Below, piece after piece: positions 1-43,592 of a stretch of 43,592 nt of DNA. The position numbers were made by a program, and so were the translations under genes. This DNA comes from Ignavibacterium sp. (GTDB lineage: Bacteria; Zixibacteria; MSB-5A5; GN15; PGXB01): assembly GCA_020724775.1 (NCBI GenBank), contig DYGG01000027.1:1-43592 (forward strand). Direction: 5' to 3'. The first letter of the stretch is position 1. Each line of letters starts with the position of its first letter. The notes under the pieces are model-generated. The model had not been told where the DNA came from. It saw nothing but the letters and a program-made list of their open reading frames with translations, and did no database searches.

Positions 1-252
1 GGACATACCGTAGCCGCGAAAATCGAGACCCTTTCGGGCGGCCTCAACAACCTCGGGGTGCGACGAAAGCCCCAGGTAATTATTGGCGCACATATTAATA
101 ACGCGCTTACGCTCCGCGCCGGCCGGAAATTCGACTTCTATCTCAGAATTCTGAGGAGCACAAATTATTCGTTCTTCCTTGAATATGCCAGATTCCCGAA
201 TATTGCCGAGTTCCGCCCGGTAGAGTTCTCTTATTGAATCAGGAAATGCCAT
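1..252 (-). CDS. kbl: 2-amino-3-ketobutyrate CoA ligase (glycine C-acetyltransferase), N-terminal 84 residues only
   Basis: PLP-dependent alpha-oxoamine synthase that cleaves 2-amino-3-ketobutyrate with CoA to glycine and acetyl-CoA, the second step of threonine degradation. Only the N-terminus is inside the window; the gene runs off the left edge. The visible part carries the Kbl-typical segments GIFKEERII (about residues 22-30), INMCANNYLGL (about 55-65) and a GLDFRGYGMS stretch at the cut. The ATG at 252-250 lies 7 bases after the acyl-carrier-protein stop, so it is the last visible gene of the tdh operon. Other alpha-oxoamine synthases (serine palmitoyltransferase, KBL-like lipid enzymes) share the fold. 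The FKEERII and CANNYLGL pattern plus the neighbouring tdh favour Kbl, but the active-site lysine is outside the window. Confidence 0.88.
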   Translation of the reverse strand, partial: MAFPDSIRELYRAELGNIRESGIFKEERIICAPQNSEIEVEFPAGAERKRVINMCANNYLGLSSHPEVVEAARKGLDFRGYGMS

Positions 253-259
253 ATTTCAC

Positions 260-511
260 CTATTGCACGTTAAATTCTTTAAGAAGAGCCACAATATTAT
301 TAACCGTGTCAAATGCCTCTGGAGTGGCTTTGGCATCCGGAATCTGAATCTTGTACCTTGTTTCCAGAAACCGTTTCAGGGAGACCATCGAGAAAGAGTC
401 AACTATACCACCCGAAATGAGCGGAGTATCAAAACCGACTTCACGGTCATCGTCTTCCTCCAGATACTCGTTCTTTACGTAGTTTAGTATTACCTCACGA
501 ACCTCTGCCAT
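260..511 (-). CDS. acyl carrier protein-like protein (83 aa)
   Basis: Small acidic four-helix carrier domain that should bear a 4'-phosphopantetheine arm. The motif GGIVDSFSMVSL contains the D38-S39 pair, with Ser39 as the probable attachment site. The spacing to both ends and the 83-residue length fit stand-alone ACPs. The true start is the ATG at 511-509, preceded by AGGAG about 7 bases upstream; a longer frame starting at 649 lies inside the ligase gene and is rejected. It sits 22 bases after the ligase stop and 7 bases before kbl, so co-transcription is very likely. It is not in a fatty-acid (fab) context. It may carry the acyl group made by the neighbouring ligase, or be the acyl donor for the alpha-oxoamine synthase; both are inferences. 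ACP identity is firm, partner is unknown. Confidence 0.88.
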   Translation of the reverse strand: MAEVREVILNYVKNEYLEEDDDREVGFDTPLISGGIVDSFSMVSLKRFLETRYKIQIPDAKATPEAFDTVNNIVALLKEFNVQ

Positions 512-533
512 AAAAACAACTCCTTTATCACAA

Positions 534-2237
534 TCAATCGTTTTCGAGTGTGGATGTATCCCCGATTTCTTCGCCCCATTCTTTGGCGCGGAGAACTCGG
601 CGCATGATTTTCCCGCTTCTGGTCTTGGGAAGAGAATCGACAAATTCAATTTCCTGCGGCATTGCCAGGGGGGAGAGTTTCTTGCGGATGAAATTCATTA
701 TGTCGAGTTCCAATTCCTGCGATGGGCTGTTGCCCGGTTTCAATGCAATGAATGCTTTTACCACCTCCATATTGACCGGGTCCGGCTTGCCGACCACTGC
801 CGATTCGGCTACCGCAGGATGTTCCAGAAGCGCCGATTCTATCTCGAATGGCCCGACAAGATGCCCTCCGGTATTGATAACATCATCATCTCTACCGACA
901 AACCAGTAATATCCGTCTTCATCAATACTGGCGCGGTCGCCGCAAATGTACCACCCATTCTTGAATTTGCTCTGATAGGTGGCTTCATTGCGCCAATAGG
1001 TGCGAAACATGGAGGGCCAGCCAGGCTTGAGGGCAATTAGCCCGACAACTCCCGGTTTGTTGACCGGTTGATAAGTCTTGAGATCAACAACCGTCGCGGT
1101 GACACCGGGAAATGGCTTACCCATCGAGCCGGCTTTGACTGGCATCTCAGGATAGTTGGAAATAACGATGCTGCCGGTCTCGGTCTGCCAGAAAGTGTCA
1201 TGAAAGGGCAATCCAAAAACATTCTTTGACCAGTGCACCGCTTCGGCATTGAGCGGTTCGCCGACCGAGCAGAGATGTCGAAGCGATGATAGATTGCGGC
1301 GGCGCACGGCCTCCTCCCCTTCCTTCATAAGTGAACGAATGGCAGTCGGGGCGGAATACCAGACGGTTATCTTATATTTCTCAATGAAACGGTACCAGGT
1401 TTCGGCTTTAAATCCGGCATCAAGAACGCATTGGGTATTTCCATTGGCCCAGGGACCGATAATTCCGTAGGAAGTCCCGGTCACCCAGCCCGGGTCGGCG
1501 GTACACCAGTAGATATCATTTTCCCGCAAATCGAGCACATAGCGGGCGGTGATGTACTGCGAAATCAGCGAATAGTGGACATGCTGCGCCCCCTTTGGCT
1601 TGCCGGTCGTACCGGACGTATAATGGAGAACCGACGGTGTTTCCGCGCGGGAGGGATAAATATCAAACTTCTCCAGACGGGGCGCCTTATCCATATGAAA
1701 GGCAATTTCTTTTTCACGAAGCGATTTGGTACCGTCGTCATCGACAACAATGATATGCTTCAGATAGGGGAGCGACTCTACAATATTGCGGACTTTAGGG
1801 AGATGTTTCCGCTGGGTGATTATGGCCGCTGTCTGGGCATCTTCCAGCCTGGTAATCAGAGATTCCGAGCCAAATGCGGAAAAAAGTGGTTGAGCAATCC
1901 CACCCATTTTCAGAATGCCGAGAAATCCAAAATATAATTCGGGGATACGATCCATAAACAGACATATCCTGTCGCCCGGTTGCAATCCGAGGTTCTTCAG
2001 AAATCCGGCAATAGTATTGGTCAGAACCGACATCTCATAGAAAGTATATTTTTTGACTTCGCCGCTGTGTCCTTCCCATATCAGCGCCGGGCGGTCTTTC
2101 CTGCCCAGGCGAAGGTTGCGGTCGCTGCAATACTCGCCGATATTTATAATATCACCGGGGCGGTATCCCAGTTCCTTTTCGGAAATCTCCCACGAGAAAC
2201 TATTGACTACTTCTTCGTATCTACCCATGTTGGGCAT
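534..2237 (-). CDS. AMP-forming acyl-CoA synthetase, acetyl-CoA synthetase (AcsA) type
   Basis: ANL-superfamily ligase of 567 residues activating a short carboxylic acid as acyl-AMP and transferring it to a thiol (CoA, or possibly the pantetheine of the adjacent ACP). Visible motifs: P-loop TSGTTGKPKG (about 207-216), WCTADPGWVTG, SVGEPLN, FWQTETG (about 351-357), the hinge region GRDDDVINTGGH, and the C-terminal PKTRSGKIMRR carrying the catalytic lysine. The Trp before QTETG is the residue that restricts true acetyl-CoA synthetases to acetate or propionate, so a small substrate is expected. The length matches Bacillus AcsA (about 570) rather than the 650-residue Acs with its extra N-terminus. 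The start at 2237 has AGGAGG just upstream. It lies 71 bases after tdh and 22 bases before the ACP gene in one minus-strand operon. Confidence 0.85.
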   Translation of the reverse strand: MPNMGRYEEVVNSFSWEISEKELGYRPGDIINIGEYCSDRNLRLGRKDRPALIWEGHSGEVKKYTFYEMSVLTNTIAGFLKNLGLQPGDRICLFMDRIPELYFGFLGILKMGGIAQPLFSAFGSESLITRLEDAQTAAIITQRKHLPKVRNIVESLPYLKHIIVVDDDGTKSLREKEIAFHMDKAPRLEKFDIYPSRAETPSVLHYTSGTTGKPKGAQHVHYSLISQYITARYVLDLRENDIYWCTADPGWVTGTSYGIIGPWANGNTQCVLDAGFKAETWYRFIEKYKITVWYSAPTAIRSLMKEGEEAVRRRNLSSLRHLCSVGEPLNAEAVHWSKNVFGLPFHDTFWQTETGSIVISNYPEMPVKAGSMGKPFPGVTATVVDLKTYQPVNKPGVVGLIALKPGWPSMFRTYWRNEATYQSKFKNGWYICGDRASIDEDGYYWFVGRDDDVINTGGHLVGPFEIESALLEHPAVAESAVVGKPDPVNMEVVKAFIALKPGNSPSQELELDIMNFIRKKLSPLAMPQEIEFVDSLPKTRSGKIMRRVLRAKEWGEEIGDTSTLEND

Positions 2238-2308
2238 TTTCTATCCTCCTGACGATTCCTAAATCTATGGTGTAAGGGGATTAATTTCTTGGGTGACCTG
2301 CCTCGCGT

Positions 2309-3355
2309 TCACATCGTCAGCACCACTTTGGCTGAAGGAGTGGTGGTTGAGATTGCCGTCTCAAACGCTTTCAGAAAATCTGTAAAGGGGAATTTGTGAC
2401 TGATGACGGGGCGAATATCGACTTTGCCGCTGTCGAGGAGATTCCTCAACTGATACCACGTATCAAACATCTTTCGTCCGTTAATCCCAATCACGCGGGC
2501 GCCTTTGAAAACAATATTTTGCGCCATATCAAATTCGAAAGGAGCCGGGGCAATGCCAAAAGCGGTAAATGTTCCGGTTCGGCGAAGAATGGCAAAACCG
2601 TCACTCACGGCATTCTTATTTCCGGCCATATCCATAACTACGTCAACTCCCCCGTTAGTCTCATCAAGAATTTTTTCCCGATAATTTTTCTCCTCGACTA
2701 CATTGACGCTGACATCTGCCCCCATTTTGCGGCAGATTTCGAGATTGAAGGGAATCATCCCCAAATTGTAAATCTTGACTGCGCCGACCGCCCGCGCTAC
2801 TCCGCAGGCAAACGCCCCGGTCGGTCCGTCCCCAATAACCGCCACCTTCTTGGCACCGACATTACTTTCCATAACGGTGTAAACGGCGTTCCCGAAAGGC
2901 TCCTGAATGCAGGCAATTTCTACCGGAAGAGCGGTGTCATTCTTCCAGCAGCAGACTTCCGGAACCACCGCGTATTCGGCGAATATTCCGTCAACATCGA
3001 CTCCGAGAATGGAAAGATTCTGGCAGAGATGCATATTCCCGGTTCGGCATTGAAAGCAGTGCAGGCAGGGGATATGCGTCTCGGCCGTGATATAATCGCC
3101 GACCTTAATGCTCTTAACCGCCGGTCCGACTTCCATCACTTCCCCGCAGCATTCATGCCCGAATACCAGGGGCGGTTTGATCCGATTCTGCGCCCAGTTA
3201 TCCCAATTGTAGATATGTTTGTCGGTTCCACATATCGAACAGGCTTTTATTTTGAGAAGAACCTCATCCGCTTTCGGCCGGGGAAGGGGAATTTCCGCCA
3301 TTTCAGCGCCGACCGCTTTTCTTAATTTCATTGCCGCCAGCATTTTTTCCGGCAT
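2309..3355 (-). CDS. tdh: L-threonine 3-dehydrogenase (zinc, medium-chain)
   Basis: Zinc medium-chain dehydrogenase of 348 residues oxidising L-threonine to 2-amino-3-ketobutyrate, the substrate of Kbl encoded three genes downstream. The catalytic zinc site is visible as C42 in CGTDKHIYNWDNW (a strong Tdh signature) and H67-E68 in GHE. The structural zinc site is C97, C100, C103, C111. The Rossmann motif is VIGDGPTG (about 174-181). Unusually, the acidic residue expected at the end of the second Rossmann strand for NAD specificity is not evident: the segment reads YNLGMIPFN. The start has GGGAG upstream and a promoter-like element about 45-70 bases upstream. First gene of the threonine operon. 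Confidence in the family is high; the cofactor preference is unresolved. Confidence 0.9.
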   Translation of the reverse strand: MPEKMLAAMKLRKAVGAEMAEIPLPRPKADEVLLKIKACSICGTDKHIYNWDNWAQNRIKPPLVFGHECCGEVMEVGPAVKSIKVGDYITAETHIPCLHCFQCRTGNMHLCQNLSILGVDVDGIFAEYAVVPEVCCWKNDTALPVEIACIQEPFGNAVYTVMESNVGAKKVAVIGDGPTGAFACGVARAVGAVKIYNLGMIPFNLEICRKMGADVSVNVVEEKNYREKILDETNGGVDVVMDMAGNKNAVSDGFAILRRTGTFTAFGIAPAPFEFDMAQNIVFKGARVIGINGRKMFDTWYQLRNLLDSGKVDIRPVISHKFPFTDFLKAFETAISTTTPSAKVVLTM

Positions 3356-3398
3356 CGGTGATTACTCCCGTTAATTAAGAGTGCAATTCAAGTTTGTG

Positions 3399-3427
3399 AA
3401 AATAATAATTTGCCGGCGAAAAGTCAA
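3399..3427 (-). promoter_or_regulatory. candidate sigma-70-type promoter of the tdh operon
   Basis: Reading the minus strand there is TTGACT (3427-3422), a 17-base spacer, then TATTTT (3404-3399). This places the transcription start near 3392 and gives a 5' leader of about 36 bases before tdh. The fit is by eye to the generic consensus; FCB bacteria can use divergent promoters. Confidence 0.45.
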
Positions 3428-3499
3428 TCCATTACAAGGGGCGGAATGACCCTCACGAGAATGGGTTAGGATATAATATGCGAGAAATTCAGTATAAAT

Positions 3500-4633
3500 T
3501 TATGGAATAGTCACTTCGGACGGACTGAGAATTTTGGAGTTTTCGATCCCCAGGCAGGTGCCAAGTGAGATTGCCGTAAGAAGGAGCGGATTTTGCTTCT
3601 CAACTTTGCGAAGTCTACCGGCTACCTGTTCGATCGGTATGCTGGAGATAGCATTCCCCTGAAGGGCGACCATATTGCCGAATTTGCGCTGGTATGCCAG
3701 ATGAACCGCTTCGGAGCCAAAACGGCTTGCCAGAATCCGGTCGAATGCGGTCGGGGTGCCACCGCGCAACAAATGTCCCAGAATGGTGACCCGTGTTTCC
3801 AGAGTGGTGATACCTTCTATCTGGGCGGCCAGTTGATTCGAGATACCGCCAAGTCTGATCTTGTCGGGGCTATTGGCGATTAGCCGTTTCACGACCATCT
3901 CTCCCCCCTCAGGTTTAGCCCCTTCGCCAATGACAATAATCGAAAAATTCCTTCCGTCGCGATTGCGCGTTTTGATCTTGTCGCAGATGACATCTATTTC
4001 ATACGGAATTTCCGGTATGAGGAAAATATCGCCGCCGCTGGCAACGCCGGAAGCCAGCGCCAACCAGCCGGCATAGCGCCCCATAACCTCTACAATCATT
4101 ACCCGGTGATGCGCCTGGGCGGTGGAATGAACCTTGTCGATTGCTTCCGTAGCCGTGGTCACCGCCGAATCGAAACCAAACGTCTGGTCGGTGCCGTAAA
4201 GGTCATTGTCAATGGTTTTCGGGACACCAATTATCTGTATCCCTTTCTTGGTCATTCCGGCCGATGCCGCCATGGTGCCATCACCGCCGATGGCGATCAA
4301 AACATCGAGCCCGAGACGCTCGAAATTCTGCACTGCCTGAGAAGAGCGGTCAATATAGATATATTCATCATCTTGAAGAACCGGAAAATGAAACGGGTCC
4401 GCCCGGTTGGAGGTGCCGAGAATGGTACCTCCGAGAGTCAGGATGCCGGAGACATCGTTGGAGGTCAATTTTCTGTATCTGTTTTCAATCAGTCCCTCGT
4501 ATCCGTCAAGAAAACCAACCACTTCCATTCCATAGTCGTTTATGGCGGTTTTGACCACCGCCCTGATAACGGCGTTGAGCCCGGGGCAGTCGCCGCCGCC
4601 CGTTAAGACTCCAATCTTCATTTTCTCTGACAT
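3500..4633 (-). CDS. pfkA: 6-phosphofructokinase (group III-like)
   Basis: Phosphorylates fructose 6-phosphate to fructose 1,6-bisphosphate in glycolysis. The 377-residue length exceeds the 320 of E. coli PfkA. Motifs: GVLTGGGDCPGLN (8-20), IGGDGTMAAS (115-124), PKTIDND (138-144, catalytic base D142), MGRYAGWLA and RVTILGHLLRGG. The two positions that separate ATP from pyrophosphate enzymes are Gly119 (ATP-like, E. coli Gly104) and Lys139 (PPi-like, E. coli Gly124). This Gly/Lys combination also occurs in the ATP-dependent trypanosome enzyme, so ATP use is the better guess. It starts 12 bases after the pckA stop and has AGAGGA upstream, so it is probably co-transcribed with pckA. Confidence 0.92.
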   Translation of the reverse strand: MSEKMKIGVLTGGGDCPGLNAVIRAVVKTAINDYGMEVVGFLDGYEGLIENRYRKLTSNDVSGILTLGGTILGTSNRADPFHFPVLQDDEYIYIDRSSQAVQNFERLGLDVLIAIGGDGTMAASAGMTKKGIQIIGVPKTIDNDLYGTDQTFGFDSAVTTATEAIDKVHSTAQAHHRVMIVEVMGRYAGWLALASGVASGGDIFLIPEIPYEIDVICDKIKTRNRDGRNFSIIVIGEGAKPEGGEMVVKRLIANSPDKIRLGGISNQLAAQIEGITTLETRVTILGHLLRGGTPTAFDRILASRFGSEAVHLAYQRKFGNMVALQGNAISSIPIEQVAGRLRKVEKQNPLLLTAISLGTCLGIENSKILSPSEVTIP

Positions 4634-4645
4634 ATATTCCTCTGG

Positions 4646-6223
4646 TTACTCCAGCGAGGTTATCTTTTCCAGTTCCTTATCCTTCTTGAATTCAAGATAC
4701 ACTTTTTCAAAAGCCGATGCAAGTTTTTGCGCTTCTGACATGTACTGCCCTTCTGATTTCCAGCCGCCCGAGGGGTCAAGAATATCCGATGGTACATCGG
4801 GACAACTGAGCGGAATATCCAGCCCGAATACTTTATCCTGGCGATAGGCAACTTTTTTGAGATGACCGCTCAAAATATTTCTGATAATGGCGCGGGTATA
4901 GGCGATACTTATCCTTTCGCCGGTTCCGTACGGTCCATTAATCCAGCCGGTATTGACTAGCCAGCAGTCAACTTTATGTTTTCTTACCTTCTCTAAGAGC
5001 AGGTTGGCATATACGGAGGGCTCCAGTGCCATAAAAGGGGCGCCAAAACAGGCGCTGAAAGTCGCCTTCGGTTCGGTCACGCCTAATTCGGTACCGGCCA
5101 GTTTCGCCGTATAACCTATTAGAAAATATCGATGAGTAATCTCAGGAGTCAGACGGGCTACTGGCGGCAGAATACCAAAGGCATCAGCCGTGAGCAGAAT
5201 GATGTTATCGGGATGACCGCCGACACCACCGGGAACGATATCTTTAATATGAGAGATGGGATAAGCAGCACGGGTGTTCTCGGTAAGAGAATTGTCGTCA
5301 AGATTAATCTTTCGACTCTCGGAATTGATGGCGACATTTTCCAGAATCGTACCGAACTTCCGGGTGGTTTCATAGATTTCAGGCTCGCCGGTGGATGAAA
5401 GACGAATCACCTTGGCGTAACATCCTCCTTCAAAATTAAATACTCCATCGTCACTCCACCCATGTTCGTCATCACCGATTAACTTCCTTTCCGGGTCAGT
5501 CGAGAGAGTAGTCTTTCCCGTTCCGGAGAGTCCAAAGAAGATCGCCGTGTCGCCATCGCTCCCCATGTTAGCAGAGCAGTGCATCGACAGGACATTTTTC
5601 TGAGGCAGGAAATAATTCATGACCGTAAAAATCGCCTTCTTGATTTCGCCAGCGTAACTGGTTCCGCCAATAAGGACCATTCTCTTTTCAAAGTTGAGAA
5701 TGACGAATGATTCGGAGTTGGTGCCGTCCAGGCTCGGCAGGGCATGGAAATTGGGGATATGAAACACGGTGAACTGCGGCTCGAAATTTTCCAGTTCTTT
5801 TTTGTCGGACGCCCTGATGAACATGTTGCGTACAAACAGATTATGCCACGCTGTCTCATTTATCACCCGAACCGGCATACGATAATTGCGGTCAGCCCCG
5901 GCGAAACAATCCTGAACATAAAGATGCCGCCCTTGAAGGTATGCCAGGATGCGCGAAAAGAGGGCGTCAAATCTCTCGCGCTCAAACGGCTGATTGGCTT
6001 GGCTCCACCAGATCTTATTCTCCGAGTTCGATTCCCTGACAATAAACTTATCCTTGGGCGAGCGCCCGGTATGCTGGCCGGTTCGTACGACCAGAGGCCC
6101 CAGGTGAGCGACAAATCCTTCGTGATTCCGTATTATTTCCTCGTACAGAGCCGGGGTAGGCAGATTCCATTTAACTGACCCGAGGTTGGTCAAGCCGTAA
6201 GACGACAGTTCTCGAGTATTCAT
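4646..6223 (-). CDS. pckA: phosphoenolpyruvate carboxykinase (ATP)
   Basis: Converts oxaloacetate plus ATP to PEP, CO2 and ADP in gluconeogenesis (reversible). The 525-residue length is close to the usual 530-540. Visible motifs: RTGQHTGRSPKDKF near residue 47, the kinase-1a P-loop GLSGTGKTTLS, the metal-binding LIGDDEHGW, and FNFEGGCYAK containing the active-site lysine region. These match the ATP-type rather than the GTP-type enzyme. First gene of a two-gene operon with pfkA. It diverges from glycogen phosphorylase across a 197-base AT-rich spacer holding a promoter-like element. No missing key residue was seen. Confidence 0.96.
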   Translation of the reverse strand: MNTRELSSYGLTNLGSVKWNLPTPALYEEIIRNHEGFVAHLGPLVVRTGQHTGRSPKDKFIVRESNSENKIWWSQANQPFERERFDALFSRILAYLQGRHLYVQDCFAGADRNYRMPVRVINETAWHNLFVRNMFIRASDKKELENFEPQFTVFHIPNFHALPSLDGTNSESFVILNFEKRMVLIGGTSYAGEIKKAIFTVMNYFLPQKNVLSMHCSANMGSDGDTAIFFGLSGTGKTTLSTDPERKLIGDDEHGWSDDGVFNFEGGCYAKVIRLSSTGEPEIYETTRKFGTILENVAINSESRKINLDDNSLTENTRAAYPISHIKDIVPGGVGGHPDNIILLTADAFGILPPVARLTPEITHRYFLIGYTAKLAGTELGVTEPKATFSACFGAPFMALEPSVYANLLLEKVRKHKVDCWLVNTGWINGPYGTGERISIAYTRAIIRNILSGHLKKVAYRQDKVFGLDIPLSCPDVPSDILDPSGGWKSEGQYMSEAQKLASAFEKVYLEFKKDKELEKITSLE

Positions 6224-6420
6224 GAGACAATTTTCCTTTCCACAATAGAGGATAGTAATATCTATTTCGGCATATCTTTTTGGTTTTGTATTGCACTTCT
6301 CTAAATATTATTGATTAAGGGCTTTTTTTGTTATAAATTTTTCCGATATACAGGCAATACGACTGTAATAGTTTATACAAACAGGAAGTTTGTGAGAACC
6401 ATTTTTCTTATGGATGATAT
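6224..6420. promoter_or_regulatory. divergent pckA / glgP intergenic region
   Basis: AT-rich 197-base spacer. On the minus strand TTGCCT (6357-6352), a 16-base spacer and TATAAC (6335-6330) form a plausible pckA promoter. On the plus strand TTGATT (6311-6316), a 15-base spacer and TATAAA (6332-6337) form a weaker candidate for glgP. The two -10 boxes overlap almost completely, which would make the promoters mutually exclusive. Assignments are by eye only. Confidence 0.4.
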
Positions 6421-8985
6421 ATGCGTGTCAAGCAGTTCTTAGTGCTCCCGAACCTGCCGGAACGAATCTCCCGGCTTCGCGAATTAGCGATGAATCTCTG
6501 GTTTTCGTGGAATTGGAATATAGTGAAGTTGTTTATAAGAATCGACTCCGAACTCTGGGAGAAATCTTATCAGAACCCGATAGAAATGTTAGCCTACCTC
6601 CCGCAGGCGAAACTGGAAGAGGTGGCGCAGGATGAAGCCTTCCTTGCCAGCCTGGATCGTGCCTACGCCGACTTTCAGGACTACTTGAAAGCGAAAAGAT
6701 GGTTCGAAAAAACTTATCCCGAACAGAGAGAAGCCCAAATCGCCTACTTTTCCTGTGAATACGGGATTGATACCGGCCTGCCGGTTTATTCCGGAGGATT
6801 GGGGCTTCTGTCCGGCGACCATCTAAAAGCCGCCAGCGACCTGGGCGTTCCCCTGGTCGCCATCGGCCTGCTTTATCGCTACGGCTATTTTCGTCAGTTT
6901 CTTTCATCCGATGGCTGGCAGCAGGAGCGGTATGAAGAAAACGACTGGTATCATATGCCGGTAACCCTCGAAAGAGACCAGAATGGCAACCCTCTGAAAT
7001 TTACCGTTGATTTCTCTGGAACGCCGGTCTATGTGCAGATATGGAAAGTGATGGTCGGCATCACCCCGTTGTACCTTTTGGATACAAATATACCGGATAA
7101 CTCCAGCAAGTACCGGGAAATCACCTCGGTGCTCTACAGTGGCGACAAAGATACCCGTTTGAAACAGGAAATCCTTCTCGGCATCGGCGGCGTGAAGGCG
7201 TTGCGTTGTCTTGGCATTAAGCCGGCCGTGTACCACCTGAATGAAGGGCATTCGATGTTCCTTCTTCTGGAAAGAATCAAGAATCTGATTGAAACTGAAA
7301 AATTATCTTTTCAGGAGGCGGTACAGGCGGTTTGGCCCACTACGGTTTTTACCTCCCATACGCCGGTTCCTGCGGGGAATGAAACTTTTGACCCGAAATT
7401 GCTGGAAAGATATCTGAAAGGGTATGTGGAAGGCATCGGTCTTACCTGGCATCAATTCCTCTCTCTGGGACGAGTCTTCCCTGCCGATGACAATGAGCCT
7501 TTCTGCATGACGGTAGCGGCGCTGAAACTTTCCGCTTTCAATAACGGAGTTTCGGAACTGCACGGCAAGGTTACGCGCGAAATGTGGCATAATATCTGGC
7601 CCAATTTGCCGGTGGAGGAGGTCCCAATCGGTCATGTCACTAACGGAGTACATCTGCGGTCATGGTTGAGCCATGATATGGTGGACCTTTTTGACACGTA
7701 CTTTGGACCCAAGTTCACCCGTCAGCCGACGACCTTCGACGAATGGGATAATATACATAAGATACCGGATGCCGAACTCTGGAGAGTTCACCAGAGACGC
7801 CGCGAGCGACTGGTCTTTTTTGCCCGGAAACGACTGGTAACGCAATTGACCCGGCGCGGAGCCTCGGCCGTCGATGTAAAACTGGCGGAGGAAGTTCTCG
7901 ACCCCCAGATTCTGACAATTGGCTTTGCCCGCCGCTTCTCTTCCTACAAGAGGGCTTTCCTGCTGTTCCGCGACGTCGAGAGACTGAGACGAATCGTTAA
8001 CAATGCGGAAATGCCGGTGCAGTTTATTATAGCCGGCAAAGCCCATCCTCTGGACAATCCCGGTAAGGAAATCATAAAGCATATTCTTCAAATTGCCAGT
8101 AAAGAGGAGTTCCGCCGCCGGATTGTCTTCCTCGAAGATTACGATATAAACATCGCCCGATACCTGGTTCAGGGAGTAGATATCTGGCTAAATAATCCCC
8201 GCCGTCCCCAGGAGGCCTCCGGTACCAGCGGCATGAAGGCGGCGATAAACGGCGCCGTTAATGTTTCTATACTTGATGGCTGGTGGTGTGAAGGGTACAA
8301 CCCCGATGTCGGCTTCAAAATCGGAAACGGCGAAATCTATGATAATGCCGAATATCAGGATAATCTTGAAAGCCAGTTCCTGTATGATGTGCTGGAGCGG
8401 GAAGCGGTGCCGCTTTTCTATAAGAGAAATGGAGCCTATCTCCCCTATAAATGGGTGACGATGATGAAAAATTCTATTGCCATGGCCGGCAAACAGTTCA
8501 GTTCGCATCGGATGCTGAAAGATTATACCCGTAAATTCTACGTTCCGGCCATCAACGCTTACCATAAACTTTCCGGTGAAGGTTTCAATGTTGCCCGCTC
8601 TACTTCTCACTGGCTTTCCAATATCAGCGCCAAATGGGATAATGTCGGAATCGAAAGTATTGAGACACCAGGTGTCAGCGATTCGCCGAAAGTTGGCGAA
8701 CGGATTCCCATTATTCTCAAGGTAAACCTGGGCGACATCAAGCCGGAAGATGTCCTGGTGGAAGTCGCCGCGGGGAATCTGAACTCACTGGAGCAGATGA
8801 ACAACTATGAAACGGTGCCGGCAAACAAGTCTGACGATTTAGCGCCTCTCGCTCCGGGACAATACTTTTACAAGACAGAGGTTACCTGTAAGAATTCCGG
8901 GCGCTTCGGGGTCGCCGCTCGCATCATGCCCAACAATCTAAACCTGGTGCACAACCGTCTACCTAAACTGATTAAATGGTGGTAA
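6421..8985 (+). CDS. glgP: alpha-glucan (glycogen/maltodextrin) phosphorylase, GT35
   Basis: Phosphorolyses alpha-1,4-glucans to glucose 1-phosphate in glycogen use. The 854-residue protein has the DUF3417-type N-terminal segment (MRVKQFLVLPNLPERI onward, about residues 1-110) typical of the Thermotoga/actinobacterial branch. It is followed by the GT35 catalytic fold: FSCEYGIDTGLPVYSGGLG, HLNEGHS, TSHTPVPAGNE, VTNGVH, and EASGTSGMKAAING with the PLP-binding lysine at K606. A C-terminal beta-rich segment of about 130 residues follows. It stands alone on the plus strand, divergent from pckA, with the M16 genes starting 124 bases downstream. Start chosen at the ATG that gives the conserved N-terminus; no strong ribosome-binding site is visible before it. 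Confidence 0.93.
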   Translation: MRVKQFLVLPNLPERISRLRELAMNLWFSWNWNIVKLFIRIDSELWEKSYQNPIEMLAYLPQAKLEEVAQDEAFLASLDRAYADFQDYLKAKRWFEKTYPEQREAQIAYFSCEYGIDTGLPVYSGGLGLLSGDHLKAASDLGVPLVAIGLLYRYGYFRQFLSSDGWQQERYEENDWYHMPVTLERDQNGNPLKFTVDFSGTPVYVQIWKVMVGITPLYLLDTNIPDNSSKYREITSVLYSGDKDTRLKQEILLGIGGVKALRCLGIKPAVYHLNEGHSMFLLLERIKNLIETEKLSFQEAVQAVWPTTVFTSHTPVPAGNETFDPKLLERYLKGYVEGIGLTWHQFLSLGRVFPADDNEPFCMTVAALKLSAFNNGVSELHGKVTREMWHNIWPNLPVEEVPIGHVTNGVHLRSWLSHDMVDLFDTYFGPKFTRQPTTFDEWDNIHKIPDAELWRVHQRRRERLVFFARKRLVTQLTRRGASAVDVKLAEEVLDPQILTIGFARRFSSYKRAFLLFRDVERLRRIVNNAEMPVQFIIAGKAHPLDNPGKEIIKHILQIASKEEFRRRIVFLEDYDINIARYLVQGVDIWLNNPRRPQEASGTSGMKAAINGAVNVSILDGWWCEGYNPDVGFKIGNGEIYDNAEYQDNLESQFLYDVLEREAVPLFYKRNGAYLPYKWVTMMKNSIAMAGKQFSSHRMLKDYTRKFYVPAINAYHKLSGEGFNVARSTSHWLSNISAKWDNVGIESIETPGVSDSPKVGERIPIILKVNLGDIKPEDVLVEVAAGNLNSLEQMNNYETVPANKSDDLAPLAPGQYFYKTEVTCKNSGRFGVAARIMPNNLNLVHNRLPKLIKWW

Positions 8986-9109
8986 TCCGACCGTCCGAAT
9001 TACCACGGGCTTTGACCATAAAATCTTCAATATCTGCCTTGGCGGTTGCAACAAGTAGCCGCTTTGTTTCGTTACATATCAATTAGAACAAAAATATAAG
9101 GAGTCCTCA

Positions 9110-10402
9110 ATGCGTTTAGTTTACAGCGCGCTGATTCTTATTTTCATGACAACATCGGCACTCGCAAAAGATGAATGGACTGTTACTACCCTTGATAACG
9201 GTCTGAAAGTAATGATTCGCGAGTATCATCAGGTGCCGCAGGTGAATATCTCGACGACTGTAAAAGTTGGTGCCAAGAATGAGACCGCATTCTATGACGG
9301 CGCCACTCATCTATTGGAACATCTGATTTTATTCCGTGGTACGGAGAAGATGAGCGGTGAAGAGGTCGGTGAGGCGATGAAAAAACATGGCGCCTATTTT
9401 AACGGTTATACCTCCCAGGACTGGACCGATTTCGTCATATCGTTGCCGCGTGAGCATCTGGAGTTTGCTTTCTCCATTCACGCCGATATGCTCTTTCGTT
9501 CCAATTTCAGTTCAGAGGCCATGGATGAAGAACGGCAGGCGGTTCTGGAAGAGATTAACATAAGTGAGGACCGTCCTCAGTCCAAAGTCTATCGGACCAT
9601 GCTGGGACAACTATTTAAGGGACATCCTTATGAAAAAAATGTCCTCGGCACCAAGGAACGGGTAAGCAATGTGCCCCGCGATTCTGTATTCACCTATTAT
9701 AAGAGATATTATGCCCCCAACAATATGACTATGGTCATCGTGGGCGACCTGGATGCCGCATCCACTCTGCAACTGGTGAAGAAATATTTCGACTCCTTTC
9801 CGCGCGGCGAACTGCCGGTTGACCAGTACCACCCTCCTCAACCGTTACAGGAGATTTCCCGTCTGGAAATCAAAAAGGATGTAAACCAGGCATATCTCCA
9901 GATTGGGATGGTCGGGCCCAAGTCGGACAGCCCTGACCAGTACGCGGTGGACCTGATGGCTACTATCCTGGGAAGCGGCGAAACCAGCCGTCTGTGGAAA
10001 CGTCTCAAAGACGAACTCGGCATCGTTTACTCGACGTCATTTGAATTCTATACTTCCAAATATGAAGGTCCGGTTATGGCGTCGGCGGTTCTTGAGCCGA
10101 AAAACCTCGCCCTGGCCGAAGAGAAAATCCGCGAAATTCTGGTAGCGGCAAAAACCGACGGCTTCACGGATGAGGAACTCCTCAAGGCCAAAAACAATAT
10201 AAGAACGCGTTATTATATAAATCACGAACGGGGGTTGGATATGGCGGATAGTTATGCCCAGTACGACTCTTTCATCGGTTACGAATTCATTCAGAATTAT
10301 CCTGAGATGATTGAAAAGACTTCCCTCGCCGAGGTCAATGCGGCGGCAAGGCGCTATCTGAATACGGACAACTACACTGTAACCACAGTGGTGCCGCAAT
10401 GA
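9110..10402 (+). CDS. exported M16 zinc peptidase, catalytically competent (pair 1)
   Basis: Insulinase/processing-peptidase family member of 430 residues. A signal peptide (MRLVYSALILIFMTTSALA) directs it to the envelope. The inverted zinc motif HLLEH is H67-x-x-E70-H71, with the third ligand in VLEEINISED (E147/E148), so the zinc site is complete. The C-terminal M16 half includes the region around TSRLWKRLKDELGIVYS. AAGGAG lies 6 bases before the ATG. The stop overlaps the next start by 4 bases (ATGA), so it is translationally coupled to a paired M16 subunit lacking the zinc motif, as in two-chain M16B peptidases. Substrates are probably small unfolded peptides; unknown in detail. Confidence 0.9.
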   Translation: MRLVYSALILIFMTTSALAKDEWTVTTLDNGLKVMIREYHQVPQVNISTTVKVGAKNETAFYDGATHLLEHLILFRGTEKMSGEEVGEAMKKHGAYFNGYTSQDWTDFVISLPREHLEFAFSIHADMLFRSNFSSEAMDEERQAVLEEINISEDRPQSKVYRTMLGQLFKGHPYEKNVLGTKERVSNVPRDSVFTYYKRYYAPNNMTMVIVGDLDAASTLQLVKKYFDSFPRGELPVDQYHPPQPLQEISRLEIKKDVNQAYLQIGMVGPKSDSPDQYAVDLMATILGSGETSRLWKRLKDELGIVYSTSFEFYTSKYEGPVMASAVLEPKNLALAEEKIREILVAAKTDGFTDEELLKAKNNIRTRYYINHERGLDMADSYAQYDSFIGYEFIQNYPEMIEKTSLAEVNAAARRYLNTDNYTVTTVVPQ

Positions 10403-11715
10403 AAGCAAATCTGAAAATTTTGGCGCTGGCAGCGACAATCGCCCTTACCCCGCTTACCGCTTTTGAGGCAGAACTGAATTTTACAAGTGACGGCGACAAT
10501 TTTAGCCGGGCAACATTACCAAACGGAATCAAATTGCTGTATAACTATGATAATACCACTTCGCTCAGCGGACTTCGCATTCTGATTACCGGGGGGATAT
10601 TGACCGAAAATGAAAATATCAGCGGCATCACCAATCTGATGACCAAACTCCTCCTGAAAGGAAACGACCGGATGACCGCCGACCAGATTGCAGCGCGTCT
10701 GGAATTCCTTGGGGCGCAGGTCTCAGCCGACTGCTATCGCGATTATTCGGCCCTATCGATTGTGGCGCTTTCCGAGAATCTTCCCGAAGTAATGGAGATA
10801 GTCAACCGCTCGCTTTTGGCGCCGCAATTTCCCGAAGAGGAACTCCAGAAATTGAAAGTCGAGGTTGAGGGATTGATAAAAACTGAAAACGACAATCAGA
10901 CACAGTCATCGAGTAACCTCTTTTGGAGAACGGCGTACGGCAACAGCGGTTACGGCTTACCTATACTCGGCACCGTGCAGGCGATTAATAGAATAACCGC
11001 ATCGGATATTAAATCCCATTATAAGAAGTTGATTGGCGGAAACAATATCATCATCGCCATATCGACCGATTTGCCCGAGCAGAGGTTTGGTGAATTAGTC
11101 TCCATCTTGAACGATCTCCCATCGCAATCGACTACTGTCAATCTCCCGGAAGGGAATGCTCCGGTGTCACGGGAAGGATTTTTGCCTTTTGACCGCAACC
11201 AGTCTTTTGTTTTCATGGGTTTCCCTCTCCCCTACCCGACAAAAAAAGAGTTAGCCATTATCGGTATCCTCAACGAAATCATGGGCGCCAATGTTGGCTC
11301 GCGGTTGTGGTATCTGCGCCAGAAAGAGCAGTTAGCCTATTCCGTTTATACTCAGGCGATATTCGGCAAATTCGGCGCCGTTTTTCGCGCTGCCATCGGC
11401 ACAGATACTGCCAAAGTGCAGACCGCACTGGCTTCACTGAAACGGGAACTGTCAATACTGTACCAAGAAGGGATTACGGCACCGGAACTGGCTGATGCCC
11501 GGGTTAATCTAAAGAACCGGATGATTTATCAAATAGACCGTAAAGGGGTTCGCGCCAACTTCATGGCTTTATACGAATATCTTGGATATGGTTATCGATT
11601 GCCCGGAGAACTTATTAAGGAAGCCGATAAAATCCGAATTGATGAAGTCAATGATTATATCAAAGCCCATTTGCCGCCGGAGAAGACTTATCTTTCGATA
11701 GTCGGGAAAAAATAG
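10399..11715 (+). CDS. exported M16 peptidase homologue without zinc motif (pair 1 partner)
   Basis: M16-family protein of 438 residues with a signal peptide (MKANLKILALAATIALTPLTAF). Where the HxxEH motif should lie it reads SGITNLMTKLLLKG, so the zinc ligands and catalytic Glu are absent. The C-terminal half retains the family features, including a glycine-rich NVGSRLWYLRQKEQLAYSVYT segment with the R/Y residues used for substrate binding. It is therefore probably the regulatory half of a heterodimer with the upstream gene, which it overlaps by 4 bases. This matches the known active/inactive subunit organisation of mitochondrial processing peptidase and bacterial M16B pairs. The assignment as partner is inferred from position. 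Confidence 0.87.
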   Translation: MKANLKILALAATIALTPLTAFEAELNFTSDGDNFSRATLPNGIKLLYNYDNTTSLSGLRILITGGILTENENISGITNLMTKLLLKGNDRMTADQIAARLEFLGAQVSADCYRDYSALSIVALSENLPEVMEIVNRSLLAPQFPEEELQKLKVEVEGLIKTENDNQTQSSSNLFWRTAYGNSGYGLPILGTVQAINRITASDIKSHYKKLIGGNNIIIAISTDLPEQRFGELVSILNDLPSQSTTVNLPEGNAPVSREGFLPFDRNQSFVFMGFPLPYPTKKELAIIGILNEIMGANVGSRLWYLRQKEQLAYSVYTQAIFGKFGAVFRAAIGTDTAKVQTALASLKRELSILYQEGITAPELADARVNLKNRMIYQIDRKGVRANFMALYEYLGYGYRLPGELIKEADKIRIDEVNDYIKAHLPPEKTYLSIVGKK

Positions 11716-11760
11716 AGATATCGGTAGATTTAGCGGAATTCGGGCCAAATTAATGGAGAC

Positions 11761-11794
11761 TATCCCTTGACATTCTTGAGTCGAGGGATAATAT
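11761..11794 (+). promoter_or_regulatory. promoter with overlapping inverted repeat, upstream of M16 pair 2
   Basis: TTGACA (11767-11772), a 16-base spacer and TAATAT (11789-11794) make the best sigma-70-like promoter seen in the window, about 110 bases before the M16 start at 11912. A perfect 7-base inverted repeat, TATCCCT (11761-11767) and AGGGATA (11784-11790), brackets the spacer and touches both boxes, as an operator would. No known regulator site is recognised. Confidence 0.5.
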
Positions 11795-11911
11795 TTTGTC
11801 TTTCGGAATTCAATGACTCAAGTTTGATTGAGCAGAAACCAGAGAGGAATTAATTTAACATCGCCGGTTGAAATCAAGTCTGTCAGTATGAATCATATCA
11901 GGAGGATAAGG

Positions 11912-13417
11912 ATGAAGTCAATCACGCGCCGGGCAGTTATGCTACTGTTCCTGCTTCTGATGGTGGCGGGAGCGGTATCGGCATTCGATTTCTCGGATAT
12001 CGAGAATCGGGTGGTGGAGTATCGTCTTAATAATGGACTAATGGTGATAGTGTTGCCGAGGGATGATGCGCCGGTGGCATCTTTTGTCACCATGGTGAAT
12101 GTCGGTGGCGCCGATGACCCTAAAGGGAGTACCGGTATCGCCCACCTATTCGAGCATATGGCATTCAAAGGAACCAAGGAAATCGGCACCAGCAACTTGA
12201 ACAAAGAATTGAAATGGATGGCGGAAGAAGACAGAATCTTCAAGCAGATTTTTGAAGAGAAGGCTAAAGGAGCCGCCGCCGATACGGCCCTTCTGGCAAG
12301 ACTCGAAGAAGAACTGAGTAAAGCCAGCGATTCCGCGGGACAGTATGTCGTGCCCAATGAGTATGGCCAGATAGTGGAACGTGAAGGGGGCGTTGGTTTG
12401 AACGCTTTTACCAGTTATGACGTAACTGCATACCATATGAGCTTTCCTGCGAACCGTCTGGAACTATGGATGGCAATGGAAGCCGACCGGTTCTCAAACC
12501 CGGTGCTTCGGGAAGTCTATAAAGAGAAACATGTCATCGCGGAAGAGCGGCGCATGCGCACCGAATCCTCTCCGCAGGGTAAGTTGGTCGAGGAGTTCAT
12601 CAGCGCCGCTTATAAAGCACACCCTTATCATAACTCCCTGGTGGGACATATGTCCGACATCATGAACTACAATCGGATGGATGCTCTTCAGTTCTTCAAA
12701 AAGTACTATGTGCCATCCAACATGGTCGTGGTCATCGTGGGCGACGTCCAGCCTGAAAATGTGCGGCAATTGGCGGAAAAATACCTGGGCAGGATTCCCA
12801 CCGGTCCCAAACCGGCGCCAATTTTGACGCAAGAACCTCCTCAGATTTCGGAAAGAAGAGTCACGGTTCGAGATAAGGCGCAGCCGGTTTACATTTGCGG
12901 ATTTCCTATTCCCTATTCGACCCATCCCGACATGCCGGCGCTGGAGGCCCTCGCCGATTATTTGGGGCAGGGACGCACCTCACAACTTTATAAGGGTCTG
13001 GTCAAGGAGAAGAAACTGGCAGTACAGGCGGTCGCTTTTGCCGGTTTCCCGGGCGTAAAATATCCTTCACTGTTTGGAATCTACGCCATGCCGGCGAAGG
13101 ACAAGACCAACGCCGAAAACGAACAAGAAATTCTTGCTATTATCGAAAAGGTCAAAGGCGAATTGATTCCGGTAGATGAAGTAGAAAAGATAAAAGCCCG
13201 CGCCAAAGCGAATCTGATAAACAGCATGACCGGCAACGAGGACCTGGCGATGGCGCTGGCGACCTATGAAGTCGTCAATGGCGGATGGAGGAAATTGTTC
13301 AACGCTATGGAAAAAGTCGAAGCCATAACTCCGGAAGACATCAAGCGTGTTGCCAATAATTACCTGGATGCCAACCGCCGGACTGTTGGCATGCTCGAGC
13401 CGGAAGAAAGCAATTAG
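11912..13417 (+). CDS. exported M16 zinc peptidase, catalytically competent, with helical insertion (pair 2)
   Basis: M16 peptidase of 501 residues. The start at 11912 is preferred because AGGAGG ends 6 bases upstream and it yields a clean signal peptide (MKSITRRAVMLLFLLLMVAGAVSA); frames beginning at 11828 or 11888 lack this. The zinc motif HLFEH is H78-x-x-E81-H82, and a later EERRMR segment supplies the third Glu region. An insertion of roughly 70 residues after the HxxEH helix is rich in Lys, Glu and Ala (EEKAKGAAADTALLARLEEE) and is predicted helical or coiled-coil. It ends 15 bases before the next M16 gene, which lacks the zinc site, so the two form a second active/inactive pair. A promoter-like element precedes it. 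Confidence 0.9.
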   Translation: MKSITRRAVMLLFLLLMVAGAVSAFDFSDIENRVVEYRLNNGLMVIVLPRDDAPVASFVTMVNVGGADDPKGSTGIAHLFEHMAFKGTKEIGTSNLNKELKWMAEEDRIFKQIFEEKAKGAAADTALLARLEEELSKASDSAGQYVVPNEYGQIVEREGGVGLNAFTSYDVTAYHMSFPANRLELWMAMEADRFSNPVLREVYKEKHVIAEERRMRTESSPQGKLVEEFISAAYKAHPYHNSLVGHMSDIMNYNRMDALQFFKKYYVPSNMVVVIVGDVQPENVRQLAEKYLGRIPTGPKPAPILTQEPPQISERRVTVRDKAQPVYICGFPIPYSTHPDMPALEALADYLGQGRTSQLYKGLVKEKKLAVQAVAFAGFPGVKYPSLFGIYAMPAKDKTNAENEQEILAIIEKVKGELIPVDEVEKIKARAKANLINSMTGNEDLAMALATYEVVNGGWRKLFNAMEKVEAITPEDIKRVANNYLDANRRTVGMLEPEESN

Positions 13418-13432
13418 GAGGGAGTGACCAAA

Positions 13433-15568
13433 ATGAACCGGAGATTCTTTACCATATTATTTGTGACGGTTTTCCTCGTTTCCTCGGCTCTAACGGTATT
13501 TGGAGCCCAGAAAACCATCGACAAGATCAAATTCCCGCCTCTGAATGAGGCGAAGATGCCGGCTATTGAGAAAGTTGTGCTGGAAAGCGGCCTGACCATC
13601 TATCTGCTGGAGGACAGGGAACTTCCTCTCGTTAACGCCCGGGTAAGGCTGGCGGCCGGTGAATATTTATCCCCCTCAGAGAAAATTGGCCTGGCGAATA
13701 TCATGGGTGAAGTGATGCGAACCGGCGGCACCGAGAAAATGACCGGAGATGAAATTGACGCTGCGCTGGAGGCAATCGGAGCCTCCATCGAAGTCAATAT
13801 CGGCAATACCAGCGGCTCGGCAAGTATGAATATTCTGTCCGAATACACCGATACGGGATTGCAACTGCTCGCTGATATACTCCGTCGTCCGGTCTTTGCC
13901 CAGGATAAAATTGATTTGAAAAAGACGGCGCTAAGAAGCGGTATCGCCCGCCGTAATGACGAACCGCTGGATATCTGCCTTCGGGAGTTCCGCAAAATTA
14001 TCTACGGCAAAGAGTCCCCCTATGCCCGCCATACCGAGTATTTCACCGTTGATAACATCAGCCGAGACGACCTGGTGGCTTTTCACAAAAAATATATTTC
14101 TCCCGAGAATGCCATGCTGGCGATCTGGGGTGATTTTGACAAGAACGAAATGCTGGCGAAAATTAAGCAGCATTTTGGCGATTGGCCTAAAGGCGAAGGA
14201 AAGGTGCCGAAACTTCCCGACGTCAAATACGATTTCAAACCGGGCATACATTTTGTAAACAAGGACAATGTTACGCAATCATACATATTGTTGGGGCATA
14301 TCGGAGGCTACACCGGCGACCCCGATTATTTCGCGCTGCTGGTTATGAACAATGTCTTGAACAGCAGTTTTGGTGGACGATTGTTTAACAATGTCCGGAG
14401 CAAACTGGGGCTGGCTTACTCCGTCGGCGGCGCCTATACCTCCAACATTGTTTACCCGGGGGTTTATTACAGTTACTGTTTCACCAAGTCAGAATCAACG
14501 GTCAAAGCCACCCGCAGTGTAATTGATGAAATTAAGAGGATTCAGACAGAACTGCCGACTCCGGAAGAAATGCGAATGGCAAAAAATGGCTATCTTAACT
14601 CTTTCGTCTTCAATTTTGAAGACAAAGGGGACATCATCAACCGGATGATGGAATATGATTACTTTGAGTTTCCCAACGATTTCCTATTCAAAGTAAAGGC
14701 TAATGTGGAAAAAGTCACGCCGGCGGATGTTCAGGAGGTAGCCAGGAAATGGTTGCGTCCCGAAGCCCTGCAGATTGTAATTGTGGGCAAGGGCGCCGAA
14801 TTTGATGAACCTCTCACCGTTTTCGGGGCCGTTGATTCAATTGATGTGACCATTCCGACGGGAGAAAAGAAGGCCACCGCCGAAGTGACTCCCGAGATGC
14901 TCGCCAAAGGCAAACAACTGTTTGCTCTGGCGGCAAAAGCGAGTGGCGGAGTGGAAAACTTTAAGAAAATCAAAGGCAATTCCTATAAGGCGGCGATGAA
15001 TATCTCTCTTCCCCAGGGAGAGTTCACCTTTGAGAGCAACTCGTTCAATCTCTTCCCCGATAAGAGTCGGGATGTAATTATTACGCCGATGGGTGAGATG
15101 ATAAACATCCGCAACGGCTCGGAAGGGTGGGCTAAACAGGGTCCGGCGGTGATGCCGGCATCGGCAGAAGATCTGGATGATGCCAAAAAGGACATCTTCC
15201 GTAATCTGTTATTGGCATTCCAGAAGGCGGAGAATCCGGATTTCAGTATTGCTTATATCGGAACGGAGCCCTTTAAAGGGAAATCTGCCAATATTCTGGA
15301 AATCAGTTCCGCTGACGGTTCTCAAAGTTTTAAACTGGCGCTGGATGCCACCAGCCATTTGCCTCTGGCAAAAATGTATTTTGGGCAGACGATGACCGGT
15401 CCGGGGAATCTGACGGAAACATATGATGATTATCGCGATGTTTCCGGGGTCAAAATTCCCCACTCAGTACTGGTCGAAGCCGATGGCAACAGGTTGGTAG
15501 AACTGAAAATCAAAGAGTATCAGATAAATCCCTCTGTGGATGAATCTCTGTTCTCAAAGCCGCAGTAA
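13433..15568 (+). CDS. exported M16 homologue without zinc motif, fused to a C-terminal LolA-like domain (pair 2 partner)
   Basis: 711 residues from the ATG at 13433. AGGAGGG ends 10 bases upstream of it; the GTG at 13424 would touch the ribosome-binding site and is rejected. Signal peptide: MNRRFFTILFVTVFLVSSALTVFG. Residues about 40-475 are two M16 domains, but the HxxEH position reads LANIMGEVMRTGG, so it is probably not itself a peptidase. The last 220 or so residues form an extra domain (LFALAAKASGGVENFKKIKG... to ...VDESLFSKP). Its repeated beta pattern and DYRDVSGVKIPH segment resemble the outer-membrane-lipoprotein-carrier (LolA-like) fold seen in other FCB proteins; this is a pattern-level guess. 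A strong terminator follows. Confidence 0.85.
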   Translation: MNRRFFTILFVTVFLVSSALTVFGAQKTIDKIKFPPLNEAKMPAIEKVVLESGLTIYLLEDRELPLVNARVRLAAGEYLSPSEKIGLANIMGEVMRTGGTEKMTGDEIDAALEAIGASIEVNIGNTSGSASMNILSEYTDTGLQLLADILRRPVFAQDKIDLKKTALRSGIARRNDEPLDICLREFRKIIYGKESPYARHTEYFTVDNISRDDLVAFHKKYISPENAMLAIWGDFDKNEMLAKIKQHFGDWPKGEGKVPKLPDVKYDFKPGIHFVNKDNVTQSYILLGHIGGYTGDPDYFALLVMNNVLNSSFGGRLFNNVRSKLGLAYSVGGAYTSNIVYPGVYYSYCFTKSESTVKATRSVIDEIKRIQTELPTPEEMRMAKNGYLNSFVFNFEDKGDIINRMMEYDYFEFPNDFLFKVKANVEKVTPADVQEVARKWLRPEALQIVIVGKGAEFDEPLTVFGAVDSIDVTIPTGEKKATAEVTPEMLAKGKQLFALAAKASGGVENFKKIKGNSYKAAMNISLPQGEFTFESNSFNLFPDKSRDVIITPMGEMINIRNGSEGWAKQGPAVMPASAEDLDDAKKDIFRNLLLAFQKAENPDFSIAYIGTEPFKGKSANILEISSADGSQSFKLALDATSHLPLAKMYFGQTMTGPGNLTETYDDYRDVSGVKIPHSVLVEADGNRLVELKIKEYQINPSVDESLFSKPQ

Positions 15569-15801
15569 TTGTCATTTCAGGTACCGAATTAGACGGGCGA
15601 CTCCAAAAAAGTCGCCCGGTTTTATTAGCCGTTAGACCGGGCTAAGCGCATATTTTGCGCCATCTTATCCGCCGCAACAAACGGAACCGAGCCTTCAAAA
15701 AAATCGCAATTTGACTATTGCGAATTAATTTTCTTTTTGGTAAATTGGGCTGTTAAAACGTTACTAAAAGTGAAAGATATATATACTATTATGAGGGATA
15801 T
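15569..15801. other. largest intergenic region of the window (233 bases)
   Basis: Holds the terminator at 15594-15625, a short GCGCA/TGCGC hairpin near 15648-15662 and an AT-rich run before the next start. TTGACT at 15711 has no well-spaced -10 box by eye, so no promoter is called. No small gene or RNA is recognised. Confidence 0.5.
15594..15625 (+). terminator. Rho-independent terminator after the M16 cluster
   Basis: A perfect 9-bp stem, CGGGCGACT (15594-15602) with AGTCGCCCG (15610-15618), closes a 7-base loop and is followed by GTTTTATT. It lies 26 bases after the M16 stop and separates the peptidase operon from the secreted-protein paralogues. Confidence 0.85.
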
Positions 15802-18468
15802 ATGAAGTTTTCGAGACTTGCGGCGGCTGCATCGGTTGTTTCACTATTAATTACGATGCCAGATATTGGCTTTGGCAGGGCATTGTACGATACGGAGGGT
15901 TCCTGGCGTCCATCAAAAGTCCATGCGGCACATATAGCGTTAGGGGCGGTTCACAATGTTGGGAAAATCGGTCTTTCCGTCACCAATCAGGGAAATTTCG
16001 GCACCGGTTTCATAGGGCCTTTCGTTGACCCTGTTCTTGGCGTTCAGGCGCCATCCTGTGAATATCCCTACCCAAGTCAGTTGGAGTATCTCTTCTCCGG
16101 GGCATTTTGGATTGGGGCAATATCTGGTCGTGACACTCTGGTTTCGGTGGGCGCCGATGGCTGGCAGCGGACACGGGAGATGTGGCCTGATGAAGAAGGG
16201 TCGCCAAATGCCCAGGTGATTCGCAGAACTATTAAGAATGAGAATGACCCGGATGCTATTTCGGAGCAGGATATTATCTGCATTTACACCGACACGGTTA
16301 CTAACCCCAGTTATGTTTCCCAGGACACGAAAGATGGACGGCCGCATCGGCCTCTTGGCATCGAAGTGACCCAGAGGAGTTTTGCCTGGAGTTACGCCTA
16401 TGCCGAAGATTTTATTCTCTTTGATTATGCCATTAAGAACATTGGCAGAAAAGACCTCAACAAAGTCTATATGGGAATTTATGTGGACGCAGATGTCCAA
16501 CTCAAGAATTCCGAGGAAGGCTATAATGATGATATTTGCGGGTTCCGATGGTCGGTTCCTTCTCCTTTTGAATCGCAGTGTGATTTTGTTGATACCATTC
16601 GAGTTGCCTGGATTTCTGACTTTGACGGCAAGGACCAGGATTCTGATGACTGCTGGAGGCCGGAAGCGACCAATGCGCTGACATCGGTGACGGGCACGCG
16701 GGTTGTAAGAACACCATCAGATTCGCTCAAATATTCTTTCAACTGGTGGATCTCCAACGGAACTGCCTCCCTTGATTTTGGTCCGAGAAAAGCCGGTACT
16801 CCCGAGGACCCGTTCCGCGATTTTGGAGGATATTTGGGGACACCTGAAGGCGACCGCAACAAATACTATATTATGCGGCACGAAGAGTTTGACTATGACC
16901 AGCTTTTCACCGCTAAGGACAACACGGCCGACGGCTGGCTACCTCCTCCTTCACAGGCACGAATTTTCGCAGATGGATTTGATACCCGGTATCTCCTATC
17001 GTTCGGACCGTTTGATATTTCGCCGGGAGAGGTTCTGCCAATTAGTTTCGCCTATATCGCCGGAGAGGATTTCCTCACCGACTGTGAATATCAGGATAGA
17101 ATTTGGAATCCTGATTTCCCTGAAGCATATTACAACTATTTGAAGTTCAACGACCTGGGACTGAATGCTATCTGGGCATCCTGGATTTATGACAATCCCG
17201 GCGTAGATACTGACGGAAACGGGTTCTATGGCAAATACCGCATATGTGTTTATGATTCAATTCCCGATACATCTGGCGCCGGGAAAATAATCCCGGGTCC
17301 GACCGTCAGAAAGGGGATGCGAGACACCGTAATAATTGAAGACGGCTGGATCAAGTTTGCCGAAGTTACATTTTACGAAGGCGACGGTGTTCCTGATTTC
17401 AAAGGCGCTTCGCCGCCGCCGGCTCCCCGATTGAGGCTTTTTCCGCGCATAAACGAATTCAATGAGGGAGAAATTACCATTCGCTGGAACGGCGCCGAGA
17501 GAGGCACGGAAACTGTCGAAGATGTTTTCAGCGGGTTACTCGATTTTGAAGGTTACCGTGTCTGGACATCGCTTTCGCCTGTGGAGAACGACTTTGTCAT
17601 GGTTTCATCGTATGATAAAGATGATTTCAATAAATGGATCTGGAATCGTAACCGCGGTATCTTTGTTCTCTTAGACCCCCCCTTCACACTTGATTCGCTT
17701 AAGGACCTGTATGGTGATGGCTTTGACCCTGACCTCTATAGTAGAAACAATCCCTTTTCCTGGCAGGATTCTCTATTCTTTTTCGCCCAGCAGGAATGGA
17801 ATCAGTCGGACTTAACCGACACTACCTTGATTCATAAGAGATTTCCCAATGAACCTTTCCCCTGCACGCTGGACCCGGATTCCGCAAAGTTCCATTGCCC
17901 GGATGCCCTGGTTGAGGATTCGCTTTTCAAATATTTCGAATATGAATATACTCTCAAGCATCTGCTGCCGTCGCAACTTTATTACATTTCCGTGACGGCA
18001 TTCGATTTTGGCTCGCCTTCAAGCGGTTTAGCATTTCTGGAGACCAGAAAGCGTGATAATTACGTAGCCGAATACGCTCAGCACCAGAACTCAGTGGCGG
18101 AGGCTAAGGGGCTGAACGTTGTCGCCTATCCCAATCCTTATATAGGTGATGGCAAATATCGCGAACTCGGTTTCGAGGGTCGCGGTTTTGATCCATTTGG
18201 ACGGAATCTCGCTGACCTTCGCAATGACCAAGTACAAAGGGTTCATTTTACCAATCTTCCCCACAAGTGCAAAATTAGAATTTTCTCGATTGACGGCGAC
18301 CTGATTCGCGAAATCGACCACGACAAACCAAAAGACTCCCCGGGAAGCATGCATGCGGAATGGGATATGATAACCCGTAACACGCAGGCGGTAGTCTCCG
18401 GTATTTACTATTACTCGGTGGAATCGAGTCAGGGAAATCAAATCGGTAAGCTGGTAATTATAATGTAA
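15802..18468 (+). CDS. large secreted protein with type-IX-like C-terminal sorting domain (tandem paralogue 1)
   Basis: 888 residues with an N-terminal signal peptide (MKFSRLAAAASVVSLLITMPDIGFG). I do not recognise a named family for the main body. Landmarks shared with its two neighbours are: VHNVGKIGLSVTNQGNFGTG (about 50-69); QRSFAWSYAYAEDFILFDYAIKNIG (about 191-215); a Ca-binding-like DTDGNGF before residue 480; GDGVPDFKGASPPPAP opening a fibronectin-III-like region near 525-640; and DFEGYRVW. The C-terminal 115 or so residues have VVAYPNPY, then IRIFSIDGDLIREI, then SGIYYYSVES..GNQIGKLVIIM, the layout of type A T9SS/FlgD-Ig sorting domains. It is probably exported to the cell surface. 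A weak purine-rich GAGGGA lies before the ATG. Confidence 0.8.
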   Translation: MKFSRLAAAASVVSLLITMPDIGFGRALYDTEGSWRPSKVHAAHIALGAVHNVGKIGLSVTNQGNFGTGFIGPFVDPVLGVQAPSCEYPYPSQLEYLFSGAFWIGAISGRDTLVSVGADGWQRTREMWPDEEGSPNAQVIRRTIKNENDPDAISEQDIICIYTDTVTNPSYVSQDTKDGRPHRPLGIEVTQRSFAWSYAYAEDFILFDYAIKNIGRKDLNKVYMGIYVDADVQLKNSEEGYNDDICGFRWSVPSPFESQCDFVDTIRVAWISDFDGKDQDSDDCWRPEATNALTSVTGTRVVRTPSDSLKYSFNWWISNGTASLDFGPRKAGTPEDPFRDFGGYLGTPEGDRNKYYIMRHEEFDYDQLFTAKDNTADGWLPPPSQARIFADGFDTRYLLSFGPFDISPGEVLPISFAYIAGEDFLTDCEYQDRIWNPDFPEAYYNYLKFNDLGLNAIWASWIYDNPGVDTDGNGFYGKYRICVYDSIPDTSGAGKIIPGPTVRKGMRDTVIIEDGWIKFAEVTFYEGDGVPDFKGASPPPAPRLRLFPRINEFNEGEITIRWNGAERGTETVEDVFSGLLDFEGYRVWTSLSPVENDFVMVSSYDKDDFNKWIWNRNRGIFVLLDPPFTLDSLKDLYGDGFDPDLYSRNNPFSWQDSLFFFAQQEWNQSDLTDTTLIHKRFPNEPFPCTLDPDSAKFHCPDALVEDSLFKYFEYEYTLKHLLPSQLYYISVTAFDFGSPSSGLAFLETRKRDNYVAEYAQHQNSVAEAKGLNVVAYPNPYIGDGKYRELGFEGRGFDPFGRNLADLRNDQVQRVHFTNLPHKCKIRIFSIDGDLIREIDHDKPKDSPGSMHAEWDMITRNTQAVVSGIYYYSVESSQGNQIGKLVIIM

Positions 18469-18536
18469 GAAAGCCAGAGCAGGCTGGACATAGATGTAAA
18501 GCCCGGATTGGCATCTGAAGAGAGCATGTTCGTTGA

Positions 18537-21182
18537 ATGATTATACTTGTTGTTCTTGCCGTCGGTCTGCTTCTGGCGCCAACGGCTCTGTCCCGGGCGA
18601 TTTACAAACTGACTCCTGAAGAGCGAGCCTACCGTATTTCTTACCGGTCGGCTGTTGGTGACCGACCGATCCCCGAAATTGCTGTTCATAATATCGGGAA
18701 CGTCGCTCTGACCGTTTCCAATATCGGCCAATTCGGAACCGGATACCTGGGGGCACAGGTTGACCCGGTTACCGGTAATCAGGCTCCCTCCTGCATCTTC
18801 CCTACCGGTTCCAATATCAACTATATGTATGTCGGTTCCTTCTGGATAGGCGCCGTCGTGGGACGAGACACGCTGGTCTCCTGTGGCGTTGATGACTATT
18901 ATAATGTCATTGAACTCTGGCCTGACCCGCCTCCCATTGGAAATATCGAAAGAAAATCGATACAGCCGTCCAGCCAGTTCTTTACCGACGATGCCATCAG
19001 TGAGCAGGACATAATCGCCGTCTACACCGACACTGTCACCGACCCCTCATTGGTTAATATTGATACCTATGATGGTCGGCCGCACATCCCGCTCAATATC
19101 GAAATCACTCAGAGAAGTTATGCCTGGAGTTATGAATATGCACATGATTTTATCCTGTTCGATTATTCCATCAAGAATATAGGTCGAAAGACGCTGGACA
19201 AAGTCTATATGGGCATTTATGTTGATGGCGATGTTCATCATACTTCGCGCCCTGGCGAGGAAGGATATGGCGAAGATTTATGCGGATTTAAGAGAACTTA
19301 TCCCGTCGATGACATCTGCCCCTATACTGACACCGTCAATTACGCTTACATTATGGATAATGACGGCGACCCCAGCGACCAGACTTCCTGGAGCAGTACC
19401 TCGGCGCGAGGTGCTGCCGGTGTAAAGGTTGTCCGGACTCCTTCGGATTCACTGGCTTATTCTTTTAACTGGTGGGCAACCAACTACAACGCCGCCGATG
19501 ATTTCGGTCCTCGACGGGCCGGAACGCCCGATGACCCCTTCCGAGATATGTTAGGCGTTCTGGGAACGCCTTTGGGCGACCGCAACAAGTATTATGTCAT
19601 GAGACATCCGGAGTTTGATTACGACCAGATGTTCGCCGCAAAAGGCCATACCGCCGACGGCTGGTTGCCGAGCCCGGCAAACGCTGTAGATATGTCGGAT
19701 GGCTTTGATGCCCGATATCTTCTTTCGTTTGGCCCCTTTTCCATATATCCCGGTGAAGTCCTGCCGGTCACTTTTGCTTTTATCTGCGGCGACAATCTGC
19801 ATACGGTGCCGACCAATTTCAGGAATCTTTTCAGTCCCTATCAGCCGGAGAGATTTTACGCCTCGCTCGATTTTTCCAGTGTAGCCGAAAATTCCCGGTG
19901 GGCATCCTGGGTTTATGACAATCCCGGGGTGGATACCGACGGCAACGGCTATCGCGGAAAGTTCAGAGTCTGCGTTTATGATTCAATTCCCGACACCCTC
20001 GGCAAACGTCCTCCGGAGATTGTCGGCAAAGGGATGAGAGATACAGTCTTTGTCGAGGACGGCTGGATTAAATATGCCGATGTAAGTTACTATGAGGGAG
20101 ACGGCGTCCCTGATTTTAAAGGGGCATCTCCTCCAACACCGCCGGTGGTCCGAATACTTCCAAGATTGAATCAATTCAACGCCGGCGAACTGGTAATCAG
20201 GTGGAACGGTTTGAAAAGTGAGATGGAGGAAGATGCTTTTAGTGGAACGCTTGATTTTGAAGGGTACCGCGTTTATCAATCCTTGTCGCCTGTCTTAAGA
20301 GAATTCGCCCTGGTATCGTCTTATGACCGGGAGAATTTCAATCGCTATATATGGGACCGCACCCGTCAGGCATGGCGCCTTTTAGACCTTCCCTTTTCTC
20401 TCGATTCCCTGAGAGCAATTTACGGAGAATATTTCGACCCCGCCAATTATCCCTATGACCATCCTCTACATGTACCGGTTATGGGTGAGCCGGATTCTGT
20501 ATTTCATTTTGTGGCGCAGGATTGGAATCAGTCCGGTCTTCGGGACACCATTCGCATTCATAAGAGATTCCCCGATGAGCCGTTTCCTTCGACTCTGAAT
20601 CCTGATACGGCAAGGATTTACTTTCCGGAAGAACTTACCGATGAGGGATACTTCAAGTACTTCGAATATCAATATGTCCTCAGGAAATTGTTACCATCGC
20701 AGTTGTACTATATATCGGTCACAGCCTTTGATTATGGCTCGCCGGGGCATGGCCTCACGGCCCTGGAAACCAAGCCAACCATAAATATGGTGGCGGAATA
20801 TCCTCAGAACGATGTGGCAACGGTGGAGAGGCAGGGATTGAATGTGGTAGTTTATCCTAATCCCTATCGGATTGACCGGAATTACCGCAGTGTCGAAGGA
20901 GGCGGCTTTGAAGGGCGCGGACAGGAAGAGTTACCGGCGGAACGAACCCGCGCCATACATTTCACCAATCTACCCCATAAATGCATTATCCGGATATTCT
21001 CTATTGACGGCGACCTCGTACGGGAAATTAATCATGACTGTGCCCCCGGTTCTCCCCAGTGTATGCATGACAAATGGGACCTTATTACCCGTAATACCCA
21101 GGCAGTGGCATCAGGTATCTATTATTATTCCGTCGAATCGGAATTTGGGAACCAGATAGGCAAGATAGTTATTATATTGTAA
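18537..21182 (+). CDS. large secreted protein with type-IX-like C-terminal sorting domain (tandem paralogue 2)
   Basis: 881 residues, colinear with paralogue 1 along its whole length (same VHNIGNVALTVSNIGQFGTGY, QRSYAWSYEYAHDFILFDYSIKNIG, VDTDGNGYRGKFRVCVYDS, GDGVPDFKGASPP and DFEGYRVY blocks) and ending in the YPNPY ... SGIYYYSVES ... GKIVIIL sorting domain. The signal sequence MIILVVLAVGLLLAPTALS is hydrophobic but lacks the usual positive n-region. The codon just before the ATG is a TGA stop, so no longer in-frame start exists. A purine-rich GAAGAGAG stretch (18518-18525) is better spaced for an out-of-frame ATG at 18526 that encodes only MFVE and stops in an ATGA overlap with this start. 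It lies 68 bases after paralogue 1, without a terminator between them. Confidence 0.8.
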   Translation: MIILVVLAVGLLLAPTALSRAIYKLTPEERAYRISYRSAVGDRPIPEIAVHNIGNVALTVSNIGQFGTGYLGAQVDPVTGNQAPSCIFPTGSNINYMYVGSFWIGAVVGRDTLVSCGVDDYYNVIELWPDPPPIGNIERKSIQPSSQFFTDDAISEQDIIAVYTDTVTDPSLVNIDTYDGRPHIPLNIEITQRSYAWSYEYAHDFILFDYSIKNIGRKTLDKVYMGIYVDGDVHHTSRPGEEGYGEDLCGFKRTYPVDDICPYTDTVNYAYIMDNDGDPSDQTSWSSTSARGAAGVKVVRTPSDSLAYSFNWWATNYNAADDFGPRRAGTPDDPFRDMLGVLGTPLGDRNKYYVMRHPEFDYDQMFAAKGHTADGWLPSPANAVDMSDGFDARYLLSFGPFSIYPGEVLPVTFAFICGDNLHTVPTNFRNLFSPYQPERFYASLDFSSVAENSRWASWVYDNPGVDTDGNGYRGKFRVCVYDSIPDTLGKRPPEIVGKGMRDTVFVEDGWIKYADVSYYEGDGVPDFKGASPPTPPVVRILPRLNQFNAGELVIRWNGLKSEMEEDAFSGTLDFEGYRVYQSLSPVLREFALVSSYDRENFNRYIWDRTRQAWRLLDLPFSLDSLRAIYGEYFDPANYPYDHPLHVPVMGEPDSVFHFVAQDWNQSGLRDTIRIHKRFPDEPFPSTLNPDTARIYFPEELTDEGYFKYFEYQYVLRKLLPSQLYYISVTAFDYGSPGHGLTALETKPTINMVAEYPQNDVATVERQGLNVVVYPNPYRIDRNYRSVEGGGFEGRGQEELPAERTRAIHFTNLPHKCIIRIFSIDGDLVREINHDCAPGSPQCMHDKWDLITRNTQAVASGIYYYSVESEFGNQIGKIVIIL

Positions 21183-21202
21183 CAACTGCTGAATAGCCAG
21201 AG

Positions 21203-23752
21203 ATGAGAAGAGCACATACATTTTTTCTGTTTTTGTTACTGCTGACAGGGGCTAACAGTTTCGGGAGAGCGCTATATAATGCTGATGTCCTGAAGCCGGG
21301 CGTCCAGATTGACAGCGTCCCCTATGTTACAGTTGCCGTTCATAATGTCGGACTGATGGCGCTGACAGTGACCAATTTTGGCACCCTTGGCCGTGGTTCC
21401 GATGAAAACATCCCCGACCCGGTAACCGGGCAGAATATACCATCTATGACATATTTGAAGGGATATGGTCTAAATTATCTCTATGAAGGGGCGTACTGGA
21501 TTGGTGGCAGACTCGGCAATGATACCCTGGTTTCGACCGGCGGCGGAGCATCGTACGGCGTCAGAGAGTTCTGGCCCAAAACCTACCCGGAAGGGGACAT
21601 TCGTTACCGCTCATCAAAGGACCCGGAGGCGCCGGAATTTGACAGTTCAATTTCTCAGCAGGATTTCATTGCCGTATTTTTCGACACCCTGACTGATGCC
21701 AGTTATACCGGGTACGATTACTATTCGCGTCGATTCCACAAACCGATGAATATCAAAATCACCCAGCGCAGTTATGCCTGGGGATATGATTATGCCGATG
21801 ATTTTGTGATTTTCGACTGCGAATTGGGGAATATGAGTTTCAAGACCATAAAGGAAGTCTATATTGGAATCTACCTGGATAACGATATCGGCAGAGATTA
21901 TACCTATAATTCTTACGATGACATCTGCGGATTCAAAGCGACAGTGCCGTCAAGATATATTCCCAAACTGATAGATACAATAAATCTGGCCTGGGCGGCC
22001 GATAACGATGGCGACCCTGACCCGGTCTCGGGAAGTTATTTCGGCTTCTTTTCTCCGACGTCGGCAGCCGGTATCCGTTTCCTGCGCGGCCCAACCGATT
22101 CATCAGAAGTCTCTTTCAACTGGTGGGTTTCCGATTACAATCCGCAGTACGACTGGGGACCACGGCGAAATCCTCCCTTTGGCGAACCCTTCAGGTCCTT
22201 TGATGGCTTTCTCGGGACCCCGGTAGGAGATAAAAACAAGTACTATATGATGGCTCAGAAGGAAATCGATTACGACCAGACCGAAACAAGATTTGACCAT
22301 ACTTTCGAGGGATGGCTGCCACCTCCACCCAATGCGGCGCAGATTTCGTATGGCGGCGATATCAAGTACTGTCTGTCCATAGGACCTTTCGATTTGGGTC
22401 CCGGAGGAGTTGCGCCATTTACTTTCGCGCTGGTAGCCGGGCAAGATTTCCATCCGGGCGGGAACTTCGCCAATATCGGCCTGAGCGCGCTCTGGGCTGA
22501 CTGGATTTTCGACAACCCCGGTATTGACACTGACGGCGACGGTTACAAAGGCAAGTTTCATATATTCAGATATGATTCGACCATTATTGCCATAGACACT
22601 ATTATTCGCCCCACCGACACTCTTTTTGATACCATCTGGGGAAGCATTTATGTCGACACTCTTTATTACAAGGGCGATGGCGTGCCTGATTTCAAAGGGG
22701 CGGCGCCACCGCCGAGTCCCAAAGTCCGCTTGTATCCCCGGATTGACGCTCTGAATCACGGAGAGATCGATGTGCGCTGGAATGGACGGCTTTCTGAAAC
22801 ATCGCTTGACCAATTCAGTCAGCAGTCTGATTTCGAGGGATATCGCATCTACACCTCCCTGACGGGACGGGTCTATGACTATTCTATGATCTCATCTTAT
22901 GACGTCGAGAATTTTGACCGCTGGGAGTATGACATCTGGCAGAAAGCCTGGGTCATCAACCAGCAGCCATTCACGCGCCAGACGTTGCGGTGGTTATACG
23001 GCAATGATTTCGACCCGGATGATTATCCTACTTCCGACCGGCTCTTTGCCATCTATAATTATGAAACTCGTAAGTATGACTCATACTTTTTCACCCGTCA
23101 CGATTGGAATCAATCGGACTACCGTGACACCACAAATATCCATAAAGTTTACCCCAACCAGCCTTATCCCTCAACGCTCGACCTGGACAGCGCCGCCATG
23201 TTCTATCCGAATGAACTGACCCCGGAAGGTGACCTCAAATATTTCGAGTATCGGTATGTCCTGCGCAATTTGCTGCCATCTCAACAGTATTATGTCTCTG
23301 TAACCACCTTTGACCACGGCTTCCCGGGACGGCGGTTGCGGCCTCTCGAAACCGACCCGACCCTCAATGCTCAGCGAGAGTTCGCCCAGAACTCCAGCGA
23401 ATTGGTCAAAGAAAAGGGTTTGAGTGTTGTGGTTTATCCCAATCCGTACAAACTTGATGCCGGCTATCGGGAGAGATTTGAAGGATGGGAACGCCCCGAT
23501 TTACCGGCGGAAAGAACGATGGCAATTCATTTCACCAACCTTCCCAACAAGTGCGTTATCAGGATTTTCACACTTGACGGCGACCTGGTGCGGGAGATAG
23601 ACCATAATTTCGCCCCGGGCCAGGCCGGCAGCATGCATGAATCATGGGATTTGATATCCCGCAACACCATGCTGGTAACATCCGGTATCTATTACTTTTC
23701 TGTCGAATCCGAGATGGGCAACCAGATTGGAAAACTGGTGATTATAAAATAA
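21203..23752 (+). CDS. large secreted protein with type-IX-like C-terminal sorting domain (tandem paralogue 3)
   Basis: 849 residues, the most diverged of the three tandem paralogues but still alignable throughout: VHNVGLMALTVTNFGTLGRG, QRSYAWGYDYADDFVIFDCELGN, IDTDGDGYKGKFHIFRYDS, GDGVPDFKGAAPPPSP, DFEGYRIYTSL and a final VVYPNPYKLD ... SGIYYFSVES ... GKLVIIK. Signal peptide: MRRAHTFFLFLLLLTGANSFG. It lacks part of the middle region of paralogues 1 and 2 and has an extra Asp/Thr-rich stretch (TIIAIDTIIRPTDTLFDTIW) before the GDGVPDF block. It starts 20 bases after paralogue 2. Its stop at 23752 directly abuts the stop of the convergent MFS gene with no intergenic base. Function unknown; a surface or matrix role is inferred from the sorting domain. 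Confidence 0.8.
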   Translation: MRRAHTFFLFLLLLTGANSFGRALYNADVLKPGVQIDSVPYVTVAVHNVGLMALTVTNFGTLGRGSDENIPDPVTGQNIPSMTYLKGYGLNYLYEGAYWIGGRLGNDTLVSTGGGASYGVREFWPKTYPEGDIRYRSSKDPEAPEFDSSISQQDFIAVFFDTLTDASYTGYDYYSRRFHKPMNIKITQRSYAWGYDYADDFVIFDCELGNMSFKTIKEVYIGIYLDNDIGRDYTYNSYDDICGFKATVPSRYIPKLIDTINLAWAADNDGDPDPVSGSYFGFFSPTSAAGIRFLRGPTDSSEVSFNWWVSDYNPQYDWGPRRNPPFGEPFRSFDGFLGTPVGDKNKYYMMAQKEIDYDQTETRFDHTFEGWLPPPPNAAQISYGGDIKYCLSIGPFDLGPGGVAPFTFALVAGQDFHPGGNFANIGLSALWADWIFDNPGIDTDGDGYKGKFHIFRYDSTIIAIDTIIRPTDTLFDTIWGSIYVDTLYYKGDGVPDFKGAAPPPSPKVRLYPRIDALNHGEIDVRWNGRLSETSLDQFSQQSDFEGYRIYTSLTGRVYDYSMISSYDVENFDRWEYDIWQKAWVINQQPFTRQTLRWLYGNDFDPDDYPTSDRLFAIYNYETRKYDSYFFTRHDWNQSDYRDTTNIHKVYPNQPYPSTLDLDSAAMFYPNELTPEGDLKYFEYRYVLRNLLPSQQYYVSVTTFDHGFPGRRLRPLETDPTLNAQREFAQNSSELVKEKGLSVVVYPNPYKLDAGYRERFEGWERPDLPAERTMAIHFTNLPNKCVIRIFTLDGDLVREIDHNFAPGQAGSMHESWDLISRNTMLVTSGIYYFSVESEMGNQIGKLVIIK

Positions 23753-24970
23753 TCAATCCCTTCGGAGGTTTAGTTCCGGAGGAATTCTCTTTGCCGCCAG
23801 TCCAAAACCCAATCCTGCCAATAACGACAGGCATGCTATTACGGCCCACATATAAAAAAAGTGCGGTTTTGCCCAGTCCAGAAGGATTCCACCCAGCAGG
23901 GGTCCCAGCGACCATCCGGCAGTAACAGCGAAGCCGTAGATTCCCATATATCGCCCAATCTTTCCTTCCGGCGCCAGATTGGCGCTGATGGTTAAAGCCG
24001 GAGGCGAAACAAAATTCTCCGCCGTGGTAATGACCACAAATGCCACAATAAAAAGAACGAAAGACTGAGAGAATCCGATTAAAAGAAATCCTGCCGCATA
24101 AATGGCCGCGCCGATTACCAGTTGCTGGCTCAGACGCGCCCGTCGCATGAGATTGGTTATGGGAAGTTGGAAAAAAGCCACCAGAAGCCCATTCAGCGTA
24201 AATAGGAATCCCAGTTGGCTTTTCGATATCCCTCTGAATTCGACCGAATAGAGGGAAAACGGGGCTATCATCTGGGCTATTACCAGATAAAGAAGAAACA
24301 CAATGGCGGCGTGACGGAGAATGTTCTCATTGCCTTTAACTATGAGCATGTCACGCCAACTGCCCTGATTTTCCGAATTGTTTGCAAATTCGACCCGTCT
24401 GAGAAACAAGGAAATAATGGTGCCAGATATGAGTGTCATGATAGCCGAGAGAATGAACAAGGCAGAATAAGAACTGGCAGCAATATATCCCCCAATCGCC
24501 GGACCGGCCGCCCATCCCAGATTTCCGGCAATCCGCACAATGGCATACCCCTCACTTCTCTTGTCCGGAGGAACCAGGTCAGCGACGGCGGCATTGGCCG
24601 CCGGCTGAAATACGGAACCAAAAACAAAGTTGACTAAAATCATGACGGCCATTTCGAAAAATCCCCACCCGGCATAAATGGAGTAAGCAATACCCAGAAA
24701 CGTGACCGAGCGCAAATATTGAGCCCATGTCATCAGACGAAACCTGCCCCAGCGGTCGGACAGTTCTCCTCCCAGCGAATGCGATATCGAACGAACAACC
24801 GCGGCGACACCGAAAAAGAGCCCAATCTGAGTGAGGCTCATCCCTAATTCGGAGTGGAAATATATCGAGATAAAAGGAATGGCAAGGGCAAACCCAACCG
24901 AGGAAATGAACCAGCCGGTGGCAAGAATCCAGAGACGCGAATCATGCCTTTTGAAATATCGAAATATCAC
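23753..24970 (-). CDS. MFS transporter
   Basis: 405-residue integral membrane protein with about 12 hydrophobic segments. It has the major-facilitator motif A between helices 2 and 3 (SHSLGGELSDRWGRFRLMTW, about residues 65-84) and a second-half counterpart near 270. N-terminus MIFRYFKRHDSRLWILATGWFISSVGFALAIPFISIYF is typical of drug:H+ antiporter-type MFS exporters. The start is GTG at 24970 and overlaps the stop of the upstream glycosyltransferase gene by 4 bases (GTGA), so the two are translationally coupled. The substrate cannot be read from sequence; coupling suggests it may handle a product or precursor of the glycosyltransferase, which is inference. Confidence 0.85.
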   Translation of the reverse strand: MIFRYFKRHDSRLWILATGWFISSVGFALAIPFISIYFHSELGMSLTQIGLFFGVAAVVRSISHSLGGELSDRWGRFRLMTWAQYLRSVTFLGIAYSIYAGWGFFEMAVMILVNFVFGSVFQPAANAAVADLVPPDKRSEGYAIVRIAGNLGWAAGPAIGGYIAASSYSALFILSAIMTLISGTIISLFLRRVEFANNSENQGSWRDMLIVKGNENILRHAAIVFLLYLVIAQMIAPFSLYSVEFRGISKSQLGFLFTLNGLLVAFFQLPITNLMRRARLSQQLVIGAAIYAAGFLLIGFSQSFVLFIVAFVVITTAENFVSPPALTISANLAPEGKIGRYMGIYGFAVTAGWSLGPLLGGILLDWAKPHFFYMWAVIACLSLLAGLGFGLAAKRIPPELNLRRD

Positions 24971-26136
24971 TTGGCCGTCTTTTCCATTGCGCCAATATAA
25001 TCTGCTATGGCGTTAAATCCATCAATATTATATTTCCCGAAGTTGCTCTTAGCCATCTGTAATAAAGCCTCTCGATTATACTTCACGCTGATAAACCGTC
25101 CCAATGACTCGGCGGAACGGTCGTCACGCAACTCCTTTGCCGCCCCCGCATCGAGCAAAAACCTTCTGTTCAAAGGCGCGTACGGACCGATTAAGGGATA
25201 CAAAATAAAAAAAGGAAGCCCCAGCCCAAGCGCCCAGTTGGTGCGCTCATGAGACGGCGCAAGCAGATAGTCAAACTGCTCAAACAATTTTGCCGTCAGT
25301 GCACTCTCCTCTTCCCGACTACTGAAAGAAAATGCCCTGATTTGGTTATTGGGCATGTCGTCACATAATTCGGATAATGGACTTGACGCCAATAGCGGCT
25401 TTATTTTCAGACGGTCCCTAATCTCCTTCTCAAGTCTTCCCCCTGCTTTACAGAATACTATTGCCGACTGCCCCGACTCTCTCAGCGACTTCAGGGCTTT
25501 TGCTATCTTGCGAATATGCAGCGGAGGTTCCGCCCCCGATGAGAAAAAGGCGCCGGTAAGAACCTCGTTCCGGGCAAGTCGTTCGCATCGCTTTTCAAAA
25601 CTGTCTTTCGTCTTCTCAGTCAGTCCCGGCTCTAAACATAGCCCGGTAACTATGATTCTGGAAGGGTCAAGTCCAATTTCTACGAAAGAGGCTTTCGTTT
25701 CCTGCAGCGGTACAAATATTATTTCCGCGCGGGAGATTGCGGCTTCACCAGGAGCGGCAATCTCGCCATGAACATAGAAAACCTGCCTTTGCGGAGAAAT
25801 CATCGGCACCAGCAGAGGGTGGGAGACAAGATAGAGACCGGGAGTCGCCCTGCTCAAAGCGCGAATTTCTCTGGCTAAGGTCCTTTCCAATATCCCGTAA
25901 TTTTCCGGTTTTCGTCTCTGACGAGCCTTATGGTAGAGACTGCTGGTCAGACCGCCCCGCGCTCCAAGTTCATAGGCTCTGTTGACCAGTTTCCAGCCAA
26001 TTCCTGCCACCCCCCGTGAGATATCTGCCACATCAGTCCTGGTATATGAGATACCCCGCCTGTTCAGCGCTTCAAGAACGCCATCGAGGTAAAAAGGATG
26101 CCCCCTCCCTATTTCAAGATAAACTGCATTTATCAA
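24967..26136 (-). CDS. GT-B-fold glycosyltransferase-like protein (MurG/GT28-like)
   Basis: 389 residues. The N-terminal GRGHPFYLDGVLEALNRRG block resembles the glycine-rich acceptor loop of MurG/diacylglycerol glucosyltransferases. The C-terminal half has GAFFSSGAEPPLHIRKIAKAL (donor-domain entry, about 194-214) and APSHERTNWALGLGLPFFILYPLIGPYAPLNRRFLLDAGAA (about 291-331). The latter is the analogue of the nucleotide-sugar-binding loop with the N-R-x-x-L-x-x-x-G-A pattern. TTG at 26136 is taken as start because AGGAG lies 9 bases upstream. It precedes and overlaps the MFS gene. A lipid or undecaprenyl-linked glycosyltransferase is possible; no exact family is assigned. Confidence 0.65.
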   Translation of the reverse strand: MINAVYLEIGRGHPFYLDGVLEALNRRGISYTRTDVADISRGVAGIGWKLVNRAYELGARGGLTSSLYHKARQRRKPENYGILERTLAREIRALSRATPGLYLVSHPLLVPMISPQRQVFYVHGEIAAPGEAAISRAEIIFVPLQETKASFVEIGLDPSRIIVTGLCLEPGLTEKTKDSFEKRCERLARNEVLTGAFFSSGAEPPLHIRKIAKALKSLRESGQSAIVFCKAGGRLEKEIRDRLKIKPLLASSPLSELCDDMPNNQIRAFSFSSREEESALTAKLFEQFDYLLAPSHERTNWALGLGLPFFILYPLIGPYAPLNRRFLLDAGAAKELRDDRSAESLGRFISVKYNREALLQMAKSNFGKYNIDGFNAIADYIGAMEKTAK

Positions 26137-26207
26137 GCCAACTAACTCCTGACCGGATTACTAACTTTATGTTGCATAAAATATATGAATTTTGAATTAT
26201 TCCGCTT

Positions 26208-27533
26208 ATGAAAAAGGCGTTTTATCGTCTTATGGGGATTCGCCCCGGAATCCTGATGCTTCTGGCTTATCTCGTCCTGATTTTCATTGGCTCTCTTGTA
26301 CTCTTACTGCCACCATGCCAGAATACGGAGATTTCATTTATTGATGCCCTTTTCACATCGGCGTCAGCCGTCTGCGTAACCGGCCTTATCACTGTCGATA
26401 CCGCCACCGCCTGGACATTCTGGGGGCAACTGGCTATTCTGCTTCTTGTTCAACTGGGCGGACTGGGAATTATGACCATTGCTACGATCATTTTTGTCTC
26501 GGCGGGCCGCAGAATTTCGGCGGGGGAACGTCTCTTCTTTCACGAGTCAGTAGCGGTCGGCAAATTCCAGGATGTCCTTTATATTCTCAGAAGAATTTTT
26601 GTGTACACTGCTATTATTGAAGCGATCGGCGCCGTCCTTTTAACCATGGGTTTCTGGGCCCATATGCCGCTCATACAGGCTATTTGGAGCGGGATTTTCC
26701 ACTCCATTGCGGCTTTCTGCAACGCCGGCTTTTCCATCTTCTCCGGAAATATGACGGCATTTGCCTCGAATAATATCATCTGTTCTTCTGTGATGACCCT
26801 CATAGTTCTGGGCGGACTCGGTTATTTTGTCATGATGGAACTCCTGCATCCGCATATGGTCTCCCCTTTCAGAAAACTTTCGGTTCATGCCAAATCGGCT
26901 CTGACCGTAACCATAATCCTGATTATCGCAGGCGCGACGGCGTTGTACGCCGCTGGGGATGTTAGTTTTACCGAAGCCTTATTTCAGTCGATAACCTCCC
27001 GCACCGCCGGTTTCAATACGGTTGATATCGCGGCGCTTTCCAACGCCGCAATAATCATTCTGTTAATTATGATGTTTATTGGAGCTTCTCCCGGCTCGAC
27101 CGGCGGGGGCATAAAAACCACCGCCTTCTTGCTCGTGGCGGCATTCGCTTCCGCCCGGGCTTTAGGCAAGTCGCGCGTCTCCCTCTTCAAGAGGACTATC
27201 CCTCAGGCTGATATCTACCGGGCGGTCGGAGTCTTCATTCTGGGGATACTGGTTGTCGTAGGCAGTGCATTCGGGATCATAATCTTCTACCCTGTCGGTG
27301 CATACGGCTCGGAAGAAATTTTCAAAATGGCAATTTTCGAGGTAGTTTCGGCGCTGGGGACGGTCGGCCTTTCGCTGGGGCTAACCCCTCACTTGACAGC
27401 ACCGGGAAAGATTATCATAATAATGACCATGCTTATAGGAAAAGTAGGGATTCTGTCAATCGCCCACAGCCTGACCGCTCCCAAAGGCAAAACGGAAATT
27501 ATATATGCTGAAGAAAGCATTATGATAGGATAA
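26208..27533 (+). CDS. ktrB: TrkH/KtrB-family potassium uptake channel subunit
   Basis: 441-residue membrane protein with four M1-P-M2 repeats. The four pore-loop/filter segments are visible as SAVCVTGL (about 53-60), AAFCNAGFS (about 166-174), TSRTAGFNT (about 262-270) and SALGTVGLS (about 382-390). Each contains the single conserved filter glycine of SKT-type K+ (or Na+-coupled K+) transporters. The GASPGSTGGGIKTT stretch is the flexible gating loop in the third repeat. It is followed 4 bases later by the RCK subunit gene, making a Ktr-type system. No clear ribosome-binding site precedes the ATG, so expression may be leaderless or use a weak signal. KtrB is preferred over TrkH because of its length and the single-RCK partner. 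Confidence 0.93.
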   Translation: MKKAFYRLMGIRPGILMLLAYLVLIFIGSLVLLLPPCQNTEISFIDALFTSASAVCVTGLITVDTATAWTFWGQLAILLLVQLGGLGIMTIATIIFVSAGRRISAGERLFFHESVAVGKFQDVLYILRRIFVYTAIIEAIGAVLLTMGFWAHMPLIQAIWSGIFHSIAAFCNAGFSIFSGNMTAFASNNIICSSVMTLIVLGGLGYFVMMELLHPHMVSPFRKLSVHAKSALTVTIILIIAGATALYAAGDVSFTEALFQSITSRTAGFNTVDIAALSNAAIIILLIMMFIGASPGSTGGGIKTTAFLLVAAFASARALGKSRVSLFKRTIPQADIYRAVGVFILGILVVVGSAFGIIIFYPVGAYGSEEIFKMAIFEVVSALGTVGLSLGLTPHLTAPGKIIIIMTMLIGKVGILSIAHSLTAPKGKTEIIYAEESIMIG

Positions 27534-27537
27534 CTCT

Positions 27538-28191
27538 ATGAAAAGATTTGGTGTAATAGGTCTGGGAAATTTCGGCTTCTACATTGCCCGAACTCTCGCT
27601 GAAGAGAAGTGCGAAGTAATCGCCATTGACCGTGACCCGGTCAAGGTGCAGAAAGTCTCTGAATTTGTGGATATGGCGGTGGTGGGCGATGCCACCGATA
27701 TTGAACTCTTGAAAAAACTGGGATTGGCTGAAACTGAAGCGGTTATTGTTTCGACCGGCGACAGCATACAATATTCGATTCTGGTGACGATGTTTTTGAA
27801 AGAATTAGGCGCTCTCAATGTGGTCGCCAAGGCTATCTCGGAGGAGCATGCCCGCGTGCTGGAAAAAGTGGGTGCGGACCAGGTGATAATCCCGGAAAAG
27901 GAGATGGCGATTAAAAGCGCCAAGTCGCTGGCGACACCGAATATGATTGACTTTGTCCCCCTGTCGGAAGAGTATATTGTGGCGGAAATCTCCCCCAGCG
28001 AAATTATGATGGGTAAAAGCCTTGCCGAAGTCCAGCTACGCAATAAATACAATGTCCAACTTCTGGCGGTAAAGGAGGTGGTCCCGGACCGGCTGATCTT
28101 TGTGCCATCCCCCGACTATAAATTCAAAGATAGCGATATTCTCCTGTTACTGGGCAAAAAAGAAGATATTGAGACACTGCGAAAAGTCTAA
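27538..28191 (+). CDS. ktrA: RCK-domain potassium channel regulator KtrA/TrkA
   Basis: 217-residue cytoplasmic regulator of the adjacent KtrB. Residues 1-125 form the RCK_N Rossmann domain with nucleotide-binding GLGNFG (7-12), IAIDRDP (about 30-36) and VVGDATD. Residues about 135-217 form the RCK_C (TrkA_C) domain beginning near VAEISPSEIMMGKSLAEVQL. One RCK unit rather than two marks it as KtrA-like. AGGA precedes the ATG. Its stop codon overlaps the convergent cheW-like stop by 4 bases. Confidence 0.93.
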   Translation: MKRFGVIGLGNFGFYIARTLAEEKCEVIAIDRDPVKVQKVSEFVDMAVVGDATDIELLKKLGLAETEAVIVSTGDSIQYSILVTMFLKELGALNVVAKAISEEHARVLEKVGADQVIIPEKEMAIKSAKSLATPNMIDFVPLSEEYIVAEISPSEIMMGKSLAEVQLRNKYNVQLLAVKEVVPDRLIFVPSPDYKFKDSDILLLLGKKEDIETLRKV

Positions 28192-28652
28192 CGAGATTTA
28201 CTCCGGGCCGGCTTTTTCTTGCTTTGAGGACGGCAGAATTTGTCCGGATTCAGAATATAAACCGGTTGCTCATTTTGAAGAATGACCCCACTCACAAATT
28301 CCGGCGCCGGGCCATCGGTTATCCCCGAATAGGCTTTAACCTCGCTTGCACCTATCCGAATAATACTTTCAACCGAATCAACTGCCAGGGCGTTCCCGGA
28401 ATTCAGGGGACCTAATAGAAGCACTCGATATGAAGACGGAACTGGCTCCGGCGAACCGAAGAGCGCTTCGGCTGGATACACCAGCGTATAGGAACAATCC
28501 CGGACCTGAATTCTCTCCGTCCCCCCTCTATTCTCGCCGTCAGAACCACAACCGGAGGAAACGACCTCTGCTACTTGCTGCAGGTCAATAGCCACCAGCC
28601 TTGATGATACCTGCGCGACTAGAAACTGTCTCGGCTTATCGGAATTCTTCAT
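28188..28652 (-). CDS. stand-alone CheW-like domain protein
   Basis: 154 residues from the ATG at 28652 (a TTG-started longer frame to 28712 is less likely). The pattern RQFLVAQVSSRLVAIDLQQVAEVVS opens a CheW-type beta subdomain. YRVLLLGPLNSGNALAVDSVESIIRIG matches the second CheW subdomain core, where functional CheW usually reads VxxxGxxxGLxVDxVxEV. A central GCGSDGENRGGTERIQV stretch and a basic tail (QSKKKPARSKSR) are atypical. No CheA, receptor or other chemotaxis gene lies in the window. It may be an adaptor scaffold or a diverged CheW; the family call is moderately sure, the role unknown. Confidence 0.7.
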   Translation of the reverse strand: MKNSDKPRQFLVAQVSSRLVAIDLQQVAEVVSSGCGSDGENRGGTERIQVRDCSYTLVYPAEALFGSPEPVPSSYRVLLLGPLNSGNALAVDSVESIIRIGASEVKAYSGITDGPAPEFVSGVILQNEQPVYILNPDKFCRPQSKKKPARSKSR

Positions 28653-28778
28653 TAGTCTAATCTTCGGTATATTCTTGAGTAATATTAAAGATTTTATACC
28701 ACGTGGCAACAAATATTAAGGTAAATTAGTACGTTATAAATTAGTTCTATTGCAATAATTATTAACGACTTATATCAA

Positions 28779-29552
28779 TTATTTATCGGCGGCGTCGAGC
28801 ATTTGAAGCAGTCGTCGGGCGGTCGTGGGGGAATGTCCGCTGTAGTGATTATTAAAGTAAGCGTAAACTTCTCCCCGGCTTATGCTGAATTCCTCAATCA
28901 GGTCTTTCCACCATTGCAGTTCCTCGGTTCGTTCCAGACGCTCGTAAGAATAGTCTGATTCAATCTTCTTGTGGTCTCCGAGAAAGCGGATGTAGGCGAA
29001 ACTGGAGGTAAACTCCGTTCGCCGGGGCATCCAGGGGTGGTCTATCAGACATAATGAAATCTTCCTTTCCGCGAGTAATCGATAGAAAGATTCTGATAGC
29101 CATTTCTTATTGCGCACTTCCACTGATATCTTTATGTCACCCGGCATCGCCTCGACCAGGGCGGTGAGGATATCCCGATGCTCATCCGGTTTGAAACTGT
29201 AAGGGAACTGCAGCAACAACGGTCCTAACTTTGTCTCCAGATTCCTCATCACATCGATAAAGGCTTGCGCTGCCGAAAGGCGCGAAGCCATCTCCCCCTC
29301 GTGAGTCACAATCTGGGGAAATTTCGCGGCAAAGACAAATCCTTCGGGCGTGCACTGCCGCCATTTCCTGACCGTTTCGGCAGTAGGAATCTTGTAGAAA
29401 GTGGCGTCTATTTCGACAGTCTTAAAGACCGAAGCATAAAAACGGAGAAAATCTTTTGGAGAGCAGAACTGAGGATAGAAATTCCCCAGCCAGTCATTAT
29501 AACTGTACCCGGAGGTTCCTATCAGTACTTTCCCGAAATTATTGCCTGCCAT
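28779..29552 (-). CDS. DUF72 (YecE-like) protein
   Basis: 257 residues of the DUF72 TIM-barrel-like family: IGTSGYSYNDWLGNFYP (12-28), YASVFKTVEIDATFYKIP (about 39-56), FVFAAKFPQIVTHE, LGPLLLQFPYSF (about 113-124), ISVEVRNKKWL and YAYFNNHYSGHSPTTARRLLQML at the C-terminus. The biochemical function of DUF72 is not established. It is divergent from the M29 peptidase gene with 120 bases between starts. Complete, normal length. Confidence 0.9.
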   Translation of the reverse strand: MAGNNFGKVLIGTSGYSYNDWLGNFYPQFCSPKDFLRFYASVFKTVEIDATFYKIPTAETVRKWRQCTPEGFVFAAKFPQIVTHEGEMASRLSAAQAFIDVMRNLETKLGPLLLQFPYSFKPDEHRDILTALVEAMPGDIKISVEVRNKKWLSESFYRLLAERKISLCLIDHPWMPRRTEFTSSFAYIRFLGDHKKIESDYSYERLERTEELQWWKDLIEEFSISRGEVYAYFNNHYSGHSPTTARRLLQMLDAADK

Positions 29553-29672
29553 ATATAGCGGGAAACAACGATTATGGCAAAAGGTTCAGGCAAGAGAAAA
29601 ATATTCGGTTTCTTGCGCCGGGTGCCAAAATCTGTTATTTTGTCGGTCAAAAAAAACGCAGAGGACCATCCG

Positions 29673-30800
29673 ATGAAAGACCCGCGAAACAGTAAACTGG
29701 CGCACAATCTTATCGATTACTCGGTCTCGCTGAAACCGGGTGAACTGCTTTATCTTGAAATCAAAGGAAAAGAGGCTCTTGATTTGTCGCAGGAAATCAT
29801 AGAACATGCCACGGCTAAAGGGGGAACCGTTTTCTGGTTCTACAGTGATGAATCTCTCTTGAGACATTTCCTCAAACATGCCACCGAGGAACAATTCGCA
29901 AAACTGGCGGAGGTCCATCTTCGACTGATGCAGCAATCAGCCGCCTATATCGGCCTGCGTGGCTCCGACAACCCCTTCGACCTTTCCGATATCGACAGTC
30001 GCCAGATGGAAAGATTTCAACGGATATTCTACAAGCCGGTTCATCTGGAGCAACGTGTCAAGCATACCAAGTGGGTGGTCTTGCGCTATCCCAATAACGC
30101 CATGGCGCAACTAGCCGAGACCTCCCGGGAGAAATTCGCTGACTTCTATTATCAGGTCTGTAATCTCAATTACCGGAAGATGTCGCAGGCCATGGACCCG
30201 CTGGTTGCCTTAATGCAGAAAACCGACCGGGTACGGCTGGTCAGCCCCGGAACCGACTTGACCTTTTCCATCAAGAATATCGGAGTCGTCAAGTGTGACG
30301 GGCTTCGGAATATACCGGACGGCGAAGTTTATACCGCTCCGGTCAGAGAATCAGTGAACGGCACCATAAAGTTCAATACCCCATCGCTGAAAGACGGTTT
30401 TGTCTATAATGACATAACCCTCACATTCAAAGACGGTAAGATTATTAAAGCGACTTCGTCTGCCTACGAAGAAAAATTGAACAAGACACTGGATACCGAT
30501 GAAAACGCTCGATATGTCGGCGAATTCTCTCTCGGTCTTAATCCCTTCATTCTGCATCCGATGAAGGACACACTCTTTGATGAAAAAATACGAGGCTCGC
30601 TCCACTTTACGCCCGGATGCTGTTATGATGAAGCCGACAACGGCAACCGCTCCGCAGTTCACTGGGACCTGGTTTTAATTCAAAGAAAAGAATATGGCGG
30701 CGGAGAGATCTATTTTGATGACAAGTTGATTCGTAAGGACGGCATTTTTACTGATCCGGCCCTGGAACGGGCGTTTTCAGAAGATAATCTTGGAGATTAG
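29673..30800 (+). CDS. M29-family metallo-aminopeptidase
   Basis: 375 residues from the ATG at 29673, chosen because GAGGA lies 7 bases upstream and the N-terminus then aligns with AmpS-type enzymes; the longer frame from 29574 has no ribosome-binding site. Cytoplasmic two-metal aminopeptidase. Candidate metal ligands: Glu in NIPDGEVYTAP, Glu in ARYVGEFSLG, His in GSLHFTPG, and His and Asp in SAVHWDLV. The usual HLALG segment reads HFTPGCCYDEADNGNR, so the region around the second metal is somewhat unusual, though the key residues are kept. Followed by a bidirectional terminator-like hairpin. Confidence 0.88.
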   Translation: MKDPRNSKLAHNLIDYSVSLKPGELLYLEIKGKEALDLSQEIIEHATAKGGTVFWFYSDESLLRHFLKHATEEQFAKLAEVHLRLMQQSAAYIGLRGSDNPFDLSDIDSRQMERFQRIFYKPVHLEQRVKHTKWVVLRYPNNAMAQLAETSREKFADFYYQVCNLNYRKMSQAMDPLVALMQKTDRVRLVSPGTDLTFSIKNIGVVKCDGLRNIPDGEVYTAPVRESVNGTIKFNTPSLKDGFVYNDITLTFKDGKIIKATSSAYEEKLNKTLDTDENARYVGEFSLGLNPFILHPMKDTLFDEKIRGSLHFTPGCCYDEADNGNRSAVHWDLVLIQRKEYGGGEIYFDDKLIRKDGIFTDPALERAFSEDNLGD

Positions 30801-30818
30801 AACGCTTCCGTTAAAGAT

Positions 30819-30850
30819 ACCGGGGCGAATGCCCCGGTTATCATTTCTTT
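30819..30850. terminator. terminator-like hairpin between convergent M29 and LOG genes
   Basis: 8-bp stem ACCGGGGC (30819-30826) with GCCCCGGT (30831-30838), four-base loop, followed on the plus strand by TATCATTTCTTTT. The T tract is interrupted, so strength is uncertain. It sits in the 49-base gap between two convergent stops and could act on both strands. Confidence 0.6.
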
Positions 30851-31515
30851 TAGATGGCGCGGGACCGCCGAACCTTTTCATATCCTTCTTTTATGATGCG
30901 GACCACTTCATCCGGATCATCCGTCAGTGAGAAGTAATTGAGGTCCTCTTTGGAGAGAGTCCCAACTCGAATCGGGCTGGAGAGAATCCAATCCACCAGT
31001 CCGCCCCAGAATTCGGAACCGACCAGTATTACCGGGAATTCAAAAATCTTTTTTGTCTGAATCAGTGTCAGGGCTTCAAACAATTCATCGAGGGTTCCAA
31101 ATCCGCCCGGCATAATCACAAAGGCTGAGGCATATTTTACGAACATTACCTTGCGCGCAAAAAAGTAGCGAAAACTCAGCGAGATATCCTGATAGCGATT
31201 CGGTTTCTGCTCGTGGGGAATTTCAATGTTCAAGCCGACCGATTTCGATATTCCCTCCTGCGCGCCCCAGTTGGCGGCTTCCATTATGCCGGGTCCGCCG
31301 CCGGTAATCACCGCGAATCCGGAATTGGAGAGTTTGCGCGCGATTTCGCGGGCTAACTTATAGTAAGGGGAGTCTTCTCTAAGCACGGATGAGCCGAATA
31401 TGGAGACAGCCGGATGCAGTGCACGGAGCGTCTCAAAGCCGTCAACAAATTCCGACATTATTCTGAATATCGACCAGGTCTCCGCTTGAGTGTCATTTCT
31501 TTTGATTTCATTCAT
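30850..31515 (-). CDS. LOG-family protein (TIGR00730-type nucleotide 5'-monophosphate phosphoribohydrolase)
   Basis: 221-residue Rossmann-like protein. The family signature motifs GGGPGIMEA (72-80) and PGGFGTLDE (136-144) are intact and form the phosphate-binding and catalytic sites of Lonely-guy enzymes, which release ribose 5-phosphate from nucleoside monophosphates such as cytokinin ribotides or AMP. An N-terminal extension of about 35 residues before HPAVSIFGSS is typical of the larger bacterial subgroup. Last gene of a minus-strand run with the EamA, SDR and M20 genes; it follows the EamA stop by 64 bases. The physiological substrate is unknown. Confidence 0.9.
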   Translation of the reverse strand: MNEIKRNDTQAETWSIFRIMSEFVDGFETLRALHPAVSIFGSSVLREDSPYYKLAREIARKLSNSGFAVITGGGPGIMEAANWGAQEGISKSVGLNIEIPHEQKPNRYQDISLSFRYFFARKVMFVKYASAFVIMPGGFGTLDELFEALTLIQTKKIFEFPVILVGSEFWGGLVDWILSSPIRVGTLSKEDLNYFSLTDDPDEVVRIIKEGYEKVRRSRAI

Positions 31516-31579
31516 ATTCTTGTTCCCGTTTTCATCTGTCTTCTAATAATCGACATTTTTCCGCTTCTAATTATACCAC

Positions 31580-32503
31580 TTACTCAATTTCGGTCAAGAG
31601 GACACCACCCAGAATAATAACACCACCAATCACAAAGTGCTTTGTTATCGGTTCTCCCAGCAGTACGACCGCAACGGCGCTGGCTACAATCGGCTGCAAA
31701 TTCTGAATAACGGCCACTCGGGAGGCCTCCATATATTTTAATATCCAATACCAGAGGACATAGGCAAAGGTAGAAACTACCACCGCCATATAAACGACCG
31801 AAAACCATCCGATCCAGGGCACCGCCGAAAGCGGATAATTAACCGTTTTGTATATCCCGAAAGGGAAATAAAGCAGGGAACCGTAAGTCAGCGCCAACCC
31901 GGTCACCCGTAACGCCCCATATTTTTGCGCCAGCGGCTTGCCGATGATGGTTCCCAGCGCCCAGGAAACAACCGCGGCGATTATCAGAAGGTTGCCCAGC
32001 AGATGTTCAGTCCCAAATCTTACTTTTCCCGCTGTCAGAATCAGATATACACCGGCCGTTGCGATAATGATGCCGATGGTTCTTCGAATGGTCGCCTTTT
32101 CTCTCAAGATGACAATAGCAAGTAGATATATGAAAATCGGTGTGGTGGCGAAGAGCAAACTGGCATGGCTCGCCGTTGTCAGCGATTGCCCCACAAGAAA
32201 CAACAATTGATTGGCGGGAATCAACACTATTCCAACCAGTAGGATCCTCAGGTGGTCTTTCGGCGGAATAGGAATTCTGGAAGCGCGAAAAAGGAGGATG
32301 ACACTGAATATCGCGGAGGTAAAGAGGAATCGAAAGAAGGCATATACGAACGGATCTAAATGGTTTAGTCCCAGTTTGGCAACCGGGTAGGCAAATGACG
32401 AAACAAATTGGTGGAGAAAGATTATGGAGTAAATTCTGCCGACCGCCGGGCGGGAGGTTTCAACAGTCTCGGCGAAGAGTTTAGCAGGACCGATAAGGCG
32501 CAC
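31580..32503 (-). CDS. EamA/DMT-family permease
   Basis: 307-residue membrane protein with about ten hydrophobic helices arranged as two EamA repeats. Repeat 1 is about residues 28-150, starting IFLHQFVSSFAYPVAKLGLNHLDPF. Repeat 2 is about 170-300, ending VASAVAVVLLGEPITKHFVIGGVIILGGVLL, the standard end of DMT transporters. The start is a GTG at 32503 without a clear ribosome-binding site, so the first 20 or so residues are uncertain. Probably a metabolite exporter; substrate not readable. It lies 47 bases after the SDR gene. Confidence 0.87.
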   Translation of the reverse strand: MRLIGPAKLFAETVETSRPAVGRIYSIIFLHQFVSSFAYPVAKLGLNHLDPFVYAFFRFLFTSAIFSVILLFRASRIPIPPKDHLRILLVGIVLIPANQLLFLVGQSLTTASHASLLFATTPIFIYLLAIVILREKATIRRTIGIIIATAGVYLILTAGKVRFGTEHLLGNLLIIAAVVSWALGTIIGKPLAQKYGALRVTGLALTYGSLLYFPFGIYKTVNYPLSAVPWIGWFSVVYMAVVVSTFAYVLWYWILKYMEASRVAVIQNLQPIVASAVAVVLLGEPITKHFVIGGVIILGGVLLTEIE

Positions 32504-32550
32504 GTTGATATTCTCTAAGATAAATCAATATAGCGACCTAACGCCATCAC

Positions 32551-33342
32551 CTAAAGTAACCCTTTATAAAGTCCGCCGTCGACCAATATCGAAGAGCCGG
32601 TAATATAGGAGGCTCGCTCTGAAGCCAGAAATGCCACCAGCGCGGCAAGTTCATCGGGGCGGCCCAGTCGCCCCGCAGGAACGCGTTCTCGATATACCCT
32701 CAGAATATCCTCAGCCTTTTTCCCTTCTTTCTGGGCTTCATTTTGAGCCAGACTGCGGAGACGGTCGGTCTCGGTATAGCCGGGACAGACGGTGTTGACC
32801 GTGATGCCATAGCGCGCCAGTTCATTGGAAAGTGACTTTGCCAGACCGGTTACGCCCGCCCGAAGGGTATTGGATAGCACCAGATTGTCGACCGGCTGTT
32901 TAACCGCGATTGAAGTAATAAAAATGAGCCTGCCCCATTTCTTCCCTATCATGTCGGGTACTGCCGCGCGGCATAAGTTAATTGCCGAGAAAAGAGTCAG
33001 GTCGGCGGCATCAAACCAGGCCTCCTTTGAATGGGACATAAAAAGTCCCGGCGGAGGACCTCCGGCGTTGACCACCAGAATCTCAACAGGACCAAGTTTT
33101 TCACGGACGTGGTCAACTAATGTCTCCGGCACACCTTGGTGAGAAATATCGCCCGGTAAGACTAAGGGGACTGTCCCTACGGCATTCTGGATATTACTGG
33201 CGGCATGGCCGATGTTTTCCGGAGAACGGGAATTAATAGCCACTTTAGCCCCTTCCCGCGCCAATTCCATTGCTACGGCGAAACCGATACCGGCAGAGGC
33301 GCCGGTGACAAAAGCGACCTTGTCAGTAAGTCCCAATTCCAT
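32551..33342 (-). CDS. SDR-family oxidoreductase-like protein lacking the YxxxK pair
   Basis: 263 residues with a short-chain dehydrogenase fold: cofactor motif TGASAGIG (13-20), NAGG (92-95), ITSIAV with Ser144 and VNTVCPGYTETDRL. The usual catalytic Tyr-x-x-x-Lys is replaced by S157-N-T-L-R161 in VLSNTLRAGVTGLAKSLS. This matches the beta-ketoacyl-reductase-like SDR subgroup known to depart from the canonical tetrad, so it may have altered or no reductase activity. The usual annotation 3-oxoacyl-ACP reductase would be unsafe. It starts 2 bases after the M20 stop in the same run. Confidence 0.88.
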   Translation of the reverse strand: MELGLTDKVAFVTGASAGIGFAVAMELAREGAKVAINSRSPENIGHAASNIQNAVGTVPLVLPGDISHQGVPETLVDHVREKLGPVEILVVNAGGPPPGLFMSHSKEAWFDAADLTLFSAINLCRAAVPDMIGKKWGRLIFITSIAVKQPVDNLVLSNTLRAGVTGLAKSLSNELARYGITVNTVCPGYTETDRLRSLAQNEAQKEGKKAEDILRVYRERVPAGRLGRPDELAALVAFLASERASYITGSSILVDGGLYKGLL

Positions 33343-33344
33343 AA

Positions 33345-34712
33345 TTATCGGGACAGTCTGGAGAGTTCGTCAATCAAGGCAAGGGCGCTGTAACAGCCGC
33401 GTTCGAAGTCGGCGATGGCGAATCTCTCATTGGGTGAGTGGGCATTATCATCGCTCTGCCCCCAGCCCAACAGCAACGTGTCGAGCCCGAGAACTCGCTT
33501 AAAGGTGGAGACAACCGGGATACTTCCCCCTTCCTTAATAAATACCGGCTCGAGCCCGAAACCGGTCTTAATAGCGCGGCCTGCCGCTTCCAGCCAGGGA
33601 CCATCTGTCGGCACCACTACCCCGGGGGCGCCACCATGCTTGATTATCTCACACTTTACCGACGGGGGGCACAATTTCCTAATATATCGTTCCGCCTTAT
33701 CCAGTATATCCTTCGGATTCTGATTCGGAACCAACCGCATCGTAATCTTGCAGGTAGCCCATGAGGGAATTATGGTTTTGCCGCCTTCCCCTTGATATCC
33801 GCCCCTTATGCCGTTGATATCCAGGGTCGGACGGCTCCAGAGTTGCTCCAAAACGGAGAAACCTCTCTCGCCCATCAGTCCCTTTGCCCCGGTCTTTTCC
33901 AGAAACTCCTTCTCATCAAAAGGGAGTCGGGCAATCTGCTTTTTTTCCCATTCGGAAATCGGAAGGACATCATCGTAGAACCCCTCTATGGTAACATGCC
34001 GACTCTCATCATGCAGAGAGGCAATAACTTTCGCCAGGACATTTATCGGATTGGGGATGGCGCCACCAAAAGAACCGGAGTGGAGGTCGCGGTCCGGACC
34101 GATAAGTTTCACTTCCATAAAGGCGATACCGCGCAATCCGTAAGTAACAGCCGGACTATTCCTGCCGTACTGTGCCGTATCGGAAACGACGACGACATCT
34201 GCTTTCAGCAGGGCGCTATTGTCATTGATAAATTTTTCCAGGTTTTCTGACCCCGATTCCTCTTCCCCTTCAATCAGAAATTTCATGTTTACCGGCAACT
34301 GCTGCCCTGTGGCGAGATACGCCTCAACAGCCTTAATATGGGTCAAAAGTTGCCCTTTGTCGTCGGTCGAGCCACGGGCTATTATATACCCGTTCTCCAC
34401 GATCGGCTCAAAGGGACTGGTCTTCCAGAGTTCAAACGGCTCTGCCGGCTGAACATCGTAATGTCCATAATACAGGATGGTGGTCCGGTTGCCAGGCTTG
34501 ATATACTCGGCATATACAACCGGATGTCCCCCGGTCGGCATAATTTTAGTATTAAACCCGATTTTTTCCATATGCTTCGCCAGCCATTCGGCGCAGGCTA
34601 AGATATCTTTGGCATGTTCGCTCTTAGCCGACACTGACGGGAAGCGGAGGAACGCCTTTAGTTCCTCTAACCTGACCTCCTTCTTGCTATCTAAAAATTC
34701 CCTGGGATTCAT
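33345..34712 (-). CDS. M20-family dipeptidase (carnosinase-like)
   Basis: 455-residue zinc peptidase of the M20 CNDP-like group. Motifs: YYGHYDVQP with H84 and D86, STDDKGQ with the bridging Asp, EGEEESGSENL with the general-base Glu and metal Glu, VVSDTAQYG with a further Asp, and GGSIPVV followed by GQSDDNAHSPNE containing the C-terminal metal His. A lid/dimerisation domain occupies about residues 200-350. Length is normal. Probably cytoplasmic; cleaves dipeptides. First gene of the minus-strand run M20-SDR-EamA-LOG. It is divergent from the DUF1573 pair across a 211-base AT-rich spacer. Confidence 0.92.
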   Translation of the reverse strand: MNPREFLDSKKEVRLEELKAFLRFPSVSAKSEHAKDILACAEWLAKHMEKIGFNTKIMPTGGHPVVYAEYIKPGNRTTILYYGHYDVQPAEPFELWKTSPFEPIVENGYIIARGSTDDKGQLLTHIKAVEAYLATGQQLPVNMKFLIEGEEESGSENLEKFINDNSALLKADVVVVSDTAQYGRNSPAVTYGLRGIAFMEVKLIGPDRDLHSGSFGGAIPNPINVLAKVIASLHDESRHVTIEGFYDDVLPISEWEKKQIARLPFDEKEFLEKTGAKGLMGERGFSVLEQLWSRPTLDINGIRGGYQGEGGKTIIPSWATCKITMRLVPNQNPKDILDKAERYIRKLCPPSVKCEIIKHGGAPGVVVPTDGPWLEAAGRAIKTGFGLEPVFIKEGGSIPVVSTFKRVLGLDTLLLGWGQSDDNAHSPNERFAIADFERGCYSALALIDELSRLSR

Positions 34713-34866
34713 GGGCTCCTCGTATGAAATGAAGTACGTTGAACGACTTTTCCGTGCCTCTTGACCTCAACCCAGCCAAGAAGTATAAAACTCGTAAAAT
34801 CAATGGAGATAATACGTATAACTACCATAAAAATCAATAAGATAAGCCGGCTCCAATGAAATTTTC

Positions 34867-34894
34867 TTGCCTTTTTCAGGGAACTATTTATACT
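34867..34894 (+). promoter_or_regulatory. candidate promoter of the DUF1573 pair
   Basis: TTGCCT (34867-34872), 16-base spacer, TATACT (34889-34894), about 30 bases before the first DUF1573 ATG. The remainder of the 34713-34923 spacer is AT-rich and shows no gene. Confidence 0.4.
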
Positions 34895-34923
34895 GAGGAG
34901 ATTTATAACTCTAAGATTAGCCT

Positions 34924-35625
34924 ATGAGAAATCTGCCTGTTCTTTTTCTGTTACTGATTGGCGTGATACCGTCTGTCCGTGGGGAGGCATCTCTTGTAGT
35001 CAGGGACAGCCTGACCAATTTCGGATATCTGCCCACCAAATCAACGGCGACGCGAAGTACGATTTTTTATTCGGTGGGTACGGATACTCTTGTGATTAAT
35101 GATATAAACACCACCTGTGACTGTATAAAACTCGCTCTTGACAGACGGCGAATCGCGCCGGGAGATAGTCTCGAAGTTGAAGTGATTTATGATTCGGAAT
35201 TAAATGTCGGCATTAAAGACCGCTACCCCTATATCTATACCAATGCACGAAAAGAGCCCTATCGGATTGCAGTCAAGACAATAACTGCGGCTGATATGTA
35301 CAGCATTAAGCCAATTACGGTAAAGCCGTTCCGGGTGCTGGCGTCGGACCCCAAAGACCACTATAACCTCCGCTTCAGATTTGAAATGATTAACACGGGG
35401 ACGGCTCCTGTGCCGCTGACACTACTCTATAATGACAGCGAATTCTTCGCCGTGAGACTTCCCGACGAGATTCCGGCAGGCGCTACCGTCACCGGGGAGG
35501 TAGTGCTGACGCCCGAGGGCGTTAGGCAGGAATTTGCCAAATCCTTTACCTTTGAGTATCATGAGAATTCCGGGCAAAAAGTGAGTCATACTGTGCCTGT
35601 TTTGCGTAGAATCTATAAAAAGTGA
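34924..35625 (+). CDS. exported DUF1573 protein with CxC motif
   Basis: 233 residues with a signal peptide (MRNLPVLFLLLIGVIPSVRG). Residues about 22-118 form the DUF1573 beta-sandwich domain: the NFGYLP start, then TDTLVINDINTTCDCIKLAL holding C65-D66-C67, then APGDSLEVEV. A second Ig-like domain spans about 125-230. The CxC corresponds to the first and third positions of the usual DUF1573 CGC motif. It is a full-length paralogue of the next gene, where the first Cys is replaced by a TGA codon. The protein likely acts in the periplasm or outer envelope. The biochemical function of DUF1573 is not established; a CxC pair suggests a redox or metal-binding site. The ribosome-binding site is weak. 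Confidence 0.85.
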   Translation: MRNLPVLFLLLIGVIPSVRGEASLVVRDSLTNFGYLPTKSTATRSTIFYSVGTDTLVINDINTTCDCIKLALDRRRIAPGDSLEVEVIYDSELNVGIKDRYPYIYTNARKEPYRIAVKTITAADMYSIKPITVKPFRVLASDPKDHYNLRFRFEMINTGTAPVPLTLLYNDSEFFAVRLPDEIPAGATVTGEVVLTPEGVRQEFAKSFTFEYHENSGQKVSHTVPVLRRIYKK

Positions 35626-35667
35626 GAGTTTGCCGATAATAATTGAAAGAATTTAGCAAATAACCGT

Positions 35668-35695
35668 TTGACCGGATGAGGTTTTTTTATATCAT
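35668..35695 (+). promoter_or_regulatory. candidate promoter of the putative selenoprotein gene
   Basis: TTGACC (35668-35673), 16-base spacer, TATCAT (35690-35695), about 41 bases before the ATG at 35737, which has GGAGG 4 bases upstream. It would allow expression independent of the upstream DUF1573 gene. Confidence 0.4.
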
Positions 35696-35736
35696 ATTGG
35701 CAAGAGCGACTTCGCAGTGAGTCATCTGGAGGTAGT

Positions 35737-36495
35737 ATGCTTAAAATGAAAATAGCCACCATCATTGCAATTATACTTTTCGGCGCGGCCGGGATTGCTG
35801 ATGCTCAGCCGAAGATGTCGATTCCCAATTCGATTTTTGATTTCGGTTTTGTGCCTCAGAATTCCAAGATAAGCCATATCTTCTGGCTTCACTCGACCGG
35901 CACCGATACGTTGAAAATCCTTAAAGTCACCCCCGGCTGAGGATGCACACAGGCTCCGCTTTCAAAACAGGAGCTTGCTGTCGGTGACAGCACACAACTT
36001 GAGATTGTATTCTCGACCGGACATTATACCAAACGCCAGTCGAAGAGACCGACCATAAGCACCAATGAAGGTCCGGAACTTAAGAGCGTTCAGATTTTGT
36101 GCGACGTTGTGATTAACCCTGATTCAACGTACCCTATAATCATCAAGCCGTACAAGTTCGATATCTCCCAGTTCGGCGAAAAAGAGCGCAGTTCCATGGA
36201 CTTTACCATTCAGAACGTCTCAGACCTCGACCTGGAACTCGCCCTGATTGATATGCCGGCAAATATGTTCAAGGTAACATTGCCCAAGAAGATTAAAGCG
36301 GGCGAAACTGCCAAAGGAAAGTTTGCCCTTCAGAAAGAGTATATTCCGAAAGAATTTGAGAAGTCGGTTACCATCGAACTTAACGATAATGCCAAGACCA
36401 GATTCACGGTGCCAGTCAAACGAACCATACGGATTCCGGGGGCGCCGCAGACATCGACAGCGACACCGGGGAAACCGGCCCGACAGGGACATTAA
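35737..36495 (+). CDS. putative selenoprotein: exported DUF1573 protein with in-frame TGA (Sec68) in a UxC motif
   Basis: One 252-residue protein read through a single in-frame TGA at 35938-35940 (codon 68). Before it: signal peptide MLKMKIATIIAIILFGAAGIADA and the DUF1573 start IFDFGFVPQNSKISHIFW. After it, in the same frame: GCTQAPLSKQELAVGDS, then a second Ig-like domain (about 130-230) and a TAA at 36493-36495. DUF1573 proteins carry a conserved CGCT here, and the upstream paralogue aligns without gaps: TDTLVINDINTTCDC against TDTLKILKVTPG-U-GC. TGA thus takes the place of Cys, giving Sec68-Gly-Cys70. A stem-loop fitting a bacterial SECIS follows. TGA is a normal stop elsewhere in the window and Trp is TGG. 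Alternatives: a point mutation of TGC, or a sequencing error. Ordinary gene calling would give fragments 35737-35940 and 36097-36495. Confidence 0.78.
35941..35992 (+). promoter_or_regulatory. candidate bacterial SECIS element downstream of the TGA
   Basis: Stem AGGCTCC (35951-35957) with GGAGCTT (35970-35976): seven pairs, one of them G-U, closing a 12-base loop that begins with G (35958). The loop starts 17 bases after the TGA, within the window expected for SelB-bound bacterial SECIS hairpins, which need a G at the start of the apical loop. A second, perfect 7-bp hairpin TGCTGTC-GGT-GACAGCA (35976-35992) abuts it, but its loop is 42 bases from the TGA, which is rather far. Both are within coding sequence. 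No folding software was run. Confidence 0.62.
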
Positions 36496-36515
36496 GAACT
36501 GTCTGATAAATCAAG

Positions 36516-36545
36516 AAACCCGGATTCAAAGAAATCCGGGTTTTC
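36516..36545. terminator. bidirectional Rho-independent terminator
   Basis: 11-bp stem AAACCCGGATT (36516-36526) with AATCCGGGTTT (36533-36543) and a six-base loop, followed by TTTTC on the plus strand and a T-rich run on the minus strand. It lies between the convergent stops of the selenoprotein candidate (36495) and the second GWxTD gene (36571). An intact terminator here supports the view that 36495 is the genuine 3' end of a living gene. Confidence 0.85.
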
Positions 36546-36570
36546 TATTTCAGCCTTTTTATAAATCTGA

Positions 36571-37995
36571 CTAATAGATTTCAAGATTCTCATCTTTTAC
36601 TTTGGCATTCCAGTCTTTGTCAAAAATCTCACCGGGGGCGGTAGAGTGCACCAAACGAAAATCTCCATACCCGGTGGCATCTTCGAAAATGAAAAGAGAG
36701 CCGCCGCCGACAGAACGGTAGTACCATCGCTCCCAGGGATTACTGTATGCAGGCGCTACTATTTCCTCACGGTCATCCCACTGCCCGTACTGCATCAGGA
36801 CCCGACCGCGGTCAGTTCTCCATCCATCTCGCTTTTCCGGTCGCAGAGAGAAATTCTGATTAGCATAATTGAATCTCCGCAAGGCTTCATCAAGATAATC
36901 GTTCTGCTCGGTTCCGGGAGTCGGGTCCTTATCCTTAAAAAACTGGTTGATATAACGCACCTTCCCTGTGTCGTTGAGACCATTAAAGACTGCCAACTCC
37001 TGGGGCGTAAAGAGGTATCGTACCAGATTCGATTTCGTCTCCAGAGAGGCTGTGTCCAGCGGCGATTTCAGAGTGTATTTGACCGCCTCCGGAAGAACGC
37101 CACTTCGGGGAAAAATCATGAAACGGCTGTTTGCCGACGCCACCGCGTTATTCGAAGGGTCAGTGGCTGTCAGATTCAAGAGATATCGTCCGGCAGGCCA
37201 ATTGTTAATGCTCAAGGCATTGGCGATAACCGAGGACTCTCCCGGCTTCTCTTTGACGATTTCGCCGAAATCCTGAATCAAAGAACCATCGCTGCGATAC
37301 GCCCGATATGATACTTTGAAGGTCTGCTCCGACAAACTATCGTAGTCGAGATTATATAATTCCGCATAAACATAGACAACGCTATCATCCTCCGAGTATA
37401 TACCCATCGGATTAGGAATGATTTCATAGCCATTCTTGACCAGGCGGCTGTTGTATCTTCCGGTAGAATCAGCGACTGTTTCAATCCGAGATGCCAGTTC
37501 CAAACTACTAAGAGTAAGTCGTTCATAATTGACCGGGGGAATTTCTACACGGTCATAGAGAAAAGCACCTTCCCTCTTGCTGGAAACATCAATAACAGTA
37601 AGTTTACCCTTATATACCCCGGACGGCAGCATCATACTAAGTTTATTAAAGAGCCTGATATTATCCCTCTGGGCATCGAAAGTGTCGATGGCTTTGGAAT
37701 AAAAGTAGGTACTGACGGAATCGACCGCGAATCCAAGCGTATCTGTCATCACCACCTCCGCAAACAGCGCCGCCCGCAGGTCTGGTGAAGCGCTGTCGTA
37801 TGGTTGGAAGGTAAACTGATTTCTACTGGCAGAAAAGGGGAATTCGACATAGATATCCGGTCCGGTATCGGGGGAACCAAACAGATAGATTCCGGCTTGA
37901 ATCGACAGCGGGCCGTTCTGTGCGGTCTGCGCCTCAAGAGAGACCAAGCCGCCCAGTCCGACCAGCAATACAATTAGAATGAAAAACAGTTTCAT
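36571..37995 (-). CDS. GWxTD domain-containing exported protein 2
   Basis: 474 residues with a signal peptide (MKLFFILIVLLVGLGGLVSLEAQ). The GWxTD domain lies in the C-terminal third: RFNYANQNFSLRPEKRDGWRTDRGRVLMQYGQ (about 395-426), then a WERWYYR and FIFEDATGYGDFRLVHS end. The first 300 residues are beta-rich and predicted extracytoplasmic. GWxTD proteins are characteristic of FCB-group bacteria; their function is unknown. It follows the other GWxTD gene by 24 bases on the same strand and shares its architecture (beta-rich N-half, DPTPGT before the GWxTD motif), so the pair arose by duplication. Convergent with the DUF1573 pair. Confidence 0.88.
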   Translation of the reverse strand: MKLFFILIVLLVGLGGLVSLEAQTAQNGPLSIQAGIYLFGSPDTGPDIYVEFPFSASRNQFTFQPYDSASPDLRAALFAEVVMTDTLGFAVDSVSTYFYSKAIDTFDAQRDNIRLFNKLSMMLPSGVYKGKLTVIDVSSKREGAFLYDRVEIPPVNYERLTLSSLELASRIETVADSTGRYNSRLVKNGYEIIPNPMGIYSEDDSVVYVYAELYNLDYDSLSEQTFKVSYRAYRSDGSLIQDFGEIVKEKPGESSVIANALSINNWPAGRYLLNLTATDPSNNAVASANSRFMIFPRSGVLPEAVKYTLKSPLDTASLETKSNLVRYLFTPQELAVFNGLNDTGKVRYINQFFKDKDPTPGTEQNDYLDEALRRFNYANQNFSLRPEKRDGWRTDRGRVLMQYGQWDDREEIVAPAYSNPWERWYYRSVGGGSLFIFEDATGYGDFRLVHSTAPGEIFDKDWNAKVKDENLEIY

Positions 37996-38019
37996 TTATG
38001 AGAAATCCTCCCTGATTGA

Positions 38020-39345
38020 TTATCGAAAAATACCGTCATAAGGGTATTGCAGGCGATAATCGCCGTCACCCCAATCGTCAACAAAAAGAAAGCGCCGTAC
38101 ACGGTCGGTCTGAAAATAATGCCAGATCTGATAGGCTTTCCGGTCCAGTTCGAAAGGAAAATCTTCAATCTGGTCGGGCTCTCCGTAAGTGATATAAATC
38201 CTCCCCCGGTCGGTCAGCCAGCCTTCTTTTCTCATTATTGAAAAATACCGGTTGGCGAACTCAATCTTGCGATAATACTCCCGCTTGATTTCATTCTCCC
38301 TGGTTCCCGGGGTAGGGTCACGAGAGTACCAGAAATCATTCCAGAGTTTGAGTTTTTCCTCCGAATTCGGGGCATTCTTAAAAGCCTTCATTTCCGCATC
38401 ACTGGCAATATATTTCAACTGCGTAACCGCCTTGTCAAAGTCGTAACGAACCATGGCATCCGGTGACCAATGCAGGTTGAAAGGCTCTCTAATATTATCT
38501 ATTATTCGACCCCGGCGTCCCCTGAGGATTATGTCCAGAGAATACTGCCCGGCTTTCAGACCGGAAAGATTTATCCTCCGTATCTGCCTTATAACATCGG
38601 TATCAAACACTGAGGTGAGAGTATCGCGATATACGGTATTCAATTTGTAATCCAGAACCTGGGTTTCGATGAAAACATCTTCCCTTTCACCGGTGCCCTG
38701 GTATAGTTCCTGGTAATAAAGAATCGCCGCCGAGGAATCGCCGCCGTAGTCCCGTCCGACAGCCGGAATCATGGTCTTGTCGCCTTTAAGAAACAGAGAG
38801 TCGTGGAATACGGTGTCGACGACTGAAACGAACTCAATGCCGGAGATTTGCGGGGTCTTCCGGTCATATTTGTTAAGGTCGAGTTTGAAGGCTTTTTTAT
38901 TTGATTGCTGCGCGTTCTGGTCGCTAAGAACACACTCCACTCTGTACTTTCCCGGCGGCAGGTCGAGATTTATTTGGCTAACTTGAAAATCTCGTTCGGA
39001 GATCGTTTTTTCGTAGGAGGCGGCCAAAAAACTGCGGCTGCGACTCTGCGCCGTGACCTGTCGATTGTCATTGTCATTGACTGTTACATTGATTTCAAAA
39101 TTCGCCTGATAGCCGTTGTCCTTTCTGACAAAAAGGAGATTCTTGTTAAAGATGCGATAGTAGACTTCCAGACGAACCATCCCCTCATTTTCAGACCGAA
39201 ACTGGGCGTAGTCAACCTGGAGGTCGGGCCGGATAACAGCGCTGTGGTCAGGGAAAACACCTTGTGCCATCACTTCAGGAGTTGCCAAGAAGACCAGAAG
39301 GAAAATCGCCGGACTGTAGAGAAGATGCTTTAATTTAGTTAACAT
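38020..39345 (-). CDS. GWxTD domain-containing exported protein 1
   Basis: 441 residues from the ATG at 39345 (a GTG at 39351 overlaps the AGGTG ribosome-binding site and is less likely). Signal peptide: MLTKLKHLLYSPAIFLLVFLATPEVMAQ. The N-terminal 300 residues are beta-rich. The GWxTD domain near the C-terminus reads FWYSRDPTPGTRENEIKREYY then MRKEGWLTDRGRIYITYGEPDQIEDFPF and QIWHYFQTDRVRRFLFVDDWGDGDYRLQYP. It follows the ABC permease gene by about 68 bases on the same strand, so it may be transcribed with the exporter. Function unknown; probably periplasmic or surface-anchored. Confidence 0.88.
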   Translation of the reverse strand: MLTKLKHLLYSPAIFLLVFLATPEVMAQGVFPDHSAVIRPDLQVDYAQFRSENEGMVRLEVYYRIFNKNLLFVRKDNGYQANFEINVTVNDNDNRQVTAQSRSRSFLAASYEKTISERDFQVSQINLDLPPGKYRVECVLSDQNAQQSNKKAFKLDLNKYDRKTPQISGIEFVSVVDTVFHDSLFLKGDKTMIPAVGRDYGGDSSAAILYYQELYQGTGEREDVFIETQVLDYKLNTVYRDTLTSVFDTDVIRQIRRINLSGLKAGQYSLDIILRGRRGRIIDNIREPFNLHWSPDAMVRYDFDKAVTQLKYIASDAEMKAFKNAPNSEEKLKLWNDFWYSRDPTPGTRENEIKREYYRKIEFANRYFSIMRKEGWLTDRGRIYITYGEPDQIEDFPFELDRKAYQIWHYFQTDRVRRFLFVDDWGDGDYRLQYPYDGIFR

Positions 39346-39413
39346 ATTCACCTATATGAATATACGTATGACAATCTATGGCGATGCAGGGAAATTGGCA
39401 ACAGCAAACTGTG

Positions 39414-40655
39414 TTACTCGTAACGCAATGACTCTATTGGATCTACGCTTGCCGCACGATATGCGGGATACATACCAGCGACCAGTCCGACTGAGACCGC
39501 TACGACAAAGCCAAGTGTTACATACAGGGGGGAGACGCCAAAAGGCAGAGGTGAGGCGGCGCCTATTAACAGGGCGGTCAATATCCCGGCCAATATTCCC
39601 AGTATGCCGCCGGAACCGGAAAGGGTCATTGCTTCAATCAGAAACTGCCAGAGGATATTTCGTCGACGGGCGCCAATCGCCTTTCTGACGCCGATTTCAC
39701 GGGTCCGTTCCGTTACTGAAACCAGCATTATGTTCATTACGCCGACCCCTCCTACCATCAGTCCTACCGATGATATTACTATCATTGCAATGTAGATGTA
39801 CTTCGTGATGTTTCCCACCATTTCTCTGAGGTTTTCCTGACCATAAATTGCAAAGTCGTTATCTTTGTCGTACGGCACCTTGCGCAGTTTCCTCAGAGCC
39901 AGGGTGATTTCTTCCCGCGCGGCATCAATCTTGTCCAGAGATTTGGTGCTGACGGCAAGAGTTAATTCTTCATCCCAGGGATAATGCTTCATAAGTGTCT
40001 CTAACGGAATTGCCACCTTATTATTCTCTCCGTCATCGAACATCGATTCTTTTTTCTCGAAAATGCCTATCACTGTGAATCGATTGTTATTGACACGAAT
40101 CTGCTCCCCTAACGGGTCCTGGTCGGGGAACAGGGCCGCTTTGACATCGGAACCGATCACACAGACTGCTGCCCTGGTTTCATTATCCAGTTGGCTTATG
40201 AATCTTCCGGCGGTAAGCGGGGTGACCCGCACTTTCAAATATTCAGGAAGAACCCCGACGACGGCCGGACGGTTCGCCTTGCGCCCTTTGTACTTGATAA
40301 TATTTCCGGAGGGCGCCCAATAATGGTTCTCCGGCGATACCGCCGCTACCGATGGGCAGTTCTGCTCAATCGCCATCGCCTCTTCTATCGTTATCCCTTT
40401 GCGATTTCGCTCTTCGTCACTCAAATCATCATAGTCAACTTCGGGAGGGTATTTGGATACAAAGAGTATATTACTGCCCAATTCATCGATAGAACCTTGA
40501 ACGGCGTTATCCAATCCTTTGATGAGTGACGACATCGCAATCACCGACCAGACACCGATTAGCACACCCAGGATAGTCAGCGAAGAGCGGAATTTATTGG
40601 AAAGAAGTGAGTGCAGCGCCAGCGAAATGCCCTCTTTCATTTCCATAATAGTCAT
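39414..40655 (-). CDS. MacB-type ABC transporter permease 2
   Basis: 413 residues. Topology of the MacB/FtsX class: helix 1 (about 20-42, SNKFRSSLTILGVLIGVWSVIAMSSLIKGL), a periplasmic MacB_PCD domain (about 43-270), then three helices forming the FtsX domain. These include [40 protein letters not shown], the coupling-helix signature, and a final YPAYRAASVDPIESLRYE. No nucleotide-binding domain of its own. It lies 10 bases after the first permease, both served by the upstream ATPase gene. A MacB-type system exports or mechanotransmits across the periplasm via the adaptor rather than pumping through the membrane. Confidence 0.92.
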   Translation of the reverse strand: MTIMEMKEGISLALHSLLSNKFRSSLTILGVLIGVWSVIAMSSLIKGLDNAVQGSIDELGSNILFVSKYPPEVDYDDLSDEERNRKGITIEEAMAIEQNCPSVAAVSPENHYWAPSGNIIKYKGRKANRPAVVGVLPEYLKVRVTPLTAGRFISQLDNETRAAVCVIGSDVKAALFPDQDPLGEQIRVNNNRFTVIGIFEKKESMFDDGENNKVAIPLETLMKHYPWDEELTLAVSTKSLDKIDAAREEITLALRKLRKVPYDKDNDFAIYGQENLREMVGNITKYIYIAMIVISSVGLMVGGVGVMNIMLVSVTERTREIGVRKAIGARRRNILWQFLIEAMTLSGSGGILGILAGILTALLIGAASPLPFGVSPLYVTLGFVVAVSVGLVAGMYPAYRAASVDPIESLRYE

Positions 40656-40665
40656 TGGCTGCCTT

Positions 40666-41886
40666 TCACTCGTAACTCAGTGCCTTAACCGGCTGAAGGC
40701 GCGCCGCTTTCATCGCCGGGTAAATACCGAAAAACAGTCCGGTGCCGGTTGAAATGACCAGGCCAATGCCGATGGCAAAGAGAGAGGGTGTCATATTCAT
40801 ATTTATCAAGTTTATCAGAATGTCACCCAGCACCACCCCTATCGTTATTCCAATGATTCCTCCCGCAAGGGAAAGAACGAGAGACTCGAAAAGGAACTGC
40901 AGAAGAATATTTTTCTGCTTCGCTCCGATTGATTTGCGAATGCCGATCTCCCGGGTTCTTTCGGTTACGGAAACCATCATAATATTCATGATAATGATGC
41001 CCCCGACGATAAGGGCTATAGAAGATATAGCCACCAGTCCAAATCGGATATATTTGGTGATATCGTTCAAAGCCGCCATGACGGCATCCGCAGTAACCAT
41101 TCCAAAATCGTCATCCTTGTTGTAGGGGACATTCCTGATGGCGCGCAGCACCACCCGGGCTTCATCCATCGCTTCCGCCAGTTTTTCAACGGAAACCGCC
41201 TTGACAAAAATATCAAGGTTATTTCTCTGCTCCCCCAGGTCTTTAACAAAGGCATGATAAGGAACAAATACAAAACGATCATGGTCCTCGCCGAAGGCCG
41301 AGCCCCGTTTCTTGGCAATCCCAATAATGTCGTACTTGACATTATTGATTTTCATCGATTTTCCTATCGGGTCGACACCGGGGAACAATTCCTCCGCGAT
41401 GGTGGCTCCTATAAATGCCAGACGACTACCCGTGCGGTCTTCCTCATGGGTGAAATGTCGCCCCTGTCCCAGTTCGATATCGACGATTTCCAGAATATTA
41501 GCGGTCGCCCCCCCAATCATGACATTGCGAATCCTGCGATTTTCCCTTCTGACTTCCGCGGCGGTGTAAACCCGCGCCGCCACCTTTTCGCAAGTGCCGC
41601 AAGCGGCTTCGATTTCTTCCATATACCGGTATTCCAGCGGTTTCCTCTTCAAGGCTTCGAAGAAAGCATCTTCATTCATGATGATTCCGAAGCGAGTAAT
41701 TATGAAAGTTGAAGGGCCCAAACTCTCGAGTTCCGACTTGATTGACTGCGAGAGCCCTTCCAGAGCCGATACTATCGTAATAACAGATGAGACACCGATT
41801 ACAACACCCAGAAGAGTCAAAGATGTCCTGAGTTTATTTGCCCTCAAGGCATGAAGGGCCATCTTGAATATTTCCCAGATAATCAT
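40666..41886 (-). CDS. MacB-type ABC transporter permease 1
   Basis: 406 residues with the same layout as permease 2 and clear homology to it: [33 protein letters not shown] at the N-terminus, MacB_PCD periplasmic domain, [40 protein letters not shown] and an ending [18 protein letters not shown]. The periplasmic domain contains three Cys (two in [13 protein letters not shown]), absent from permease 2. It overlaps the ATPase gene stop by 4 bases, so it is translationally coupled. The two permeases may form a heterodimer or two alternative homodimers. Confidence 0.92.
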
Positions 41887-42599
41887 AACTTGGTGCCGTT
41901 GGCGACCTTCTGTTCGGCTGTGATCTTCTCATCGCGGTCAATTCTTCCGTCGCGAATATGAAGCACTCGGTCCGCGTAAGTTGCGATATCCTGCTCGTGG
42001 GTTACGATTATTATGGTATTTCCGGCGCGATGCAATCGGGAGAAAAGTTGCATAATCTCCATTCCGGTTTTGGTATCGAGATTGCCGGTCGGTTCATCAG
42101 CCAACAACAGGGACGGCTCATTAACCAGCGCCCGTGCAATCGCCACCCGCTGGCGCTGCCCACCCGAGAGTTCGTTCGGCTTATGCAGCATCCGGTCAGA
42201 GAGGTCCACGATTGCAAGCGCCTTGCGCGCTTTTTCCAGCCGCTGCTCTCTGGGTGTGCCATTATATATAAGAGGCAACTCGACATTATGAAGCGCCGTA
42301 GCGCGCGGCATTAAATTGAAAGTCTGGAAGACAAATCCGATTTCCCGATTCCGAATGACCGCCAGTTCGTCATCGTCCAACTGGCTCACCTGTTTGCCGT
42401 TGAAATAATATTCGCCCTGGGTGGGAGTGTCCAGGCAACCGATGAGATTCATCAGAGTTGATTTGCCGGAACCGGAGGGACCCATTATTGCAACATAATC
42501 CCCCTTCTCGATCTTAATCGATACATCCTGAAGCGCATGGACTATAGCCGCGCCCATCTCGTAGGTCTTCCAGATATTTCTCGTTTCAATGAGAACCAT
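41883..42599 (-). CDS. MacB/LolD-type ABC transporter ATP-binding protein
   Basis: 238 residues, a complete ABC ATPase: Walker [13 protein letters not shown] (about 40-51), Q-loop region [22 protein letters not shown], signature [15 protein letters not shown] (about 142-156), Walker [13 protein letters not shown] and the H-loop IIIVTHEQD. The [16 protein letters not shown] sequence is typical of the LolD/MacB subfamily. It begins one base inside the adaptor stop (TAATG) and ends inside the permease 1 start, so adaptor, ATPase and permease 1 are translationally coupled. Confidence 0.95.
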
Positions 42600-43592
42600 T
42601 ATCTTAGCTCTCCCAGGGCAGTTTTCTTTTCTATTTCAACCGGGTCTCCGTTTTTGATACTTCTGAGGACTTTGAATGGTCCGGTTATGACCGTATCACT
42701 CTCAGTCAGTCCTGAAATTACCTCTATATTCTTCTGGTCCGCAATACCGGTTTCGACCGGAAGGAAGACCGCCTTCCCCTCCCGCAATACAAAAACCCCT
42801 TTAATATCTTTTGGCTTTTCTTCCTTCTTGGAACCGGTCGCGACCTGAGGAGTATCGGAGGAAGCATAAACCGCTTCTGTGCCGACTACCGGTTCGCTCT
42901 TAGATGCGACAACGCTTGAGTCAAGAACTTCCGGGGGGCGCATCACGATGGCGCCATATGCCACCGATAGAACCTGCTCCCGTTTATTGGTCAAAATATC
43001 GACTGAGGCCGACATACCGGGTCTGATATTCTCCTGGCTCCCCTTAAAGAGAACTTTGACCTTGAAATTGGTTGACTGGTCGGCGCCCATATTGCTCTTC
43101 ACGGCGGTATTGCCGATTTCCGTCACTTCACCCTCAAAAACGGAATCAGGGAAGGCATCGATTTCAATATGTGCCAGTTGCTTGTTCTGAATCTTGGTAA
43201 TCTCCGTTTCGTCAACATCGACTTCCGCTTCAAAAGCGTCGAGATTGGAGATAATCATGAGCGTCTTGCCCTGCGTGAAAGCCGTCTGTGCCTGCGCTAT
43301 TTCGCCCACTTCGACATCAAGGAAAGTCACTACGCCGTCCATAGGGGCGCGGATTTCGGTCTTGCGAAGATTATCCAGAGCTTTTTCGTAAAGAGCGTTG
43401 CCCTGTTTTGCCTGACTGGCCATCGCTTCATAATTGTACTTATAATTGAGATGGGCATACTCCGCATTCTTGAAAACGGTTTCAGAGGTCAATTTCCTTT
43501 CATAGAGTTGCTTCTGCCGCTCATACTCTTCTTCCGCCTGAAGATAATTGGCATGGGCAGCCTCTTTACGGGCATTGATTTCTTCCAGAGAG
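42599..43592 (-). CDS. MacA/HlyD-type membrane fusion protein (C-terminal part; N-terminus beyond window)
   Basis: 331 codons are visible; the reading frame stays open to the right edge, so the TTG at 43492 is not the start. The visible part opens in the alpha-helical hairpin ([25 protein letters not shown] and [23 protein letters not shown]). It continues into the lipoyl half-motif [23 protein letters not shown], then the beta-barrel domain ([21 protein letters not shown] ... FKVKVLFKG) and the membrane-proximal domain. A low-complexity Ser/Val/Lys insertion of about 50 residues ([20 protein letters not shown] ... KKEEKPKD) interrupts the latter. It should link the MacB permeases to an outer-membrane channel, which is not in the window. 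Confidence 0.9.

Follow-up and report, generated by a model that had tools for sequence, protein, structure and literature searches.

A predicted DUF1573 selenoprotein of Zixiibacteriota with a candidate two-hairpin element downstream of its UGA codon

The window, i.e. the whole stretch of 43,592 nucleotides of DNA that was analysed, contains a gene for a DUF1573 protein in which one in-frame UGA is, judging from sequence comparison across the phylum, near certain to code for selenocysteine (Sec). The full explanation that we propose, namely an exported two-domain DUF1573 protein of PapD/HYDIN-like Ig fold carrying a Sec68-Gly-Cys70 motif, whose UGA is followed by a spacer hairpin (hairpin 1) and then by a hairpin serving as the SelB site (hairpin 2), is in our judgement very probable. 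The further proposal that such elements form a distinct bacterial SECIS class, with a looped-out spacer hairpin inserted from about +15 that holds the SelB-binding hairpin at the usual effective distance, stands at even chances.

The frame runs from the ATG at 35737 to a TAA at 36493-36495 with the TGA as its sole interruption (Table 1). The codon lies in the context TPG-U-GCTQAPL, where U68 takes the place of the first Cys in the CGCT motif of DUF1573, and the protein matches PF07610 with 82.5 bits (E 2.2e-23), above the Pfam gathering cut-off of 26.1. A tandem paralogue upstream has C65-D-C67 at the site equivalent to U68-G-C70. Elsewhere in the window TGA is an ordinary stop that ends 8 of the 29 long ORFs, the paralogue included. 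A sequence-only reading of this DNA had proposed a single TGA-interrupted frame preceded by GGAGG, a TGA in place of the first Cys of CGCT, a Cys at the same position of the paralogue and a terminator after the gene; all four were recovered when the sequence was read again, the second being backed by the PF07610 match and by TGA at the same codon of the homologues. Standard annotation would break the gene into two fragments.

Table 1. Features of the Sec-DUF1573 locus (positions in the window; RNA coordinates in brackets).
Feature	Position	Strand	Basis or detail
Upstream tandem DUF1573 paralogue with Cys	34924..35625	+	ORF; PF07610 E 1.8e-18
GGAGG ribosome-binding site	35728..35732	+	sequence; 4 nt 5' of ATG 35737
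Sec-DUF1573 gene	35737..36495	+	252 residues, one Sec, TAA stop
Probable signal peptide, residues 1-23 (ending in GIADA, followed by QP)	35737..35805	+	sequence inspection; model helix 2-20
UGA, near certainly decoded as Sec68	35938..35940	+	same codon in 76 distinct homologues
Cys70, partner residue of the U-G-C motif	35944..35946	+	invariant in alignments A1 and A2
Hairpin 1, stem GCUCC/GGAGC	35953..35974 (+15 to +36)	+	covariation at 17-34 and 20-31
Hairpin 2, GCUGUC-GGU-GACAGC, 6-bp stem and GGU triloop; proposed SelB-binding hairpin	35977..35991 (+39 to +53)	+	invariant silent sites
Terminator-like hairpin AAACCCGGAT...ATCCGGGTTT, 3' of the gene	about 36516..36543	+	sequence inspection

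A protein search found a homologue in 131 of 132 genomes of the phylum, which we take to be known interchangeably as Candidatus Zixiibacteriota, candidate division Zixibacteria and GN15, on the strength of named loci of relatives. Within the taxonomic order to which the window belongs, most of the best matches had exactly one TGA inside the match, and protein conservation extended well past it. Nearly every close homologue in the phylum retains the TGA, a recurrence that chance falls far short of explaining. The codon at the Sec68 site, taken from the fetched loci, was TGA in 79 of 179 aligned rows (76 distinct TGA copies), TGC in 61, TGT in 35 (96 rows with TGC or TGT together) and TCC in 2, with 2 rows uncovered; a search for homologues with Cys or TGA at this codon had been suggested by the sequence-only reading. 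In three genomes two or three Sec-DUF1573 elements lie in tandem within ~2 kb (G096:C100:15740-17648, G095:C35 and G097:C194), each with its own TGA and hairpin. A few TGC copies retain the RNA hairpin, e.g. L032 (G028:C3) and one of the two G086 copies (G086:C50:18239-18922); in these, Sec was apparently replaced by Cys not long ago and the SECIS persists as a fossil.

The genome that holds the window (3.07 Mb, 96% complete) contains a tRNA-Sec with UCA anticodon, neighbouring selB and selA genes on contig C75, and a selD with an in-frame TGA of its own, so that every sel component that had been proposed as a check on the source genome was found. Only matches over curated cut-offs were relied on for the machinery, because controls with the family models give low-scoring matches in many genomes; selA exceeded its cut-off in 116 of the 132 genomes. 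G127 and G069 have the Sec-DUF1573 element and selD, and no selA was found in their assemblies, probably owing to assembly gaps. Second selD copies without TGA (L176-L193, e.g. G011:C30 and G038:C13) lie in open frames of ~550-900 codons and are apparently fusions with another domain. The presence of the Sec machinery in the genome together with the retention of TGA in homologues makes Sec insertion very likely. Two findings that had been named as counting against it, a genome lacking the machinery and decay of the gene in relatives, were looked for and neither was found.

The downstream hairpin that the sequence-only reading named as a requirement of Sec is present and could be refined into two parts, hairpin 2 starting 2 nt after hairpin 1 (coordinates below count the T of TGA as 0). 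Hairpin 2 is invariant in nearly all of the 76 Sec copies (GCTGTC GGN GACAGY, with C at +39 in one copy) and is lacking in almost every Cys paralogue. All of the 76 Sec copies have T, C and C at its silent third positions +41, +44 and +50, which show no parsimony change on the tree, compared with a median of 26 changes for other third positions; the silent loop base at +47 does vary, and a second Ala codon 24 bases upstream, which serves as a built-in control, takes all four third bases. Pair 43-49 forms in 100% of Sec copies but in 4% of Cys copies, because the Cys paralogues mostly encode Pro (Ala-Pro-Gly-Asp-Ser) where the Sec copies encode Val (Ala-Val-Gly-Asp-Ser); this Pro-to-Val change would be a clean case of an RNA signal dictating protein sequence. 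Hairpin 2 has no covariation of its own in the Sec copies, owing to its near-total invariance. The exact pattern TGAGGNTGY-N30-GCTGTCNNNGACAG was found on contigs of 94/132 genomes of the phylum and its reversed control in none of the 132; the pattern is phylum-specific and the result applies to Zixiibacteriota. Elsewhere in the window's genome the GCTGTCNNNGACAGC hairpin turned up once, in a heavy-metal-binding-type gene without a preceding in-frame TGA, and was rejected as a general Sec signal of this genome.

The evidence for hairpin 1 is covariation. Pair 17-34, which joins the silent base of an Ala codon to the second base of a later codon, ranks first in covariation among 12,710 position pairs between -60 and +195, and a standard pair (U-A, A-U, G-U, G-C or U-G) forms there in 91% of Sec copies vs 40% of Cys copies. 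Of 10,005 helices of 6 bp examined, 64 were well paired, and the six that ranked highest among these all correspond to registers of hairpin 1. The covariation of hairpin 1 in 71 sequences was 0.119, compared with 0.045 after shuffling (reached in 0 of 500 shuffles) and at most 0.059 in slid controls. Co-changes on the tree numbered 10 at pair 20-31 (3.5 expected) and 4 at pair 17-34 (about 2.3 expected), and 24% of the hairpin-1 cells are unpaired. RNAalifold predicted hairpin 2 and, in place of hairpin 1, a different near-invariant pairing (G3G4-C18C19 with G7C8-G15C16) in whose almost invariant columns no compensation was seen. Initial folds of the segments 35930-36000 and 35938-35985 had weak z-scores (about -0.9 to -1.0) and showed no defined structure; folding of single sequences was indecisive, and the case for the element came from comparison. 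The minimum-energy fold of the window's 57 nt consists of exactly the two adjacent hairpins (-18.2 kcal/mol), and with folding begun at +13, to mimic a ribosome sitting on the bases before it, hairpin 2 formed in 74/76 copies and both hairpins in 62/76. No Rfam family matched at the region. The sequences show that the element is selected independently of the protein. Beyond the two stems, the second Cys codon ends in C at position 35946 (+8 after the UGA) in 73/76 Sec copies (TGC), whereas C and T are present at 46:44 in the Cys copies; the base seems to serve the RNA in a way that neither hairpin explains.

A comparison with selD of the same phylum gave a possible meaning to the two-part arrangement. 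There a stem with a G(U/G) triloop lies at +23 in 35/70, at +36 in 20/70 and at +20 in 8/70 cases (loci showing these three positional types include L212, L213, L229 and L247-L258), which places the triloop 17-20 nt from the UGA, or 33 nt where it stands behind an inserted 13-nt hairpin. In the +36 group the triloop hairpin is fully paired at six pairs, several of them compensated, and the inserted hairpin at +15 to +27 is mostly paired. In DUF1573 the loop of hairpin 2 is at +45, 42 nt from the UGA. Subtracting the inserted bases yields the same value in both genes (36 - 13 = 45 - 22 = 23), a striking agreement, though one noted post hoc for two genes whose hairpin boundaries could shift by one or two bases. 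From this match we infer that hairpin 1 serves as a spacer that is looped out, with hairpin 2 as the site bound by SelB. While the UGA occupies the ribosomal A site, hairpin 1 would fold out of the way, hairpin 2 would then be ~20 effective nt from the UGA, and SelB carrying Sec-tRNA could bind its GGU loop. If true, one spacer rule would serve two unrelated genes of the phylum, selD with a 13-nt and DUF1573 with a 22-nt insert, and might account for some of the bacterial SECIS elements missed by current models.

The probable signal peptide points to the cell envelope as the location of the protein. Its AlphaFold2 model (pLDDT 92.9) has two beta-sandwich domains, with U68 and C70 in the loop after strand 59-65. 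The fold of the first domain matched HYDIN, VesB and the uncharacterised Porphyromonas protein 2qsv (Z 14.3 over 101 residues, 1.7 A), and that of the second, more weakly, PapD-type chaperone domains; a sequence search found no homologue of solved structure. On the predicted model, the resemblance to HYDIN, SPD-2, VesB and pilus chaperones is that of a common Ig/PapD-like fold and implies no function. In the cell envelope Sec68 and Cys70 might work as a redox pair joined by a selenenyl sulfide, a role suggested by analogy, or else bind a soft metal, and the tandem Cys-type DUF1573 protein is a possible partner.

Several other explanations were weighed. A pseudogene or a sequencing error could in principle place a stop codon within a gene that has intact Cys paralogues, yet the same TGA recurs across the phylum and the protein is conserved after it; its presence at the same codon in a genome of the same genus (L071) argues against an error in particular, and we give this explanation practically no credence. 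That the UGA is read as another amino acid, or acts as a regulatory stop yielding a short exported peptide, is slightly more conceivable since UGA read-through is known in general, but it is highly improbable given the complete Sec machinery of the window's genome, the exchange of TGA with Cys codons among homologues (two TCC rows excepted) and the near confinement of the RNA element to Sec copies. The earlier proposal, in which an exported DUF1573 protein carries Sec as part of a U-G-C motif, held up on the Sec machinery, the phylum-wide TGA and the RNA element specific to Sec copies.

The two remaining alternatives leave Sec in place and concern what it does and how it is inserted. Sec68 and Cys70 could bind a soft metal or metalloid instead of carrying out redox chemistry: a published list places Sec also in metal-transport and mercury-related families, the Ig fold is of a binding type and no redox enzyme was among the top fold matches. 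According to reviews, selenoproteins whose function is known are mostly redox proteins, and we regard metal binding as a possibility, though a minority one. Somewhat less likely still is an arrangement in which hairpin 1 is an ordinary SelB-bound bacterial SECIS and hairpin 2 is accessory, e.g. in slowing the ribosome. The loop of hairpin 1, ~21 nt from the UGA, falls inside the published range of 16-37 nt, the hairpin covaries, and G occupies +24, in the apical loop region, in 54/76 copies. However, the loop has no conserved G or GU (the window's loop region is GCUUUCAAAACA, or UCAA if two inner U-A pairs form), the sequence invariance that marks a protein-binding site sits in hairpin 2, and the 6-bp stem and GGU triloop of hairpin 2 match the selD hairpins of the same phylum. 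We therefore prefer hairpin 2 as the SelB site and hairpin 1 as the spacer.

DUF1573 is not a new selenoprotein family, and the novelty implied by the sequence-only reading did not survive: DUF1573 with a UGC motif is listed as a predicted selenoprotein family in two reviews, and the first credits it to the study of the Olavius algarvensis deltaproteobacterial symbiont (Zhang & Gladyshev, 2007). The window protein shares its Pfam domain and Sec-Gly-Cys motif with the OS_HP2 family (NCBIfam NF041425, PF07610), which was described from the Olavius symbiont, whereas the window belongs to a different phylum. Against NF041425 (OS_HP2_seleno) it scored 76 bits (E 2.3e-21), below the curated cut-off of 100, which makes it a divergent OS_HP2 relative. 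What appears to be new is the two-hairpin RNA element and the phylum-wide use of Sec-DUF1573 in Zixiibacteriota: our literature search found no account of tandem hairpins, and the only match for selenoproteins and Zixibacteria appears to concern deltaproteobacteria. The element would thus represent a phylum-wide candidate SECIS class of precise geometry with strong sequence support, and a little-known phylum would be making wide use of selenocysteine in an exported protein.

The bSECIS consensus describes an apical loop of 3-9 nt with G in its first two positions, an upper stem of 4-16 bp, 16-37 nt between the UGA and the apical loop and a minimum free energy no higher than -7.5 kcal/mol; according to reviews, a share of bacterial SECIS elements misfits the single-hairpin model and distinct classes may exist. 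Like other bacterial SECIS elements, the window element is a stem-loop structure just 3' of the Sec-UGA in the coding region with a small apical loop starting with G, but it consists of two adjacent hairpins. Hairpin 2 agrees with the consensus in loop and stem (GGU, 6 bp) and departs from it in spacing (42 nt), whereas hairpin 1 lies within the 16-37 nt range and has no conserved loop G; relative to the threshold of -7.5 kcal/mol, the 57-nt element is well below and hairpin 2 alone, at -6.8, slightly above. In the E. coli SECIS, where U17, G23 and U24 are the characteristic bases (U of UGA = 1), the bases contacting SelB include G23 and, in the same loop, U24. Elements of this fdhF type have a bulged U in the upper stem and a GU loop, while hairpin 2 is a perfect 6-bp stem without a bulge and with the loop GGU. 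The selD SECIS of Zixiibacteriota resembles hairpin 2 in its G(U/G) triloop, on a stem of 6-8 bp, and differs from the DUF1573 element in loop position (+20, +23 or +36 vs +45) and in the length of the insert (13 nt vs 22 nt).
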